From: Methylococcales bacterium
GTDB lineage: Bacteria > Pseudomonadota > Gammaproteobacteria > Methylococcales > Methylomonadaceae
Assembly (NCBI GenBank): GCA_030753675.1
Contig: JASMBU010000001.1
Span: forward strand, 1 to 64,000
Direction: 5' to 3'
DNA length: 64,000 bases
A program made the position numbers and the translations under genes. The stretch's first letter is position 1. Each line of letters opens with the position of its first letter. The notes under the pieces are model-generated. The model saw nothing but the letters and a program-made list of their open reading frames with translations, was not told the origin of the DNA and did not search any database. Shown piece after piece: positions 1 to 64,000 of this stretch.

Positions 1-192
1 GATAACAAAGAACACTACATGCACGAAATTAGCCGGTTCCAGAAAACCGCTAATAGCTGGTTTTATTTAGACGGCGCGGCTAAAGCGATTTCCCACACTG
101 AAGTTAAAAAACAAAATCCCAACGTACCCAGTAAAAATTCACCGTGCCCGTGCGGCAGCGGTAAAAAATATAAACGCTGCTGCGGTGCTTAA
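1..192 (+). CDS. YchJ-like SEC-C motif protein (3' end only)
   Basis: The window opens inside this reading frame and only the last 63 codons are present. The visible part contains a SRF...YLDG stretch typical of the YchJ/UPF0225 family, then a C-terminal SEC-C metal-binding motif ([13 protein letters not shown]) and a stop. In SecA and YchJ this motif binds zinc. The function of YchJ-type proteins is not well established, so I give none. The dehydrogenase gene on the opposite strand converges on it with a gap of 23 bases. Confidence 0.8.
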
Positions 193-215
193 AAAAAACG
201 CTCAACAAACAGCCT

Positions 216-1073
216 TTAATCTGGCCGCTTTAATCGATATAACGCTGATATATCTTCATCGCCATAGCCCTCAGTCATCAAGCGCTGGTAATCTGCCAGC
301 GTTTGATCTAAAAAATCAATCGATAAGCCTTGAGCCTTCGCCATGGCCTGACAAATCTCCAAATCCTTATGGTGTAACGCCAACTTAAACCCCGGTTCAT
401 AAACCCCCTGAAGCATCGTTTTACCGCGATGGGCTAAAAACCAATTGCCGGCCGCGCCTCCCGAAACCACATCAACCACTTGCGCCATTGGTAGATCTTG
501 CGCCTGCCCAAAAGCCAGCGCAGCCGTTACGGCTTGATTAATGCCTGCCGCCATTATCTGGTTGACCGCTTTGGTTGCTTGCCCCGCACCGACCGGCCCC
601 ATATGAATAATCCTATGCCCCATAGCGGCTAACAACGGCTCAACGCGCTCTAAATGCTTTTCCTCACCGCCTACCATAATCGACAAGGTCCCGTTTTTAG
701 CACCTTCAACGCCGCCTGAGACCGGGGCATCGAGAAAGCCGACACCTTGCTCTGCCAACAAAGCCGCAGTACGTTGTGCAGTTTCACATCCCACCGTTGA
801 CATGTCCACCACTATAGAGCCTGCCTTTAACACCGGGCAAATAACATCGACAAGAGCCAAAACATCGGCATCTTTAGACACACATAAAAAAACAACATCA
901 ACATTTTGCGCTAAGACTTCAGGTGACGGTGTACAACAGACCGCCAATTCTTGAGCCAGACGATGTGCTTTTGCCTCCGTACGATTATAGACGGCTGTTA
1001 AAAATCCTGCTTTTGCCAAATTCCTGGCCATCGGAGTCCCCATAACCCCTAAACCGATCATGCCTGCTTTCAT
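216..1073 (-). CDS. NAD(P)-dependent beta-hydroxyacid dehydrogenase (GarR / 3-hydroxyisobutyrate dehydrogenase family)
   Basis: A 285-residue protein, the usual length for this family. It starts with a Rossmann dinucleotide-binding motif (GLGVMGTPMARNLAKAG, residues 7-23), has the substrate-loop signature DAPVSGGVEGAKNGTL near residue 115, and the catalytic-lysine segment GAGQATKAVNQ near residue 165. Family members reduce tartronate semialdehyde, succinic semialdehyde or glyoxylate, or oxidise 3-hydroxyisobutyrate. The sequence alone does not decide the substrate. It stands alone between a convergent and a divergent neighbour, so context gives no pathway. Confidence 0.85.
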   Translation of the reverse strand: MKAGMIGLGVMGTPMARNLAKAGFLTAVYNRTEAKAHRLAQELAVCCTPSPEVLAQNVDVVFLCVSKDADVLALVDVICPVLKAGSIVVDMSTVGCETAQRTAALLAEQGVGFLDAPVSGGVEGAKNGTLSIMVGGEEKHLERVEPLLAAMGHRIIHMGPVGAGQATKAVNQIMAAGINQAVTAALAFGQAQDLPMAQVVDVVSGGAAGNWFLAHRGKTMLQGVYEPGFKLALHHKDLEICQAMAKAQGLSIDFLDQTLADYQRLMTEGYGDEDISALYRLKRPD

Positions 1074-1229
1074 ATCTGAACTACCTTCTTTTGATTTAAA
1101 ATTACTCAGTGCTATAAGGCGATTTAAAAAATCGTCACTAATATTTCAACTGTAATATTATTGTCATATTCACTTTACATAATTGAGCTATTTATAATAT
1201 ATAGTCCTTTATTTAGTACCCATAAAACA

Positions 1230-2792
1230 ATGAACTCTATAAACCCAAAGCAATCTCAACTCCAAGATGCGAGCACTTTACCCGGTATTGTTCGGATTAG
1301 CTTAGCAATTTTATTCCTGTTTGCCATCATGATTTATGTGGGTGGCTATATTGACGAACGAAATACCTTATTGATCGTTGCTGCTGTCATTGGCGGCTAT
1401 ATGGCACTTAATATTGGCGCTAATGATGTTGCGAACAATGTGGGTCCCGCTGTAGGCTCTAAGGCAATCACGCTGACCGGGGCTATTCTCATCGCAGCTA
1501 TTTTTGAATCCTCCGGCGCCTTACTCGCAGGTGGCGATGTCGTCAGCACCATTAAAAAAGGTATTATTGATCCTACGTTAATTAACAATACCGACACTTT
1601 TGTCTGGTTAATGACCGCTGCACTTCTTGCGGCTGCGCTCTGGCTAAACCTATCGACCTATTTTGGGGCCCCAGTTTCAACGACACACTCCATTGTAGGT
1701 GGCGTATTAGGTGCCGGTATTGCCGCTGGCGGCTTTGGTATTGCCAATTGGCCGGTCTTTGGGAAAATTGCCGCCAGTTGGTTTATCTCCCCAATCATGG
1801 GCGGCATTATTGCGGCTCTTTTTCTATACCTGATCAAACTAACCGTCACCTACAAAACAGATATGCTCGCCGCGGCCAGAACCGTTGTGCCGATTTTAAT
1901 CGCATTAATGGCCTGGGCATTTTCAACCTACCTCATGATGAAAGGGTTCAAAAAAATCTGGAAAGTTGATCTGGTTACCGCAACTACAATCGGCTTTTTT
2001 CTTGCACTATCCATTTACTTACTGGTTCGCCCGATAATTAATAGAGCAACTCTATTAAGACAAAATACAAAATTCGACGTAGACACACTATTTACAATCC
2101 CACTTGTTTTTGCTGCGGCTTTATTAAGCTTTGCTCATGGTGCCAATGATGTCGCTAATTCAGTAGGCCCTCTTGCCGCTATCAATGATGCCTTCTCAAG
2201 CGGTGGCATTACTGCCAAAGCCGCTATTCCCCTATGGGTTATGGTTATTGGTGCTGTGGGTATTTGCATTGGCTTAGCCCTCTACGGCCCAAAATTAATA
2301 CGCACTGTAGGCAGTGAAATTACCGAACTGGATAAAACCCGCGCCTTTTGTATTTCAATGGCTGCTGCAATTACCGTTATTATTGCCAGCCAGCTAGGAC
2401 TGCCTATTAGCTCTACTCACACCGCTGTGGGTGCAGTCTTTGGCGTTGGTTTTTTAAGAGAATACTTAAAAAATAATTATGACCATATGATCGATAAAAT
2501 CATCGCGCATCACGAAGATGATAACCCCAAAAAAGTTGAAGCCTTTTTGAAAAAATTTCAAAAGTCTTCGGTCACAACTAAAAGAAAAATGCTCAAACTC
2601 TTAAAGCGAAAATCATCAAAAAACAAACTCACGAAGAGTGACCGCAAAAAACTACAAAAAGGCTATCGCCGAGAACTCGTTAAACGAAGTCAGCTTTATA
2701 AAATTGCCGCTGCTTGGATTATTACTGTGCCGCTTTCTGCTTTATTGGCTGCACTACTTTTCTTTACCATTCGTGGTTTTTTAATCGTATAA
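1230..2792 (+). CDS. PiT-family inorganic phosphate permease
   Basis: A polytopic membrane protein that imports phosphate, probably as a metal-phosphate complex with protons as in E. coli PitA. Two copies of the family signature are visible, GANDVANNVGPAVGSKA in the first half and HGANDVANSVGPLAAI in the second, together with two STTHS/SSTHT loops. A long basic cytoplasmic stretch rich in Lys/Arg precedes the last membrane span. I prefer the ATG at 1230 (520 residues); an upstream in-frame TTG at 1161 would add 23 residues with no better ribosome site. A hairpin follows the stop. Confidence 0.9.
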   Translation: MNSINPKQSQLQDASTLPGIVRISLAILFLFAIMIYVGGYIDERNTLLIVAAVIGGYMALNIGANDVANNVGPAVGSKAITLTGAILIAAIFESSGALLAGGDVVSTIKKGIIDPTLINNTDTFVWLMTAALLAAALWLNLSTYFGAPVSTTHSIVGGVLGAGIAAGGFGIANWPVFGKIAASWFISPIMGGIIAALFLYLIKLTVTYKTDMLAAARTVVPILIALMAWAFSTYLMMKGFKKIWKVDLVTATTIGFFLALSIYLLVRPIINRATLLRQNTKFDVDTLFTIPLVFAAALLSFAHGANDVANSVGPLAAINDAFSSGGITAKAAIPLWVMVIGAVGICIGLALYGPKLIRTVGSEITELDKTRAFCISMAAAITVIIASQLGLPISSTHTAVGAVFGVGFLREYLKNNYDHMIDKIIAHHEDDNPKKVEAFLKKFQKSSVTTKRKMLKLLKRKSSKNKLTKSDRKKLQKGYRRELVKRSQLYKIAAAWIITVPLSALLAALLFFTIRGFLIV

Positions 2793-2801
2793 CTCAAACA
2801 C

Positions 2802-2833
2802 CACAGACCCTGGCAACCTTGTGAGGGTCTGTG
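2802..2833 (+). terminator. Hairpin downstream of the phosphate permease
   Basis: Ten-base perfect inverted repeat (CACAGACCCT ... AGGGTCTGTG) with a 12-base loop, nine bases after the permease stop. The T-rich tail is weak, so termination is likely but not certain. Confidence 0.55.
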
Positions 2834-2991
2834 CCATTATTGTCCCCACGGCCCTTCCTTACAACATTAACGGTACTACCTTTATGAGTAGCTCTGTGTT
2901 AAATGTTAAACTATTAGAAGGGTAATCCTTTATTGGTAGCGTAATGAAGCCGAAACTGAACCTTAATTAATTTTAACCATGAGTAAATATT

Positions 2992-3243
2992 ATGTTTGAT
3001 CCTAAAAAAATTGACGAAATTGCCAGCCGCTTAGCTGACAATATGCCCCCAGGAATTGACACCTTACGTACCGACGTGGAAAAAAATATGCGCGCAATCC
3101 TACAAGGCGTTCTCAACAGTATGGACTTAGTGACCCGCGAAGAATTTGAAGTCCAAAAAGCCGTTTTAGCTAAAACTCGATTAAAACTTGAAGCACTCAA
3201 ACAACAACTTCAAACGCTGGAAGCACAAATGACTAAGGAATAA
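2992..3243 (+). CDS. ubiK: Ubiquinone biosynthesis accessory factor UbiK (YqiC/BMFP family)
   Basis: An 83-residue protein of the family size. It begins MFDPKKIDEIA, the conserved N-terminal amphipathic helix, continues with the middle helix around DVEKNMRAILQGVLNSMDLVTREEF, and ends in a heptad coiled coil (residues about 57-80) through which the family trimerises. UbiK binds UbiJ and lipid and helps the soluble ubiquinone-synthesis complex under oxic conditions. In many gammaproteobacteria it lies just upstream of comM, as here, where a broken comM follows after about 20 bases. Confidence 0.85.
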   Translation: MFDPKKIDEIASRLADNMPPGIDTLRTDVEKNMRAILQGVLNSMDLVTREEFEVQKAVLAKTRLKLEALKQQLQTLEAQMTKE

Positions 3244-3266
3244 CACTTTATGATGACACCTGAAAG

Positions 3267-3818
3267 ATGCCTCTAGCTATCCTTTACAGCCGTGGCCGCA
3301 CAGGTGTAGAAGCCCCATTAGTAACGGTCGAAGTCCATGTGACTAATGGGCTTCCCAGCTTATCCATTGTCGGCTTACCCGAAGCGGCCGTTAAAGAAAA
3401 TAAAGACCGCGTTCGCGGAGCCATTATTGGATCGAATTGATATTCACTTGGAAATCCCCCGCGTTAAACTTGAGCTGCTGGGCACAGGCAATCCAGAAGG
3501 TGAAAAAACAGCCCAACGATTAAACAACGCGTTAACGTTGCCCGCAATATCGCTTTATCGCGTGCGGGTAAGACCAATGCCTTTCTCACCGCCCCCGACA
3601 TTAAAACCTTTTACCCCTTATCCGAATCAAACCATCAAATACTGGAACAAGCCATTGACCGTTTCGGCCTGTCTCACCGGGGCTATCACCGAATACTTAA
3701 ATTATCCCGTACCATCGCCGATCTCGATCACTCTAAAACCATTGAACTCAATCATTTAACAGAGGCGATTAGTTATCGAAAACTAGACCGTGCGCCACAA
3801 CCTCAATACAAGCCTTAA
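3267..3818 (+). pseudogene. comM: comM (YifB-type Mg-chelatase-like AAA helicase), internally deleted and frameshifted
   Basis: Two ends of ComM survive. The start at 3267 gives MPLAILYSRGRTGVEAP through ENKDRVRGAII (about 54 residues), the N-terminal domain. At about 3425-3430 the homology jumps to the C-terminal domain in another frame (LDRIDIHLEIPRVKLELL). Near 3517 a one-base loss shifts the frame again, into NIALSRAGKTNAFL and then RFGLSHRGYHRILKLSRTIADLD, ending with a stop at 3816. Intact ComM is about 500 residues, so roughly 320 codons, including Walker A and B, are missing. ComM is a hexameric branch-migration helicase for natural transformation. This copy cannot make a working protein. 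Confidence 0.85.
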
Positions 3819-3896
3819 ATTAAACACCCCAAAGAGCATTATCTAGCAAAAATAGATATTTTTTTTTGATAGAATACAACGCTTTTGAGACCCTCC

Positions 3897-5894
3897 TTGA
3901 CAGCCCTTAATCCACAACAAAAATCAGCCATCACGATTACCGATCAACCGCTACTGGTTTTAGCCGGTGCCGGTAGCGGTAAAACCCGGGTTATTACCGA
4001 AAAAATAGCACACCTGATTGAAAAGGGCGTTCCCGCCAAACAAATTGCCGCGATTACCTTTACCAACAAGGCCGCGCGGGAAATGAAGAACAGAGTTAAA
4101 AAATTACTCGACAATAAACAAAGTAAAGGACTTCGCGTTTCAACCTTTCATTCCTTAGGCCTTGATATCCTACGTAAAGAACACAAAACCTTAGGTTACA
4201 AGGCTAACCTGACCTTATTTGATGAACACGACAAGCGGGTCTTATTGCGGAACTTAATCAGCCATGATATTAAAAATGGCGACCCTGAAGAAGTTGACCA
4301 CTACGCCTGGCAAATCAGTCAATGGAAAAATAATTTTATAACACCCGTCCAAGCACTCAGCCTAACCGACATCCCCAAAACTATTGGTGAACTTTATAAA
4401 ACCTTTAACCAACACTTGGCTGCTTGCAATGCTATAGATTTTGATGACTTAATTTTATTACCGGTAATACTATTCCAACAACACCCTGCTATCTTAGAAA
4501 AATGGCAAAATAAAACACGCTATATTTTAGTCGACGAATACCAAGATACTAACTCAACACAATACGAACTGATCAAACTGTTAGCCGGTAACCTAGGCCG
4601 TATCACTATCGTGGGTGATGACGACCAATCCATTTATTCTTGGCGCGGAGCGCAGCCAGAAAACTTGGTCGCATTACAAAAAGACTTTAATCGCCTTAAG
4701 GTCATTAAATTAGAGCAAAACTATCGCTCGTCTGGACGTATATTGAAGTCAGCCAATCAACTGATTGCGAATAACCCGCATATTTTTAATAAAAAATTAT
4801 GGAGCAAGCTCAGTTTTGGCGACCCCATCCGCGTATTAAGCCAACAAAATGAATTAGAAGAAGCCCTGCAAGTTGTCTCTGAAATCATTCATCATAAGTT
4901 TAAAACCGGCAGTCAATACCAAGATTACGCTATCTTATACCGCAGCAACCACCAATCGAGAGTCTTTGAAAAAGCACTCCGTGAAAATAACATTCCTTAC
5001 TTTATCAGTGGCAGCACCTCTTTCTTTAGCTACTCTGAAATTAAAGATATTTTGGCCTACCTCCGTTTATTTATTAACCATGACGACGATGCTGCTTTCC
5101 TAAGAATAATCAATACGCCTCGACGTGAAATTGGGCCCACAACTCTAGAAAAATTAGCAACATACGCCAACCAACGACAAATCAGCCTATTCTCAGCCTG
5201 CTTTGAAATGGGTCTGTCTCAACACTTAAAAGAACGCCCCATTCGCCGACTCACAAATTTTTGTGAATGGGTGGTTGATACCAGTGACCGCATGGAAAGA
5301 GGGAATAGCTTTGGCGTTATTAACGAATTTATTGAAACCATAGACTATAAAACTTGGTTACAGGATAACAGCAAGAATGAACAATCCGCTGAGCGTAAAC
5401 TTAAAAATGTTTACGACTTAATTAATTGGCTAGAAAAATTAGCCGAAGACGATGAAGACGGCGAAAAATCCATTAGCGAAACCATCACTAAAATTATGTT
5501 ACTGGATATTTTAGACCGCAATCAAGACGAGGAAACCGATGAAAATGTGAGCCTGATGACTTTACATGCCGCTAAAGGACTGGAGTTTCCTCATGTTTTC
5601 CTCATTGGCTTTGAAGAAGACATCATTCCTCATAAAAACAGCGTCGAAGATGAGGCGATTGAAGAAGAGCGCCGATTAGCTTATGTCGGCATTACCCGCG
5701 CTCAAAAAACACTCACTTTAAGCTATTGCTCTCACCGGTCACGGTATGGCGAACTAATCAGTTGTGAACCGAGCCGTTTTCTAGACGAACTTCCTGAAGA
5801 AGACCTTGAGTGGGCCAATGCACCACAAGAACCTGAAGTACAAAAAGAACGCGGAAAAGCGCATTTAGCACAACTCAAAAACATGCTCTCCTAA
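3897..5894 (+). CDS. rep: ATP-dependent DNA helicase Rep (superfamily 1A)
   Basis: A 3'-5' DNA helicase that clears protein roadblocks ahead of the replisome. With the start I prefer it has 665 residues (E. coli Rep 673). Motifs seen in order: Q-motif region LNPQQKSA, Walker A AGAGSGKT, motif Ia TFTNKAAREM, Walker B VDEYQDTN, motif III GDDDQSIYSWRGA, motif IV QNYRS, motif V LMTLHAAKGLEFPHVFL and motif VI VGITRAQ. The start is unclear: TTG at 3897 gives MTALNPQQ, which matches the family N terminus; TTG at 3885 adds four residues; no strong ribosome site precedes either. It follows the comM remnant and precedes a tRNA. Confidence 0.92.
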   Translation: MTALNPQQKSAITITDQPLLVLAGAGSGKTRVITEKIAHLIEKGVPAKQIAAITFTNKAAREMKNRVKKLLDNKQSKGLRVSTFHSLGLDILRKEHKTLGYKANLTLFDEHDKRVLLRNLISHDIKNGDPEEVDHYAWQISQWKNNFITPVQALSLTDIPKTIGELYKTFNQHLAACNAIDFDDLILLPVILFQQHPAILEKWQNKTRYILVDEYQDTNSTQYELIKLLAGNLGRITIVGDDDQSIYSWRGAQPENLVALQKDFNRLKVIKLEQNYRSSGRILKSANQLIANNPHIFNKKLWSKLSFGDPIRVLSQQNELEEALQVVSEIIHHKFKTGSQYQDYAILYRSNHQSRVFEKALRENNIPYFISGSTSFFSYSEIKDILAYLRLFINHDDDAAFLRIINTPRREIGPTTLEKLATYANQRQISLFSACFEMGLSQHLKERPIRRLTNFCEWVVDTSDRMERGNSFGVINEFIETIDYKTWLQDNSKNEQSAERKLKNVYDLINWLEKLAEDDEDGEKSISETITKIMLLDILDRNQDEETDENVSLMTLHAAKGLEFPHVFLIGFEEDIIPHKNSVEDEAIEEERRLAYVGITRAQKTLTLSYCSHRSRYGELISCEPSRFLDELPEEDLEWANAPQEPEVQKERGKAHLAQLKNMLS

Positions 5895-5946
5895 TAGAAT
5901 ATAAGCAAATAACCACCACTGTGATAAAATAGCACTTAACTCATTT

Positions 5947-6023
5947 GCGCCCGTAGCTCAGCTGGATAGAGTGCGGCCCTCCGGAGGCCGAGGTCAGAGG
6001 TTCGAATCCTCTCGGGCGCGCCA
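5947..6023 (+). tRNA. tRNA-Arg (anticodon CCG)
   Basis: A 77-base cloverleaf. The 5' GCGCCCG pairs with the 3' CGGGCGC, followed by G and an encoded CCA. The D arm is GCTC...GAGT, the anticodon stem is CGGCC/GGCCG around loop CTCCGGA (anticodon at 5981-5983), and the T arm contains GGTTCGAATCC. It is very close to E. coli tRNA-Arg-CCG. It reads CGG codons. Confidence 0.95.
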
Positions 6024-6277
6024 TGATTGCCCTTAAATCACTCTGTTTCATCAACAATGATCTGCTCGTTCACTGATAATTCCAATTATTCTCCTACGCC
6101 TACCAAGATCCGAAAGACCTTTAGTCACAACGCCGATGAAAGCAATTAAGTTCGAACCATACTGATTTAATTGTTAACCTGAGTTAACGCTATAATCTAC
6201 TGAAAACTACAAGGAATCAGTCAAGTGCTATAGTGTGTCAATTAATCACGTTTTAATTTTTATTATTGAGGTTGGAT

Positions 6278-6871
6278 ATGTTTGGTTTTTTTGAAAAGAA
6301 AACAACGGGGTTTTCATTTAAGTGGTATCAAAAAATGGCCAAACAAGGCGATTCTAACGCTCAATACACCTTAGGGCATATGCTTGAAAATGGACAAGAC
6401 ACGCCCCAAGATTACCAAGAAGCCATCAAATGGTATAAAGAATCTGCTGAACAAGGGCTTGCTAAAGCACAAAACAATTTAGCGCGAATGTATTACCTTG
6501 AACAAGGTATTCAACAAGATTACAAAGAAGCCCTTAAGTGGTTTAAGAGAGCGGCAAAACAAGGTCACGCAACGGCACAAAACAATTTAGCGCGAATGTA
6601 TTACCTTGAACAAGGTGTTCAACAAGATTACAAAGAAGCCCTTAAGTGGTTTAAGAAATCAGCAGAACAAGGCTATGCTGGCGCGCACTTCCATATAGGG
6701 CTAATGCATGAATCCGGTCAGGGTGTTCATAAGAACTGTGTGAAAGCCCATATGTTTTACGCTATTGCGGCAGCCGATGGCCACAAAGAAGCCGCGGTTG
6801 CTAAAAATCATGTTGCTAAAAGCATGACCGCTAAACAATTAGAAAAAGCACAACTATTAGCACAAAAATAG
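6278..6871 (+). CDS. Sel1-like repeat (SLR) protein, cytoplasmic
   Basis: A 197-residue protein made almost wholly of Sel1-type tetratricopeptide-like repeats with the pattern A-x2-x-L-G-x-M-x-x-x-G-x-x-x-x-x-D-x-x-x-A-x-x-W-(Y/F)-x-x-A-A-x-Q-G. About four units run from residue 20 to residue 170. No signal peptide is visible, so it is probably cytosolic. The ATG at 6278 is chosen over an upstream in-frame TTG because a TGAGG ribosome site lies six bases before it. SLR proteins act as protein-interaction scaffolds; the partner is unknown. Units two and three are nearly identical in DNA. Confidence 0.75.
   Translation: MFGFFEKKTTGFSFKWYQKMAKQGDSNAQYTLGHMLENGQDTPQDYQEAIKWYKESAEQGLAKAQNNLARMYYLEQGIQQDYKEALKWFKRAAKQGHATAQNNLARMYYLEQGVQQDYKEALKWFKKSAEQGYAGAHFHIGLMHESGQGVHKNCVKAHMFYAIAAADGHKEAAVAKNHVAKSMTAKQLEKAQLLAQK
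6467..6656 (+). repeat. Recent tandem duplication of one Sel1 unit (108-base period)
   Basis: Bases 6467-6548 recur at 6575-6656 with only one difference that I can see (ATT to GTT). The offset is 108 bases, or 36 codons, exactly one Sel1 repeat. Near-identity at silent positions shows a recent duplication inside the gene. Confidence 0.85.
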
Positions 6872-7308
6872 CTACCGGCTCATTAACGGCCTACCAGATT
6901 AACCCGGTAGATACGACACCATCCAATCAATCACGACTATCATTTAGCCGCAACAGTGATGGCTTAAGAACAGAGCCGCTGGCCAAATTGCTGCTTGTAG
7001 ACTTGGTCATATAAATATTCCTATTTAGCCGTTCTTTCTCATTTTAAATTGACACCATAAAAAGCGAATAGTAAACGAGTGTCACCGCTACCCATAGCCG
7101 TCACAATGTGCTTTAAATCTGACGACAAATTCACCTCCAGAACCAATACTCGGAAAATTTAATCCCACGAAATAAATATAAACGCCGTATCGGTATAAAG
7201 TCCTTGTAAATGTTACATAAAATATATTTTTTTATCCTCCACCCTTATCCGTTTACTCTATTTTTGCTATCATTATAGGGATATAATTTTTATAGATAAA
7301 AAGGTACC
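6872..7308. other. 437-base spacer between the Sel1 gene and the flavin/Fe-S fusion gene
   Basis: A weak 7-base inverted repeat (CTACCGG at 6872, CCGGTAG at 6904) follows the Sel1 stop. The end of the spacer is AT-rich and carries promoter-like hexamers (TTTACT at 7252, TATAGG at 7274, 16 bases apart). An AAAAAGG ribosome site lies just before the ATG at 7309. On the minus strand, a GGAGG ribosome-site-like sequence precedes a TTG-started 29-codon frame (7128 down to 7039). I cannot say whether that frame is expressed. Nothing else is recognisable. Confidence 0.5.
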
Positions 7309-10300
7309 ATGGACGCTTTAAAACTCGGAATTAATGGCTTTTCTTATACTGATCTCTACGATGCTAATCGTTTAAATGATTTACTCGTAAAATTTGAACA
7401 CCACCTTGAAGAAAACAACAGTACGTTATTTGGAGACTATAGCGCCTATCGACAATCTCAAGGCGACGGCATGTCTCCTGAGGCCATCTCTGAAGTTTTA
7501 GTTCAAACAGCACCGATTGTAGGTGAATTTATTGCTCAGATTTTTAATGTCGAAAAAGAAAGAGAAGCGCAAATCAACGCGATTCAAGATGAAATCAATA
7601 CCATTTTTGCCCTCAAAAACCAGATCATTACCGCCGCCAATAAGAAATTCCGCCGTGAAAAAACCGATGACTGGGATATTGCCACAATCAAGCAACAAGT
7701 CAGCCTATTTACTGATTTACTTTTCCCCGTCAACGCCACTAAAGCAGACCCTGAATATAAACTGGCCTGGTCTGCCACAACATTAAACCGGCTAGATAAA
7801 CATTTTGAACGCTTAGCCGCTAGCGAACAATCACCTGAACAACCCACTATTGACGGAATCCTAACGCAATGGCGACAAAAATTAACCCAAGACGCGACGG
7901 CTAAATCATTATTTGCACCGTCCCTCGCCGAGCAAGAATCTCAGGCCTTTGTACAATCATTACTCGCCATTTTTCAGCGCTGGATTTTTATTGCCCCTAA
8001 AGATCCTGAACTACAACAAACAATAACGCAATGGCTGGGTTTTAAAAACGCATCGCGCACAGATTTTAAGAATTTAGTTCCAACAGAAAGTCACACTGTT
8101 TCTGGTTACGACGTTTTAACCGGACCCCAAGACAGCCGTAGACGACGCGATGGCTTTAGCTTAACCGACCAACGCTACGATCAACGCCACATCCTGTATG
8201 AAATCAACCAATGTAAATACTGCCATGACCATAATACCGATTCATGCTCAAAGGGCATGCGCTTAAAAAAAGAAACCGGATTTCGTAGCAACCCACTTGA
8301 TATCCCCTTAACCGGCTGCCCTTTGGAAGAAAAAATTTCTGAAATGCAATTGGTTAAACGCCAAGGCGATAACATCGGTGCTCTGGCGCTTATCATTATC
8401 GATAACCCCATGTGCCCAGGCACCGGCCACCGTATTTGTAACGACTGCATGAAAGGGTGTATCTACCAGAAAACCGAACCTGTTGATATCCCACAGGCTG
8501 AGACCAACGTACTTACTGATGTATTATTTATGCCTTACGGTTTTGAAATATACAGCTTCTTAACGCGCTGGAATCCTCTAAATGTAAAACGCCCCCATGC
8601 ATTACCCTACAACGGTCTCAACGTCTTGGTTGCGGGAATGGGCCCTGCTGGCTATACCTTGGCACATTACCTACTCAATGAAGGCTTTGGGGTCGCAGGT
8701 ATCGATGCGCTTAAAATTGAACCCTTGCCAGAACGCTATATTGGGTCTGCTGACACTCTTCCTGAACCAATTCGTGACTTCAACGACCTCTACGAAGCCT
8801 TGAACGAACGCATTATGCTGGGCTTTGGTGGTGTCGCTGAATACGGCATTACCGTTCGCTGGGATAAAAACTTTCTTAAAGTCATTTACCTGACGCTAGC
8901 TCGGCGTCAAGCTTTCAAATGTTACGGCGGTGTACGCTTCGGCGGCACCTTAACCATTGAAGATGCTTGGGACATGGGCTTTGATCACATCGCCATGGCC
9001 AATGGTGCAGGAAAACCCACTGTTATCGGCATCAAAAATAATTTAATCCGCGGTATTCGCAAGGCTTCTGACTTCCTAATGAGCCTGCAATTAACAGGGG
9101 CGGCCAAAGCCTCCTCGCTGGCTAATATGCAGGTTCGCCTGCCTGCGGGCGTTATTGGCGGCGGCTTAACCGGAACAGATACGGCAACGGAATTACTGGC
9201 CTATTACCCGGTTCAAGTTGAAAAAATCCTACACCGCTACGAAACCTTAGTTTCAATTTACGGTGAAGAAGATATTCGATCTCGTTACGACGACGAAGAG
9301 CACGTTATTTTAGAAGAATTCTTAGCACACGGCCGTGCTATTGATGGTGAACGAGAACGTGCTAAACAACACAATGAAGATCCTGACTTCCAGCCACTCC
9401 TTAATGCTTGGGGCGGAGTCACTATGTTCTATCGTAAAGGCTTACGAGACGCACCGGCCTACCGCCAAAATCACGAAGAAATTATTAAAGCTTTTGAAGA
9501 AGGCATCGCCTGGGTTGAAGGACTTAGCCCTATTGAAGCGATTCAAGATGAAAACGGCCATCTCAAGGCCATGCGTTTTGACAAACTTCAACAAACAGAA
9601 GGGCGCTGGTCTTCTACTAATGAAGAAATTGAAATTCCCTTAAAAAATCTTTATGTAGCTGCGGGTACATCGCCCAATACGATTTACCAGGATGAACACC
9701 CCGATAGTTTTGTGATGGATGGAAAATTCTTCCAACGCCACGAACCTGAATGGACTGAGGGCGCTCAACCTAAATTAACCGCCACCGATGACGACTGGAA
9801 TCCGAAGATAGGGCAACCCGCACCATTTACCTCTTATCAGGAAAATGGCAAGCACATTTCATTCTTTGGTGACAACCATCCTGTCTACGCGGGCAATGTT
9901 GTTAAGGCGATGGCCAGTGCAAAAGATGGCCACCCTTACATTAGCAAACTTTTTGAAGCGCAATTAAGTCAACTGGACCCCTCAACACAAACACAACGTG
10001 ACCAAAAGCTCCTCGAACTACAAAAGAACATGGACGACCAGTTAATCGCAAAAATTGTCCAAATCAACCGATTAACACCAACGATCATTGAGATTATTGT
10101 TCGCGCCCCGATGCAAGCAGAGAAGTTTTACCCGGGTCAGTTTTACCGAGTCCAAAGTTTTGAAGCCAACGCTGAAATTATTCAAGGGACCACGTTATCA
10201 ACTGAAGGTATTGCACTGACCGGTGCATGGGTCGATAAAGACAAAGGCCTTATTTCTCTCATCGCACTTGAAATGGGAACCTCTTCAAGACAATGTGCCC

Positions 10301-11016
10301 TTTGGGAAATTGGCGATGAACTGGTTGTCATGGGTGTAACCGGTGCACCGACAGAAATTCCTAGCAACCAAACCATTGCCTTAATTGGCGGCGGCCTTGG
10401 TAATGCCGTGCTCTTTTCCATCGGCAAGGCAATGCGTGCAGCCGGCAACAAGGTCATCTACTTCGCTGGCTATAAAAGCAGCCAAGACCAATTCAAGACT
10501 GAAGACATTGAGGCCGCTTCTGATGTAATTGTCTGGTCAGTTGATGCTGGCAACGATGTCAGTGCTCTACCGACAACACGACCACAAGATTTTAGCTTTG
10601 TCGGCAACATCCTCAAAGCGATGGAAGCTTATGGCAAAGGCGACCTTGGAGAAACCACACTGCAATTACAAGATGTTAAACATTTGATCGTTATCGGCTC
10701 ACACCGAATGATGGCTGCCGTGAAGGAAGCACGAAGTGGTATGCTCAAACCCTACTTAAAAGACCATGAAGCCGTTGCCTCTATCAACTCACCGATGCAA
10801 TGTATGATGAAAGGCATTTGCGCACAATGCATGTGCCGACATACCGACCCTAAAACCGGTGAAGAATATTTTGTTTATTCGTGTAATAACCAAGATCAGG
10901 ATCTAGACCGCGTTGATTTCGACCACCTTGACGCCCGATTACGGCAAAACTCGGTACAAGAAAAACTCTCTAATAAATGGCTCGACTATTTACTGGATAC
11001 GCGAAATACTAACTAA
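7309..11016 (+). CDS. Large NfnB/NfnA-like flavin and Fe-S oxidoreductase fusion
   Basis: A 1235-residue, probably cytosolic, multi-domain electron-transfer protein. Residues 1 to about 290 are unassigned and mostly helical in character. Residues 300-390 hold an eight-cysteine region (C302, C305, C313, C337, C369, C377, C380, C384), as in the Fe-S domain of GltD-type enzymes. A Rossmann FAD motif (VLVAGMGPAGYTLAHYLL) lies at 439-456 and a second nucleotide motif (AGVIGGGLTGTDTATELL) at 613-630. Residues 910-1150 resemble a ferredoxin-NADP reductase/PyrK module with LIGGGLGNAVLF at 1025. Near the C terminus C1165, C1171, C1174 and C1176 form a 2Fe-2S-type cluster loop. The order suggests a fused NfnB plus NfnA; the substrate is unknown. 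Confidence 0.75.
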   Translation: MDALKLGINGFSYTDLYDANRLNDLLVKFEHHLEENNSTLFGDYSAYRQSQGDGMSPEAISEVLVQTAPIVGEFIAQIFNVEKEREAQINAIQDEINTIFALKNQIITAANKKFRREKTDDWDIATIKQQVSLFTDLLFPVNATKADPEYKLAWSATTLNRLDKHFERLAASEQSPEQPTIDGILTQWRQKLTQDATAKSLFAPSLAEQESQAFVQSLLAIFQRWIFIAPKDPELQQTITQWLGFKNASRTDFKNLVPTESHTVSGYDVLTGPQDSRRRRDGFSLTDQRYDQRHILYEINQCKYCHDHNTDSCSKGMRLKKETGFRSNPLDIPLTGCPLEEKISEMQLVKRQGDNIGALALIIIDNPMCPGTGHRICNDCMKGCIYQKTEPVDIPQAETNVLTDVLFMPYGFEIYSFLTRWNPLNVKRPHALPYNGLNVLVAGMGPAGYTLAHYLLNEGFGVAGIDALKIEPLPERYIGSADTLPEPIRDFNDLYEALNERIMLGFGGVAEYGITVRWDKNFLKVIYLTLARRQAFKCYGGVRFGGTLTIEDAWDMGFDHIAMANGAGKPTVIGIKNNLIRGIRKASDFLMSLQLTGAAKASSLANMQVRLPAGVIGGGLTGTDTATELLAYYPVQVEKILHRYETLVSIYGEEDIRSRYDDEEHVILEEFLAHGRAIDGERERAKQHNEDPDFQPLLNAWGGVTMFYRKGLRDAPAYRQNHEEIIKAFEEGIAWVEGLSPIEAIQDENGHLKAMRFDKLQQTEGRWSSTNEEIEIPLKNLYVAAGTSPNTIYQDEHPDSFVMDGKFFQRHEPEWTEGAQPKLTATDDDWNPKIGQPAPFTSYQENGKHISFFGDNHPVYAGNVVKAMASAKDGHPYISKLFEAQLSQLDPSTQTQRDQKLLELQKNMDDQLIAKIVQINRLTPTIIEIIVRAPMQAEKFYPGQFYRVQSFEANAEIIQGTTLSTEGIALTGAWVDKDKGLISLIALEMGTSSRQCALWEIGDELVVMGVTGAPTEIPSNQTIALIGGGLGNAVLFSIGKAMRAAGNKVIYFAGYKSSQDQFKTEDIEAASDVIVWSVDAGNDVSALPTTRPQDFSFVGNILKAMEAYGKGDLGETTLQLQDVKHLIVIGSHRMMAAVKEARSGMLKPYLKDHEAVASINSPMQCMMKGICAQCMCRHTDPKTGEEYFVYSCNNQDQDLDRVDFDHLDARLRQNSVQEKLSNKWLDYLLDTRNTN

Positions 11017-11045
11017 TCAACGCTAACCCTTCAAACTTAAAAAAT

Positions 11046-11074
11046 ACACACCTTCTTTAACTAAGAGGGTGTGT
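11046..11074. terminator. Bidirectional hairpin between convergent genes
   Basis: A 12-base-pair stem with one G-T wobble (ACACACCTTCTT at 11046, AAGAGGGTGTGT at 11063) and a 5-base loop. It lies between the rightward fusion gene and the leftward Sel1 operon. Confidence 0.65.
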
Positions 11075-11089
11075 ACTTACAATCTCGTT

Positions 11090-11890
11090 TCAATGTCCTT
11101 CAAGCCAACGTTCCGCTAAAGACCTGCCTGCTTGTCGCTCCGCCTCAATCCAAGACCCTTTAATTAAACGGTCCACCTTTCCTTCTGGGTAACCTGCTTG
11201 GTTAGCGGCAAGAAAAGCCCATTGATAGGCTTTTACATTATCTTTAGGAATATCGCCCCCATACTGGTAAAGCTCACTTAACCGCAAGTAAGCATCCGCA
11301 TCACCTTGATTGGCTGCTTTTAAATACCATTGCAACGCTTCAGCAATATCTTTATTCCCACGGGTTGAAAACTGATACAACGCCCCTAGATTGTATTGCC
11401 CTTTAGCACTGCCTTGATTCGCCGCTCTTAAATACCAGCTCGCCGCTTCTTTCTCATCGCTGCCAACACCTTTCCCGTACTGATATAACCAGCCCACACT
11501 TATTTGGCCATTAATATCGCCTTGCTGCGCGGCTAATAAATACCACTCCTTAGCTTTTTTATAATTTAACAGCACCCCTTGACCGAATTCAAACAACACA
11601 CCTAATTGATACTGTGCACTGGCATGGTTCTGACCGGCTGCTTTGACATACCATTCCCGCGCCTTTTGGTAATCTCTATAAACACCTTTCCGATAATGAT
11701 ACATATACCCTAAATAATACTGCGCATCACCATCGTCGCGCTGAGCTACCAACTGACAATTCTTAAAGTTCACCGCATCCGTTAATGCTGGCGTATAACA
11801 ACCCATAGCTGTTTTACTTATGAGTATTAATAAAACTATTAAACCTAATTGCCTTGTCAAAGAAATACTCCGGTACGCTATTACTTTCAT
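11090..11890 (-). CDS. Exported Sel1-repeat protein
   Basis: A 266-residue protein. Residues 1-30 form a basic, hydrophobic export signal ending near TAMGC, which could be either a plain cleavage site or a weak lipobox. Five or six Sel1 units follow (for example AQYYLGYMYHYRKGVYRDYQKAREWYVKAA), to about residue 240. It is the last gene of a leftward operon; its ATG directly abuts the stop of the transglycosylase gene. Secreted Sel1 proteins often modulate envelope enzymes, so a partner role for the transglycosylase is a reasonable inference. Confidence 0.75.
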   Translation of the reverse strand: MKVIAYRSISLTRQLGLIVLLILISKTAMGCYTPALTDAVNFKNCQLVAQRDDGDAQYYLGYMYHYRKGVYRDYQKAREWYVKAAGQNHASAQYQLGVLFEFGQGVLLNYKKAKEWYLLAAQQGDINGQISVGWLYQYGKGVGSDEKEAASWYLRAANQGSAKGQYNLGALYQFSTRGNKDIAEALQWYLKAANQGDADAYLRLSELYQYGGDIPKDNVKAYQWAFLAANQAGYPEGKVDRLIKGSWIEAERQAGRSLAERWLEGH

Positions 11891-12499
11891 CTAAAAAAAC
11901 CACCATCCCGATTTAAACCGATGCTCACAACCTTTAAGTTGACGTTGATATTTCTTCGAACGTGCTGAAACCTTGCGCGCCGCGTTTTTCAACCAGCTCT
12001 TTCCCTTAAAACTACGTCGATTAAAGCCACCGTGGCCCTCATGGTACGCCAAATATAAGTGATAACTATCATTGAGAGCAATATTAGAACGTTGATGACT
12101 TTGACGGTTATACCAGCCAATAAAATCAATGGCATCCTCAAAATCATTTCGGTCAGCAAGCCATCGGCCCGTTTGATCCAAATAACCATCCCAAGTCATA
12201 TCAAGTGCTTGCGCGTAACCAAAAGCCGACGTTGGGCGAGGCCCTGGAAAGATCCATAAAAAAGTGGTTCTAGGGGGCTTTGCATCGGCATTAAAACTCG
12301 ACTCTTGATACATCATAGACATCATCACTGGAATCGGCGAACCCCAATTCTGATAAGCATCATTGGCATAGTCATACCAATCTTCCTGCTCATCAAAAAT
12401 AGCACAAATACTTTTAATATTAGAAGGTTGGGCCGCACTACAGCCATAGAATAAAACAACGCTAAAAAGTAACACTACAATTTGGCAAGCTTGACGCAT
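11891..12499 (-). CDS. Lytic transglycosylase-like (SLT domain) lipoprotein
   Basis: A 202-residue exported protein. The N terminus is basic then hydrophobic and ends in LFYGC, a plausible lipobox with Cys near residue 20. The SLT fold is recognisable from MMYQESSFNADA (catalytic Glu), AFGYAQAL and AYHEGHGGF, the counterparts of the ES, GxxQ and AYNxG motifs. Such enzymes cleave peptidoglycan glycan strands to 1,6-anhydro-muropeptides. I chose the ATG at 12499 because a strong AGGAGG ribosome site stands nine bases before it; a longer frame to 12529 lacks one. It lies between the SDR and Sel1 genes of the same operon. Confidence 0.8.
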   Translation of the reverse strand: MRQACQIVVLLFSVVLFYGCSAAQPSNIKSICAIFDEQEDWYDYANDAYQNWGSPIPVMMSMMYQESSFNADAKPPRTTFLWIFPGPRPTSAFGYAQALDMTWDGYLDQTGRWLADRNDFEDAIDFIGWYNRQSHQRSNIALNDSYHLYLAYHEGHGGFNRRSFKGKSWLKNAARKVSARSKKYQRQLKGCEHRFKSGWWFF

Positions 12500-12529
12500 A
12501 ACAGAAGACCTCCTAAAACCAACGTCCAA

Positions 12530-13366
12530 CTAGTTAATCTGTCTTAAAATGGTATCCAGCCAGCGTCCAGGCAAAAGCCTTTTTAAATAAGCAAAAACAT
12601 AAGTCGGTACAGTAACGTAATAGCGTATCCGTGGCCGTGATGATTCCAAAGCAGTAATCACCTTGGCGCTCACAGCACTAGCCGGTAATGTAAATGGCAC
12701 TGCTGCACCGACCGTTTCAAGACGCGCCTCTAAGGCTAAATAGGTCTCTAGATGTGCGCTTTCTTTCTTATTAATATTTTCTTTATATAACGCAAAAGCA
12801 TTTGTCCTGAAAGCACTTAGAATAGGGCCCGGCTCAATTAAAATGACCTGAATATTAGTACCGTACAATTCTAAACGCAGTGTGTCTACTAAGCCTTCTA
12901 AGGCATACTTACTGGCATTATAAGCACCTCGGTACTTCATCGCTGCAAAGCCTAAAACTGAACTATTAAAGACGATACGACCTTGGTTATTTTTACGCAT
13001 ATAAGGCAAGATTAAACAGGTTAGCTCATGACAACCAAAAACATTCGTTTCAAATTGTTGTCGCAACACATCACGCGTTAAATCTTCTACAGCACCAGGC
13101 TGACCATAGCCGGCATTGTTAAACAACGCGTCAATCTTTCCATCCGTTAATTTAACAACTTCAGCAACCCCATTACGGATACTCTCACTATCATTCAGAT
13201 CCAGTTGAATCGCCTCAAAACCCTGAGCCAGCAACTTTTGAACATCCTCATTTTTTCTAGCCGAAGCAATAACGCGGTATCCTCGCTGCTTTAATGCGCC
13301 AATAGCATCATAACCAATACCGGTAGAACAACCCGTTACCAAAATAGTCTTAGCGTTAACTTTCAT
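12530..13366 (-). CDS. Short-chain dehydrogenase/reductase (SDR)
   Basis: A 278-residue classical SDR. The cofactor motif is TGCSTGIG (residues 12-19), the NNAG motif appears as NNAGYGQPG, and the active site is YNASKYALEG with the Tyr-x3-Lys pair. A hydrophobic, basic C-terminal tail suggests loose membrane contact. The substrate cannot be named. Its start overlaps the end of the peptide transporter gene by 11 bases, so the two are probably translated together. Confidence 0.85.
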   Translation of the reverse strand: MKVNAKTILVTGCSTGIGYDAIGALKQRGYRVIASARKNEDVQKLLAQGFEAIQLDLNDSESIRNGVAEVVKLTDGKIDALFNNAGYGQPGAVEDLTRDVLRQQFETNVFGCHELTCLILPYMRKNNQGRIVFNSSVLGFAAMKYRGAYNASKYALEGLVDTLRLELYGTNIQVILIEPGPILSAFRTNAFALYKENINKKESAHLETYLALEARLETVGAAVPFTLPASAVSAKVITALESSRPRIRYYVTVPTYVFAYLKRLLPGRWLDTILRQIN

Positions 13367-14696
13367 CTTGTAAATAGCTCATTTCAACATAGTTACGTGA
13401 CACCCCTATAAACAATAATGCCGTGACCAGCATTAACAAGGTGAAAAACCAAAAATAATCTGCCCCTGCCAGTTTACTACTCCCATCGTCATTCTGTATA
13501 AAGAAATTAACCGCGCCGGTAAACAAATTACCGGCCGCCACTGATAACATGTAAAAAGCCATAACAAATGACTTCATCGTTTTCGGTGCTTGCGTATACG
13601 AAAATTCAAGACAAGTAATTGACACCATAACTTCTGCGGCAGTCAACAATACATAAGCCAACAACTGCCAGCTAATATGTGGTGTTAACCCGGCATCAAT
13701 TTGCATTTGGATCCAACTGGAAATGGCAAAAGCAAATGTCGTTACAAACAAACCAATGGCAATCTTTCTTAAGGCGGTTAAGTTAAACCATTTATTGAGC
13801 TGCGGGTACAGAAAATAAGAAAACAGCGGAACTAACATTATAATTAATAACGGGTTAGCCGCCTGAATTTGAGAAGGCAAAACCTCAACGCCCCAAAGAT
13901 GTCGATCCATTTTCTGTGCTTGTAACACCCAAGATGAACCGGTCTGATCAAACAGAGCCCAAAACATCGCAATAAAAATATAAATAACGGACAATCTACC
14001 TAAGACTTTAATACCGGTCTCACTAAAAACATCGCGCAAAAAAACCTTACCCGCCGGTGCGATATGTACAAAACGATAACGCCCAGACCAAAAAACAATC
14101 GTCGCTAATAACATTAAAACGCCAGGAACTAAAAAGGCTAGCTTTGCACCATAGTGCTCTAATAGCCATGGGATGGCTAACATGGAAAAAAAAGCGCCCA
14201 AATTTATAGCCAGATAAAAACCACTAAAAACTTTACTCAACAGGAATTGATTCGCACGACCAAACTGATCACCCACATGAGCTGAAACACACGGCTTAAT
14301 ACCGCCAGCACCTAAGGCAATTAATGACTGACCCAGTAACAAGCCCATCCGTGTATCGTCCAACGCCAAAACAAAATGACCCAGACAATAAACCATCGAC
14401 AAATAAATAATAGTCCGATACTTACCCCACACACCATCAGCTAACAACGCTCCTAATAGCGGCGTCATATAAACGGCAGAAACAAACAAATGGAAATAAC
14501 CTTGGGCTTCATGTTCTGACATAACCTCCAATTGCCCAGAACTATTCATTAAATATTGCGTCATGAAAATTACCAGAATTGAACGCATACCATAGTAACT
14601 AAATCGCTCAGCGGCCTCATTGCCAATAATAAAAGCAATACCGGGGGGGACTTGTGTCGTCACTGTCGGAGAATTTTTATACTGACGCATAACCAT
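13356..14696 (-). CDS. POT/PTR family proton-dependent peptide transporter
   Basis: A polytopic protein of about 447 residues with 12 or more membrane segments. Family marks include the N-terminal NEAAERFSYYGMRSIL (the ExxERFxYY proton-coupling motif), GGIKPCVSAHVGDQFG and SGFYLAINLGAFFS. It takes up di- and tripeptides with protons. The start is uncertain: ATGs at 14696 and 14690 are both possible, and the longer frame begins with a TTG at 14720. It is the first gene of the leftward operon with SDR, transglycosylase and Sel1 protein, which could suit recovery of cell-wall peptides (inference). Confidence 0.88.
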   Translation of the reverse strand: MVMRQYKNSPTVTTQVPPGIAFIIGNEAAERFSYYGMRSILVIFMTQYLMNSSGQLEVMSEHEAQGYFHLFVSAVYMTPLLGALLADGVWGKYRTIIYLSMVYCLGHFVLALDDTRMGLLLGQSLIALGAGGIKPCVSAHVGDQFGRANQFLLSKVFSGFYLAINLGAFFSMLAIPWLLEHYGAKLAFLVPGVLMLLATIVFWSGRYRFVHIAPAGKVFLRDVFSETGIKVLGRLSVIYIFIAMFWALFDQTGSSWVLQAQKMDRHLWGVEVLPSQIQAANPLLIIMLVPLFSYFLYPQLNKWFNLTALRKIAIGLFVTTFAFAISSWIQMQIDAGLTPHISWQLLAYVLLTAAEVMVSITCLEFSYTQAPKTMKSFVMAFYMLSVAAGNLFTGAVNFFIQNDDGSSKLAGADYFWFFTLLMLVTALLFIGVSRNYVEMSYLQDES

Positions 14697-14895
14697 TAAA
14701 TAACTTAAAAATAAAAACAATTGTACCGAAAAAACCGCCCTTTACGCGGCCTTTATAACCCCTCATTTTCTAAATCACTCATCGTCTGCGGCTTTAACAA
14801 AAGGTTTTTTTTCACCCTGAACTGGGCTAAAATACAAGTCTTGGCAAACCCCATACGTCTTTTAGTCGTTACATTTTTCAATATATCAAGGTCTC

Positions 14896-15879
14896 ATGAA
14901 CCCAATAAATAGCTCTGCTATAGAAGCGATAAAACAATTAAAATCCTATCTTGGTCAACATATTATTGGGCAAGAAGATTTAATTAATCGCATGTTAATC
15001 GCGCTACTCTCTGACGGTCATATTTTAGTTGAAGGCGCTCCAGGGTTAGCAAAAACACGTGCCATTAATTGTTTAAGCCAAGGCATTGAAACAAACTTCC
15101 ACCGCGTTCAATTTACCCCGGACTTATTACCTGCTGATCTTACAGGGACTGAAATTTATCGCCCACAAACAAGTTCCTTTGAATTCCAAAAAGGGCCCTT
15201 ATTTCATAATCTTGTATTAGCCGATGAGATCAACCGATCGCCTGCTAAAGTACAAGCGGCCTTGCTTGAGGCTATGGCCGAACGACAAATTACCGTCGGG
15301 TCTACCAGTTATCCTTTACCGGAACTTTTCCTCGTTATGGCCACCCAAAACCCCATTGAACAAGAGGGCACTTACCCATTACCGGAAGCCCAACTTGACC
15401 GTTTCTTATTACACGTAAACGTTGACTTCCCAAAACCCGAACATGAAAAACAAATTCTAGCCCTTGCCAGACAAGAAGCTTTAGGACAAAACACTAATAC
15501 CCCCATTGATAATAAACCTATCCAACAATCGGCTATTTTCACTGCTCGCAAAGAAGTACTTAATATCTATATGGCTGATAATCTCCAAGACTACTTACTG
15601 CAAATTATCCTCGCCACACGCCAACCCCAAGCCTACGGTGAAGACCTCGCACAATGGATACAATTTGGAGCAAGCCCGCGCGCGACAATTGCATTAGACC
15701 GTTGTGCCCGTGCCAATGCATGGCTAGCTGAACGTGACTTTGTCGGGCCCGAAGATATTCAAGAACTGGCTTTTGATGTCCTTCGTCATCGAATTATTCT
15801 TTCTTACGAAGCCGAGGCCGAAGGCATTAGCCCCGATTACTTTATCAAGGAACTTATACTCAGAATACCCGTCCCCTAA
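14896..15879 (+). CDS. MoxR-family AAA+ ATPase
   Basis: A 327-residue ATPase. Walker A is GAPGLAKT (residues 47-54), Walker B LVLADEIN (about 106-113), sensor 1 is in MATQNPIEQEGTYPLPEAQLDRF, and the AAA lid follows. MoxR proteins act as chaperones that, with von Willebrand A-domain partners, help assemble or activate envelope or metal-containing enzymes. It is the first gene of a six-gene set whose members overlap at TAATG or ATGA junctions. Confidence 0.92.
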   Translation: MNPINSSAIEAIKQLKSYLGQHIIGQEDLINRMLIALLSDGHILVEGAPGLAKTRAINCLSQGIETNFHRVQFTPDLLPADLTGTEIYRPQTSSFEFQKGPLFHNLVLADEINRSPAKVQAALLEAMAERQITVGSTSYPLPELFLVMATQNPIEQEGTYPLPEAQLDRFLLHVNVDFPKPEHEKQILALARQEALGQNTNTPIDNKPIQQSAIFTARKEVLNIYMADNLQDYLLQIILATRQPQAYGEDLAQWIQFGASPRATIALDRCARANAWLAERDFVGPEDIQELAFDVLRHRIILSYEAEAEGISPDYFIKELILRIPVP

Positions 15880-16802
15880 TGAAGACAACGCCATCTTTAA
15901 CGCCTGACGAACGCATTCAGATTCAATTTAACAACCTGATCCGTTTATCTGCTAACGCCCGTCAAATCAACTTGGACCATAGCACGATAAAATCTAAACA
16001 AAGCGGTGGTTATTTATCTAGCGCTAAGGGTAGGGGTATGGAATTTGATGAAGCTCGACTTTATCAGCCCGGCGATGACATCCGTAGTATCGATTGGCGC
16101 GTGACAGCCCGTACCGGTAAACCGCATACTAAACTCTTTCGTGAAGAACGCGAGCGCCCGGTTTTCTTATCCGTAGACTTAAGAGATTCCATGTTCTTCG
16201 CAACCCGTGGTGTTTTCAAATCTGTTCAAGCCGCTCATCTAACGGCTCTTCTGGCTTGGGCCGCTGTCCGCCAAGGCGATCGCATTGGCGGACAAGTTTT
16301 TACTAATACCACACAACGTGAAATTAAACCTCAAAATGGTCGCCAGGCTGTTTTACGATTGTTTCACGAATTAGTGCGTGCCGAACAAGAGCATTCAATA
16401 CAAAAGCACTCCAATCCACAACCGTTAGCACTCACTATCATGCGCCTATGTCGACATGTTAAGCCCGGCAGCTTAGTCTATTTAATCAGCGATTTTCGCG
16501 GTCTTGATGACAGTTGTGAGCCTCATCTTGCTCAACTTTCAAAACATTGCGATGTGGTGCTCATTAGGGTCTCTGACCCTTTAGAAAGCACATTACCCCA
16601 AAACGGACATTATCGTTTTACCGACGGCATTACCGATATCACTTTTGATACCACTAATCCTCAGCAGCTGGAAAAATATCAACAGCGCTTTCAACAACAA
16701 CAACTTAAATTACAACAATTAACAAAAAAAAGGTCCATCCACTCCTATTTTTGTAGCACAGATGATGACCCTACAGCTCTTTTGTGTCGAAAAAACCTAT
16801 GA
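15879..16802 (+). CDS. DUF58 protein of the MoxR/Bat cluster
   Basis: A 307-residue protein with the DUF58 signature around residues 52-90 (GRGMEFDEARLYQPGDDIRSIDW, given here in part, then TARTGKPHTKLFREE). The following part, from PVFLSVDLRDSMFF, resembles a vWA fold with a modified metal site. The start overlaps the MoxR stop as TAATG. The role is presumed to be as adaptor between MoxR and the vWA proteins. No membrane segment is obvious. Confidence 0.88.
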   Translation: MKTTPSLTPDERIQIQFNNLIRLSANARQINLDHSTIKSKQSGGYLSSAKGRGMEFDEARLYQPGDDIRSIDWRVTARTGKPHTKLFREERERPVFLSVDLRDSMFFATRGVFKSVQAAHLTALLAWAAVRQGDRIGGQVFTNTTQREIKPQNGRQAVLRLFHELVRAEQEHSIQKHSNPQPLALTIMRLCRHVKPGSLVYLISDFRGLDDSCEPHLAQLSKHCDVVLIRVSDPLESTLPQNGHYRFTDGITDITFDTTNPQQLEKYQQRFQQQQLKLQQLTKKRSIHSYFCSTDDDPTALLCRKNL

Positions 16803-17269
16803 ACTCTGAACCCTTAGCCATCAAGGATATTCATTTACCTGACCCGATTATCTGGTGGCCTCCAGCGATCGGCTGGTGGCTAGTGCTTTTATCCAGCATC
16901 CTGCTTATAGTATTGATAATCTGGATCTATAAAAGTATTACGCGTAAAACTGCGGTCAAAGCCGCTCGCAAGTTACTCCTTCAAATTCAAAATAAACATG
17001 ACTGGAATGATCAGCGTAAACTCACCGCCTTATCTGCCTTATTGCGTCGTACAGCAATCAGCGTCTACCCCCTTGAACAAGTCGCCAGTTTAACTGGCCA
17101 CGCATGGCTTGAATTTTTAGACCGCCCTTTTGAACAAAAACAATTCTCCTCGACACAAGGACAGCCACTCATCAGTTCCCTTTACCAACCTGCGACAAAC
17201 CATAACCTTAAGACCTTATTTGAACTCTCAGAACAATGGCTTTCTGCCATTAAAGGAAATGAGAAATGA
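16799..17269 (+). CDS. DUF4381 membrane protein of the Bat cluster
   Basis: A 156-residue protein with a proline- and tryptophan-rich start (DIHLPDPIIWWPPAIGWW), one membrane helix at about residues 23-43, then a basic cytoplasmic region containing RRTAISVYPLEQVASLTGHAWLEFLD, typical of DUF4381. I choose the ATG at 16799, which overlaps the DUF58 stop as ATGA, over a GTG at 16784. Function unknown apart from its fixed place in MoxR-DUF58-vWA clusters. Confidence 0.8.
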   Translation: MNSEPLAIKDIHLPDPIIWWPPAIGWWLVLLSSILLIVLIIWIYKSITRKTAVKAARKLLLQIQNKHDWNDQRKLTALSALLRRTAISVYPLEQVASLTGHAWLEFLDRPFEQKQFSSTQGQPLISSLYQPATNHNLKTLFELSEQWLSAIKGNEK

Positions 17270-18246
17270 TTCACTTTGAATGGCTCTGGGCTTTAGCTGC
17301 ATGCCCACTACCTTGGCTAGCTCATAAACTTCCCGCCATAAGCCCGCATAATCAAGCTGCATTGCGTGTCCCTTTTATTGAAGACTTCCAAATAGACCAA
17401 CCGTCAAAAAAAGTAATGAGCACTAAATCCTGGCCTTTTTATTGGGCCGTTATTGCCTGGTGCTGTTTAATCCTTGCTGGAATTCGGCCCCAATGGCTAG
17501 GGGAGCCTGTCGAAATGGCCGTAACGGGCCGCGACTTAATGCTCGCCGTTGACTTATCGGGCAGCATGGAGGAGCAGGACTTCTTAATCCAACAAAAACA
17601 AGTAGACCGACTTACTGCAACTCAATCCGTTGCTAACCAATTTATAAAAAGACGCGCCGGCGATCGTATTGGACTCATTCTTTTTGGCTCTCAGGCCTAT
17701 CTTCAAACCCCTTTGACTTTCGATCGTCAAACCGTAATGACACTGCTCAGTGAAGCGGTTATTGGCCTCGCTGGCGAAAGCACGGCTATTGGTGACGCCA
17801 TTGGACTCGCCGTCAAAAGACTCCGAACCCAACCTGGCAATAGTCGTGTACTCATCTTGATGACCGATGGAGCAAATACCGCCGGTGTTATTTCCCCGCT
17901 TAAAGCGGCCGACTTGGCCGCCGAACATCAACTTAAAATCTATACTATTGGTATTGGTGCTGATGAAATGATTGTGCGCAGTCTTTTTGGTAACCGCCGC
18001 GTTAATCCCTCACGTGATCTGGATGAAAAGACACTCAAAGCCATTGCTGAAAAAACCGGGGGAGCATACTTTAGAGCTCGCAATACCGATGAATTTAATA
18101 CTATTTACACGCTACTGGATGAACTTGAACCTATCGAAAAAGACAAACAATTCTTCCGACCCAAAACAGAACTTTACATCTGGCCTCTTGGATTGTCTTT
18201 GTTTTTAATGTTGTTAATCGTCATTTTAAAAATTAAAAACCGCTAA
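17266..18246 (+). CDS. BatA-like von Willebrand factor A domain membrane protein
   Basis: A 326-residue protein with membrane helices near residues 5-20, 57-72 and 304-322, and a vWA domain between the last two. The metal site (MIDAS) DLSGS is at 96-100 and is followed by a Thr in GESTAIGDA and an Asp in MTDGANT, a complete set for Mg binding. The start overlaps the previous stop as ATGA. It is presumed to work with MoxR and BatB/BatD in stress tolerance or envelope assembly, as in Bacteroides and Francisella relatives. Confidence 0.87.
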   Translation: MIHFEWLWALAACPLPWLAHKLPAISPHNQAALRVPFIEDFQIDQPSKKVMSTKSWPFYWAVIAWCCLILAGIRPQWLGEPVEMAVTGRDLMLAVDLSGSMEEQDFLIQQKQVDRLTATQSVANQFIKRRAGDRIGLILFGSQAYLQTPLTFDRQTVMTLLSEAVIGLAGESTAIGDAIGLAVKRLRTQPGNSRVLILMTDGANTAGVISPLKAADLAAEHQLKIYTIGIGADEMIVRSLFGNRRVNPSRDLDEKTLKAIAEKTGGAYFRARNTDEFNTIYTLLDELEPIEKDKQFFRPKTELYIWPLGLSLFLMLLIVILKIKNR

Positions 18247-19991
18247 TGGATAGCTTTCACTTCATTCGTCCACTATGGCTCTTGGCCTTAATCCCTTTTT
18301 TAGCATTACTTATTATCTTGCTAAAAAAACAATTCCAACACGGGCATTGGAACCGCATCTGTGATTCCGAACTGCTTCCTTTTATCCTCCAGAGCAATTT
18401 CCAACAACACTCTAAAGCACCGGTTTTCTTAACGGCTATAGGATGTCTGATCGCCATCCTTGCCATTTCAGGGCCGACATGGGAAAAGCTCCCCGCTCCA
18501 GTTTTTCGTAATATTTCAGCACTGGTCATTGTTTTGGATCTATCACAATCAATGAATGCTCAAGATATAAAGCCCAGCCGCTTAATCCGTGCTCGCTATA
18601 AAATAGCCGATATTCTCAAGCAACGAAAAGATGGCCAGACCGCCTTAATTGTTTATGCCAATAATGCTTATACCGTCACACCACTCACAAACGATATTGA
18701 AACTATTGCCAGTCAATTAACCGCACTTAACAGCCAGATTATGCCCCGACAAGGGAGTAATGCATATAATGCCATTAAAAAGGCCACCGCCTTACTCAAA
18801 CAAACTGGATTAAAGCAGGGCGATATACTCCTCGTTACTGATGGCATTAATGACTCGCTCATCACTAAAATAACCCCGGTTTTAGACACCTACCGATTGT
18901 CCATATTAGCCATAGGCACCCCATCCGGAGCCCCCATTAATATGCCCAACGGAGGTTTTCTAAAAGACCCTGTCGGCACCATTGTCATTCCTAAATTAAA
19001 CTTAACCGCCTTGGCCGAACTCAGCCATGCAGGCCATGGGATACTGCAAACGATTACCGCTGATGATACCGATACTAATGCCCTCGCTGCACGCTTTAAC
19101 CAACACCCGGAGAAAGCTAAAAATGAGTCACAAGATATTCAATTAGACCTGTGGCTAGAACGCGGCCCTTGGTTACTGTTTCTGGTTATACCGCTTGCCA
19201 GTCTATGTTTTCGACGTGGTATTTTATGTTGGTTGGCATTGTTTCTTTTACCGATTCCAAAAACCAGTCACGCTGAAGCCTTAGAAAATATTTGGCAAAC
19301 GCCCGACCAACAGGGTTATCAAGAATTCAATCAGGGTCAATTCTCTCAAGCCGCCGAAAAATTTAATAACACTGACTGGAAATTCAGCGCCCTTTACCGT
19401 GACGGCCAATATTCAAAAGCCATTGAGGCCTTGAGTGATGAAAACAGCGCTAAGGCCCATTACAACCGTGGCAATAGCTATACTAAACTGGGACAACTTC
19501 CTGAAGCGCTTAAAGCTTATAACGCGGCGCTAGCTATTAACCCTAACCATACCGATGCGCACTATAATAAAAAACTCATCGAAGATGCCTTAAAAAAACA
19601 ACAATCGTCTGACCAAGACTCCTCCAAGAATTCACCTCCCGATGAAGATTCACCGACCCATAACAATGATGAACCCAATGATACGAATGAGTCTCCAAAA
19701 GATCAACAAGATAACCCGTCGTCTCAATCAGAGCAAAATTCTAGCGCCAAAGAAACCCAAACGCCTGAAGATAACCTTAAAAAACCGAGCGATGAATCGA
19801 CCCATGCGCCTGAACTGAATCCGTCTAAAGATCATCTAGACCAAGTACCTGAAACAGAAGATGCGTCAAATAAGGTTAATGAGCAATGGCTCAAAAGAAT
19901 CCCCGACGACCCTTCTGGGTTATTGAAGAGAAAATTTAAATATCAATATAGCCAACAAAAAAATGATTTTGAAACTAATGAAAATTGGTAA
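18246..19991 (+). CDS. BatB/BatC-like vWA plus TPR membrane protein
   Basis: A 581-residue fusion. There are two N-terminal membrane helices (about 8-26 and 60-76), then a vWA domain with MIDAS DLSQS (98-102) and LVTDGIND, then a third membrane region near 300-335. Tetratricopeptide repeats follow at about 360-425, including KAHYNRGNSYTKLGQLPEALKAYNAAL. The last 150 residues are low-complexity, rich in Ser, Asp, Asn, Gln and Pro. In other bacteria BatB and the TPR protein BatC are separate; here they are fused. The start overlaps the BatA stop as TAATG. Confidence 0.88.
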   Translation: MDSFHFIRPLWLLALIPFLALLIILLKKQFQHGHWNRICDSELLPFILQSNFQQHSKAPVFLTAIGCLIAILAISGPTWEKLPAPVFRNISALVIVLDLSQSMNAQDIKPSRLIRARYKIADILKQRKDGQTALIVYANNAYTVTPLTNDIETIASQLTALNSQIMPRQGSNAYNAIKKATALLKQTGLKQGDILLVTDGINDSLITKITPVLDTYRLSILAIGTPSGAPINMPNGGFLKDPVGTIVIPKLNLTALAELSHAGHGILQTITADDTDTNALAARFNQHPEKAKNESQDIQLDLWLERGPWLLFLVIPLASLCFRRGILCWLALFLLPIPKTSHAEALENIWQTPDQQGYQEFNQGQFSQAAEKFNNTDWKFSALYRDGQYSKAIEALSDENSAKAHYNRGNSYTKLGQLPEALKAYNAALAINPNHTDAHYNKKLIEDALKKQQSSDQDSSKNSPPDEDSPTHNNDEPNDTNESPKDQQDNPSSQSEQNSSAKETQTPEDNLKKPSDESTHAPELNPSKDHLDQVPETEDASNKVNEQWLKRIPDDPSGLLKRKFKYQYSQQKNDFETNENW

Positions 19992-21744
19992 CCTAAAAGC
20001 TCAAATGACCTTATTATTTTTTGCACTTATGCTTTCGTTGTCTACTTTGCGCGCTATTACCGTTCCTTTATCGCGATTGATTTTTATCGTCTTAACCGTT
20101 ACGATTCTGCCTTGCTCATATGCCTACGCGACAACTATTTCTGTGACATCAGAGCGAAACCTCGTCACCCTAAATGAATCATTTCAACTGACCTTTTCAG
20201 CAACTGATACGCCCGATGGCGACCCAGACTTTTCCATTCTAGAATCTTATGTTGAAATTTTAAATCAACATAAAAATAGCAATACGTCGATTATTAACGG
20301 CCAATTCCAGCATCAAGAATCTTGGCATCTTAACGTACTGGCCAAACAATCTGGGGTTATCACATTGCCACCCGTCCCCTTTGGAAAAGATCTAAGTAAT
20401 ACCTTAATCATTACTGTAGTCACACCCGATCAGCAGGCAAATCTTTCATCGCCACAGCCCGACAAAGACCTCTTCCTACTGGTTGAAGTCTCGCCTGAAA
20501 AAGGTATCGTACAATCACAATTTATATATACCTTGCGCTTATTTAGACGCGTCAAAATCTCCCAGGCCGCCCTAACTGAACCCACCTCAGACACCGCTAT
20601 TATTGAACGATTAGGAGAGGACATATCCTATCAAGATCAACACAATAACCTTAACTATGAAGTGACTGAAAGAAAATATGCTATTTTCCCACAACAAAAG
20701 GGCCTCTTAACTATCGCTCCTGTTGCTTTAAATGCTGAAGTTTATAGCCCTCAACGCGGTCAATTTAACGGTTTATTTAATCGTTCTCGTACTCGTATCA
20801 CAAGAGTTTTTTCTGACGCTGTTCAACTCGATGTACAATCCGTTCCTGCACAATTTACTGCCTCCCATTGGTTACCCGCCCAAGCCTTACATATTGAGCA
20901 GTCATGGTCCGGTGATATTACTGACATGAAAGTCGGTGAGCCACTAACCCGTACCCTTAAGATCATTGCCCAAGGCACCACTGTTGGGCAATTACCCGAA
21001 CTTCATTCACTGCAACCCAATGCCGGAAGCGGACTCAAAACTTACCCTGATAAGCCCACGCTAAACGAAAAAAAAACCGATACCCTCATTGCGTATCGAG
21101 AAGAAAAAATCGCCTTCATTGCATCTAAAAAAGGGCTCTATCAATTACCGGCTATAAAAGTCCCCTGGTGGAATACCAAGACACAATCCGTTGAGCTCGC
21201 ACTTATTCCTGAAACTACCCTAGTCGCTACATTAGCACCCCAATCACCGCCAGTAATCCCAGATTCAACCCTAACCACAACACCCCAAGAAGAACTGCCT
21301 CTTAACTCCGCGCCAACAACCACGACTCGAGTCACGACTTATTTCTGGCCAAGCTTATCTTTATTTTTAGCTCTTAGTTGGCTCCTAACCCTACTATTAG
21401 GGCACCGAAAATCAAAGTCTTTATCCACACCTGAACAACAAACTCCGCCTTATAATCATAAGGTACTTAAACAAGCCTGCGCTGCCCATAATGCTGAATC
21501 CGCTAAAAACGCCTTATTACTCTGGGGACAACAATACTTTCAAGAAAAAAGTTTGCGTTGCATTGCATCCCGCTGCGATGCCCCATTAAAAAAAGAAATC
21601 CTCTTGCTTAACGCGATCTTATATAGCCCCGGTTGTGATGACTGGAACGGTGAAAACTTATACACGGCGTTTAAGGCCTTTGAACCTAAAGCACATGCCA
21701 CTGACGTGCCCCCGAATAAACTAAAACCCTTATATAAACTCTAA
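19963..21744 (+). CDS. BatD-like protein (oxygen tolerance family)
   Basis: Up to 593 residues. An N-terminal hydrophobic signal is followed by a periplasmic region of beta-rich repeats with the BatD pattern (ISVTSERNLVTLNESFQLTFSA, and DKDLFLLVEVSPEKGIVQSQ), a membrane helix near 460-480 (FWPSLSLFLALSWLLTLLLG), and a cytoplasmic tail. The start is uncertain: ATGs at 19963, 19978, 20005 and 20029 are in frame, all near the BatB stop at 19991. The later ones give a signal peptide of more usual length. Last gene of the MoxR/Bat set. Confidence 0.82.
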   Translation: MILKLMKIGNLKAQMTLLFFALMLSLSTLRAITVPLSRLIFIVLTVTILPCSYAYATTISVTSERNLVTLNESFQLTFSATDTPDGDPDFSILESYVEILNQHKNSNTSIINGQFQHQESWHLNVLAKQSGVITLPPVPFGKDLSNTLIITVVTPDQQANLSSPQPDKDLFLLVEVSPEKGIVQSQFIYTLRLFRRVKISQAALTEPTSDTAIIERLGEDISYQDQHNNLNYEVTERKYAIFPQQKGLLTIAPVALNAEVYSPQRGQFNGLFNRSRTRITRVFSDAVQLDVQSVPAQFTASHWLPAQALHIEQSWSGDITDMKVGEPLTRTLKIIAQGTTVGQLPELHSLQPNAGSGLKTYPDKPTLNEKKTDTLIAYREEKIAFIASKKGLYQLPAIKVPWWNTKTQSVELALIPETTLVATLAPQSPPVIPDSTLTTTPQEELPLNSAPTTTTRVTTYFWPSLSLFLALSWLLTLLLGHRKSKSLSTPEQQTPPYNHKVLKQACAAHNAESAKNALLLWGQQYFQEKSLRCIASRCDAPLKKEILLLNAILYSPGCDDWNGENLYTAFKAFEPKAHATDVPPNKLKPLYKL

Positions 21745-21756
21745 TCGATTGAGACT

Positions 21757-22371
21757 ATGGCGACAATTCCAAACATTCACGCCATTGTATTTGACCTCGG
21801 TGGCGTACTGATACAATTAGGTGAACAACTGATTAAAAACGAATGGCATACGACTGAAAGTAACCTCAATATGACGGGTGATGCATGGTTACTTTCTTCA
21901 ACAGCTCAAAATTTTGAAAAGGGCCTCATTACCCCCCTTGAGTTTGCTGAAACTATTATTTCTGAAATGTCTTTAAATATTACCCCGACACTCTTTATTG
22001 AGCACTTTAAACAATGGCCCGTTGGCCCTTATCCTGGTATCTTTGACACCCTTTCCCAACTGCGTGAACATTTCACATTGGGCATTTTTTCAAACACCAA
22101 TGCCATTCACTGGCCAAGACTCCTCAACGAAATGACACTGGCAGGCAAAGTCGACCACTATTTCGCATCACATCTCATTCACGTAGCCAAACCCAACCCC
22201 GAAGCCTTTACTTTTATTGCCAATGCTATGGGGCTCGAACCTAAGACCATTCTTTTCCTTGATGATAATCGGCACAATATTGACAGCGCACGTCAGGTTG
22301 GTTTTATCGCCCACCAAGTCATTGGATTTGAAGGCACCCTGCGCTGTTTACACCGCTTAGGTATCCTATAA
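21757..22371 (+). CDS. HAD-family phosphatase (YihX-like)
   Basis: A 204-residue haloacid-dehalogenase-superfamily hydrolase. Motif I is VFDLGGVLI, motif II GIFSNTNAIHW, motif III lies around AKPNPEAF, and motif IV is FLDDNRHNI. It resembles YihX (alpha-D-glucose-1-phosphatase), but the second motif I aspartate is replaced (DLGGV rather than DxD), as is usual in that subgroup. It starts 12 bases after batD. The substrate is not determined by sequence. Confidence 0.8.
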   Translation: MATIPNIHAIVFDLGGVLIQLGEQLIKNEWHTTESNLNMTGDAWLLSSTAQNFEKGLITPLEFAETIISEMSLNITPTLFIEHFKQWPVGPYPGIFDTLSQLREHFTLGIFSNTNAIHWPRLLNEMTLAGKVDHYFASHLIHVAKPNPEAFTFIANAMGLEPKTILFLDDNRHNIDSARQVGFIAHQVIGFEGTLRCLHRLGIL

Positions 22372-22422
22372 AAACAATACCGCTTATAATAAGCATCATT
22401 TTGTTTCGGAGACCCTAGGATC

Positions 22423-23415
22423 ATGAAGCCTCTATCTTTAACACAATTTATTTCAGAACAAGCAGGCGCCTCTGAATCCTTATCATTAGTCTTGGATGAT
22501 ATTATTTCCGCCTGCCAGCAAATCGCTGCCCTTGTCCATAAAGGCGACTTAACACAACTCTTAGGGGATGCTGACTCTGAGAATATTCAAGGTGAGATTC
22601 AAAAAAAACTTGATATTATTACCCATGATATTTTTGTCGAAGCCCTCATTAATAACCCTAATGTAGCGGGGTTAGCCTCAGAGGAGAACGATGAAATTAT
22701 CCCCACAAAAAATCATCACGACCCCCAAGGGAAATACCTCATTTTATTTGACCCCCTTGATGGCTCCTCCAATATAGATATTAATATGTCTGTTGGCAGT
22801 ATTTTTTCTATTTTACGTTGCCAGAACTCAAAAACACTTTCTGAAGCAGATTTCTTACAACCCGGTAACCAACAAATCGCCGCAGGGTTTGTACTTTACG
22901 GCCCCTCTACCATGATGATCATCACTACGGGACAGGGCGTTAATGCCTTTACACTCAATCCCCAAAACAATGAATTTATACTAACTCACCCCAATATAGT
23001 TATCGCTGAACATACGTGTGAATTTGCTATCAATATGTCTAACCAACGATTTTGGGAAAAGCCCGTACAACACTATATTAACGAATGTGTTCTTGGCTGC
23101 GATGGCCCTCGAGAGAAAAACTTCAATATGCGCTGGATTGCCTCATTGGTCGCTGAAGTCTATCGAATACTAACCCGTGGCGGTATTTTTCTTTATCCAC
23201 GTGACAACCATAAATCAAAATCAGGGCGGTTACGGTTAATGTACGAAGCAAATCCTATCGCCTTTTTAGTACAACAAGCTGGCGGCGATAGTTCTACAGG
23301 CCAAGAACAAATCCTTGCTATTCAACCCCATGAATTACATCAACGTGTACCGCTTATTTTAGGGGCCAAACAAGAAGTCCAACGCTTAAAAGAATATCAC
23401 CAGTCCTCTTTATAA
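22423..23415 (+). CDS. fbp: Class I fructose-1,6-bisphosphatase
   Basis: A 330-residue enzyme of gluconeogenesis (fructose 1,6-bisphosphate to fructose 6-phosphate and phosphate; Mg-dependent, cytosolic). The metal-binding signature FDPLDGSSNID lies at residues 109-119. The substrate-binding segment YPRDNHKSKSGRLRLMYEANP and the following AFLVQQAGG are intact. It could also serve a pentose or ribulose-phosphate cycle, but no partner genes are near. A GGAG/TAGGA ribosome site precedes the ATG. Confidence 0.94.
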   Translation: MKPLSLTQFISEQAGASESLSLVLDDIISACQQIAALVHKGDLTQLLGDADSENIQGEIQKKLDIITHDIFVEALINNPNVAGLASEENDEIIPTKNHHDPQGKYLILFDPLDGSSNIDINMSVGSIFSILRCQNSKTLSEADFLQPGNQQIAAGFVLYGPSTMMIITTGQGVNAFTLNPQNNEFILTHPNIVIAEHTCEFAINMSNQRFWEKPVQHYINECVLGCDGPREKNFNMRWIASLVAEVYRILTRGGIFLYPRDNHKSKSGRLRLMYEANPIAFLVQQAGGDSSTGQEQILAIQPHELHQRVPLILGAKQEVQRLKEYHQSSL

Positions 23416-23424
23416 GGCTTTTCT

Positions 23425-24081
23425 ATGTTCAAACAACTCTTCTCAGAATTTCTCGGAACCGCTATTTTAGTCTTTTGTGGAACCTCGGCTATTGTTGTTA
23501 ATGACATCAGCCAAGGGATGGTTAGTCATGTTGGAATCGCGCTAGTTTTTGGTTTAATTGTCCTCGCTGTGATCTATACCTTAGGCGATATTTCAGGCGC
23601 CCACATCAACCCCGCCGTCACCATTGCCTTTTGGCAAGCAGGTAAATTCCCAGGCCATAAAGTCATCCCCTATATTATTTGTCAAATCAGCGGTGCTATT
23701 TTAGCAAGCACGTTAGTTTACTGGCTTTTCTTCGGACATCCAACATACGGTGCAACACTCCCCGCCTATGGTATTTTGCAATCGTTTATTCTGGAAACTA
23801 TCCTCACTTTTATACTCATGCTTACTATTATCAATGTTGCCACGGGTTCCAAAGAGAAGGGCATTACGGCAGGGATTGTGATTGGTAGTGTTGTTGCATT
23901 AGAGGCACTATTTGCTGGCCCCATTTCTGGTGCCTCTATGAATCCGGCGCGCTCTATAGGTCCGGCATTGCTCAGTGGTCAATGGGAAACCTTATGGGTC
24001 TACATCACAGCACCCATTTTTGGTGCTAGCTTTGCTGTTAATTGTTGCCGGTGTTTGAAAGATTCACCGTGTTGTCGTTAG
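23425..24081 (+). CDS. Aquaporin / MIP-family channel with altered C terminus
   Basis: 218 residues with both pore motifs (HINPAVT in the first half, SMNPARSIGPALLSG in the second) and five clear membrane helices. After APIFGAS the frame runs into a cysteine-rich polar tail (VNCCRCLKDSPCCR) that overlaps the 3' end of nudE. A one-base shift near 24031-24033 would instead read LLLIVAGV and stop at 24058, a normal end to helix six. Either a recent one-base insertion or a base-call error may have altered the end. Water versus glycerol selectivity is not settled. Confidence 0.8.
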   Translation: MFKQLFSEFLGTAILVFCGTSAIVVNDISQGMVSHVGIALVFGLIVLAVIYTLGDISGAHINPAVTIAFWQAGKFPGHKVIPYIICQISGAILASTLVYWLFFGHPTYGATLPAYGILQSFILETILTFILMLTIINVATGSKEKGITAGIVIGSVVALEALFAGPISGASMNPARSIGPALLSGQWETLWVYITAPIFGASFAVNCCRCLKDSPCCR

Positions 24082-24625
24082 CGTCTGACAAATAATCCCG
24101 TATTAAATACAAGGCTGCAATAGAGCGCGCCTCAGTACACTCACCTTGCGCAAATAACCGCCCCAAATCATCTAATTTCCAGGGAACAACCTCTAATTCC
24201 TCAGGCTCATCCCCTACTAATTTTTCAGGGTATAACCCTTCAGCTAAAATGATATGGGTCATATGTTCTAAATAAGCAGGGGCTATGGACAATGAGGTAA
24301 TCATCGTCAATTCTCGAGCCCCGTAACCCACCTCTTCTTTCAATTCACGATTGGCCGCAACTATAGGTGACTCCCCATCATCAATTTTGCCCTTTGGTAA
24401 ACCTAGTTCATAACGATCAACTCCAGCGGCATACTCACGAACCAACAGTACGGTTGTGCTATCTAACATCGGTACAATTAAAACAGCCCCAGTAGAATTA
24501 CCGCGAGCTAAACGCTCAAAAGTTCGCTTTTCGCCATTACTAAACTCAAGATCTAATGCTTCAATACGAAAAAGTTGCGACTTGGCTACGACTGTTTTTT
24601 TATGAATGATCGGTTTTCTTATCAT
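24038..24625 (-). CDS. nudE: ADP compounds hydrolase NudE (Nudix)
   Basis: 195 residues with a full Nudix box, GLPKGKIDDGES...REL.EEVGYGA (about residues 95-118). NudE hydrolyses ADP-ribose, NADH and diadenosine polyphosphates. The assignment is helped by the divergent yrfG, the neighbour also found in E. coli. Its last 44 bases overlap the aquaporin frame on the other strand. Confidence 0.87.
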   Translation of the reverse strand: MIRKPIIHKKTVVAKSQLFRIEALDLEFSNGEKRTFERLARGNSTGAVLIVPMLDSTTVLLVREYAAGVDRYELGLPKGKIDDGESPIVAANRELKEEVGYGARELTMITSLSIAPAYLEHMTHIILAEGLYPEKLVGDEPEELEVVPWKLDDLGRLFAQGECTEARSIAALYLIRDYLSDANDNTVNLSNTGNN

Positions 24626-24669
24626 TTTTCTAGATGTCTTTTAACCCCAAAAACACTATACTCTCGAAC

Positions 24670-25326
24670 ATGATAAATTGGAATGAAATTGAAACTATCC
24701 TGCTCGATATGGATGGCACCTTATTAGATTTACATTTTGATAATTTTTTCTGGCAAGAACTTATTCCCATCAAATATGCTAAAAAACACCATTTATCATT
24801 AGCACAGGCACAACAACGCCTAAAACCTCTTTTCAAAAGTTATGAAGGAACACTAAATTGGTATTGTCTGGATTTCTGGAGCCAGGAACTGGATTTAGAT
24901 ATCTTGGGACTAAAAAATGAAATAGCCGATAAAATTGCTATTCGGCCGCATGCTCATTCATTTCTAGAGCAGTTAAATCAGCGTGAGCACCGTATTATTC
25001 TTGTCACCAATGCGCACCATCATAGCCTAAATCTAAAAATGGAGAAAACCCAACTGCTCCGATTTTTCCACCACGTGATTTCTTCACACAGCATTGGCTT
25101 ACCTAAAGAAAACCCACTATTCTGGAATAAATTAAAACAAATTGAGCCATTCGATAACGAACATACTTTATTGATTGATGACAGTCTAAACGTCTTGGAT
25201 TCAGCTAAAAATCATGAGATAAAATACCTTCTTTCGATTAACAAACCTGATTCTCATAAAGCAAAACGAACGATCACAACCTATGAGTCTGTTACCGATT
25301 TAGATGAACTCATAACGCTTCGTTGA
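24670..25326 (+). CDS. yrfG: HAD-family purine nucleotidase YrfG-like
   Basis: A 218-residue HAD hydrolase. Motif I is LLDMDGTLLDLHFDNFFW, very close to E. coli YrfG; motif II LVTNAHHHSL, the motif III Lys is in GLPKENPLFW, and motif IV is LLIDDSLNVLDSA. YrfG acts on GMP and IMP. I prefer the ATG at 24670 (MINWNEIETIL) to one at 24634, because the family starts here and it leaves room for a promoter toward nudE. The 3' end overlaps rhlB by 46 bases on the opposite strand. Confidence 0.85.
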   Translation: MINWNEIETILLDMDGTLLDLHFDNFFWQELIPIKYAKKHHLSLAQAQQRLKPLFKSYEGTLNWYCLDFWSQELDLDILGLKNEIADKIAIRPHAHSFLEQLNQREHRIILVTNAHHHSLNLKMEKTQLLRFFHHVISSHSIGLPKENPLFWNKLKQIEPFDNEHTLLIDDSLNVLDSAKNHEIKYLLSINKPDSHKAKRTITTYESVTDLDELITLR

Positions 25327-26573
25327 TCGTTATAAGAAGACCTCTTAGGCGACCGGCCTGCACCGGTCCTTTTAAAATGGCTTTTAGGCCGACGTTCCGG
25401 CTTTTTAATCTCAGGCAACCACTCTTTAGGAATTTTCAGAACCGGCACTTTTTGACCAATAAAGGTCTCAATATCAGGCATAGAATAGGCATATTCTTCA
25501 CAAATAAAACTAATCGCTTCACCCTCAGCACCAAATCGAGCCGTACGGCCTATGCGGTGAACATAATCTTCTGGGTCTTGTGGTAAGTCATAATTAAAAA
25601 CATGTGAAACATCAGAAATATGTAAACCACGCGCGGCAACATCGGTCGCAATTAACATGGTTAATTGATTCTCTTGGAATTTTTTTAATAATTTTTCGCG
25701 TTTATCCTGTGCCACATCACCACTTAAAACCGCTGAATTAAAATCATTTACTTTTAAGTAATCATATAACTTTTCTGCACAGCGCTTAGTATTAACAAAA
25801 ATAATTGCTCGTTTAGGCTGACGGGATTCCAACGCACCGATGAGTAGGGGTATCTTCTGCTCATTTGAGGGACAATAAGCACTTTGCTTAATTGCCTTAG
25901 AGGTGACTTGCTCCTCTTTAATCCGAATTAATTCAGGATTATTCATATGCTCATAGGCTAACTCAGTAACCTTATAAGATAACGTTGCAGAAAATAATAA
26001 ATTAAGTCTAGTTTCGGGTGCCGGCATACGTCTTAATAAGAACCTAATATCCTTAATAAAACCCAAATCAAACATTCGGTCGGCTTCGTCTAAAACTGAA
26101 ACCTGAATATTATCTAACGTAAAAGCCTTTTGTTTATAAAAATCTATTATCCGTCCAGGAGTCCCAATAATAATATCCACATTCGATCTAATTTTCTGTA
26201 ATTGTGCTTTATAACTGGTACCACCATAAATCAATGCCAAATTTAAATTGAGGTGTTTGGACAACAAAAGCGCATCTTTATGAATTTGTATTGCCAACTC
26301 GCGTGTAGGCGCCAAAATTAAGGCTCTAGGATTCTTTATTTGTTCACTCTCATCATTAATTAACTGCTGGAATGTCGCCAATAAGAAAGCCGCTGTTTTA
26401 CCGGTGCCCGTTTGCGCCTGACCCGCAATATCTTTGCCTCGCAGCGAAAGCGGTAATGTTTTATCCTGAATAGGAGAGCAATGTGTGAACCCTGCATCAC
26501 CTAGCCCTTTTAATAGTAAACTCGATAGCTCCAAGTTTTTAAATTCAGTTTCTGTTAAATGATTTTTTTTCAT
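25281..26573 (-). CDS. rhlB: ATP-dependent RNA helicase RhlB (DEAD-box)
   Basis: A 430-residue DEAD-box helicase. Motifs seen: Q motif GFTHCSPIQ, I AQTGTGKT, Ia PTRELA, Ib GTPGR, II VLDEADRM, III SAT, V ATDVAARGLH and VI HRIGRTAR, with a basic C-terminal tail (RRPKSHFKRTGAGRSPKR). RhlB unwinds RNA for the RNase E degradosome. Identity is supported by the divergent trxA-rho pair, the E. coli arrangement. Confidence 0.92.
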   Translation of the reverse strand: MKKNHLTETEFKNLELSSLLLKGLGDAGFTHCSPIQDKTLPLSLRGKDIAGQAQTGTGKTAAFLLATFQQLINDESEQIKNPRALILAPTRELAIQIHKDALLLSKHLNLNLALIYGGTSYKAQLQKIRSNVDIIIGTPGRIIDFYKQKAFTLDNIQVSVLDEADRMFDLGFIKDIRFLLRRMPAPETRLNLLFSATLSYKVTELAYEHMNNPELIRIKEEQVTSKAIKQSAYCPSNEQKIPLLIGALESRQPKRAIIFVNTKRCAEKLYDYLKVNDFNSAVLSGDVAQDKREKLLKKFQENQLTMLIATDVAARGLHISDVSHVFNYDLPQDPEDYVHRIGRTARFGAEGEAISFICEEYAYSMPDIETFIGQKVPVLKIPKEWLPEIKKPERRPKSHFKRTGAGRSPKRSSYNDQRSVMSSSKSVTDS

Positions 26574-26714
26574 AACCCATAAGGATAACGCATTTTAGCC
26601 TTTAAATTCTGTACTTTATTAAAAATAAAGACAGATTAACACCTATTAAGCCCAACAATATTAACTCAAGAGACTTCAATCACGCCTCTCTAAGCCGATT
26701 AATCGTTAATTTTA

Positions 26715-26743
26715 TTGACAAGGCTTCTCCAGACAACTAGCAT
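26715..26743 (+). promoter_or_regulatory. Sigma-70 promoter of trxA
   Basis: TTGACA (perfect -35) at 26715-26720 and TAGCAT at 26738-26743 with a 17-base spacer, about 30 bases before the trxA start. Confidence 0.65.
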
Positions 26744-26772
26744 CTACAAACATTTTAACTATGGAGAATACT

Positions 26773-27099
26773 ATGAGCAACGCTGTCATTCATGTAACAG
26801 ACAGTGATTTTAGCAAAATTGTTTTGCAGTCTGAGTCACCAATCTTAGTTGATTATTGGGCTGAATGGTGTGGACCATGCAAACAAATTGCTCCCATCCT
26901 TGATGAAATTGCCGAAGAATATACTGATCGCATCACCGTGGCAAAAATCAATATTGATGATAACCCACAAACTCCTCAAAATTACGGTGTGCGCGGTATA
27001 CCAACATTAATGCTTTTTAAAAACGGTGAAATAGAAGCCACTAAAGTAGGGGCTCTAACGAAAGGTCAACTTGCAAGCTTTCTAGATACAAATCTGTAA
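26773..27099 (+). CDS. trxA: Thioredoxin 1
   Basis: A 108-residue thiol-disulfide reductant with WCGPC (C33, C36), the buried Asp in ILVDYWAEW and the cis-proline loop [13 protein letters not shown] choose the second in-frame ATG (26773), since TGGAG lies just upstream and the protein then matches E. coli TrxA in length and start; the first ATG (26761) is inside that ribosome site. It reduces ribonucleotide reductase, PAPS reductase and others. rho follows in the same direction. Confidence 0.95.
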
Positions 27100-27113
27100 C
27101 CGATATTTTTTAA

Positions 27114-27150
27114 CCCGATACAATTAAGTATTTTATTTGATTGTATCGGG
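27114..27150 (+). terminator. Hairpin after trxA
   Basis: Eleven-base perfect stem (CCCGATACAAT at 27114, ATTGTATCGGG at 27140) with a 15-base AT-rich loop. There is no T-run after it, so it may be an attenuator rather than a full terminator. Its right arm overlaps the -35 of the rho promoter. Confidence 0.5.
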
Positions 27151-27165
27151 TCCCTACGATATACT
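27137..27165 (+). promoter_or_regulatory. Sigma-70 promoter of rho
   Basis: TTGATT at 27137-27142 and TATACT at 27160-27165 with a 17-base spacer. A short stem (CTTACT/AGTAAG, 27173-27190) lies just downstream, in the roughly 110-base leader. Confidence 0.55.
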
Positions 27166-27282
27166 GACCTTGCTTACTGGATCTAGTAAGTATTAACCAA
27201 CATATAAAATCTCCAAAGAAAATCCAATTAGCCCATTTGTGCGGCATAAATTCATCCCTCTTTAAAACCCCTATCTTTATTT

Positions 27283-28539
27283 ATGAATCTTTCTGAATTA
27301 AAACTTAAACCTATTAATGAAATTATCACCATTGCCGGCGACCTTAAACTCGACAACGCTGCGCGATTAAAAAAACAAGAACTACTCTTCGCCATTTTAA
27401 AAAAACACGCCAAAAGCGGTGAAGATATTTATGGCGATGGTGTATTAGAGATTTTACAAGATGGTTTTGGATTTTTAAGGACACCCGAAAGTTCCTATTT
27501 AGCTGGACCCGATGATATTTATGTTTCCCCAAGTCAAATCAGACGCTTTTCATTAAGAACCGGTGACACCATTAAAGGCAAAATACGTCCACCGAAAGAT
27601 AACGAACGCTATTTTGCAATGCTCAAAGTAGAAAGCATTAATTTTGAAAAACCCGAAAACACCAAACAAAAAACTAATTTCACTAATTTAACACCGCTTT
27701 TCCCGCAACAACGCTTTACCTTAGAACAAGGGAATGGCACTAGCGAAGACCTAACCGGTCGAATGATCGACTTAGTCTCACCGATTGGAAAAGGACAACG
27801 TGGCTTAATTGTCTCTCCGCCCAAAGCGGGGAAAACTATGATTTTACAAAGTGTCGCCCACTCCATTGCTGCAGAAAACCCTGAATGTTACTTGATTGTT
27901 CTTCTTATTGATGAGCGTCCAGAAGAGGTCACTGAAATGCAAAGAAGCGTCAAAGGCGAAGTTGTTTCTAGCACCTTTGATGAGCCCGCAACACGCCATG
28001 TTCAAGTTGCCGATATGGTTATAGAAAAAGCACGTCGTCTTGTCGAACACAAACGTGATGTGGTCATCTTATTAGACTCTCTAACTCGTCTTGCTCGCGC
28101 CTATAATACGGTAGCGCCCTCTTCAGGGAAAGTTCTCAGTGGTGGTGTCGATGCTAACGCGCTAGAAAAACCTAAACGATTCTTTGGCGCAGCAAGAAAT
28201 GTTGAGGAAGGCGGCAGCCTAACTATTATTGCCACCGCTCTGGTTGATACAGGTTCACGCATGGATGAAGTCATCTATGAGGAGTTTAAAGGAACCGGCA
28301 ATATGGAATTACACCTTGAACGTAAAATAGCGGAGAAGCGCGTCTATCCGGCTATTAATGTAAACCGCTCTGGTACCCGTCGTGAAGACTACCTTGTTGA
28401 CCCAGAGGATTTACAAAAAACATTTATCCTTCGAAAAATTCTACAACCCATGGATGAAATGGCGGCCTCTGAGTTCTTACTTGACCGACTCAAAACAACC
28501 AAAACCAATGATGAATTTTTCGCCTCAATGAAACGGTAA
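27283..28539 (+). CDS. rho: Transcription termination factor Rho
   Basis: A 418-residue hexameric RNA-dependent ATPase. It has the N-terminal helical and cold-shock RNA-binding domains ([33 protein letters not shown]), Walker A SPPKAGKT, Walker [17 protein letters not shown], the Q-loop [13 protein letters not shown], and the R-loop [21 protein letters not shown]. Length and motifs are those of E. coli Rho. The leader before it may be autoregulated, as is known in E. coli; that is inference here. Confidence 0.96.
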
Positions 28540-28542
28540 TGA

Positions 28543-28824
28543 CTACTTTTGTTCTGCCGTCGGCGGAACAAAATCGTCCGGCATATCAACACCCGAACCG
28601 AATAAAAATTTTTCTCGCTCTGACTCAATAAACTTTTTAGCCTTAGGGTCAAAACTAGCTAATTTATGCTCATTAATCAGCATCGTTTGAACTCCAACCC
28701 ATTCCAACCACGCTACTTTAGAAATGGTTTCAAATATTATCTGACCTTTTTCACCGGGAAAAGGGGCTCGTTCTAACCCTTCAGCCTCGCACCCTAATTT
28801 TTTACATAACACCATACGTACCAC
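28543..28824 (-). CDS. yggX: Fe(2+)-trafficking / oxidative damage protection protein YggX
   Basis: 93 residues with the family pattern: an early Cys (MVLCKKLGCEAEGL), PFPGEKGQIIFETISKVAWLEWVGVQTMLINE, and an acidic end. YggX limits damage to Fe-S clusters and was named from its role with MutY in Salmonella and E. coli. It lies 14 bases after mutY on the same strand, the conserved order. Confidence 0.92.
   Translation of the reverse strand: MVRMVLCKKLGCEAEGLERAPFPGEKGQIIFETISKVAWLEWVGVQTMLINEHKLASFDPKAKKFIESEREKFLFGSGVDMPDDFVPPTAEQK
28547..28573. terminator. Near-perfect 27-base palindrome at the rho/yggX junction
   Basis: TTTTGTTC(T)GCCG, a central T, then CGGC(G)GAACAAAA: thirteen pairs with one G-T wobble. 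It lies just after the rho stop and overlaps the last codons of yggX. It has A/T ends on both sides and may stop transcription in both directions. Confidence 0.5.
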
Positions 28825-28838
28825 TGTCCTCTCCTTTC

Positions 28839-29864
28839 TTATAATTGATTTAATAAACGTTTAATGGGTGCAGGCAATCCTAATTTTGTATTTGTTTTTG
28901 GGAAATAACAAACACTATCTTCTAACACTATTTCTTTGATTTCTGTTTGCATAAACACAACCTGAAAGTCTAAATGATAATGGCTAAAAGTATGACGCCT
29001 GAGCGCCTGTAAATGATAGACCGGTACGAAACCTAAATATTCCTCACACCCATTCAGGGCACTCTCAAGATCACTAAATTCTGGCAAGCACCAAAGACCA
29101 GACCATATTCCTTTAAGTGGCCTCTTAATTAAAAAAACCTCTCGCTCATCACTCACCAACATCAAAAATATTTTCTCTTTAACCAGTAACTTTACTTTAG
29201 GTTTTGCTGCAGGTAATAAGTTAACTTGATTATTCTGAAAAGCAATACAAGATGCATTAACGGGACATTGCTCGCACAACGGTTGTCGGCGCTTACAAAC
29301 CATTGCCCCTAAATCCATCATTGCTTGAGTATAAGCTGCGGCCTTCTTTTGGGGGGTATAAAATGTGCTCAATTGCCACAATTCTTTAAGAACAGCGCTA
29401 TCCCCGGACCAGCCTGAAACACCGAAACATCGACTTAATACTCGCTTAACGTTACCGTCTAAAATGGGTGCTGATTGCCCAAAAACAATACTTAAAATTG
29501 CGCCTGCTGTTGAGCGCCCAACCCCGGGTAGTGCCATTAATGCCGGCAATGTGCTTGGAAATGTATCGCCCGCCGCAATCACCTTCGCACTCTCATGTAA
29601 ATATCTTGCTCGTGCGTAATACCCTAAACCCGACCACAAGGTTAACACCGTATCTAATGGCGCTGACGCCAGACTTTGTACATCAGGAAATGTTCTAATA
29701 AACTGTTGAAAATAAGGAATTACTATTGCTACTTGTGTCTGCTGTAACATTACCTCTGAAACCCAGACCCGATAGGGGCTCACTGGTTTTTGCCAGGGTA
29801 AATCTTTACGCCCCTCTAAAACCGCCCACTCTAAAATATAATTTTGAAAATCTATTGGATCCAT
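28839..29864 (-). CDS. mutY: Adenine DNA glycosylase MutY
   Basis: 341 residues. MutY removes adenine mispaired with 8-oxoguanine. The catalytic Glu is in SEVMLQQTQV, the helix-hairpin-helix is LPGVGRSTAGAIL, the catalytic Asp is in PILDGNVKR, and the 4Fe-4S ligands are C-x6-C-x2-C-x5-C in CKRRQPLCEQCPVNASC. A Nudix-like C-terminal domain recognises 8-oxoG. The start at 29864 is chosen over 29921 because the longer frame would run through the terminator of the upstream peroxiredoxin gene and because the family starts here. Confidence 0.93.
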   Translation of the reverse strand: MDPIDFQNYILEWAVLEGRKDLPWQKPVSPYRVWVSEVMLQQTQVAIVIPYFQQFIRTFPDVQSLASAPLDTVLTLWSGLGYYARARYLHESAKVIAAGDTFPSTLPALMALPGVGRSTAGAILSIVFGQSAPILDGNVKRVLSRCFGVSGWSGDSAVLKELWQLSTFYTPQKKAAAYTQAMMDLGAMVCKRRQPLCEQCPVNASCIAFQNNQVNLLPAAKPKVKLLVKEKIFLMLVSDEREVFLIKRPLKGIWSGLWCLPEFSDLESALNGCEEYLGFVPVYHLQALRRHTFSHYHLDFQVVFMQTEIKEIVLEDSVCYFPKTNTKLGLPAPIKRLLNQL

Positions 29865-29896
29865 CAGCAGTAACTGGCCAAGAAACTTTAAATGCC

Positions 29897-29928
29897 AAAA
29901 AAAGGGTACTGTGAAATTCACAATACCC
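29897..29928 (-). terminator. Rho-independent terminator of the peroxiredoxin gene
   Basis: On the minus strand a 10-base stem with one mismatch (GGGTATTGTG / CACAGTACCC) and a 5-base loop is followed by seven T. Confidence 0.8.
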
Positions 29929-29999
29929 TATCTTCACACCTAAAATCAGAATAACGAATGGCTTGTACTAAATTGCCACCCAAACTAATTCATAATTTA

Positions 30000-30605
30000 T
30001 TACAAATCTTCCGCGTTACTGCCTAAATATTCAGCAACACCTTCAGGACTTGCATTCATACCTGAATCACCTTTATTCCATCCTGCTGGACATACTTCAC
30101 CGTGCTCTTCGTGAAACTGTAAGGCGTCAACCATACGAATGATCTCGTCCATATTGCGGCCTAAAGGCAAATCATTAACAACCTGATGACGAACCAATCC
30201 TGCTTGGTCAATCAAGAAAGTACCCCGATAAGCAACTGCTGGTGCTTGTGCTTCAACATCATAAGCCTTAACAATACTGTGTGCCATGTCTGCAGCCATA
30301 GTATATTGAACGGACCCAATGCCACCTTGTGCTATCGGTGTATTACGCCAAGCATTATGTGTAAAATGAGAATCAATTGAAACTGCGATAACTTCAACAC
30401 CTCGACTAGTAAAGTCATCCATACGATGATCCAGTGCGATCAATTCTGATGGGCAAACAAAAGTAAAATCCAATGGGTAAAAAACAATTACCGCGTATTT
30501 ACCTTGAATAGCATCAGATAAATTAAAACTGTCAACGATTTCACCATTACCTAAAACCGCCGGAACCGTAAAATCTGGAGCTTGCTTACCTACTAAAACA
30601 CTCAT
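30000..30605 (-). CDS. 2-Cys peroxiredoxin (AhpC/Prx1 type)
   Basis: 201 residues. The peroxidatic cysteine is C51 in DFTFVCPSE, the resolving cysteine C172 in GEVCPAGW, and the catalytic Thr and Arg positions are present. It reduces peroxides using thioredoxin or AhpF. The C terminus has the long YF-type region only in part, so sensitivity to over-oxidation is unclear. It has its own AAGGAGA ribosome site and its own terminator. Confidence 0.92.
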   Translation of the reverse strand: MSVLVGKQAPDFTVPAVLGNGEIVDSFNLSDAIQGKYAVIVFYPLDFTFVCPSELIALDHRMDDFTSRGVEVIAVSIDSHFTHNAWRNTPIAQGGIGSVQYTMAADMAHSIVKAYDVEAQAPAVAYRGTFLIDQAGLVRHQVVNDLPLGRNMDEIIRMVDALQFHEEHGEVCPAGWNKGDSGMNASPEGVAEYLGSNAEDL

Positions 30606-30637
30606 TACATTTTCTCCTTAAAAAATTTTTCTAAAAT

Positions 30638-30643
30638 ATTATA
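30638..30643 (-). promoter_or_regulatory. -10 element upstream of the peroxiredoxin gene
   Basis: A perfect TATAAT on the minus strand, with a poor -35 candidate (TTCAGT) 17 bases before it. The strong AAGGAGA ribosome site lies between this and the ATG at 30605. A poor -35 with a good -10 fits an activated promoter, but no OxyR site was recognised. Confidence 0.45.
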
Positions 30644-30764
30644 ACCCAATTTAAAAAACTACTGAAATAGCTTAAAATAATTTTACACTACTCTATGACA
30701 GCATCCTAAGATGATTGCAACCCTAGTGTCACTGTCCTTCTGAAGAACACCCGCTCTTGAACCT

Positions 30765-31388
30765 TTAAGGTACTGATTCCACGGCAACCAACTGATCCAT
30801 CACTCCTAACAGATTCGATTGCCCTCCGGCTATACTTGCATTACTGCGGTATTTGCCATTAATAATAATAGTCGGCACACTGGTGACCCCATATCGTGGC
30901 CCCATTGACTGAGCCTGACGCATTTTCGCATCCACCAAAAAAGAATGGTAAGCATTACGAAAATTCTGCTCATTTACACCGTGTGCGACAAAAAAATCAG
31001 CCAACTGGTCTTCTGTTTCCAAACGCTGTTTTTTAACTTGAATGGCATTAAAAAAATCAGCATGTAATTGCTCAGAAACATCCAAAACCTGTGCCATAAA
31101 ATAGGCCTTCGCATGACGCCCCCAGCGCTTACTAAACACCGCAGGGACTCGAATAAAATTAATCTGATCGCCTTGTTTTTTCACCCACTCATTTAATACC
31201 GGCTCAAAAGAAAAACAATGAGGACAGCCATACCAAAAGAACTCAATAACCTCAACTTTTCCTGCTAATTCAACAGGCTGTACTGGTGCAACATTTTCAT
31301 AACCTTTTTCTACCCCTGTTTCAGCCCACAATAGTTGTACATACAACCCTAAAAACAACCAAAGTAAACCACGAAATAATTTAACCAT
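30765..31388 (-). CDS. dsbA: DsbA-like periplasmic thiol:disulfide oxidoreductase
   Basis: 207 residues with an N-terminal export signal (cut near LLWA, residue 22). The active site CPHC is at C55 and C58, with the cis-proline loop GVTSVPTIIING. DsbA forms disulfides in exported proteins. The ATG at 31388 is chosen over 31403 because GGGGGA stands nine bases before it and the start then sits one base after the ccsA stop, suggesting coupled translation. Its neighbours in cytochrome c maturation fit thiol redox work in the periplasm. Confidence 0.9.
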   Translation of the reverse strand: MVKLFRGLLWLFLGLYVQLLWAETGVEKGYENVAPVQPVELAGKVEVIEFFWYGCPHCFSFEPVLNEWVKKQGDQINFIRVPAVFSKRWGRHAKAYFMAQVLDVSEQLHADFFNAIQVKKQRLETEDQLADFFVAHGVNEQNFRNAYHSFLVDAKMRQAQSMGPRYGVTSVPTIIINGKYRSNASIAGGQSNLLGVMDQLVAVESVP

Positions 31389-31389
31389 T

Positions 31390-32562
31390 TTAAAGTCCCC
31401 CATATGAATGAAGCCCCGACAGAAACATATTAACCCCTAAAAAAGCAAATAAGGTCACAAAAAAACCCACGATTGACCACCATGCCATAGGATTCCCACG
31501 CCACCCTTTTGTAAGCCGCATATGTAACCAAGCCGCATAGTTTAACCAAACAATTAATGCCCAGGTTTCTTTTGGATCCCATGACCAATAGCCACCCCAC
31601 GCCTCAGCGGCCCAGAGTGCTCCTAAAATGGTTGCTAGAGTAAAAAATGCAAACCCTAAAGCAATGGCACGGTACATGACATCATCTAAAAGCGTTAATT
31701 CAGGCAGTCGTTGGGTCAAAAAGGCCTTCGGAGCAACCGCCTCCATTTTTCCTTTCAATAAAAAAACTAACCCGATCATCGCTGCCAGTGAAAAAGAACC
31801 ATAACCTATAAAATTAGCCGGCACATGGATTTTCATCCAATAACTATTTAACGCCGGAACCAACGGCTGAATAATGTCAGCCTGTCGTTCAACGGTATAC
31901 CATAATAAAAAAGCAACGGCGGCACTAATAACGGTTAACACAAACCCACCCATAGAACGCGTCTTGTAACGTTGCTCATAACGTAAATAAATAAGGGCGG
32001 TTATAATCGAAAAAAGTATAAAAACCTCATATAAATTACTAACCGGTATATGGCCAATCTCAGGATCAATCAAATATGATTCACGCCAACGAACCAACAA
32101 ACCAACAAAACCCATTCCTGTTGCTGCCCACGTTAAACTCGTTGCAACAACACCGCTAAACGATTTATTCGTTAACAAGTTAAAAAAATAAGTGGCTGTT
32201 GCCATCACATACAAGGCACTCATCCACATAATGGCTGATTGACTTGCCAGCATATATTTTAGAAAAAAATCTGTTTTACCTAAATCAATCATAACGCCAT
32301 AACGTGATACGGCAAATAAACTCACCAAAGCAACACCGGTAACAAATAGCCTAATCGTTTGCCAAACCCAACCAAACCCAATCAAAGCTAACCCAGTACA
32401 AACAATAATTGCTTTTTCAAAACCATCCATGAGCATATGGTACTGACTGAGCGCATAAACAACGCTAACAACATTAGCCAACCCCCATATCCAATCAGCA
32501 CTGTTTCGGCACTGATAAAAACGACGCTTCGTCTTATAATCTTTATCTATTGTATTTTCCAT
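31390..32562 (-). CDS. ccsA: System II cytochrome c synthase subunit CcsA (CcsB/ResC)
   Basis: 390 residues with about eight to ten membrane segments. The haem-handling tryptophan-rich motif WGGYWSWDPKETWALIVWL is intact and conserved histidines flank it (for example YAAWLHMRL and the C-terminal LHSYGG). With ResB it exports haem and attaches it to CxxCH motifs. It starts four bases after the resB stop. Confidence 0.93.
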   Translation of the reverse strand: MENTIDKDYKTKRRFYQCRNSADWIWGLANVVSVVYALSQYHMLMDGFEKAIIVCTGLALIGFGWVWQTIRLFVTGVALVSLFAVSRYGVMIDLGKTDFFLKYMLASQSAIMWMSALYVMATATYFFNLLTNKSFSGVVATSLTWAATGMGFVGLLVRWRESYLIDPEIGHIPVSNLYEVFILFSIITALIYLRYEQRYKTRSMGGFVLTVISAAVAFLLWYTVERQADIIQPLVPALNSYWMKIHVPANFIGYGSFSLAAMIGLVFLLKGKMEAVAPKAFLTQRLPELTLLDDVMYRAIALGFAFFTLATILGALWAAEAWGGYWSWDPKETWALIVWLNYAAWLHMRLTKGWRGNPMAWWSIVGFFVTLFAFLGVNMFLSGLHSYGGL

Positions 32563-32566
32563 ATTT

Positions 32567-34570
32567 TTAATCTGTTCTTTCTGTACCTAATTGTAAAAGC
32601 AAAGCATTCTCTAAAGCACTATATTCTTGTTCAAATTCATAAGGATTACGACCCGCCTGAGCAGCTAAAAATAACTCTGTATTATCCTGTGAGCCAGACA
32701 CAACAACCCAGAAGCGACGCTGCGGTAGATAAAACATACAAAATACGCCAACCACTAACAACAAACAACCCGGAAACACCAACATTTTTCCAGGAGAACG
32801 CGTCACTTGTAACCCAGTGGCCTCCTTATGATTAAAACCAACCAAATCTAAATAAACGGGCACATCATATTGATGACTAATACTTACCGCAGCGACAGCA
32901 TCTTCATAAAACCGCTCATCAAATTCACTTAGGCCCAATGTTGGATCTAACTCTTCTTCCTGCAAAACAACCCAATAAACATTCCGTAAAAAATGGTGTA
33001 ACATCTTTGCATAAAGGTTTGAGATCTCCTGTTGTTTATCTGGTGCGACAGCCGCCTTCACTTGTGCAGAGATAAGACCCACACCACCATCGACAAATTG
33101 CTTAATTAAAGCAACCATAAATTGAGCAACAAGCTCTTGGTCTTCGGCCATCGACAAAAAACTATCTGCTTGTTTCGGTAACGAAGACAATGCTATTTCC
33201 TTAAGTCTTGTTTCATCATTCAGCAAGGCCAAGAAACACATAAAACGATCTACCCCATCTTCACTGTCTGCAGGTAAATACCAATACTTAAAGTCCTCTG
33301 CCGGGGTATGACGCAATCCTGTTAAATAATATTTTGCTCCGTCTTTTTCAACCGGCATCATATAGTTAATAAATTCAGTAGCTTCACCGGTAGCGGTTCT
33401 TAATTTATACTGAAAACGTGGGCCTATATTCTTAAACTTCTTCACGCCAGAAATATCAGGATTAACATTAATAGGCCTAAAGTCCAAAACCTCTAAGGTC
33501 ATCTCAGCCTTTTCAAGTGATAGAGCAAACGGAGTATTAACAACCACACGAATCTCATCACTACGATTTGCCCCTTTTAAGGACCATAATTTAATCCTAA
33601 GTTCTGAACCGCCATCACCAAAACTTGACTGATAAATAGTATAGCCACGATGCTCCAACGGGTGATTAACTGAGATTGTTTTATATAAAGGCGCGTCCAA
33701 CTCCTTATCGTAAATAATCAAATCACTTGCAAATGATTTAGGTTGACCCGTTTTATAATAATCAATACGAAAATCTTCAACCGCAATTAAAAAAGGCAAA
33801 CGCTGCACTAAATAGCCATCTTTAAAATCGATAAAAGCCAAATTAGCTTTCTGACCTTCAGGAATGGTCACATTCCCCCTGAACGATAGATTATCAATCG
33901 GCAAAGTACTCACTAATGGAACCTGACTCGCTGGAATATTACGCGTTTCGACCTGAATTTTATCCGTCATCTCTGCTATCTTTAAAGGTACATTGCCGTC
34001 AATTAAACCGCCAATACAAATAACCACAATAGCAATATGGGTAAAAATGTAACCTAACCGACTACCACTGCCTTTTTTTGCAGCCACGATTAATTGCTTC
34101 GCTTCTGATTTAACGACTAAGCGATACCCTGTAGCTTTCGCTACAGCACTAATTCGCTCAACACAAATGTCACGACTAAAATTAGACTGCCATTCATGAC
34201 CGTGACTCATTCTTCGTAAAGCCTTTAATTGGGCAGACTCTTTATAATCACGAATATCTTTTAAAACACGTGGCGTATTACGGAAGATACAAACCGTGGT
34301 AGAAATAACCAAGAAACCTAAAATAACTAAAAACCAAACCGAAGAATAAACATCAAATAAATCTAACGATTTAAAAACCTCAAACCAAAAGGGTCCAAAC
34401 TTAATGACATAGTCAGGGTAAGGTTGATTTTGCTGCAACACCGTACCGATAATTGACGCAATAGCTACAGCAACTAAAAGCGTTATTGCTAGATTCATTG
34501 AACCCAAAAAACGAATCAATAAAGCGGTCAATGAAAGGGGGCGAAAAGAGGAGTTTACTGAAGCCGACAT
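32567..34570 (-). CDS. resB: System II cytochrome c synthase subunit ResB (Ccs1)
   Basis: 667 residues. Three N-terminal membrane helices (including LAITLLVAVAIASIIGTVLQQ), a long periplasmic domain with PLEHRGYTIYQSSFGDGGS, and a last membrane helix (LLLVVGVFCMFYLPQRRFW). ResB is the partner of CcsA. The ATG at 34570 is used; an in-frame TTG at 34576 is also possible. The cytochrome c4 gene upstream, a likely substrate, ends in its own hairpin. Confidence 0.92.
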   Translation of the reverse strand: MSASVNSSFRPLSLTALLIRFLGSMNLAITLLVAVAIASIIGTVLQQNQPYPDYVIKFGPFWFEVFKSLDLFDVYSSVWFLVILGFLVISTTVCIFRNTPRVLKDIRDYKESAQLKALRRMSHGHEWQSNFSRDICVERISAVAKATGYRLVVKSEAKQLIVAAKKGSGSRLGYIFTHIAIVVICIGGLIDGNVPLKIAEMTDKIQVETRNIPASQVPLVSTLPIDNLSFRGNVTIPEGQKANLAFIDFKDGYLVQRLPFLIAVEDFRIDYYKTGQPKSFASDLIIYDKELDAPLYKTISVNHPLEHRGYTIYQSSFGDGGSELRIKLWSLKGANRSDEIRVVVNTPFALSLEKAEMTLEVLDFRPINVNPDISGVKKFKNIGPRFQYKLRTATGEATEFINYMMPVEKDGAKYYLTGLRHTPAEDFKYWYLPADSEDGVDRFMCFLALLNDETRLKEIALSSLPKQADSFLSMAEDQELVAQFMVALIKQFVDGGVGLISAQVKAAVAPDKQQEISNLYAKMLHHFLRNVYWVVLQEEELDPTLGLSEFDERFYEDAVAAVSISHQYDVPVYLDLVGFNHKEATGLQVTRSPGKMLVFPGCLLLVVGVFCMFYLPQRRFWVVVSGSQDNTELFLAAQAGRNPYEFEQEYSALENALLLQLGTERTD

Positions 34571-34580
34571 ATGCAATACC

Positions 34581-34613
34581 TAAAAGAACGCAGAACTAAA
34601 CGTCCTGCGTTCT
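34581..34613 (-). terminator. Terminator after the cytochrome c4 gene
   Basis: Nine-base perfect stem (AGAACGCAG / CTGCGTTCT, arms 34605-34613 and 34585-34593) with an 11-base loop, followed on the minus strand by a short T-run. Confidence 0.6.
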
Positions 34614-34632
34614 CAAATAAACAATATAAAAA

Positions 34633-35373
34633 CTATTTTTTCATCAGGGCAATATAATGTGCTACTGCCTCTATTTCTTCATCCGTCATTTTGTTAGCAA
34701 TCATATGCATTATGCTGTCAGGATTATTATTACGCTCATTCGACTTAAAATCTTTCAACGACTTAATCAAATAATCAGCATGCTGTGAGGCTAGCCGTGG
34801 AAACACAGCGGGCTTATTTCCTTGGCCATAAGGTCCGTGACAAGCGATACATGCCGCAACCTTATTTTTAACATCACCATTACGATATAAATCTCGACCC
34901 ATGGCAACCAATTCATCTATAGTTAAACTGCTTTCTGCCGTAGTTTCACTATCACCCCAATCATCATCGTCATCTTCTGCCACTTCTGGTTCCGGTGGCG
35001 TGTTTTCAGAAATACCTTGTTCTGAGTAAAAGGCCGCAATATCCCGCATATCTTCATCGCTTAAAGACGACGCAATGGATTGCATGCTTAGGTCTGTACG
35101 CTCGCCATTTTTAAACGCTATTAATTGCTTAACTAAGTAAGCAGGGTGCTGGCCGGCTAACTTCGGAAACAATCCCATCGCACTGTTACCATCTTGACCA
35201 TGACAACCCGCGCAAGTTTCTGCTTTTTTCTGGCCCGGATACAAGTTATTTAACCAACAACTTCTGTCAAACGGCACGCCTTCACAAGAAACATCATCAC
35301 TTTGTGCTTGTGATGCACCTGAAAAAATAACTAAAACCAATATAACGCCAACCGTGAACAATTTATTGCTCAT
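34633..35373 (-). CDS. Dihaem cytochrome c4
   Basis: 246 residues. A signal peptide (cut near SQA, residue 23) is followed by two class I cytochrome domains with haem motifs CAGCH (C54, C57, H58) and CIACH (C175, C178, H179). A highly acidic linker (DDDDDWGDSE, about 134-143) joins the halves and is longer than usual. Cytochrome c4 carries electrons from the bc1 complex to terminal oxidases. It lies upstream of ResB/CcsA, which would mature it. Confidence 0.92.
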   Translation of the reverse strand: MSNKLFTVGVILVLVIFSGASQAQSDDVSCEGVPFDRSCWLNNLYPGQKKAETCAGCHGQDGNSAMGLFPKLAGQHPAYLVKQLIAFKNGERTDLSMQSIASSLSDEDMRDIAAFYSEQGISENTPPEPEVAEDDDDDWGDSETTAESSLTIDELVAMGRDLYRNGDVKNKVAACIACHGPYGQGNKPAVFPRLASQHADYLIKSLKDFKSNERNNNPDSIMHMIANKMTDEEIEAVAHYIALMKK

Positions 35374-35573
35374 TCTTTACTCCCAACAAATAATAAGACC
35401 CCTAAGACGCTAACGCTCTTAAACCTAAAAATGACACGTTAAAGACTTGGATCAATCTTCAAATGCTTTATCATGACCGTTTCTTGGCAAAATTTCAGAT
35501 CACCGACATAATTGTCTAAATAAAACTCATTTTTATAAGTCTACTCTAATTTCCCCCCCATAGCGAGATCACT

Positions 35574-36185
35574 ATGAACCCAATTTACCAACAAGCCACT
35601 TTCATAATGAGTGCTCCTTCTATTAATCATGCGCCCGAAGATACTGGTCACGAAATTGCTTTTGCCGGTCGCTCTAATGCAGGTAAATCCAGCACCATTA
35701 ATAGCCTTACCCAACAAAAATCTCTGGCCCGAATCAGTAAAACACCTGGCCGAACCCAATTGCTTAATTTTTTCCAACTGACTGAAACAAATCGATTTGT
35801 TGATTTACCGGGATTTGGGTTTGCTAAAGTCCCTTTAGCTGTCAAAAAAGACTGGCACAAAATGATGGAAACTTATTTATTAGAGCGTAAATCACTTTCT
35901 GGCATCGTATTAGTAATGGATATTCGCCACCCACTAACTGAATTTGATTGGCAGATGATTACTTGGTGTCAACACAGTAAATTACCAATACACATACTAC
36001 TCAATAAGTGCGATAAAATGAAATACGGAGCCTCAAAGAACGCACTTATGCACGTTGAAAAACAACTGAATGACTCTGCGACATCGGTCACAATTCAACT
36101 CTTTTCTTCACTAAAAAAGATAGGTATTCAAGAACTTCAAGACACACTAGATATTTGGCTTTCACTCAGCCAAAAGAACCCTTAA
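35574..36185 (+). CDS. engB: Ribosome biogenesis GTPase EngB (YsxC/YihA)
   Basis: 203 residues. G1 is GRSNAGKSS, G2 TPGRT, G3 DLPGFG, G4 NKCDK and G5 lies around FSSLKK. EngB helps assemble the large ribosomal subunit. It is convergent with polA and divergent from cytochrome c4, the order known from pseudomonads. Confidence 0.94.
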   Translation: MNPIYQQATFIMSAPSINHAPEDTGHEIAFAGRSNAGKSSTINSLTQQKSLARISKTPGRTQLLNFFQLTETNRFVDLPGFGFAKVPLAVKKDWHKMMETYLLERKSLSGIVLVMDIRHPLTEFDWQMITWCQHSKLPIHILLNKCDKMKYGASKNALMHVEKQLNDSATSVTIQLFSSLKKIGIQELQDTLDIWLSLSQKNP

Positions 36186-36201
36186 TGATCTTTAAAAAGC
36201 C

Positions 36202-38913
36202 TTAATGTGCCTCGTCCCAATTCTGACCAAACCCGACATCAACAACCAAAGGAATGGCCAAGTCAGCCGCTGAGCTCATTAATAACTGGATAGATTTCAT
36301 ATGCTCTTTTCTCGCTATTTCCGGCACCTCAAAAACCAACTCATCATGAACTTGCATGATCATTTTAACGTCCGGTTGTTCCTGTGTTATCCATCGGTCA
36401 ACATTAATCATTGCTTTTTTAATGATATCTGCTGCTGTTCCTTGCATCGGTGCATTAATCGCGGTTCGTTCTGCATATTGTCGGCGTGCGGCATTACGTG
36501 AATTGATTTCTGGCAAATACAAACGACGACCAAATAGCGTTTCAACATAGCCTTGCTGGCCTGCTAATTTTCGAATCGTATTCATATAATCTTTAACACC
36601 TGGATAACGTGAAAAATATAATTCAATATAAGATTGCGCCTCGCCGATAGAAACCCCCAATTGCCGAGCCAATCCAAAGCTGGACATTCCATAAATTAGC
36701 CCAAAATTAATAGCCTTAGCAGAACGTCTTAAATCTAAAGTCACTTGGCTTAGGTCCACACCAAAAACCTCTGCGGCAGTCATTTTATGGATATCTTCAC
36801 CGGCACCAAAAGCGGCCAATAAACCTTTATCGGCAGACAAGTGCGCCATAATACGTAATTCAATTTGAGAATAATCCGCCGCCACCAAACAAAAACCATC
36901 CGGAGCAATGAAAGCCTCCCTGATTTTACGCCCTTGCTCACTCCGTACAGGAATATTTTGAAGATTAGGTTCTGTTGAAGATAACCGCCCAGTAGCCGTA
37001 ACTGCTTGATGATACGATGTATGTACACGCCCTGTTTTTATTTGCACTAATTGCGGTAATTTATCGGTATAGGTCGACTTTAGTTTACTTAATTGCCGAT
37101 AATCCAAAATTATTTTAGGTAATGAATAATCTAAGGCCAGCTCTTGTAAAACTGACTCTGCTGTCGACGGCTGTCCTTTTGGCGTTTTCTTAAGTATGGG
37201 CAAATGCAACTGATCATATAAAATTTCTTGAATTTGCTTCGGCGAACTTAAATTAAAAGCCTTTCCAGCCGCTTCATGCGCCTTTAACTCCAGCCCAATG
37301 ATTTGATTAGCTAGCGCCATACTCTGTTGATTTAACATCGAATGATCTAATAAAACACCGTTGCGCTCAATACGCATTAAAACGTTAATTAAGGGTCGCT
37401 CAACAGCCTCGTACAACCAACGCATTGCATCCAGTGACTTCAACATGGGCCACAATTTTTGGTGTAACTGTAAGGTTACATCCGCATCTTCTGCCGCATA
37501 AGGCGCGGCCTGTTTAATGGCAACATCCTGAAATGAGATTTGCTTAGCCCCCTTGCCTGCAACATCTTCATAATGAATCGTCTCCCGCCCCAAATAATAC
37601 TTCGCCAAAGAATCCATATCATGACGCGTTACGGTACTATTCAACACATAAGACTGCAGCATCGTATCATGCGCAATACCTTGTAACTGAATCCCATAAT
37701 TAGCCAGCACATGGGCATCATATTTTAAATTCTGGCCAATCTTCTTTTTTTCTGAATCTTCCAATAATGGTTTTAAGCGCGCTAAAACAATATCCCGTGC
37801 TAATTGTTGTGGTGCATCGGGGTCATTATGCGCAACAGGAAGGTAAGCCGCTTGAATCGAATCAATGGCAAATGAAACCCCGACAATTTCAGCTTGTAGA
37901 TAATTCAAGCTCGTTGTTTCCGTATCAAATGAAAATAAAGACGCTGTCGCCAACTGCTTCAACCAATAATCAAAACGCTGATTTGTATAAATGGTTTCGT
38001 AGTCAATGACGTTTTTTTCCTGCTCAGACAACAGGGCTTCTGACCCCGCTTGTTCCGTTAATTTCTTACTCCAAGAAACAAACCCCAAATCAGAAACCAA
38101 TGATTGTAATGTCGTCTTATCTAGTGACTTTAACTTTAAATCTTCCATCGTATAAGGCAATGACAAATCACACTTTATTGTTGTCAGTGTTTTAGACAAC
38201 GGCAATTGATCCAAACTTGCACGTAAATTTTCGCCCACCTTACCTTTAATTGATTCCGCTGATGCCATGACTTGCTCTAAAGTCTGAAACTCGTTCAGCC
38301 ACTTTGCCGCTGTTTTAGGTCCTACCTTAGGAATGCCAGGTATATTATCAACCGTGTCACCCATCAAAGCGAGGTAATCAATAATTTGCTCGGGTAACAC
38401 GCCAAATTTATCCACAACACCCTGAACATCCATAACCTTGTCCATCATAGTGTTAACTAAACTCACTTGTTCATTCACCAATTGCGCCATATCCTTATCA
38501 CCCGTAGAAATAACGACCTGAAACCCTTGCGCTTGCGCTAAATGCGTTAACGTACCAATAACGTCATCGGCTTCCACATCCGATTCAATAATAAGAGGAA
38601 AACCCATGGCCCGAATAACTTCAAACAAAGGCTCAATCTGAACCTTAAGTTCTGTTGGCATTGGCGGTCTGTTGGCTTTATAGTCACTGTATAATTGATG
38701 CCTAAATGTTTTCCCTGGGGCATCGAAAACAACAACGAGGTAAGGGCTATCCTCACTGGCTAATAAACGTTTCAGCATATTAGTCACCCCATAAATTGCA
38801 TTGGTCGGCTGACCCTGATCATTACTTAATGGCGGAACCGCATGAAAAGCTCTAAATAAAAAAGAAGACCCGTCAACCAGTACCAAGCGATTCCCTGCAT
38901 TACTTTCCATCAT
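36202..38913 (-). CDS. polA: DNA polymerase I
   Basis: 903 residues with all three activities. The 5' nuclease domain (LVLVDGSSFLFRAFHA, DVEADDVIGTL, STGDKDMAQLV) is followed by the 3'-5' exonuclease with intact FDTETTSL, NLKYDAHVL and YAAEDADVT, and then the polymerase with VAADYSQIELRIMAHLS, RRSAKAINFGLIYGMSSFGLA and MQVHDELVFEV. ATG at 38913 or 38910. The torD-like gene overlaps its start by 14 bases, so polA is the last gene of a leftward transcription unit with Fe-S and chaperone genes. Confidence 0.96.
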   Translation of the reverse strand: MMESNAGNRLVLVDGSSFLFRAFHAVPPLSNDQGQPTNAIYGVTNMLKRLLASEDSPYLVVVFDAPGKTFRHQLYSDYKANRPPMPTELKVQIEPLFEVIRAMGFPLIIESDVEADDVIGTLTHLAQAQGFQVVISTGDKDMAQLVNEQVSLVNTMMDKVMDVQGVVDKFGVLPEQIIDYLALMGDTVDNIPGIPKVGPKTAAKWLNEFQTLEQVMASAESIKGKVGENLRASLDQLPLSKTLTTIKCDLSLPYTMEDLKLKSLDKTTLQSLVSDLGFVSWSKKLTEQAGSEALLSEQEKNVIDYETIYTNQRFDYWLKQLATASLFSFDTETTSLNYLQAEIVGVSFAIDSIQAAYLPVAHNDPDAPQQLARDIVLARLKPLLEDSEKKKIGQNLKYDAHVLANYGIQLQGIAHDTMLQSYVLNSTVTRHDMDSLAKYYLGRETIHYEDVAGKGAKQISFQDVAIKQAAPYAAEDADVTLQLHQKLWPMLKSLDAMRWLYEAVERPLINVLMRIERNGVLLDHSMLNQQSMALANQIIGLELKAHEAAGKAFNLSSPKQIQEILYDQLHLPILKKTPKGQPSTAESVLQELALDYSLPKIILDYRQLSKLKSTYTDKLPQLVQIKTGRVHTSYHQAVTATGRLSSTEPNLQNIPVRSEQGRKIREAFIAPDGFCLVAADYSQIELRIMAHLSADKGLLAAFGAGEDIHKMTAAEVFGVDLSQVTLDLRRSAKAINFGLIYGMSSFGLARQLGVSIGEAQSYIELYFSRYPGVKDYMNTIRKLAGQQGYVETLFGRRLYLPEINSRNAARRQYAERTAINAPMQGTAADIIKKAMINVDRWITQEQPDVKMIMQVHDELVFEVPEIARKEHMKSIQLLMSSAADLAIPLVVDVGFGQNWDEAH

Positions 38914-39496
38914 TACTCATACCCATAAAAGTTTCTTCAACCTGAAAAAATGCCGTTCCTAATAAAGCAACGGCCTGATAAAAACAAGCCGACGGCGTAT
39001 CATTAATATCCTTAAAAAACTTCGGCATCCAGACATTCAAATGTTTTTGAAAGAAATCGAACTGCTCCTTACGATGCTCTCTTACAAGCAAGGCCATGAC
39101 CTCACACAAAGCTGCCACATGATCCTCAGGTTCATGGCTGTTTGCTTGTCGTGTAAAACCCATAACTTGTAAGTCTTGTCGAAGTACCACTAAAGGCTTA
39201 TCCATTAAAAAACCACTCTGATAGTAACAGCCATAAGGCATTAACTCTCCCCGTGCCACCCCAATAAATAATTGTTGAAACTCTGCACTAATCACCGCTA
39301 CGTCCATCGCTCTAGCCACATCAAATAATCGCACCCAAGCCATTGAAATAGATGTTTTCTTCACCGTAGACTGCTCGCTGATTGACCCCAATAATGCTAA
39401 TGTTTGCATATTAGGTTCTGCAACAAACAAGTGCGCTAATAAACTATAAGTATTAGCCCGTAACTGATGCGCCATATGTTCTTCATCGACTACCAT
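38900..39496 (-). CDS. TorD-family molybdoenzyme maturation chaperone
   Basis: 198 residues, helical. It has the TorD-like pattern HQLRANTYSLLAHLF near the start, a middle ELMPYGCYYQSGFLMDKPLVVLRQDLQVMGF, and HEPEDHVAALCEVMALL, the family EPxDH signature. Such chaperones bind the twin-arginine signal or apo-form of molybdoenzymes, here probably a formate dehydrogenase given the neighbours. Start taken at the ATG at 39496, five bases after the ferredoxin gene stop; a TTG at 39529 would extend it. Confidence 0.85.
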   Translation of the reverse strand: MVVDEEHMAHQLRANTYSLLAHLFVAEPNMQTLALLGSISEQSTVKKTSISMAWVRLFDVARAMDVAVISAEFQQLFIGVARGELMPYGCYYQSGFLMDKPLVVLRQDLQVMGFTRQANSHEPEDHVAALCEVMALLVREHRKEQFDFFQKHLNVWMPKFFKDINDTPSACFYQAVALLGTAFFQVEETFMGMSNDGK

Positions 39497-39501
39497 TATC
39501 T

Positions 39502-41034
39502 TTAACCAAATTGACTCTTTATTCGACAATCCTCACACATTTCCAATCGCTTCATTGCATTGCCTTGAAACATAGGATGTTCAGATAATTTCTCTTTCAT
39601 AATTACAATCATTTTTTCTGTTGCAAATGGCTTTTGACAATCAATACAATGAAACGCGGACTCCTCATGTAGGCGCCGAGAGCTACGCGCTTCAATGTCC
39701 TTATAAATATACCGTGCATTTAATTCAATAGCCTGCTCAGGACACGTTGAAACACACTGGTTACATTGCAAGCACAACGATTCAATGAAATTTAATTGTG
39801 GACTGCTTTGTCCGGATTGCAGTGCGCCTGATGGGCAAGAGGAAACACAAGACAAACACAACGTACATAAGTCACGAGCTACCCGCACTTCACCCCAAGC
39901 CGCATTAGCCAATAATTCGACTTGATTAGGTTGTTGACTCCCATTTTGATATAAGTGATCTACAGCCAAGCGAAAAACAGTTCGCTTATCGTTATCGCCA
40001 GCAAAAGTCGCCGGCAAAAACGTTAATAATTCAGTTTTCGTCTCTTGAACGCCTATGCCTTCAGAGCGATACAACAATGTTTCAGAAAAACCCATACCCT
40101 TTAAAATCATATGCGTTACTTTCAATGCTTCATTCAAGGTCTGTTCACTTCTGGGTAACAACGGCACAGCATTATAAAGAACAACCTGCGAAGCCCCAAA
40201 AGCCAATGCTGACAACCAAACTTCAGAGCCCACTGAGGTCAATGATTCTAAAGGATAAACTAAATATTCATGTAAATCTGAATGTAAAACACCCTTATCT
40301 TCTATACTACAAAACAAAACAATTGGCCGAACACCTCCCGCTAAAAAAAATGCTTTTAACATTGCCCGTAAACGATTCAGTATTTCTTGCTGAGTGGGAT
40401 ACTGGTAATTCATGGCACCGGACGGACAAACAACGGAACAATCGCCACATCCTTGGCATAAATAGGGATTGACTACAATTTCATAATTAACTGACGTAAT
40501 TGCATCTGTGCTGCAAATATCTATACATTGCCGGCACCCCTCTATCTTATTTCGACTATGTGCGCATTTTTCTTTTAAATAGGAAAAATACTTTGGCTTA
40601 TCAAACACACCGACAAGATCATTTAATGACTCAACAACCGATGGCAGTTCTTTGAGTTCATTCACATGAAAATAACCAATCGGACTTAAGGTTGATTGAA
40701 AACTTCTTTCTTGGCGTAAATCCAAAATCAAATCAAATGGCGTTGTTACGCCGGCAACTGTAAACGCACCCAAATACCCAGACCATTGAATCTCAACAAC
40801 CGCCTCTATCAAGCTTACTGCTCCACCCAACCGGGCCTGTTCTTGCGGAGAAAAACGCCCAACACATAAAACGGATACTGAGAACACCTTTAATAATGGC
40901 AATACCTCAAGAACGTGTGTGGCCGAACCGATAACCAATAACTTCCCTTCAGATTCAAACGATACATAAGATACCGCTTCTACAGAAAATTTCTCAAAGA
41001 CCTGTTGCGCTAATTCAACCGGATTGTTGGTCAT
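39502..41034 (-). CDS. Multi-cluster 4Fe-4S ferredoxin-type protein (formate dehydrogenase-associated)
   Basis: 510 residues. An N-terminal part without cysteines is followed by two 4Fe-4S motifs (CRQCIDIC and CQGCGDCSVVCPSGAM), a HdrA/HycB-unlike central domain, then two more (CTLCLSCVSSCPSGAL and CLQCNQCVSTCPEQAI), and a C-terminal CIDC...CEDC pair like a zinc ribbon. Proteins of this layout lie beside DUF3306 and TorD-like genes in formate dehydrogenase loci. The ATG at 41034 (MTNNPVELAQQ) has a GAGAAGAAG ribosome site and overlaps the DUF3306 gene by 20 bases. Confidence 0.85.
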   Translation of the reverse strand: MTNNPVELAQQVFEKFSVEAVSYVSFESEGKLLVIGSATHVLEVLPLLKVFSVSVLCVGRFSPQEQARLGGAVSLIEAVVEIQWSGYLGAFTVAGVTTPFDLILDLRQERSFQSTLSPIGYFHVNELKELPSVVESLNDLVGVFDKPKYFSYLKEKCAHSRNKIEGCRQCIDICSTDAITSVNYEIVVNPYLCQGCGDCSVVCPSGAMNYQYPTQQEILNRLRAMLKAFFLAGGVRPIVLFCSIEDKGVLHSDLHEYLVYPLESLTSVGSEVWLSALAFGASQVVLYNAVPLLPRSEQTLNEALKVTHMILKGMGFSETLLYRSEGIGVQETKTELLTFLPATFAGDNDKRTVFRLAVDHLYQNGSQQPNQVELLANAAWGEVRVARDLCTLCLSCVSSCPSGALQSGQSSPQLNFIESLCLQCNQCVSTCPEQAIELNARYIYKDIEARSSRRLHEESAFHCIDCQKPFATEKMIVIMKEKLSEHPMFQGNAMKRLEMCEDCRIKSQFG

Positions 41035-41386
41035 CTTCTTCTCTTGCTTGATTAAGACCTTGATCCTGCCATTTATTTTCATTTTCACACACCACGGCGT
41101 CAGAATTCTCTCGTGGCAGCAAAACTTCATTCAGCATTCTTTTTTTCATTTCATGGGTGATAATAGCCCCCCGCGACTCAAAAAAAGTATAATCCTCATC
41201 GTATTCATTTAATCCATCAAGAATAGAAAATTCTTTCTTTTGTAACACTTGTTTAAGAACAACTTCTATTAGCTCTTCTTTATTCGAGGGCTCATCTTCA
41301 GACCACAAATCTTGAGGCTGTCTTAATTTTGATTGATCTGATGACCTGAGTTTCCCTGACCAGAAATAACGTAAATATTGAATCAT
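41015..41386 (-). CDS. DUF3306 protein
   Basis: 123 residues. The start (YLRYFWSGKLRSSD) and the centre (ILDGLNEYDEDYTFFESRG) match the DUF3306 pattern of a short basic FLxRWSRRK-like start and a GLDDYDEDYT core. DUF3306 genes occur in formate dehydrogenase gene clusters; the function is not known. The usual partner DUF3305 and the dehydrogenase genes are not in this window. First gene of the leftward unit that ends with polA. Confidence 0.8.
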   Translation of the reverse strand: MIQYLRYFWSGKLRSSDQSKLRQPQDLWSEDEPSNKEELIEVVLKQVLQKKEFSILDGLNEYDEDYTFFESRGAIITHEMKKRMLNEVLLPRENSDAVVCENENKWQDQGLNQAREEDDQQSG

Positions 41387-41569
41387 ACTTTTACGATACT
41401 AAAATATAAAAGTATTATTAAACAACAAAACAAAGTCCTCAAGCAATGTCCGAGCCTCTCAATATTAAAACAAAATTACCTCCGATCAAGAACCAACTAT
41501 AGTTTAAGCGTCACTACGATAAATTTTCTTCGTAGTATTTTAATACCTTAATATTTAAGGAGCTTAAAC

Positions 41570-41842
41570 ATGATTAAATATTTTTTTTGCTACTATTTTT
41601 TTCAATCACACTACATGCAGAACCGATAAACATAAATACATCCAATGCAACTGAAATCGCCAATGCTCTAAATAGTATCGGATTAAAAAAACTAACGCTA
41701 TTATTGATTTACGAGAAAAAAAGGTCCTTTTTCATCCCTTAATGAATTAACTCAAGTTAAAGGTATTGGCCCAAAAATACTGGACAAAATCAACATAATA
41801 TTAATTTTTCCAATCTCTAAAGCGCTGAATTATCTTTCTTGA
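41570..41842 (+). pseudogene. comEA-like helix-hairpin-helix protein gene with three frameshifts
   Basis: An AAGGA ribosome site precedes the ATG at 41570. Reading across three frames gives a short signal peptide (MIKYFF / LLLFFSITLHAEP), then ININTSNATEIANAL, NAIIDLREKKGPFSSLNELTQVKGIGPKILDKI and a stop at 41840. That is the ComEA layout: signal, then an INxNTA motif and a double helix-hairpin-helix. Each shift is a one-base loss in a homopolymer: T8 at 41581, A7 at about 41685-41691, A7 at about 41716-41722. ComEA binds incoming DNA during transformation. As written it is broken; base-call errors are an alternative. Confidence 0.75.
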
Positions 41843-41870
41843 ACAAATACTTTCTATTGATCATAAAAAA

Positions 41871-41898
41871 ACCCTATTACTGGAATCAGTAATAGGGT
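41871..41898 (-). terminator. Rho-independent terminator of the 48-residue membrane protein gene
   Basis: Perfect 12-base stem (ACCCTATTACTG / CAGTAATAGGGT) with a GAAT/ATTC loop. On the minus strand six T follow directly (41870-41865). It also stands about 30 bases after the comEA remnant on the plus strand, where it has no T-run. Confidence 0.85.
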
Positions 41899-41967
41899 CA
41901 AAAGGGCATATTAATAATCTCTTTTTGGAGGGAGGGAATTACCAATACTTAAACAACTTGTAAAATC

Positions 41968-42114
41968 TTAAACCACTTTTCTTCGTGCTAACAAAGCCAT
42001 TAAACTACTGCTTACAAACAAAACCATCGAGAAGGCATACTGCCCTGACATAAAACTACAAAGCCCAAAAACAAATACTGCTGCAATTACAAAATCTTTT
42101 CTTAAATCAGACAC
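41968..42114 (-). CDS. Small hydrophobic membrane protein (48 residues)
   Basis: A GTG-started frame with GAGGA seven bases before the start. The product begins MSDLRKDFVIAAVFVFG, has two hydrophobic stretches (about 8-22 and 27-43) split by MSGQYAF, and ends LLARRKVV, so an inner-membrane hairpin with a basic tail is likely. A strong terminator about 70 bases downstream on the same strand supports a real gene. I do not recognise a family. Confidence 0.6.
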   Translation of the reverse strand: MSDLRKDFVIAAVFVFGLCSFMSGQYAFSMVLFVSSSLMALLARRKVV

Positions 42115-42268
42115 AACAAATCCTCTATAAAATCATTAAATTAAAAAATCACTACAAAACAATTATTTAGCGTCCTTGTAGTGTTGATGGTGATCATTAT
42201 ACAATGCTCCATATAAATAACAATTACCTAAATTATTAATTAATTATTTCTTATAAGGAAACTATTGG

Positions 42269-43162
42269 GTGGATAAATTAACCAGTATGAATGTTTTTGT
42301 CCGCGTGGCACACAACGGTAGTTTTGTCGGCGGCGCTCGTGACCTATCCATTTCTAGAGCCATGACAACCAAACACATCATGGATTTAGAAAAAAAACTC
42401 GGCGTACGTTTATTTAATAGAACAACCCGACAGTTAAGCCTCACTGAAATTGGCTCCGCTTACCTTGACCGCTGCCAACAAGTATTATCCGATATCAATG
42501 AAATGGAGGCCTCTGTTTCCCATATGCATACCGAACCGCAAGGCACACTCCGCCTCAGTGCACCAACCTTTTTCGGAACCTCATATATAACCCCTGCATT
42601 ATCTGAATTTATTGAATTACACCCAAAGTTAGACATTGACCTTATTTTACAAAGTAACCCCAGCAACTTAATTGATAGCGGTATTGATATCGCTATTTTT
42701 CTCGGCGCACTGGAAAACAGCAATTTTATTGCCCGTAAACTGGCAAGCTATGATCTTGTTGTATGTGGCTCACCCCGCTATTTTAAAAAACGAGGGGTAC
42801 CCCAAGAACCCCATGACCTTAAAGAACACAATTGCCTAATAAACTTAGCCATGCCTCCCTATGAACAATGGAAATTTCATCAAGGTCAGAGTAAAATATC
42901 TATAAAAGCATCCGGAAATTTCCAAGCCAATATTGCCGACCCTATTCGCATTGCCTCCATCCAAGGTGCCGGCATCGTTATGCTTCCCAATTATATGGTT
43001 AACGACGATATAAAAAAGGGACGACTGCAAGCCATTCTGACTCATTATTCACTGCCCCCACTAGAAGTTAATGCCGTTTATCCTCATCGTAAATATTTAT
43101 CCGCCAAAGTCAGTGATTTCTTAATCTTTTTACAAGAATGGTTAACGTCACCCGGGGCCTAA
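42269..43162 (+). CDS. LysR-family transcriptional regulator
   Basis: 297 residues. The winged helix-turn-helix is at residues 3-62 (FVRVAHNGSFVGGARDLSISRAMTTKHIMDLEKKLGVRLFNRTTRQLSLT, shown in part), and a periplasmic-binding-protein-like effector domain follows. The start is GTG at 42269 with AAGGA upstream; an ATG at 42287 is possible. The effector and targets are unknown. The methyltransferase gene follows four bases later, so the two may be one unit. Confidence 0.9.
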   Translation: MDKLTSMNVFVRVAHNGSFVGGARDLSISRAMTTKHIMDLEKKLGVRLFNRTTRQLSLTEIGSAYLDRCQQVLSDINEMEASVSHMHTEPQGTLRLSAPTFFGTSYITPALSEFIELHPKLDIDLILQSNPSNLIDSGIDIAIFLGALENSNFIARKLASYDLVVCGSPRYFKKRGVPQEPHDLKEHNCLINLAMPPYEQWKFHQGQSKISIKASGNFQANIADPIRIASIQGAGIVMLPNYMVNDDIKKGRLQAILTHYSLPPLEVNAVYPHRKYLSAKVSDFLIFLQEWLTSPGA

Positions 43163-43165
43163 ATA

Positions 43166-43744
43166 ATGACTACATCTAATAAAAACAAATGGGATCTACG
43201 CTATCTTCATGCAGATCATGTACAATATCCAGTTGCCGAAATATTAAGTGAAAATGCCTTTTTATTGCCTGAAACAGGTAAGGCATTAGATTTAGCGTGT
43301 GGCATGGGCGCGAATGCCCTTTTTTTAGCCCATCACGGATTGGTAACTGATGCTTGGGATAGCTCAGATGTTGCGATTAAAAAACTAAAAGCGTTTGCTA
43401 ACGGTAAAAAATTACCGCTTACGCCTAAAGTGCTAGACATTAAACCCGTCCATTTAAAGACCGCTTCTTATGATGTCATTGTTATAAGCAAATTCTTAGA
43501 CCGTGATCTCTGTGCGAAGATAACAAATAGCCTTAAACCAGGTGGCTTAATATTTTACCAAACATTCACCCAGGAAAAGACCACCTTACAAGGTCCCAGT
43601 AATCCTGATTTTTTGTTAGCTAAAAAAGAATTACTAGATTTATTTAGTCGCTTGAACGTTGTTTATTACCGTGAAAATGGAAAACTGGGTAATCTTGCCA
43701 AAGGCATTAGAAACCAAGCTCTTTTTATAGGTCAAAAACCATAA
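43166..43744 (+). CDS. SAM-dependent class I methyltransferase (TehB-like)
   Basis: 192 residues. Motif I for S-adenosylmethionine is ALDLACGMGANALFLA (about 39-54), with an acidic motif II region at VTDAWDSSD. Motif IV appears as YDVIVISKFLD and post-motif as LKPGGLIFYQTF. The family includes TehB and thiopurine methyltransferase-like enzymes; no substrate can be named. It sits between the LysR regulator and a rhodanese, only two bases before the latter. Confidence 0.8.
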   Translation: MTTSNKNKWDLRYLHADHVQYPVAEILSENAFLLPETGKALDLACGMGANALFLAHHGLVTDAWDSSDVAIKKLKAFANGKKLPLTPKVLDIKPVHLKTASYDVIVISKFLDRDLCAKITNSLKPGGLIFYQTFTQEKTTLQGPSNPDFLLAKKELLDLFSRLNVVYYRENGKLGNLAKGIRNQALFIGQKP

Positions 43745-43746
43745 TT

Positions 43747-44139
43747 ATGATTATACATAAAAACCCATTAGAAGCATGGGACTTCATGCAAAGTAACCCT
43801 GAAGCTATTCTCATTGACGTGCGTACCAAAATGGAGTTTTCTTTTATTGGTCATCCGATTAATGCTATCCATATCCCATGGAAAGAGGCGCCCGAGTGGC
43901 AATTAAACCCCCATTTTATTGCTACCGCACAACAACATATTAATGATACAAAAACGCCCGTTTTATTACTTTGTCGCAGTGGCGCTCGCTCATTAGCCGC
44001 TGCCAATGCACTTCTAGACAACGGGTACCAAAACTTAATTAACATTAGCGAAGGTTTTGAGGGTGACTTAGATGCTCAAAAACACCGAGGAAATCTAAGC
44101 GGCTGGCGTCACCACAACCTCCCTTGGGAACAAACATAA
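43747..44139 (+). CDS. Rhodanese-like sulfurtransferase
   Basis: 130 residues, one rhodanese domain. DVRTKMEFSFIGHPINAIHIPW is the N-terminal signature and LLCRSGARS holds the catalytic Cys with a six-residue loop. No signal peptide, so cytosolic. It may carry sulfane sulfur; no partner is evident. Last of the LysR-methyltransferase-rhodanese group. Confidence 0.88.
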   Translation: MIIHKNPLEAWDFMQSNPEAILIDVRTKMEFSFIGHPINAIHIPWKEAPEWQLNPHFIATAQQHINDTKTPVLLLCRSGARSLAAANALLDNGYQNLINISEGFEGDLDAQKHRGNLSGWRHHNLPWEQT

Positions 44140-44182
44140 ACCCCTTACCATTCATTTACTCAAAAATTTAGGCCTATAAGAC

Positions 44183-45988
44183 GTGATAGAAAAAATTAGA
44201 AATATTGCCATTATTGCTCATGTCGATCATGGCAAAACCACACTGGTTGACAAACTCCTTCAACAATCCGGTACTTTTGCCAGTCATGAGCATACCGATG
44301 AACGAATGATGGACTCCAATGAACTTGAAAAAGAACGCGGCATTACCATTCTGGCAAAGAACACCGCATTAACATGGAATGATTACCATATCAATATTGT
44401 AGATACCCCGGGCCATGCTGATTTTGGCGGTGAAGTCGAACGCGTACTGTCCATGGTTGATTCTGTTTTACTGTTAGTTGATGCCGTTGACGGTCCCATG
44501 CCTCAAACGCGTTTTGTAACTCAAAAAGCATTTGCGCTTGGACTTAACCCCATTGTTGTAATCAATAAGATTGACCGCCCTGGTGCACGCCCTGATTGGG
44601 TTCTTGATCAAACCTTTGATCTCTTTGACAACTTAGGCGGTACCGATAAGCAACTAGATTTCCCCGTTGTTTATGCTTCAGCATTAAATGGTTACGCCAG
44701 TTTAGAAGATGATGTTCGAGACGGTGATATGACGCCCTTATTTGAAACTATTGTCGACAAAGTCAATCCCCCTACTGTGGATATAAACGCACCCTTTCAG
44801 CTGCAAGTTATTAGTTTAGATTACAACTCTTATGTGGGTGTTATTGGTATTGGGCGCATTCAAAAAGGCACTGTTAAACGCAATATGCCTCTCACACTTG
44901 TCAACAGTGACGGCATAACGCGCAGTGGACGTATGTTAAAAATTTATGGCTTCCATGGGCTTGACCGTATTGAAGTCGAGTCTGCACAAGCCGGTGATAT
45001 TATTGCTTTCTGTGGTATTGAAAAATTACAAATATCAGAAACGCTATGCGACCCTGAAAATGTAGAAGCTTTACCTGCATTATCCATTGATGAGCCAACG
45101 GTCAGCATGACTTTTCAAGTCAACAACTCTCCTTTTGCCGGCAAGGAGGGCAAATTCATAACCACGCGTCAAATTCGTGACCGGTTAGATAAAGAGTTAC
45201 AACACAATGTTGCTTTACGTGTTGAAGCAACAGATGACCCAGACAAATTTAAAGTTTCCGGCCGTGGTGAACTACACTTATCGGTATTAATTGAAAACAT
45301 GCGGCGTGAAGGGTTTGAAATGGGGGTATCCCGCCCAGAAGTAATTATCAAAGAAATTAATGGCATTAAATCTGAACCGTTTGAATATGTCACCATTGAG
45401 GTTGAAGAAGATCACCAAGGTACCATTATGGAAAAACTAGGTGATCGAAAAGGTGACCTTAAAGACATGGTTCCTGATGGCAAAGGCCGTATTCGTTTAG
45501 AATACATTGTCCCATCTCGTGGTTTACTCGGTTTTCAAACTGAGTTTTTAACCGCTACCTCGGGTTCAGGTTTGTTCTATCATGTATTTGACCACTACGG
45601 CCCTGTTAAAGAGGGTGCTGTTGGCTTACGTAACCGTGGCGTCTTAGTTTCAATGGCTAAAGGAAAAGCGGTTGATTATTCATTGTACCCGCTACAAGCT
45701 CGTGGTGAATTATTAGTTATTAATGGCGACGAAATCTACGAAGGGATGCTCGTTGGTATCCATTCTCGCAATAGTGATTTAACAGTAAACCCAACCAAAC
45801 CAAAGCCACTAACCAATGTACGCGCATCGGGAACCGATGAGAGTCTAACCTGTGCACGCATTCAGAAAATGACCTTGGAGCAAGCATTAGAGTTCATTAG
45901 TGATGATGAATTGGTAGAGGTAACGCCTGACTCTATTCGTTTACGCAAAATCTTATTAAAAGAAATTGACCGTAAACGTGCAAAATAA
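44183..45988 (+). CDS. typA: Translational GTPase TypA/BipA
   Basis: 601 residues of the EF-G-like family. G1 [10 protein letters not shown]2 [11 protein letters not shown]3 [16 protein letters not shown]4 NKIDRPGA, followed by beta-barrel, EF-G III/V domains and the TypA-specific C-terminal domain. BipA acts on the 70S ribosome and in large-subunit assembly at low temperature. Start is GTG at 44183. A terminator hairpin follows. Confidence 0.95.
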
Positions 45989-46048
45989 ACTTTTAAAAAG
46001 AGCATATAACTGTTAATTAGCTCAACGACTGAAATTACTCGCCCCGAT

Positions 46049-46084
46049 AAACCAACCCCGACCCAAATCAACACGGGTTGGTTT
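46049..46084 (+). terminator. Terminator after typA
   Basis: Ten-base stem (AAACCAACCC / GGGTTGGTTT) with a 16-base loop, followed by an AT-rich TATTTAAAA tail. Confidence 0.6.
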
Positions 46085-46183
46085 TATTTAAAAACAAAAC
46101 ATAAAAAATTGAATCGTTTTTGTTTTACGTGATTTGGCTTAATTATAGTAAAATAATGTAATTAAAATTAAATCAGACCTACC

Positions 46184-46777
46184 ATGAATCAACGTATTGC
46201 TGAAGTTGAGCGAAATACGCTCGAAACACAAATAAAAACGACCATTAACGTAGACGGTAGCGGTCAATTTAACGCGACTACTGGGGTGCCTTTTCTCGAA
46301 CATATGTTAGAGCAAATTAGTCGACATGGTCTAATAGATATTGCTCTCATTGCAAAAGGAGACCTACATATCGACGCCCATCATACGGTAGAAGATATCG
46401 GCATTGCTTTAGGACAAGCATTCAGCAAAGCGCTGGGCGATAAAAAAGGAATTATCCGTTATGGGCATAGCTACGTTCCACTTGATGAAGCATTGTCTCG
46501 TGTAGTTATCGATTTTTCAGGCCGACCCAGCCTTATTTACCGCGCCGAATACCCTCGGCGCACTATCGGGAATTTTGATACCGACTTATTTAAAGAGTTT
46601 TTCCAAGGTTTTGTTAATCACGCTAATATTTCGTTACATATCGACAATTTGCGCGGTGACAACTCTCATCATATTGCCGAAACGATCTTTAAAGCCTTTG
46701 GCAAAGCAATTCGTATGGCAGTTACTAATGACCCAAGAATGCAAGGCGTCACACCTTCGACCAAAGGGCTACTTTAA
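46184..46777 (+). CDS. hisB: Imidazoleglycerol-phosphate dehydratase
   Basis: 197 residues, the monofunctional dehydratase type without the phosphatase domain. Metal-binding His and Glu are in [24 protein letters not shown], and [15 protein letters not shown]. Sixth step of histidine synthesis. First gene of hisBHAFIE-tatABC. Confidence 0.95.
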
Positions 46778-46796
46778 TTAACTAACAGACAAAATT

Positions 46797-47444
46797 ATGC
46801 CATCCGTTGCTGTAATTGATTATGGAATGGGTAACCTCCATTCCATCTCAAAAGCATTACAATATGCTGAGCCCGATGTTAATATTTTTTTAACCTCCGA
46901 TGCCGACACCATTTTGGCCGCCGACCGAATTGTCTTTCCTGGAGTAGGGGGCATTCGTGACTGTATTCAGGCTTTAGAAAAACATCACCTCAAAACTGTC
47001 ATTAACGAAGTAGCTACAACCAAACCTTTTCTGGGTATTTGTTTAGGTATGCAGGCTTTACTCAGTAACAGTGAAGAAAATGAAGGCATTGATTGTTTAA
47101 ATATTATTCCCGGTCGCGTCCGCCGTTTTTCAAAAAACATGACCGACTCACACGGTGACAAATTAAAAATCCCTCACATGGGTTGGAACAAAGTTAATCA
47201 AGAAAATAAAAACCACCCGTTATGGAAAAAAATTCCGCAACACAGCCGTTTCTATTTTGTTCATAGTTACTATGTCAACCCAGATGACCCTCACGTTAAC
47301 GCCGCCACAACGGATTATCCTGAAGCTTTTAGTTGTGCTTTAAAATACAAAAATATTTTTGCCGTACAGTTTCACCCAGAAAAAAGTCAAACTGTAGGTA
47401 TACAACTACTACAAAATTTTTTACATTGGGACGGAACCAATTAA
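46797..47444 (+). CDS. hisH: Imidazole glycerol phosphate synthase, glutaminase subunit HisH
   Basis: 215 residues, class I glutamine amidotransferase. Nucleophile Cys in LGICLGMQAL, oxyanion region in GVGGIRDC, and the His/Glu pair in QFHPEKSQ. It supplies ammonia to HisF. 19 bases after hisB. Confidence 0.95.
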   Translation: MPSVAVIDYGMGNLHSISKALQYAEPDVNIFLTSDADTILAADRIVFPGVGGIRDCIQALEKHHLKTVINEVATTKPFLGICLGMQALLSNSEENEGIDCLNIIPGRVRRFSKNMTDSHGDKLKIPHMGWNKVNQENKNHPLWKKIPQHSRFYFVHSYYVNPDDPHVNAATTDYPEAFSCALKYKNIFAVQFHPEKSQTVGIQLLQNFLHWDGTN

Positions 47445-47489
47445 ATCCATTAGGACTTTTCATTCAATTAAATAATTAAGGCTTATTCT

Positions 47490-48233
47490 ATGTTATTAAT
47501 TCCAGCTATAGATCTAAAAGATGGAAAATGTGTTCGTTTGCGCCAAGGCCGAATGGAAGATGATACTGTATTTTCTGATGACCCTCTTGCAGTTGCTGAA
47601 AAATGGGTTAATGCCGGCGCTGAACGCATACACTTAGTCGATTTAGATGGTGCTTTTGCAGGTAAACCTAAAAATGCACCTATTATTCAAGCTATTAGTA
47701 ACGCTTTCCCTGATGTTCCTATTCAAGTTGGTGGTGGTATTCGAGATGAAGATACCATCCAGTCGTATTTAAATGCCGGCGTAAGTTATGTCATCATTGG
47801 CACAAAAGCCGTTAGCGCACCCCACTTTGTCAATGATATTGCTATTGAATTTCCAGGTCATATCATTATTGGTTTAGATGCCAAAGACGGTAAAGTCGCT
47901 ATTGATGGTTGGTCCAAACTTTCGAATCATGATGTTATTGATATGGCCCAACGATTTGAGTCTGATGGTGTTGAAGCTATTATTTTTACCGATATTTCAT
48001 GTGATGGAATGATGAGCGGCGTTAATATAGAAGCCACAGCCAAATTGGCACAAGCCATTACCATCCCTGTTATCGCCTCGGGTGGTATTACTAATTTAGA
48101 CGATATAACCGCCTTAGGGGCGATTGTGAATGATGGCGTCAGTGGCGCCATTACCGGCCGCGCTATTTATGAAGGAGGTCTTGATTTTGCTGAAGGTGCT
48201 AAATTAGCACGTTCTTTTAAAGCGGTGTTATGA
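47490..48233 (+). CDS. hisA: Phosphoribosylformimino-AICAR-P isomerase
   Basis: 247-residue TIM barrel. Catalytic Asp8 in [13 protein letters not shown] and the second Asp in [14 protein letters not shown]; phosphate-binding GGGI and SGGI loops are present. hisF overlaps its stop as ATGA. Confidence 0.95.
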
Positions 48234-49003
48234 GCCTCGCTAAACGAATCATTCCTTGTCTAGATGTTGATAATGGCCGTGTCGTTAAAGGTGTCAATTT
48301 CGTTAATATTAGAGATGCCGGTGATCCAGTAGAAATCGCTAAACGCTATGACCGTGAAGGCGCTGATGAAATAACCTTTCTTGATATCACCGCGAGCTCT
48401 GACAATAGAGCGACAATGGTTCATGTTGTTGAGCAAGTTGCCAACTCCGTTTTCATTCCCTTAACGGTCGGTGGCGGCATTAGATCCCTCGAAGATATTA
48501 GCCGTATGTTAAATGCTGGTGCCGATAAAGTTGGCATAAATACAGCTGCTGTTTTTACACCTGAATTTGTCCATGAAGCAGCCTTACGGTTCGGTTCCCA
48601 ATGTATTGTTGTTGCCATAGATGCTAAAAAAGTGAGCTCGCCACAAGAGCCTGATCGTTGGGAAATATTTACTCACGGTGGTCGAAAAAAAACCGGTCTT
48701 GATGCTGTTTTATGGGCACAAAAAATGGTTGATCTGGGTGCCGGTGAAATTCTATTAACCAGCATGGATCGTGACGGTACCCGAGAAGGTTTTGACTTAC
48801 CACTAACACGCGCTATCAGTGATTCCGTTTCTGTTCCTGTCATTGCCTCGGGTGGTGTTGGCAATCTTGAACATTTAGTTAAAGGCGTAACCGAAGGCAA
48901 AGCTGATGCTGTTCTAGCCGCCAGTATTTTTCATTTTGGTGACTACTCGATTAAACAAGCCAAACAATGCATGGCTGATAATGACATTGTTGTGCGCTTA
49001 TGA
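48230..49003 (+). CDS. hisF: Imidazole glycerol phosphate synthase, cyclase subunit HisF
   Basis: 257-residue TIM barrel. Catalytic Asp in [14 protein letters not shown] and the second in [15 protein letters not shown] and ASGGVGN phosphate loops. Pairs with HisH. Overlaps hisA and hisI by four bases each. Confidence 0.96.
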
Positions 49004-49401
49004 CAAACACAACTAATTGGCTCGAAGAAATACGCTGGTCCAGTGACAACTTAGTTCCTGTGATTGTTCAACAAGCAAAAACCGGTAAAGTATTAATGTT
49101 TGCTTGGATGAACCGTGATGCTTTAAATCTTAGCGCCACAACAGGTTATGCCGTGTATTGGTCTCGATCACGTCAAAAATTATGGCGTAAAGGAGAAGAA
49201 TCTGGTCATCGTCAAAAGATTATTGATATCTTATTCGATTGCGATGAAGATGTTATTTTATTAAAAATAGAACAAGAAGGTGGAATTGCTTGTCATACTG
49301 GCAGAGAAAGCTGTTTTTACCGCCACCTAAAAAACTTACAATGGACTGCTTTTGAGCCTGTTTTAAAAAACCCCAACCTTATCTATAAAAAAAATGAGTG
49401 A
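49000..49401 (+). CDS. hisI: Phosphoribosyl-AMP cyclohydrolase
   Basis: 133 residues, monofunctional. Metal ligands are in [23 protein letters not shown] and [13 protein letters not shown] (both shown in part). Third step of histidine synthesis. HisI and HisE are separate here, as in Pseudomonas and unlike the fused E. coli enzyme. Confidence 0.95.
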
Positions 49402-49717
49402 TACATTATTAAAATTAGCTGATATTCTTGAGCAACGTAAAAATGAATCGGCTGACAAGTCCTACGTTGCTAGTCTATACCATAAAGGGTTAGATACTAT
49501 TTTAAAAAAAATAGGGGAAGAATCAGCTGAAACGATCATTGCCGCGAAAGGTGGTGACAAAGAACAAATCATTTATGAAACAGCCGACCTTTGGTTTCAT
49601 TGTATGGTTCTTTTAGCAGACCAAGGACTTAACCCCCAACAAGTTATCGACGAATTAGACCGTCGATTTGGTGTTTCTGGTTTAACAGAAAAAGCACAAC
49701 GACAAGACAATAAATAA
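49394..49717 (+). CDS. hisE: Phosphoribosyl-ATP pyrophosphatase
   Basis: 107 residues, MazG-like fold, with the family core [18 protein letters not shown] and [14 protein letters not shown]. Second step of histidine synthesis. Overlaps hisI by eight bases. Confidence 0.94.
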
Positions 49718-49759
49718 ATTTTCTAATCTACTTTACAGGATTTATCACAGGAAAAAATT

Positions 49760-49978
49760 ATGGGCATAAGTATTTGGCAGTTATTAATTATTTTAGTCAT
49801 CGTAATCTTACTCTTTGGCACCAAAAGACTACGTTCATTAGGAACTGATTTAGGCGGCGCTATTAAAAGTTTTCGTTCTGCTGTTAAAGAAGGTGAGGAC
49901 GATGACCAGCCTCAGGCAGACAGTGACGATCAAAATATTGAAACTGAAGTCAAACCACCCAACAAAGACAAACATTAA
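49760..49978 (+). CDS. tatA: Twin-arginine translocase subunit TatA
   Basis: 72 residues. One N-terminal helix ([22 protein letters not shown]), the hinge [10 protein letters not shown], an amphipathic helix and an acidic tail. Multimers form the Tat pore for folded proteins. Confidence 0.93.
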
Positions 49979-49989
49979 TTCCTTTTATT

Positions 49990-50271
49990 ATGTTTGATAT
50001 CGGTTTTTGGGAACTGTGCTTGGTTGGATTAATCAGTCTTTTAGTTATTGGTCCACAACAGTTACCAAAGATTGCGCGCATTATCGGTTTTTGGCTCGGT
50101 AAAATAAATCAACTGAGTACACAAGTTAAAGAAGAATTAAAAGAAGAATTACATCAAGAAGAGATTCAGCAATTCTTAAAAAAACAAAATGATTTAATCA
50201 CAACCCAAACCACCAAACCACCAAACCAAAATACGACTAGATCACAAAACACTCGTACTAAAGATGAATAG
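49990..50271 (+). CDS. tatB: Twin-arginine translocase subunit TatB
   Basis: 93 residues. The N terminus MFDIGFWELCLVGLISLLVIGPQQLP has the TatB-specific Glu in the membrane helix and the GP hinge. A long charged amphipathic helix (VKEELKEELHQEEIQQF) follows. It forms the signal-receiving complex with TatC, whose gene overlaps by eight bases. Confidence 0.93.
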   Translation: MFDIGFWELCLVGLISLLVIGPQQLPKIARIIGFWLGKINQLSTQVKEELKEELHQEEIQQFLKKQNDLITTQTTKPPNQNTTRSQNTRTKDE

Positions 50272-51019
50272 CCAAAATCCTGAATCAGAGGGTTCTGAAC
50301 AACCACTGATTGGTCATCTTATTGAATTACGTAATCGTCTCCTACGAATTGTAATCAGTATTTTAATTATCTTTATTGGTCTTTCATTTTATGCCAATCA
50401 AATATACTCTTTAATCGCTGAGCCTTTAATTCGTTTTTTACCTGAAACAACCTCAATGATTGCCATTGATGTCGCTTCTCCATTTCTTACACCTTTTAAA
50501 TTAGCGTTGATTTGTGCCATTTTTATTTCAATGCCAATCATTCTTTATCAATTTTGGGCTTTTATCGCACCTGGGCTTTATCATCATGAGCGTCGGCTCA
50601 CTTTACCTTTACTTATTTTTAGCTCAGTATTGTTTTATTCGGGTGTTGCTTTTGCTTACTTTGTTGTTTTTCCTCTGGTATTTGAATTTTTAACCATGGC
50701 TGCGCCAGCAGGCGTAGAAGTCATGACCGATATATCAAAATATCTAGACTTTGTACTGACCTTATTTTTTGCTTTCGGCGTCGCTTTTGAGGTACCCATT
50801 TTAACCATTATTTTAGTCTGGACCGGTATCAGTACCCCTCAAAGTCTGTCACAAAAAAGACCCTATGTGATTGTTGCTGCCTTTGTTATTGGTATGTTCT
50901 TAACCCCACCCGACGCCATATCCCAAACTTTATTGGCAATACCTATATGGTTATTATTTGAAATAGGCTTAATGCTATCACGCTTATTGACTAAAAAAAC
51001 AAACAAAAAGGAATACTAA
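50264..51019 (+). CDS. tatC: Twin-arginine translocase subunit TatC
   Basis: 251 residues with six membrane helices. Conserved PLIGHLIELRNRLLR at the start, FWAFIAPGLYHHERR, and FGVAFEVPI. It recognises twin-arginine signals and ends the his-tat operon. Confidence 0.95.
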   Translation: MNSQNPESEGSEQPLIGHLIELRNRLLRIVISILIIFIGLSFYANQIYSLIAEPLIRFLPETTSMIAIDVASPFLTPFKLALICAIFISMPIILYQFWAFIAPGLYHHERRLTLPLLIFSSVLFYSGVAFAYFVVFPLVFEFLTMAAPAGVEVMTDISKYLDFVLTLFFAFGVAFEVPILTIILVWTGISTPQSLSQKRPYVIVAAFVIGMFLTPPDAISQTLLAIPIWLLFEIGLMLSRLLTKKTNKKEY

Positions 51020-51029
51020 AATAAAGCTT

Positions 51030-51077
51030 GTTCTCTATTTGTTCTTACTATAAGCTATAAGAAAACAAATAGAGAAC
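51030..51077. promoter_or_regulatory. Predicted LexA operator and promoter upstream of lexA
   Basis: The left arm reads GTTC, seven bases, GTTC (51030-51044). The right arm is its mirror (GAAC at 51074-51077). Together they make a 14-base perfect inverted repeat with a 20-base gap. TATAAG at 51049-51054 lies between the arms, with TTGTTC 15 bases before it as a possible -35. There is no T-run on either strand, so a terminator for tatC is less likely. GTTC-N7-GTTC is the known SOS box of alphaproteobacteria; the gammaproteobacterial CTGT-N8-ACAG is absent here. Confidence 0.55.
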
Positions 51078-51082
51078 CTAAA

Positions 51083-51718
51083 ATGTCCGACTATCACCCT
51101 CTTACCCGTAAACAACATGAAATTTATCAATTTCTAGTTAACCATTATCAACAATCTGAAACCGCACCCACATTAAGTGAAATTTGCATCGGGTTGGGTT
51201 TAAAATCTCGCGGCTCTCTCCATAAACATATTCAACACTTAGTAGAAGCAGGATTAGTTGAGCCTTCTAATCGCCAACAACGTGGAATTAGGCTAACGAC
51301 TCCGAAGCTATCAACAACTATTAACCTTTCTACAGATGAGACTATTCCTTATTTAGGCAAAATAGCGGCAGGACAACCGCTTGAAGTGATGGCTGATTTT
51401 TCAAGAATCACCATCCCGAGCCAATTAAAAACTAAAAATGAATGTTATGTATTACAGGTCACTGGCGACTCAATGATAGATCTAGGTATTTACGATAATG
51501 ATTGGGTAATTATAGAAAAAAGAAATTACGCCAACAATGGCGATATTATTGCTGCATTGATTAACAATGATGAAGTCACGCTTAAAATTATTGAACAAAT
51601 GCCTAACAAAACAATACTTATACCCGCAAATCAATCCATGCAACCCATGCACTTTGACCCTAATAATGTACAAATTCAAGGTATTTTAGTCGGTCAAATG
51701 CGTAGTTATATTCACTAA
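51083..51718 (+). CDS. lexA: SOS repressor LexA
   Basis: 211 residues. The N-terminal winged helix (LTRKQHEIYQFLVNHYQ ... GLGLKSRGSLHKHIQHL) is followed by an S24 autoprotease domain with cleavage pair Ala96-Gly97 (GKIAAGQP), Ser130 (VTGDSMID) and Lys168 (VTLKII). All catalytic residues are in place. The recognition helix starts SRGSLHKH, where E. coli has SPNAAEEH; it is closer to the SKSGIHRL of alphaproteobacterial LexA, which fits the operator type upstream. A 51-codon gene follows after 13 bases. Confidence 0.92.
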   Translation: MSDYHPLTRKQHEIYQFLVNHYQQSETAPTLSEICIGLGLKSRGSLHKHIQHLVEAGLVEPSNRQQRGIRLTTPKLSTTINLSTDETIPYLGKIAAGQPLEVMADFSRITIPSQLKTKNECYVLQVTGDSMIDLGIYDNDWVIIEKRNYANNGDIIAALINNDEVTLKIIEQMPNKTILIPANQSMQPMHFDPNNVQIQGILVGQMRSYIH

Positions 51719-51731
51719 ATAGAAGGAAATT

Positions 51732-51887
51732 ATGATGATTACAAAAATTCATATGCAAGATCAAATAAACAATCGTATCAATGATTTAATGGATGACGAC
51801 AAACTATCGAGAACCGATGAGTTTTTACAAATTTTTATAGGTCTTACAATGGTGGTTATTTTCTTTGTGGCTGGTATTCATTGGTAA
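51732..51887 (+). CDS. Small single-span membrane protein, probably co-transcribed with lexA (51 residues)
   Basis: A good AAGGA ribosome site precedes ATG at 51732 (ATG at 51735 also possible). The N-terminal 30 residues are polar and charged (QDQINNRINDLMDDDKLSRTDEF). The C-terminal 20 are a membrane helix (LQIFIGLTMVVIFFVAGIHW). It is 13 bases after lexA on the same strand and ends one base before the convergent mnmE. It has no family that I recognise. Co-transcription with lexA would make it DNA-damage inducible (inference), a setting where other bacteria carry division inhibitors. Confidence 0.7.
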   Translation: MMITKIHMQDQINNRINDLMDDDKLSRTDEFLQIFIGLTMVVIFFVAGIHW

Positions 51888-51888
51888 C

Positions 51889-53232
51889 TTATTTACCAAT
51901 ACAAAAACTTGAGAAAATTTTTCCTAATAAATCGTCAGATGAAATTTTACCGGTAATTTCACCCAAATGATTTTGTGCTAAACGTAATTCCTCCGCAACT
52001 ATTTCAGCGGCTTGATGTTCTTGCAATTGCATTAAGCCAGTACGTATTGCTGTCAATGCCTCAGAAAGAGCGTTTACATGACGCTGACGCGCAATAAAAA
52101 CAGCCTCTTGGTTTTCATTATAGCCAACACTCTTTTTTAAATAATTTTTTAATAAATCTAAGCCCTCACCTGTTTTAATCGAAAGAAATATTTGATCACC
52201 ACTGTCATGATTTAATACTTTAGCGGATTCATTATTTAGATCTATTTTATTAAAAATCACAACTAGATTATCAGGTCTTATGTCTAATTGTTCGATAAAA
52301 TCATCAAGTCCTTTTTTATCTCGAACATCATGAATGATCAGAACTTTGTCCGCTTGTTTAATTTCATGGTGAGCACGACGTATGCCTTCTTTTTCAATTA
52401 AATTATCACTCTCATGAATACCAGCGGTATCAATAATATGTAAGGGTAAACCATCTAATTGAATATATTCTTTGAGAACATCTCGTGTTGTTCCAGCAAT
52501 ATCTGTAACAATTGCAGTATCTTGACCGGTTAAACAATTTAGTAAACTTGATTTTCCTGCATTAGGTTTACCCACCAAGACAATAGCTATTCCGTCACGT
52601 AATAATTGTCCGGTTTTTGCGTTACTTAACAGTGTTGTTATTTGTTCCATTAAGCTTTTAATACGCTGCTCAATTATCCCATCATTTAAAAAATCAATTT
52701 CTTCATCAACAAAATCTATCGCAGCCTCAATGAATATTCTAAGCTCCGTTAACTCATTTACAAGCTCATCTATTAATTTTGAAAAAACGCCTTGTAGTGA
52801 GCGCTGAGCTGAACGAACAGAGTGTTCTGTTGTGCTTTCAATAATATCAGCAATCGCTTCAGCTTGTGTTAAATCTAATTTATTATTTAAAAAAGCACGT
52901 TCAGTAAATTCACCGGGCTGGGCAATACGGGCACCTAAACTCGTGATGCGTTTTAAAAGCATGTTAATGACCACAACACCGCCATGGCCTTGTATTTCTA
53001 TTACATCTTCGCCGGTATAAGAATGCGGGGCTTTAAAATAAAGACAAATACCCGAATCAATAATATCTTGATGGGCATCATAAAAAGGGGTAAATAACGC
53101 TTGTCGTGCTAATGGTTTTCTATCGATTAATTGCGTTGCTATATCAAAGCTCTGAGACCCAGAAATTCGAATAATTGCCACCCCTCCTTTTCCAAAAGGG
53201 GTGGCAATTGCAGTGATTGTATCTTCAAACAA
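51889..53232 (-). CDS. mnmE: tRNA modification GTPase MnmE (TrmE)
   Basis: 447 residues. N-terminal folate-binding domain (DTITAIATPFGKGGVAIIRISG), a helical part, and an inserted G domain with GKPNAGKSS, TDIAGTTRD, DTAGI and NKIDL. It ends in the catalytic CIGK. With MnmG it modifies the wobble uridine of several tRNAs. The start is TTG at 53232, since no in-frame ATG or GTG lies near. Confidence 0.95.
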   Translation of the reverse strand: MFEDTITAIATPFGKGGVAIIRISGSQSFDIATQLIDRKPLARQALFTPFYDAHQDIIDSGICLYFKAPHSYTGEDVIEIQGHGGVVVINMLLKRITSLGARIAQPGEFTERAFLNNKLDLTQAEAIADIIESTTEHSVRSAQRSLQGVFSKLIDELVNELTELRIFIEAAIDFVDEEIDFLNDGIIEQRIKSLMEQITTLLSNAKTGQLLRDGIAIVLVGKPNAGKSSLLNCLTGQDTAIVTDIAGTTRDVLKEYIQLDGLPLHIIDTAGIHESDNLIEKEGIRRAHHEIKQADKVLIIHDVRDKKGLDDFIEQLDIRPDNLVVIFNKIDLNNESAKVLNHDSGDQIFLSIKTGEGLDLLKNYLKKSVGYNENQEAVFIARQRHVNALSEALTAIRTGLMQLQEHQAAEIVAEELRLAQNHLGEITGKISSDDLLGKIFSSFCIGK

Positions 53233-53249
53233 ATGAATGATTACGTTTT

Positions 53250-54953
53250 TTAGGCAACGTAATCTGGATCGTTTTTCTCAAGCTGTCTGGTAATGTACCA
53301 TTGTTGTAAAAATGATAAGGTATTATTACAAACCCAATATAAAACCAAGCCTGATGGAAAAAACAGAAAAAACACAGTGAAAATATATGGAAACATTTTC
53401 ATTATTTTGGCTTGTATTGGATCAATAGGAGGCGCATTTAACAATTGTTGCAACTTCATTGTTATACCCATCAATACCGGTAATAAATAATACGGGTCTT
53501 GTACCGATAAATCTATTAACCAGCCGGCAAACGGCGCCTGTCTAATTTCAACGGTCTCAATTAAAACCCAATACAACGAAATAAATACTGGAATTTGTAT
53601 TAAAATCGGAAAACAACCCCCAAGCGGATTTACCTTTTCTCGCTTATACAACGCCATCATTTCAGTATTAAAACGTTGCTTATCATCCCCACAAGACTCT
53701 TTTAATAAGGTTAATTTTGGTTGTACTTTTCTCATTCGAGCCATAGACGTATAACTGGCTTTTGACAACCTATAAAAAATTGCCTTAATACATAGAGTGA
53801 CACCTAAAATAGCTAAACCCCAGTTCACAACATATTCTTGAATATGAATGAGTAACCAAAAAATAGGTTTACCTAAGAACGTTAAGAAACCATAATCAAC
53901 GGTTAATTCTAATCCTTCAGAAACTTTTTCCATTACCGGTTGTAGTTTTGGACCTACAAACAAGTTTGAAATTAATGTCGTTTGTTCTAAAGGTTCAACG
54001 GTTACTAGTTTTGAATACGAGCCAATGACATAACGTAAGCCTTCAAGTTTTTTTGTGTAAAAATGATTTTCTTCAGTGGCTGGTGGAACCCAGGCCGTGG
54101 CAAAATAATGCTGAATCATTGCCGACCAACCACCGGTATTTTTAAGACTAAGGTCAGCTGAATTTAATTCATCATAATCAATTTTTTCATATTTTTCTTC
54201 CGTTGAATAAAGTACCGGGCCTTCATATGTACGAATGAAATTTTTATTATTTCCATCTTCTTCTAGTGGTTTTCTAAGTAACTGACTATATTGACGTCCT
54301 TGCCATGTTTTATTTGAATTGTTAACGATTTCTTGTTCTAAACCGATAACATAACTGCCTCGTGTAAAAATAAATGTTTTAGTTACTTCAATACCATTAT
54401 CATCAGTCCAGGTTAAAGGTACTGTCAATGTATCTTCAGTATCAGATAACACATAGGTTTTTTTAGCTGCCGAGAGAACGGCATGATGGTTCGGTGCAGT
54501 ACTATTACTGCCCATCAAACCACTTTGAGCTAAAAATAATTTTGAATTTTTACTATTTAATAAACGAATAACTTCTTCAGAATCATGTTTCTCAGTTTCA
54601 GGAAGCCAACTGATATCAAAGTTTTCTTTTAGTAAACGTCCCCATCCATCTTCTTCTTGAGCGCTATGCTTCAAGTAATTTAATAAATCTAAATTCTGTA
54701 ATGTCCCGCCTTGCGTATCAATTTCTAAACGGTAAACATCTGTTGTTACGGTAATAATTCGATCTGATACTGCGGTTAATACATTATCACTAATATCAGT
54801 AGAAACCGGAACACCACCATTTTCTTCTAATAATTTAGCCTGTTTAGCGGCTTTAACAGCTGGATTTAAAACATAATCTGTTTGCCAATTTTCATAAAGC
54901 ATGACACTGATTAGCCCTAACAATAGTATTAATAAAAACCTAATATTTTGCAT
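53250..54953 (-). CDS. yidC: Membrane protein insertase YidC
   Basis: 567 residues. N-terminal anchor (MQNIRFLLILLLGLISVML), the periplasmic P1 domain of the gram-negative type, then five core helices with the region from VNWGLAILGVTLCIKAIFYRLSK to the end (FFPSGLVLYWVCNNTLSFLQQW). It inserts proteins with and without SecYEG. The ATG at 54953 fits the family start; it overlaps yidD by 14 bases. Confidence 0.95.
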   Translation of the reverse strand: MQNIRFLLILLLGLISVMLYENWQTDYVLNPAVKAAKQAKLLEENGGVPVSTDISDNVLTAVSDRIITVTTDVYRLEIDTQGGTLQNLDLLNYLKHSAQEEDGWGRLLKENFDISWLPETEKHDSEEVIRLLNSKNSKLFLAQSGLMGSNSTAPNHHAVLSAAKKTYVLSDTEDTLTVPLTWTDDNGIEVTKTFIFTRGSYVIGLEQEIVNNSNKTWQGRQYSQLLRKPLEEDGNNKNFIRTYEGPVLYSTEEKYEKIDYDELNSADLSLKNTGGWSAMIQHYFATAWVPPATEENHFYTKKLEGLRYVIGSYSKLVTVEPLEQTTLISNLFVGPKLQPVMEKVSEGLELTVDYGFLTFLGKPIFWLLIHIQEYVVNWGLAILGVTLCIKAIFYRLSKASYTSMARMRKVQPKLTLLKESCGDDKQRFNTEMMALYKREKVNPLGGCFPILIQIPVFISLYWVLIETVEIRQAPFAGWLIDLSVQDPYYLLPVLMGITMKLQQLLNAPPIDPIQAKIMKMFPYIFTVFFLFFPSGLVLYWVCNNTLSFLQQWYITRQLEKNDPDYVA

Positions 54954-55179
54954 TCTTTCTACCGAATTTTTGAGGAACATGATCAATACCACCTGAATGA
55001 AAAGGCTGGCATTTCATTATTCTTTTTATTATTAAAAACAGGCCAATTATCACTCCATGTTGTTCAAGAGCAATTACTGCATAACTTGAACAAGTTGGAT
55101 AAAAACGACAATTATTACCCAATAAAGGACTAAGAAAAAACTTATAAAACCTAATTAATTGAATCAGTATAAAACGCAT
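54940..55179 (-). CDS. yidD: Membrane protein insertion efficiency factor YidD
   Basis: 79 residues. Amphipathic start (LIQLIRFYKFFLSPLLG), then CRFYPTCSSYA and the PFHSGGIDHVP end. It overlaps rnpA by 29 bases and yidC by 14, the classical compressed arrangement. Confidence 0.93.
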   Translation of the reverse strand: MRFILIQLIRFYKFFLSPLLGNNCRFYPTCSSYAVIALEQHGVIIGLFLIIKRIMKCQPFHSGGIDHVPQKFGRKNAKY

Positions 55180-55528
55180 TTTTTTGTAATTTTTGCCAAT
55201 GCTTTTTAAGCGAAACTTTCAATCTTTCAACTGTTACATCACCAGTTTGATATCTTGTTAAAACAACAAAATCAATAGCACCTAATAAATGCTGTTCAGT
55301 TCTAAAACTTTCACGGATCATCCGTTTAATTTTATTTCTATTTGTAGCTTTTTTTATATTTTTTTTTGCAATTACCAAACCCAATCGCGGAAAATCTAAC
55401 TCATTTTTCCTAGCTAATACCGTAAAATATTTGTCCGTAGATCGAGTCGGCAAATCAAATACAGATTTAAATTGGATTGGTTTGTTTAATCTTAACCGTG
55501 CAGGAAAATCAAACTTTTGTTTAATCAA
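55151..55528 (-). CDS. rnpA: Ribonuclease P protein component
   Basis: 125 residues. The RNA-binding signature KKATNRNKIKRMIRESFR is intact, with LGLVIAKK before it. It assists the RNase P RNA in trimming tRNA 5' ends. The start is TTG at 55528, directly after the rpmH stop (TAATTG), so translation probably depends on rpmH. Confidence 0.93.
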   Translation of the reverse strand: MIKQKFDFPARLRLNKPIQFKSVFDLPTRSTDKYFTVLARKNELDFPRLGLVIAKKNIKKATNRNKIKRMIRESFRTEQHLLGAIDFVVLTRYQTGDVTVERLKVSLKKHWQKLQKNAFYTDSIN

Positions 55529-55663
55529 TTACACAGATAAACTTGCACGTCCTTTTGCTCTACGTGCATTAATCACACGTCGCCCTCCTGGTGTACTCAT
55601 ACGTGATCTAAAACCGTGTGTACGTGCTCTTTTAATTTTGCTGGGTTGGTAAGTTCTTTTCAT
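55529..55663 (-). CDS. rpmH: 50S ribosomal protein L34
   Basis: 44 residues, beginning [20 protein letters not shown] and ending [11 protein letters not shown], an almost standard bL34. Highly basic. First gene of rpmH-rnpA-yidD-yidC-mnmE. Confidence 0.96.
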
Positions 55664-56028
55664 TTAGATAACCTAATAAATAAAATCCTGAATGGATCAA
55701 TAAACCCTTAATTTTAAATCATTAGCTTGATTTTTGTCAACTACACCTTGGTAATCCCTACATTCACCTTCATCAACAATTCCTTTTTATAAATTTTTTT
55801 TAATTTTTATTAAGTTGTTTCTTTCCTTTTGTTAGACTGTGGATAACTTCCAGTTGAAATCTTATCCACTTTTTATTTACATGTTTTAAGATCATTAAAC
55901 ACAGGGGTTTTTAGTTTTAACTTATTGATTAATAATAGTTTTTTTAACTTATAAACCATTTTACCTTTCACTAATAATAATAATAATCTTTTTAAATAAA
56001 TATATTATTAATTTATAACATTTAACTT
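55664..56028. other. Putative chromosomal origin region (oriC) between rpmH and dnaA
   Basis: A 365-base spacer between divergent rpmH and dnaA with no gene. It holds a perfect DnaA box on the minus strand (TGTGGATAA, 55838-55846) and a one-mismatch box on the plus strand (TTATCCACT, 55862-55870). The next 150 bases, up to dnaA, are extremely AT-rich with runs of AATAAT, as expected of an unwinding element. In pseudomonads and relatives oriC lies in this very gap. Promoters for both genes must also lie here. Confidence 0.65.
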
Positions 56029-57357
56029 ATGACTCATATTTGGTCTAAAATAACAGCGCAGTTAGAAAATGAACTTCCATTTCAAGACTTTAATACCTGG
56101 ATCAGGCCACTACAAAGTGTTGAACAAACAACTTCTTTAACCTTACTTGCTCCTAATCATTTTGTTCTAGATTGGGTTAATGAGCATTATTTACCTAAAA
56201 TTCAAGGGATTGTTGCTGAATTACTTAATGATGATCTAATTGTTCACCTAGAAATTGGCTCTACACAACCACCAATACAAATCAAGACTCAAAAACCGTT
56301 TAATATCCTAAAAAAGACACCTTTAACTAAACAAACCCCAAATAATTTAAATAAACAATTTAATTTTCAAAACTTTATTGTCGGTAAATCTAATCAATTA
56401 GCTAAAGCAGCTGCCACACAAGTCACAGAAAATATCGGTGACGCTTATAATCCTTTATTAATTTATGGCAGTTCCGGATTGGGAAAAACCCATCTTATGC
56501 ATGCTATTGGAAATAATGTTTTAGTTAAAAATCCTAAAGCTAAAATAATTTATTTACATTCCGAACGTTTTGTACAAGATATGGTAAAAGCGTTACAGCA
56601 CAACACCATGTCAAAATTCAAAAAATTTTATCGTAATATTGATGTTTTATTGATCGATGATATTCAGTTTTTTGCAGGAAAAGAACGATCCCAAGAAGAA
56701 TTTTTTCATACCTTCAATACCCTTTTAGAAAATAAACATCAAATTGTTTTAACTTCTGATAAGTTTCCTAAGGAAATAAATGGGTTAGAGGAGCGACTGA
56801 AGTCAAGATTTGGATGGGGCTTACCGGTATCAATAGATCCACCAGATTTAGAAACACGAGCCGCTATTCTTATGTCTAAAGCCGCCACGGTTAAGGTTGA
56901 TTTACCGCAAGAGGTTGCTTTTTTTATTGGTAAAAGAATACGTTCAAACGTTAGAGATTTAGAGGGTGCGTTAAGACGTGTTATTGCTAATGCTCATTTT
57001 ACTGGAAAAGACATAACCATTGCTTTTACTAAAGAAGTGTTAAATGATTTAATTGCGATTCAAGATAAACTTGTACATATTGATAATATTCAGAAGACAG
57101 TGGCCGAATATTTTAAAATTAGAGTTTCAGATTTACACTCTAAAAAAAGAACACGTTCAATAACCCGGCCGCGACAGTTAGCGATGACATTAGCCCGTGA
57201 ATTAACCAGTCACAGCTTGCCTGAAATTGGAGAGTCTTTTGGTGGAAGAGATCATACGACTGTTATTAATGCGTGTAAAAAAATTAATGAACTTAAAGAA
57301 ACGGACTCAAGAATGTCTGATGATTATACGAGCTTAGTACGTATATTAACGCACTAA
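56029..57357 (+). CDS. dnaA: Chromosomal replication initiator DnaA
   Basis: 442 residues. Domain I ([24 protein letters not shown]), a linker, the AAA+ domain with Walker [10 protein letters not shown] and Walker [11 protein letters not shown], and domain IV with the box-binding signature [14 protein letters not shown]. Starts ATG at 56029 without an obvious ribosome site. Confidence 0.97.
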
Positions 57358-57396
57358 ATTTACCCCATTATTTATGTTTAATAATTAAACAACCCT

Positions 57397-58497
57397 ATGA
57401 AATTCACAATTAATCGAGAAACTTTTCTTTTACCCTTACAGCAAATTGTAAACGTTATTGAAAAAAGACAAACGATACCTATTTTGTCTAATATTTTACT
57501 AAAAATGAATGAGGGTGTTTTAACTTTAACGGGTTCTGATTTAGAAATTCAATTGGTAGCAGATATAAAAATTGAAGAAACTGAAAACGGTGAAATAACG
57601 GTTCCTGCACGAAAAATATTAGATATTATTCGTTTATTACCGCTCGAATCAAAAATCAATATTGAACTCAATAAAGATAAATTAAAAATTATTTCAGGAC
57701 GAAGTCGATTTTTATTAACAACGTTAGAGGCTACTAATTACCCTGCGTTTGATGAAAACAATTTTCATACCATGTTGTCTATGCCGATTGCTCAGCTCAA
57801 CAAAGCATTGACTAAGACATTATTCTGTATGGCTAATCAAGATGTAAGATATTACTTAAACGGCATATTGGTTACTATAACTAATCAACAATTAAAGATA
57901 GTTGCGTCAGACGGACATCGGTTGGCACTCTATAATGAATCATTAACGGAAGCCAATGAAATTGAAATTTCTTTTATTATTCCTAGAAAAGGGGTTATTG
58001 AATTAAGCCGATTAACGAGTGATTCAGAGCAATTATTATCATTACAACTTGCGGCAAGTAATGTTCGATTGGATTTTGAAAAGCTTTCTTTTTCAGTAAA
58101 ATTAATTGATGCAAAATACCCTGATTTTAGTAAAGTTTTTCAACAAGAGTTTAAATCGATTATTCCTGTAAACAGACAAGATTTAAAAGATGCCTTAACA
58201 CGCGTCTCAATTTTGTCTAATGAAAAATTTAAAGGTGTTTCACTTAATTTTAGTGAATCGACTTTAAAAGTAGCGGCGTATAATCCTGATCACGAAGAAG
58301 CAGAAGAAAATTTACCCATTGAATTTTCTGGTGAAGATTTTGTTATTGCCTTTAATGCGCAATATTTATTAGATGCCGTTTCAAATTTAGAATCCGATGT
58401 TATTCATATGTCTTTATCAACCAACATGAGTGCTTGTGTTATTGAAGACCCCATTGATTCTAGTTATCAATATATTGTGATGCCCATGCGTTTGTAA
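57397..58497 (+). CDS. dnaN: DNA polymerase III beta sliding clamp
   Basis: 366 residues, three repeated clamp domains (start MKFTINRETFLLPLQQIVNVIEKR in part; VASDGHRLALYNESL in the middle; end YIVMPMRL). Dimer ring that tethers polymerases. 39 bases after dnaA. Confidence 0.96.
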   Translation: MKFTINRETFLLPLQQIVNVIEKRQTIPILSNILLKMNEGVLTLTGSDLEIQLVADIKIEETENGEITVPARKILDIIRLLPLESKINIELNKDKLKIISGRSRFLLTTLEATNYPAFDENNFHTMLSMPIAQLNKALTKTLFCMANQDVRYYLNGILVTITNQQLKIVASDGHRLALYNESLTEANEIEISFIIPRKGVIELSRLTSDSEQLLSLQLAASNVRLDFEKLSFSVKLIDAKYPDFSKVFQQEFKSIIPVNRQDLKDALTRVSILSNEKFKGVSLNFSESTLKVAAYNPDHEEAEENLPIEFSGEDFVIAFNAQYLLDAVSNLESDVIHMSLSTNMSACVIEDPIDSSYQYIVMPMRL

Positions 58498-58506
58498 TCA
58501 CGATCA

Positions 58507-59580
58507 ATGGGATTGTTAACACTGGATGTTTTTAATGTCAGGAATATAAATAAAGCCAGCATAGAACCGGCGCCGAAATTTAATTTTATTTATGGTTTAA
58601 ATGGAAGCGGAAAAAGCGCGTTATTAGAAGCTGTTTTTTTAATGGGACGGGCTAAATCATTTCGTACTGCTGATTTATCTAAAATTATTAACTTCAATGC
58701 TAATCAATTTATTGTTTCTGGCAAAATTCAAACCCAAAAAAACACTACCACCCTAGGAATTCAATATCATTCGGGTCAATTAGTGGCACGAATGGATCAG
58801 CAAACGGTTAAATCAAAAGCTTCGATAGCCTATTGTTTCCCGTTGCAAATTATACATCCAAAAAGCTACCGAACGCTGGATGCAGGGCCGCAAATCAGGC
58901 GAGAGTTTATGGATTGGGGTGTTTTTAATTTAGATCCAGTGTTTTTAACCTCTTGGCGACGGTTTAAGACAGCATTAACACAAAGGAATGCGGCCTTGAA
59001 AAACAAACTACTAAATGAGGTTAGGGTTTGGGAGCCTGAACTTGCATATTACGGTACAATAGTTCAAGAATGTCGTTGTAATTATATCGAGCAATTAAAA
59101 CCTTATTTTTTATTAGTCAGTGAGCAGTTGTTAGGGATAACAGAAATAGATATAAAAATTAACGCAGGATGGGATGCCTCTTTTACGTACGAACAAGTCT
59201 TACATAAATCCATAGAAAAAGATTTACGACATGGTTATACCCGACTCGGTCCTCATCGCGGTGATCTCAGTGTATTGGTTCAAAAAAGACAAGCAAAAGA
59301 CCTCGCTTCTCGAGGCCAGTTGAAAATGCTCGTTTTGGCACTTAGTATGGCGCAGGTGCTCATGATGAAAGAAAGTAACCAACAATTGGGTTGTTTCATG
59401 ATCGACGACTTAACAGCGGAATTAGATCAACGCAGCAAAGAAAAGGTTTTTCGTTGCTTGGACGACATGAGTGTTCAGGTCTTTTTAACAGCAACCGACC
59501 AAGAAAGTTTTAAAAATGATTTACCCAGAGGGAATCATAAAATGTTCCACGTGGAACAGGGTGTGATAACGGAAGCATAA
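58507..59580 (+). CDS. recF: DNA repair protein RecF
   Basis: 357 residues, SMC-like ATPase. Walker A GLNGSGKS, the LGPHRGD signature, SRGQLKMLVLALSMAQ, and Walker B CFMIDDLTAELD. Loads RecA at gaps with RecO and RecR. Ten bases after dnaN. The 3' end encodes MFHVEQG through a parS-like site. Confidence 0.94.
   Translation: MGLLTLDVFNVRNINKASIEPAPKFNFIYGLNGSGKSALLEAVFLMGRAKSFRTADLSKIINFNANQFIVSGKIQTQKNTTTLGIQYHSGQLVARMDQQTVKSKASIAYCFPLQIIHPKSYRTLDAGPQIRREFMDWGVFNLDPVFLTSWRRFKTALTQRNAALKNKLLNEVRVWEPELAYYGTIVQECRCNYIEQLKPYFLLVSEQLLGITEIDIKINAGWDASFTYEQVLHKSIEKDLRHGYTRLGPHRGDLSVLVQKRQAKDLASRGQLKMLVLALSMAQVLMMKESNQQLGCFMIDDLTAELDQRSKEKVFRCLDDMSVQVFLTATDQESFKNDLPRGNHKMFHVEQGVITEA
59543..59558. 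promoter_or_regulatory. parS site 1 (ParB binding)
   Basis: TGTTCCACGTGGAACA, a perfect 16-base palindrome that matches the conserved ParB target (TGTTnCACGTGnAACA). It lies in the last codons of recF. Confidence 0.85.
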
Positions 59581-59581
59581 T

Positions 59582-59597
59582 TGTTTCACGTGGAACC
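59582..59597. promoter_or_regulatory. parS site 2 (ParB binding)
   Basis: TGTTTCACGTGGAACC, close to the parS consensus, between recF and gyrB and 39 bases from site 1 centre to centre. Confidence 0.8.
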
Positions 59598-59620
59598 TAT
59601 AAATTAATCAAAAAGGCTAG

Positions 59621-62029
<2,409 letters not shown>

Positions 62030-62038
62030 AGGGTTGTT

Positions 62039-62833
62039 ATGTTTAATGTAGGTGATATTGATCCTGTCGCATTTAGTTTAGGTCCACTTAAGGTTCATTG
62101 GTATGGCTTAAGTTATTTGCTTGGTTTTGCGGGCGTCTGGTTTTTAGGGCGCATTAGAGCTCAGAAACCGTATGCACCTATTCCGGTTGAAGCCATTGAT
62201 GACTTGGTCTTTTACGGTGCCATGGGTGCTATGTTGGGGGGGCGTATTGGTTATCAGTTGTTTTATAACTTTGATGTTTTTATTGCTGATCCGATTTTGA
62301 TAATAAAGATATGGCAAGGCGGGATGTCATTACATGGTGGCGTGATAGGAGTGTTTGTTGCCTATTGGTTTATGGCTAGACAATATAGCTGTAAGATGCT
62401 GCAACTCATTGATTTTCTTGCACCTTTATCTTGTGTGGGCTTGTTCTCAGGGCGTGTTGCTAATTTTATAAACGGTGAGCTGTGGGGTAAAACAACAGAT
62501 TTGCCGTGGGGCGTTATTTTTCCACGCGTAGATTATTTGCCTCGGCACCCTTCTCAGCTTTATGAGGCGTTACTTGAGGGTTTGTTGATGTTTGTTGTGC
62601 TTTGGCTATTTACCGCTAAAGAGCGTCCTTATATGGCCCCAACGGGGTTGATTTTTATGGGTTATGGTTGTTCGCGATTTTTTGTTGAGTTTTTCCGTTT
62701 ACCTGATGCCCATTTAGGGTATATCGCGTTTGGTTGGGTCACGATGGGACAACTCTTAACGTTGCCAATGATTTTGATCGGTGCCTTGTTGTTTTATTTT
62801 GCTTATAAGAAAAAAACATGCAGCAATATTTAG
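62039..62833 (+). CDS. lgt: Prolipoprotein diacylglyceryl transferase
   Basis: 264 residues with seven membrane helices. Signature [13 protein letters not shown], plus [12 protein letters not shown] and [12 protein letters not shown]. First step of lipoprotein maturation; would act on the lipoprotein predicted at 11.9 kb. thyA overlaps its end by 16 bases. Confidence 0.95.
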
Positions 62834-63612
62834 CCTTACTTCAGGACGTTCTTGATAACGGAAGCATTAAAACAGATCGTACGGGCACGGGGACGAAAAG
62901 TGTTTTTGGACGACAAATGCGTTTTGATTTAGCACAAGGGTTTCCGTTGGTCACCACAAAAAAGGTTCATATTCCTTCGATTATTCATGAGCTACTTTGG
63001 TTTCTTTCAGGACAAACAAACATAAGGTATTTGAAAGAAAAGGGTGTTCGAATTTGGGATGAGTGGGCTGATGATAACGGGGAATTAGGCGATGTATACG
63101 GCAAACAGTGGCGAGCTTGGCCTGGAAATGAGGGTGAAACCATTGACCAATTATCACTATTGGTTGAACAAATAAAAAATAACCCGGATTCAAGGCGCCA
63201 TATTGTAAGCGCTTGGAATGTTGCCCACATCAATCAAATGGCTTTGCCTCCCTGTCATTATTTTTTTCAGTTTTATGTTCTTGAAGGTCGATTAAGCTGT
63301 ATGTTTAATATGCGTTCTTGTGATGTTTTTTTAGGGCTTCCATTTAATGTTGCGAGCTATGCTTTGCTAACACACATGCTGGCTCAGCAGTGTGACTTAT
63401 TGCCCGGAGAATTGATTTGGACCGGCGGGGACGCTCATTTATATTTAAATCATTTAGAGCAGGCGCAATTGCAATTAACACGAGAACCCAGGGCGTTATC
63501 GACACTGACGGTGTTACGAAAGCCACGGAGCCTTTTTGATTATGTCTTTGAAGATTTTGTTATTACGGGTTATGACGCTCATCCCCACATTAAAGCCCCA
63601 GTAGCTGTTTAG
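62818..63612 (+). CDS. thyA: Thymidylate synthase
   Basis: 264 residues as in E. coli ThyA. Catalytic Cys in [25 protein letters not shown] near the start, and [16 protein letters not shown]. Converts dUMP to dTMP with methylene-tetrahydrofolate. Two bases before folA, whose product regenerates the folate. Confidence 0.97.
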
Positions 63613-63614
63613 CG

Positions 63615-64000
63615 ATGAAACTTTCCATTATTGTTGCGATGGCTAACAATCGGGTTATTGGTTGTGACAATCAAATGCCTTGGCATTTGTCAGCGGACTT
63701 GAAAAAATTTAAAGAAATAACCATGGGTAAACCTATTTTGATGGGGCGAAAAACATTTGAATCCATTGGTCGCCCTTTACCGGGGCGAACAAATATTGTT
63801 ATTAGTCGAAATGAAGCTTACTCACCATCCGGGTGTCAGGTTTTTTCGAGTATAGATCAAGCATTAAAAGCACATAAAAATGCTACAGAAATAATGGTTA
63901 TTGGCGGCTCAGGAATCTATAAAGCATTGTTACCGTTAACCGATAGAATTTATTTGACACAAATTAATAGCACTTTTGAGGGTGATGTTTTTTTTCCAGA
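63615..64000 (+). CDS. folA: Dihydrofolate reductase (3' end cut by the window)
   Basis: 128 codons are present. The start MKLSIIVAMANNRVIG, NQMPWHLSADLKKFK with the catalytic Asp, GRKTFESIGRPLPGR and VIGGSGIYKALLP are all typical. Reduces dihydrofolate made by ThyA; the two genes are coupled. Confidence 0.95.
   Translation, partial: MKLSIIVAMANNRVIGCDNQMPWHLSADLKKFKEITMGKPILMGRKTFESIGRPLPGRTNIVISRNEAYSPSGCQVFSSIDQALKAHKNATEIMVIGGSGIYKALLPLTDRIYLTQINSTFEGDVFFP

Follow-up and report, generated by a model that had tools for sequence, protein, structure and literature searches.

The lexA gene of the analyzed Methylococcales bacterium stands behind a paired GTTC-type site and is followed by a small gene, and the small protein encoded behind such lexA-type boxes is the more interesting result than the operator itself. 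A sequence-only reading of the same DNA had described the site as an alphaproteobacterial-type LexA operator and had proposed that this lineage switched its SOS operator. That observation is essentially right and the operator is real, whereas the idea that the SOS regulon was switched is an overstatement. It is very likely, judged from the sequences, that a LexA other than the E. coli type regulates its own gene through this site and has a narrow regulon, and nearly as likely that the small gene is under LexA control as well. The complete reading, in which an autoregulatory LexA operator governs a two-gene operon of lexA and a small protein with a checkpoint role at the membrane, appears probable too when taken as a whole, if by a shade less.

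The lexA promoter and its putative operator

The window, i.e. the whole stretch of 64,000 nucleotides that was analyzed, contains an exact GTTC-N7-GTTC motif (GTTCTCTATTTGTTC, 51030-51044) upstream of lexA, just as previously described. It is embedded in the putative left LexA operator arm TTGTTCTCTATTTGTTCTT (51028..51046, plus strand), whose GTTC half-sites start at 51030 and 51041, 11 bp apart, and is followed by the putative right, mirrored arm AGGTTCTCTATTTGTTTTC (51061..51079, minus strand). The inverted repeat GTTCTCTATTTGTT is perfect over 14 bp (51030-51043, mirrored at 51064-51077), which upholds the mirrored second site of the sequence-only reading, but the right arm consists of the half-sites GTTC and GTTT and hence reads GTTC-N7-GTTT, leaving the exact motif in one arm only. 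Five bases, and not six as stated before, separate the right arm from the ATG at 51083. The TATAAG element noticed between the arms is present in two copies (51049-51054 and 51056-51061), which mark a candidate -10 region (51049..51061, plus strand) and thereby the presumed promoter position, as read from the sequence; a consensus scan found no sigma-70-like promoter in this region. Counted from the first, the half-sites start at 0, 11, 33 and 44 bp (11, 22 and 11 bp apart), a spacing that would place all four on the same face of the helix, and the arms enclose the TATAAG copies. Also in agreement with the previous description, no CTGT-N8-ACAG box was seen in the sequence upstream of the window's lexA.

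The bare motif is not rare. GTTC-N7-GTTC occurs twice in the window, compared with a mean of 1.31 in shuffled sequences and two or more occurrences in 36 of 100 shuffles, and in the bacterium's own genome (1.72 Mb) 35 occurrences vs 38 of the reversed pattern rule out an enrichment. An enrichment of the 14-mer with up to three mismatches was ruled out likewise (268 vs 318). With the 18-mer TTGTTCTCTWTTTGTTCT, again at up to three mismatches, 11 matches vs 6 were obtained in the own genome, two of the 11 being the lexA arms, and the stricter pattern TTGTTCTN6GTTCT has its single occurrence there at lexA. Since the motif is common by chance, it proves nothing by itself and the case rests on the comparison among relatives.

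Conservation of the operator among relatives

A search of 61 genomes with the LexA protein returned 36 LexA genes with at least 49% identity in 32 genomes, the own genome included, and every one of these 36 lexA genes is preceded by a GTTC-type box. Promoters were compared in 30 fetched lexA loci, one per genome. All 30 contain a 19-mer with at most five mismatches to the left arm upstream of lexA, 25 have kept the exact GTTC-N7-GTTC, and 24 have a mirrored arm at an offset of 32-34 bp (22 within six mismatches of the seed and two with seven). The box stands without a mirrored arm in L052, L053, L055, L058, L059 and L060, and L058 contains four tandem GTTC copies at 11-bp steps. Boxes were also found at the six lexA genes outside this set (L178, L186, L187, L206, L212 and L397). 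Across the 61 genomes, TTGTTCTN6GTTCT was matched 53 times, with 28 matches at lexA (in 25 genomes), 4 at umuDC and 21 elsewhere, the last number being identical to that of the reversed pattern (21). The lexA operator of this type is common to three families of the order, and the paired-site, putatively autoregulatory lexA promoter that the sequence-only reading proposed is thus conserved in the promoters of relatives. On these comparative grounds, the GTTC-N7-GTTC site before lexA is real as one arm of an inverted repeat.

Of 13 usable loci of Sedimenticola-, Thiogranum- and symbiont-like type, 10 also have the exact motif before lexA, whereas L262, L263 and L268 lack it. Before the lexA of L264 (Ca. 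Methylobacter oryzae, Methylococcales), neither the exact motif nor a match to the box matrix described below was present. Two LexAs of another group, from a member of the Thiotrichaceae (L276, helix SKGTVHRY) and from Ca. Thiodiazotropha (L279, helix SKGTAHRH), have a mirrored GTTC-N7-GTTC before lexA, indicating that such operators are not confined to a single LexA group of the gammaproteobacteria.

Two LexA lineages within one order

The window's lexA (51083..51718, plus strand) encodes a protein of 211 aa with a winged helix-turn-helix and an S24 self-cleavage domain, which is identified as LexA by TIGR00498 (155.6 bits, cut-off 110.95) and in addition matches PF01726 (38.4, cut-off 23.7) and PF00717 (88.7, cut-off 23.3). 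Residues A95-A96-G97, S130 and K168, which we take to be the self-cleavage site and the catalytic residues of LexA, are invariant in 25 aligned LexA rows. The recognition helix SRGSLHKH was confirmed as previously read, the corresponding helix being SPNAAEEH in E. coli and SKSGIHRL in the LexA of alphaproteobacteria. In a LexA tree of 96 rows, for which 54 of 80 named loci were used (24 were never tabulated, L267 and L303 were dropped), LexAs with an SRGSLHKH-like helix form one group of 52 rows with 100/100 support. Alphaproteobacterial LexA forms a separate 100/100 group, in which a Rickettsiales MAG joins 11 alphaproteobacterial rows, and the E. coli type stands apart as well.

GTTC-N7-GTTC is described as the LexA operator of alphaproteobacteria (PMC8565304, PMC9578287, PMC3323433), and the system analyzed here resembles the alphaproteobacterial one in the GTTC direct repeat with 7-bp spacing upstream of lexA and in the helix pattern S-x-x-x-x-H. 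It differs from it in the extended operator GTTCTC-N5-GTTCT, which is usually mirrored at lexA, in the separate 100/100 group of its LexA and in the lack of a recA box in those genomes that carry this LexA. The previous description of a LexA with an alphaproteobacterial-type operator therefore holds for the operator, which is alpha-like, but not for the protein, which falls outside the alphaproteobacterial LexA group; with two separate 100/100 groups in the tree, an alphaproteobacterial origin of the window's LexA is not supported. The operator type common to both groups may go back to shared ancestry or to convergence, as the tree fits both.

CTGT-N8-ACAG is reported as the LexA operator of most beta- and gammaproteobacteria (PMC3323433), and it was also found before the lexA of E. 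coli. The canonical gammaproteobacterial LexA belongs to the same protein family as the window's LexA and occurs in the same order, but differs from it in group, helix and operator. In family f4 of the order, all five fetched LexAs are E. coli-like and have CTGT-N8-ACAG (four) or a looser CTG-N10-CAG (one) as box, while genome G015 holds LexAs of both types. Because of these two findings, the supposed switch is better put as two LexA lineages that, by sequence, coexist within one order. As a side observation, TTGTTCTGCTTWTGTTCT recurs in three f4 genomes with E. coli-like LexA (L191 in G054, L192 in G051 and a similar match in G039), and in L191 and L192 it stands upstream of one gene (MNQPSSLVVAISSRALFDLDESHRIF...).

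Among the genomes of the same family, nine with a completeness of 96-100% (G011, G012, G013, G017, G020, G021, G025, G029 and G030) contain nothing that matches this LexA at an E threshold of 0.001, at which the search does detect E. coli-type LexA at about 30%. The same nine genomes have no umuC-type polymerase and at most one dinB-like gene. Repeated loss of the SOS repressor is the likely explanation for their gene content.

A probably narrow regulon

Boxes at other genes were sought with a matrix built from the lexA sites (52 sequences, among them one probably false right arm from L055). As the matrix was trained on lexA sites, the scores of the lexA sites themselves are no evidence; in reversed sequence it gave 6 matches of at least 12 per 246,517 bases. 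In the own genome, neither the matrix nor the exact motif indicated a GTTC-type box at recA, uvrA, recN or the dinB-like gene, the latter label denoting a profile match alone. This dinB-like gene is the one Y-family polymerase of the genome, in which no umuC-type match was found. No box was present at recA in 30 fetched loci, 18 of them from genomes with this LexA, and the sole exact GTTC-N7-GTTC among the 30 belongs to L065 (G025), from a genome without this LexA. At uvrA (14 loci), recN (14) and dinB-like genes (24), all from genomes with this LexA, there was neither a matrix box nor an exact motif. Matrix matches at -12 of recA, which scored up to 14.9, were disregarded because they overlie the start codon in coding sequence. 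Upstream of recN, a loose CTG-N10-CAG palindrome was observed at a distance of 134-216 nt in six of the 14 relatives (L349, L351, L352, L353, L357 and L358) and not in the own genome. The sequence-only reading had proposed to search upstream of recA and uvrA for further copies of the motif; the lack of a GTTC box there in the own genome and in the examined relatives with this LexA speaks largely against a lineage-wide switch of the SOS operator, and a transfer of the general SOS regulon to this operator is not supported.

At umuDC, a box was found within 800 bp upstream in 12 of 22 umuC-type loci, while of the other ten two immediately follow lexA and the small gene, one is cut by a contig end and seven are without a box. 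The umuDC box of L185 scored only 12.0 bits, and the boxes of L178 and L212 are shared with a divergent lexA. The count excludes G037:C27, which is cut by a contig end, the fragments or broken copies in G026, G028:C92 and G034:C108, ImuB-like matches, and the matches of G038, G042, G045, G052, G053, G056 and G058. One umuDC with a 27.3-bit box (L411, G022:C31) comes from a genome in which no LexA was found, which argues against a strict link between LexA and the box.

In the own genome, the matrix scan covered 213 kb (overlaps counted) in addition to the window and revealed eleven other sites of at least 12 bits, none above 16.7. Ten of these fall within ORFs with a length of 80 aa or more, including the one at window position 28881 in an ORF of 360 aa, and the eleventh is intergenic. 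The flanking ORFs that were scanned encode a citrate transporter, an M23 peptidase, carboxyltransferase and Mur-ligase-like proteins, UreD and HupE/UreJ, and a further one of 157 aa had no Pfam match; to our knowledge, none of the identified ones is a known SOS gene. With boxes at many umuDC operons of relatives and at the small gene and none at recA and the other genes examined, the most plausible interpretation of the site is a LexA operator that controls few genes. For the own genome, with no umuC-type match and no box at recA, uvrA, recN or the dinB-like gene, no target was found other than the probable operon of lexA and the small gene.

The small gene behind lexA

The sequence-only reading missed a small ORF behind lexA (51735..51887, plus strand) that encodes 50 aa, or 51 aa from the ATG at 51732, starting with MITKIHMQDQINNRINDLM... 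and with a hydrophobic segment at the C-terminus. It is preceded by AGAAGGA, which resembles a ribosome-binding site (51721..51727, plus strand), and no terminator-like site was found between lexA and the small ORF, which probably forms a two-gene operon with the preceding lexA. A homologue directly follows lexA in all 36 loci. By profile search of the 61 genomes, the small gene was detected in 33, namely in 32 of 32 with this LexA and in one of 29 without it (G013). On a recA tree of 30 genomes, LexA and the small gene each change seven times, but only four independent contrasts fall on branches with good support; these four are all concordant (p 0.125). With dN/dS values of 0.08-0.44 in ten within-genus pairs, the small gene is under purifying selection.

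The H, M, D and Q of an HM-x-DQ motif are common to all 30 aligned small proteins, and M, D and Q (M-x-DQ) stay invariant when five copies from other families are added. The members are 44-62 aa long and have a hydropathy peak over 17 residues of 1.5-2.8 in 34 of 35 scored cases, with 2.59 for the window's small ORF. The exception is L053, and by eye L060 and the standalone copy of G016 are also without a hydrophobic segment; these tail-less variants speak against a purely membrane function. AlphaFold predicts a single long helix (mean pLDDT 76, pTM 0.35). Scans of members against Pfam, NCBIfam and, for four members, PHROGs gave nothing significant (best E 0.04), and DUF3961 (E 0.043) and CrgA (E 0.096) were rejected as homologues because they are below threshold. 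A search of plasmids with the small protein from L418 had no match. We conclude that the small protein represents a family without known match, which is probably membrane-bound. Among the literature matches listed, from a coverage that excludes subscription papers and preprints, nothing concerned the GTTC operator or the small protein in Methylococcales; the one methanotroph paper that names LexA merely includes the gene in a list (PMC12911358).

Copies of the small gene also occur away from lexA. Two of them, both in G014, are divergent from umuDC, and a box (21.7 and 12.0 bits) occupies the region between the genes. In G016, a standalone copy of 44 aa has a 21.7-bit box approximately 90 nt upstream. 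With the small-protein profile alone, 369 genomes of the class were searched, and about 1.5 kb on each side of the matches was fetched (L414 is cut). Eight genomes were positive: the own genome, G014 and six genomes from three other families, the last with E values of 2.4e-5 to 2.3e-4 per genome, at which less than one chance match is expected in 369. These six genomes are not independent, since G144 and G267 belong to one genus and G194, G306 and G401 to one family. Five of the six copies have no lexA in the fetched locus, and a GTTC-type box precedes their ATG by 54-134 nt, with best scores per locus of 11.8-19.5; four of these boxes are paired, and in L415 the second arm has only 9.8 bits and an exact GTTC-N7-GTTC is missing. 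The sixth copy follows a lexA with a paired box of 22.6 and 21.4 bits. Copies without a box nearby were found in G013, G016:C45 and G008:C239, and a partial copy in G007:C28 is located at a contig end. The G013 copy is an orphan small ORF on the minus strand (L391, G013:C99, approximately 1550-1715) in a genome without detected LexA, and lies near a gene whose translation resembles UvrA.

Proposed mechanism and alternative explanations

This LexA has kept the cleavage and catalytic residues, and a classical LexA switch acting on a two-gene operon is the simplest reading. The chain that we infer would begin with LexA binding to two opposed direct-repeat boxes, which would set four GTTC-like half-sites on one face of the DNA around the operon promoter, and with LexA on both boxes the promoter would be kept off. 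Induction would follow DNA damage, when RecA-stimulated self-cleavage of LexA would release the promoter, and co-transcription of the two genes would lead to joint production of LexA and the small protein. After its predicted membrane insertion, the small protein would act as a checkpoint factor, for which a delay or block of division in the manner of SosA, YneA and SidA is the most likely mode.

A quite different use of the inverted repeat would be an RNA hairpin in the lexA leader that controls translation or stability. The RNA fold is indeed stable (-17.9 kcal/mol, z -5.1, none of 200 shuffles as low), but the box also occurs at umuDC without lexA and six of 30 lexA promoters keep it without the mirrored arm. 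Furthermore, the 39 differences between left and right arms in 336 cells are distributed as expected for protein contacts: the six spacer columns account for 35 and the first half-site for 4, whereas the GTT of the second half-site is free of them. G-U pairing would still be possible for 15 of the 39. We regard a hairpin in place of a LexA operator as highly improbable. That this LexA commands a full SOS regulon, with boxes at recA and other genes too degenerate for the matrix, also seems improbable, if less extremely so. The matrix was trained on lexA sites and gives Sedimenticola boxes scores of just 8-13, and variation of the half-sites is seen in three of those lexA loci, among the 30 compared, that are without the exact motif; against this stands the distribution of the exact motif itself, which was absent at all examined uvrA, recN and dinB-like loci and present at recA only in G025. 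We retain an autoregulatory LexA operator with a narrow regulon as the likeliest reading.

For the small protein, the position of SosA and YneA beside lexA and the presence of SidA in a bacterium with the GTTC-N7-GTTC operator make a division checkpoint factor the most likely role by analogy, and we hold inhibition of division itself to have a little less than an even chance. The main rival is a role as co-regulator of LexA, or of UmuD or RecA, comparable to DdrR for UmuDAb and gp7 for LexA of Bacillus thuringiensis, precedents that are described in PMC11332147. Such a function would agree with the linkage to lexA in 36 of 36 loci and with conservation in the polar N-terminal motif and not in the hydrophobic tail, which a few variants lack, but it is hard to reconcile with the strong C-terminal hydrophobic segment of 34 of the 35 scored members and with the copies whose own box, in fetched loci devoid of lexA, makes them look like effector genes; on balance, we consider it rather unlikely. 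More doubtful again is an SOS-induced membrane toxin comparable to TisB, or a membrane-anchored protein with another role in repair: the small size, the hydrophobic C-terminus and the LexA-type box would suit a toxin, but a conserved polar N-terminal motif and tail-less variants are ill-suited to a pore peptide. If the checkpoint role applies, this family of tiny membrane proteins might even be a core SOS effector of gammaproteobacteria with GTTC-type LexA, replacing SulA as the checkpoint of division upon DNA damage, and the only LexA target left in reduced genomes like the one analyzed here, a suggestion that we make more tentatively than that of division inhibition. In such reduced genomes the SOS response would then have shrunk to 'stop dividing'.

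Comparison with known systems

SosA and YneA are described as small SOS division inhibitors with a single transmembrane segment, encoded next to lexA in Gram-positive bacteria (PMC6851548). The small protein shares with them the size, one hydrophobic segment, a gene beside lexA and a LexA-type box, but differs in the C-terminal position of the segment, the polar N-terminal motif and the location of its gene downstream of lexA on the same strand. SidA of Caulobacter is reported to be an SOS division inhibitor of 29 aa in the inner membrane (PMC4211646), and for this bacterium the GTTC-N7-GTTC operator is documented (PMC9578287). The two are alike in being tiny proteins of GTTC-N7-GTTC bacteria, in the membrane for SidA and probably so for the small protein, but the protein described here is longer, has a conserved polar motif and is linked to lexA. 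At the sequence level, the comparison covered family libraries, in which no significant match was found (best E 0.04).

Bacteria have repeatedly evolved new means of controlling division upon DNA damage, as exemplified by SulA, SidA, YneA and SosA, and LexA operators differ among lineages. Against this background, the present case provides a GTTC-type operator in gammaproteobacteria that lies outside the alphaproteobacterial LexA group and is tied to a conserved small protein without known family, and the small gene became visible only when LexA boxes and the short ORF were compared together. It offers a testable candidate SOS effector, exemplifies how very narrow a LexA regulon may be, and warns against deducing a classical SOS regulon from the mere presence of lexA.

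UmuDAb-DdrR of Acinetobacter, in which LexA is reported absent and UmuDAb is the repressor (PMC11332147), likewise combines control of umuDC by DNA damage in a gammaproteobacterium with an accessory small protein, but differs from the present system, which has a true LexA. Among phages, none of the best 20 of 44 LexA matches exceeded 34%. Among plasmids, the LexA search yielded one close relative (51%), from Methylobacter sp. YRD-M1 (L399, NZ_CP091426.1, 1662-4302), where umuC-umuD is divergent from lexA and the small gene, the latter annotated as hypothetical protein. A gene for a Tn3-family transposase is located about 1 kb beyond this complete module, which may therefore be mobile.
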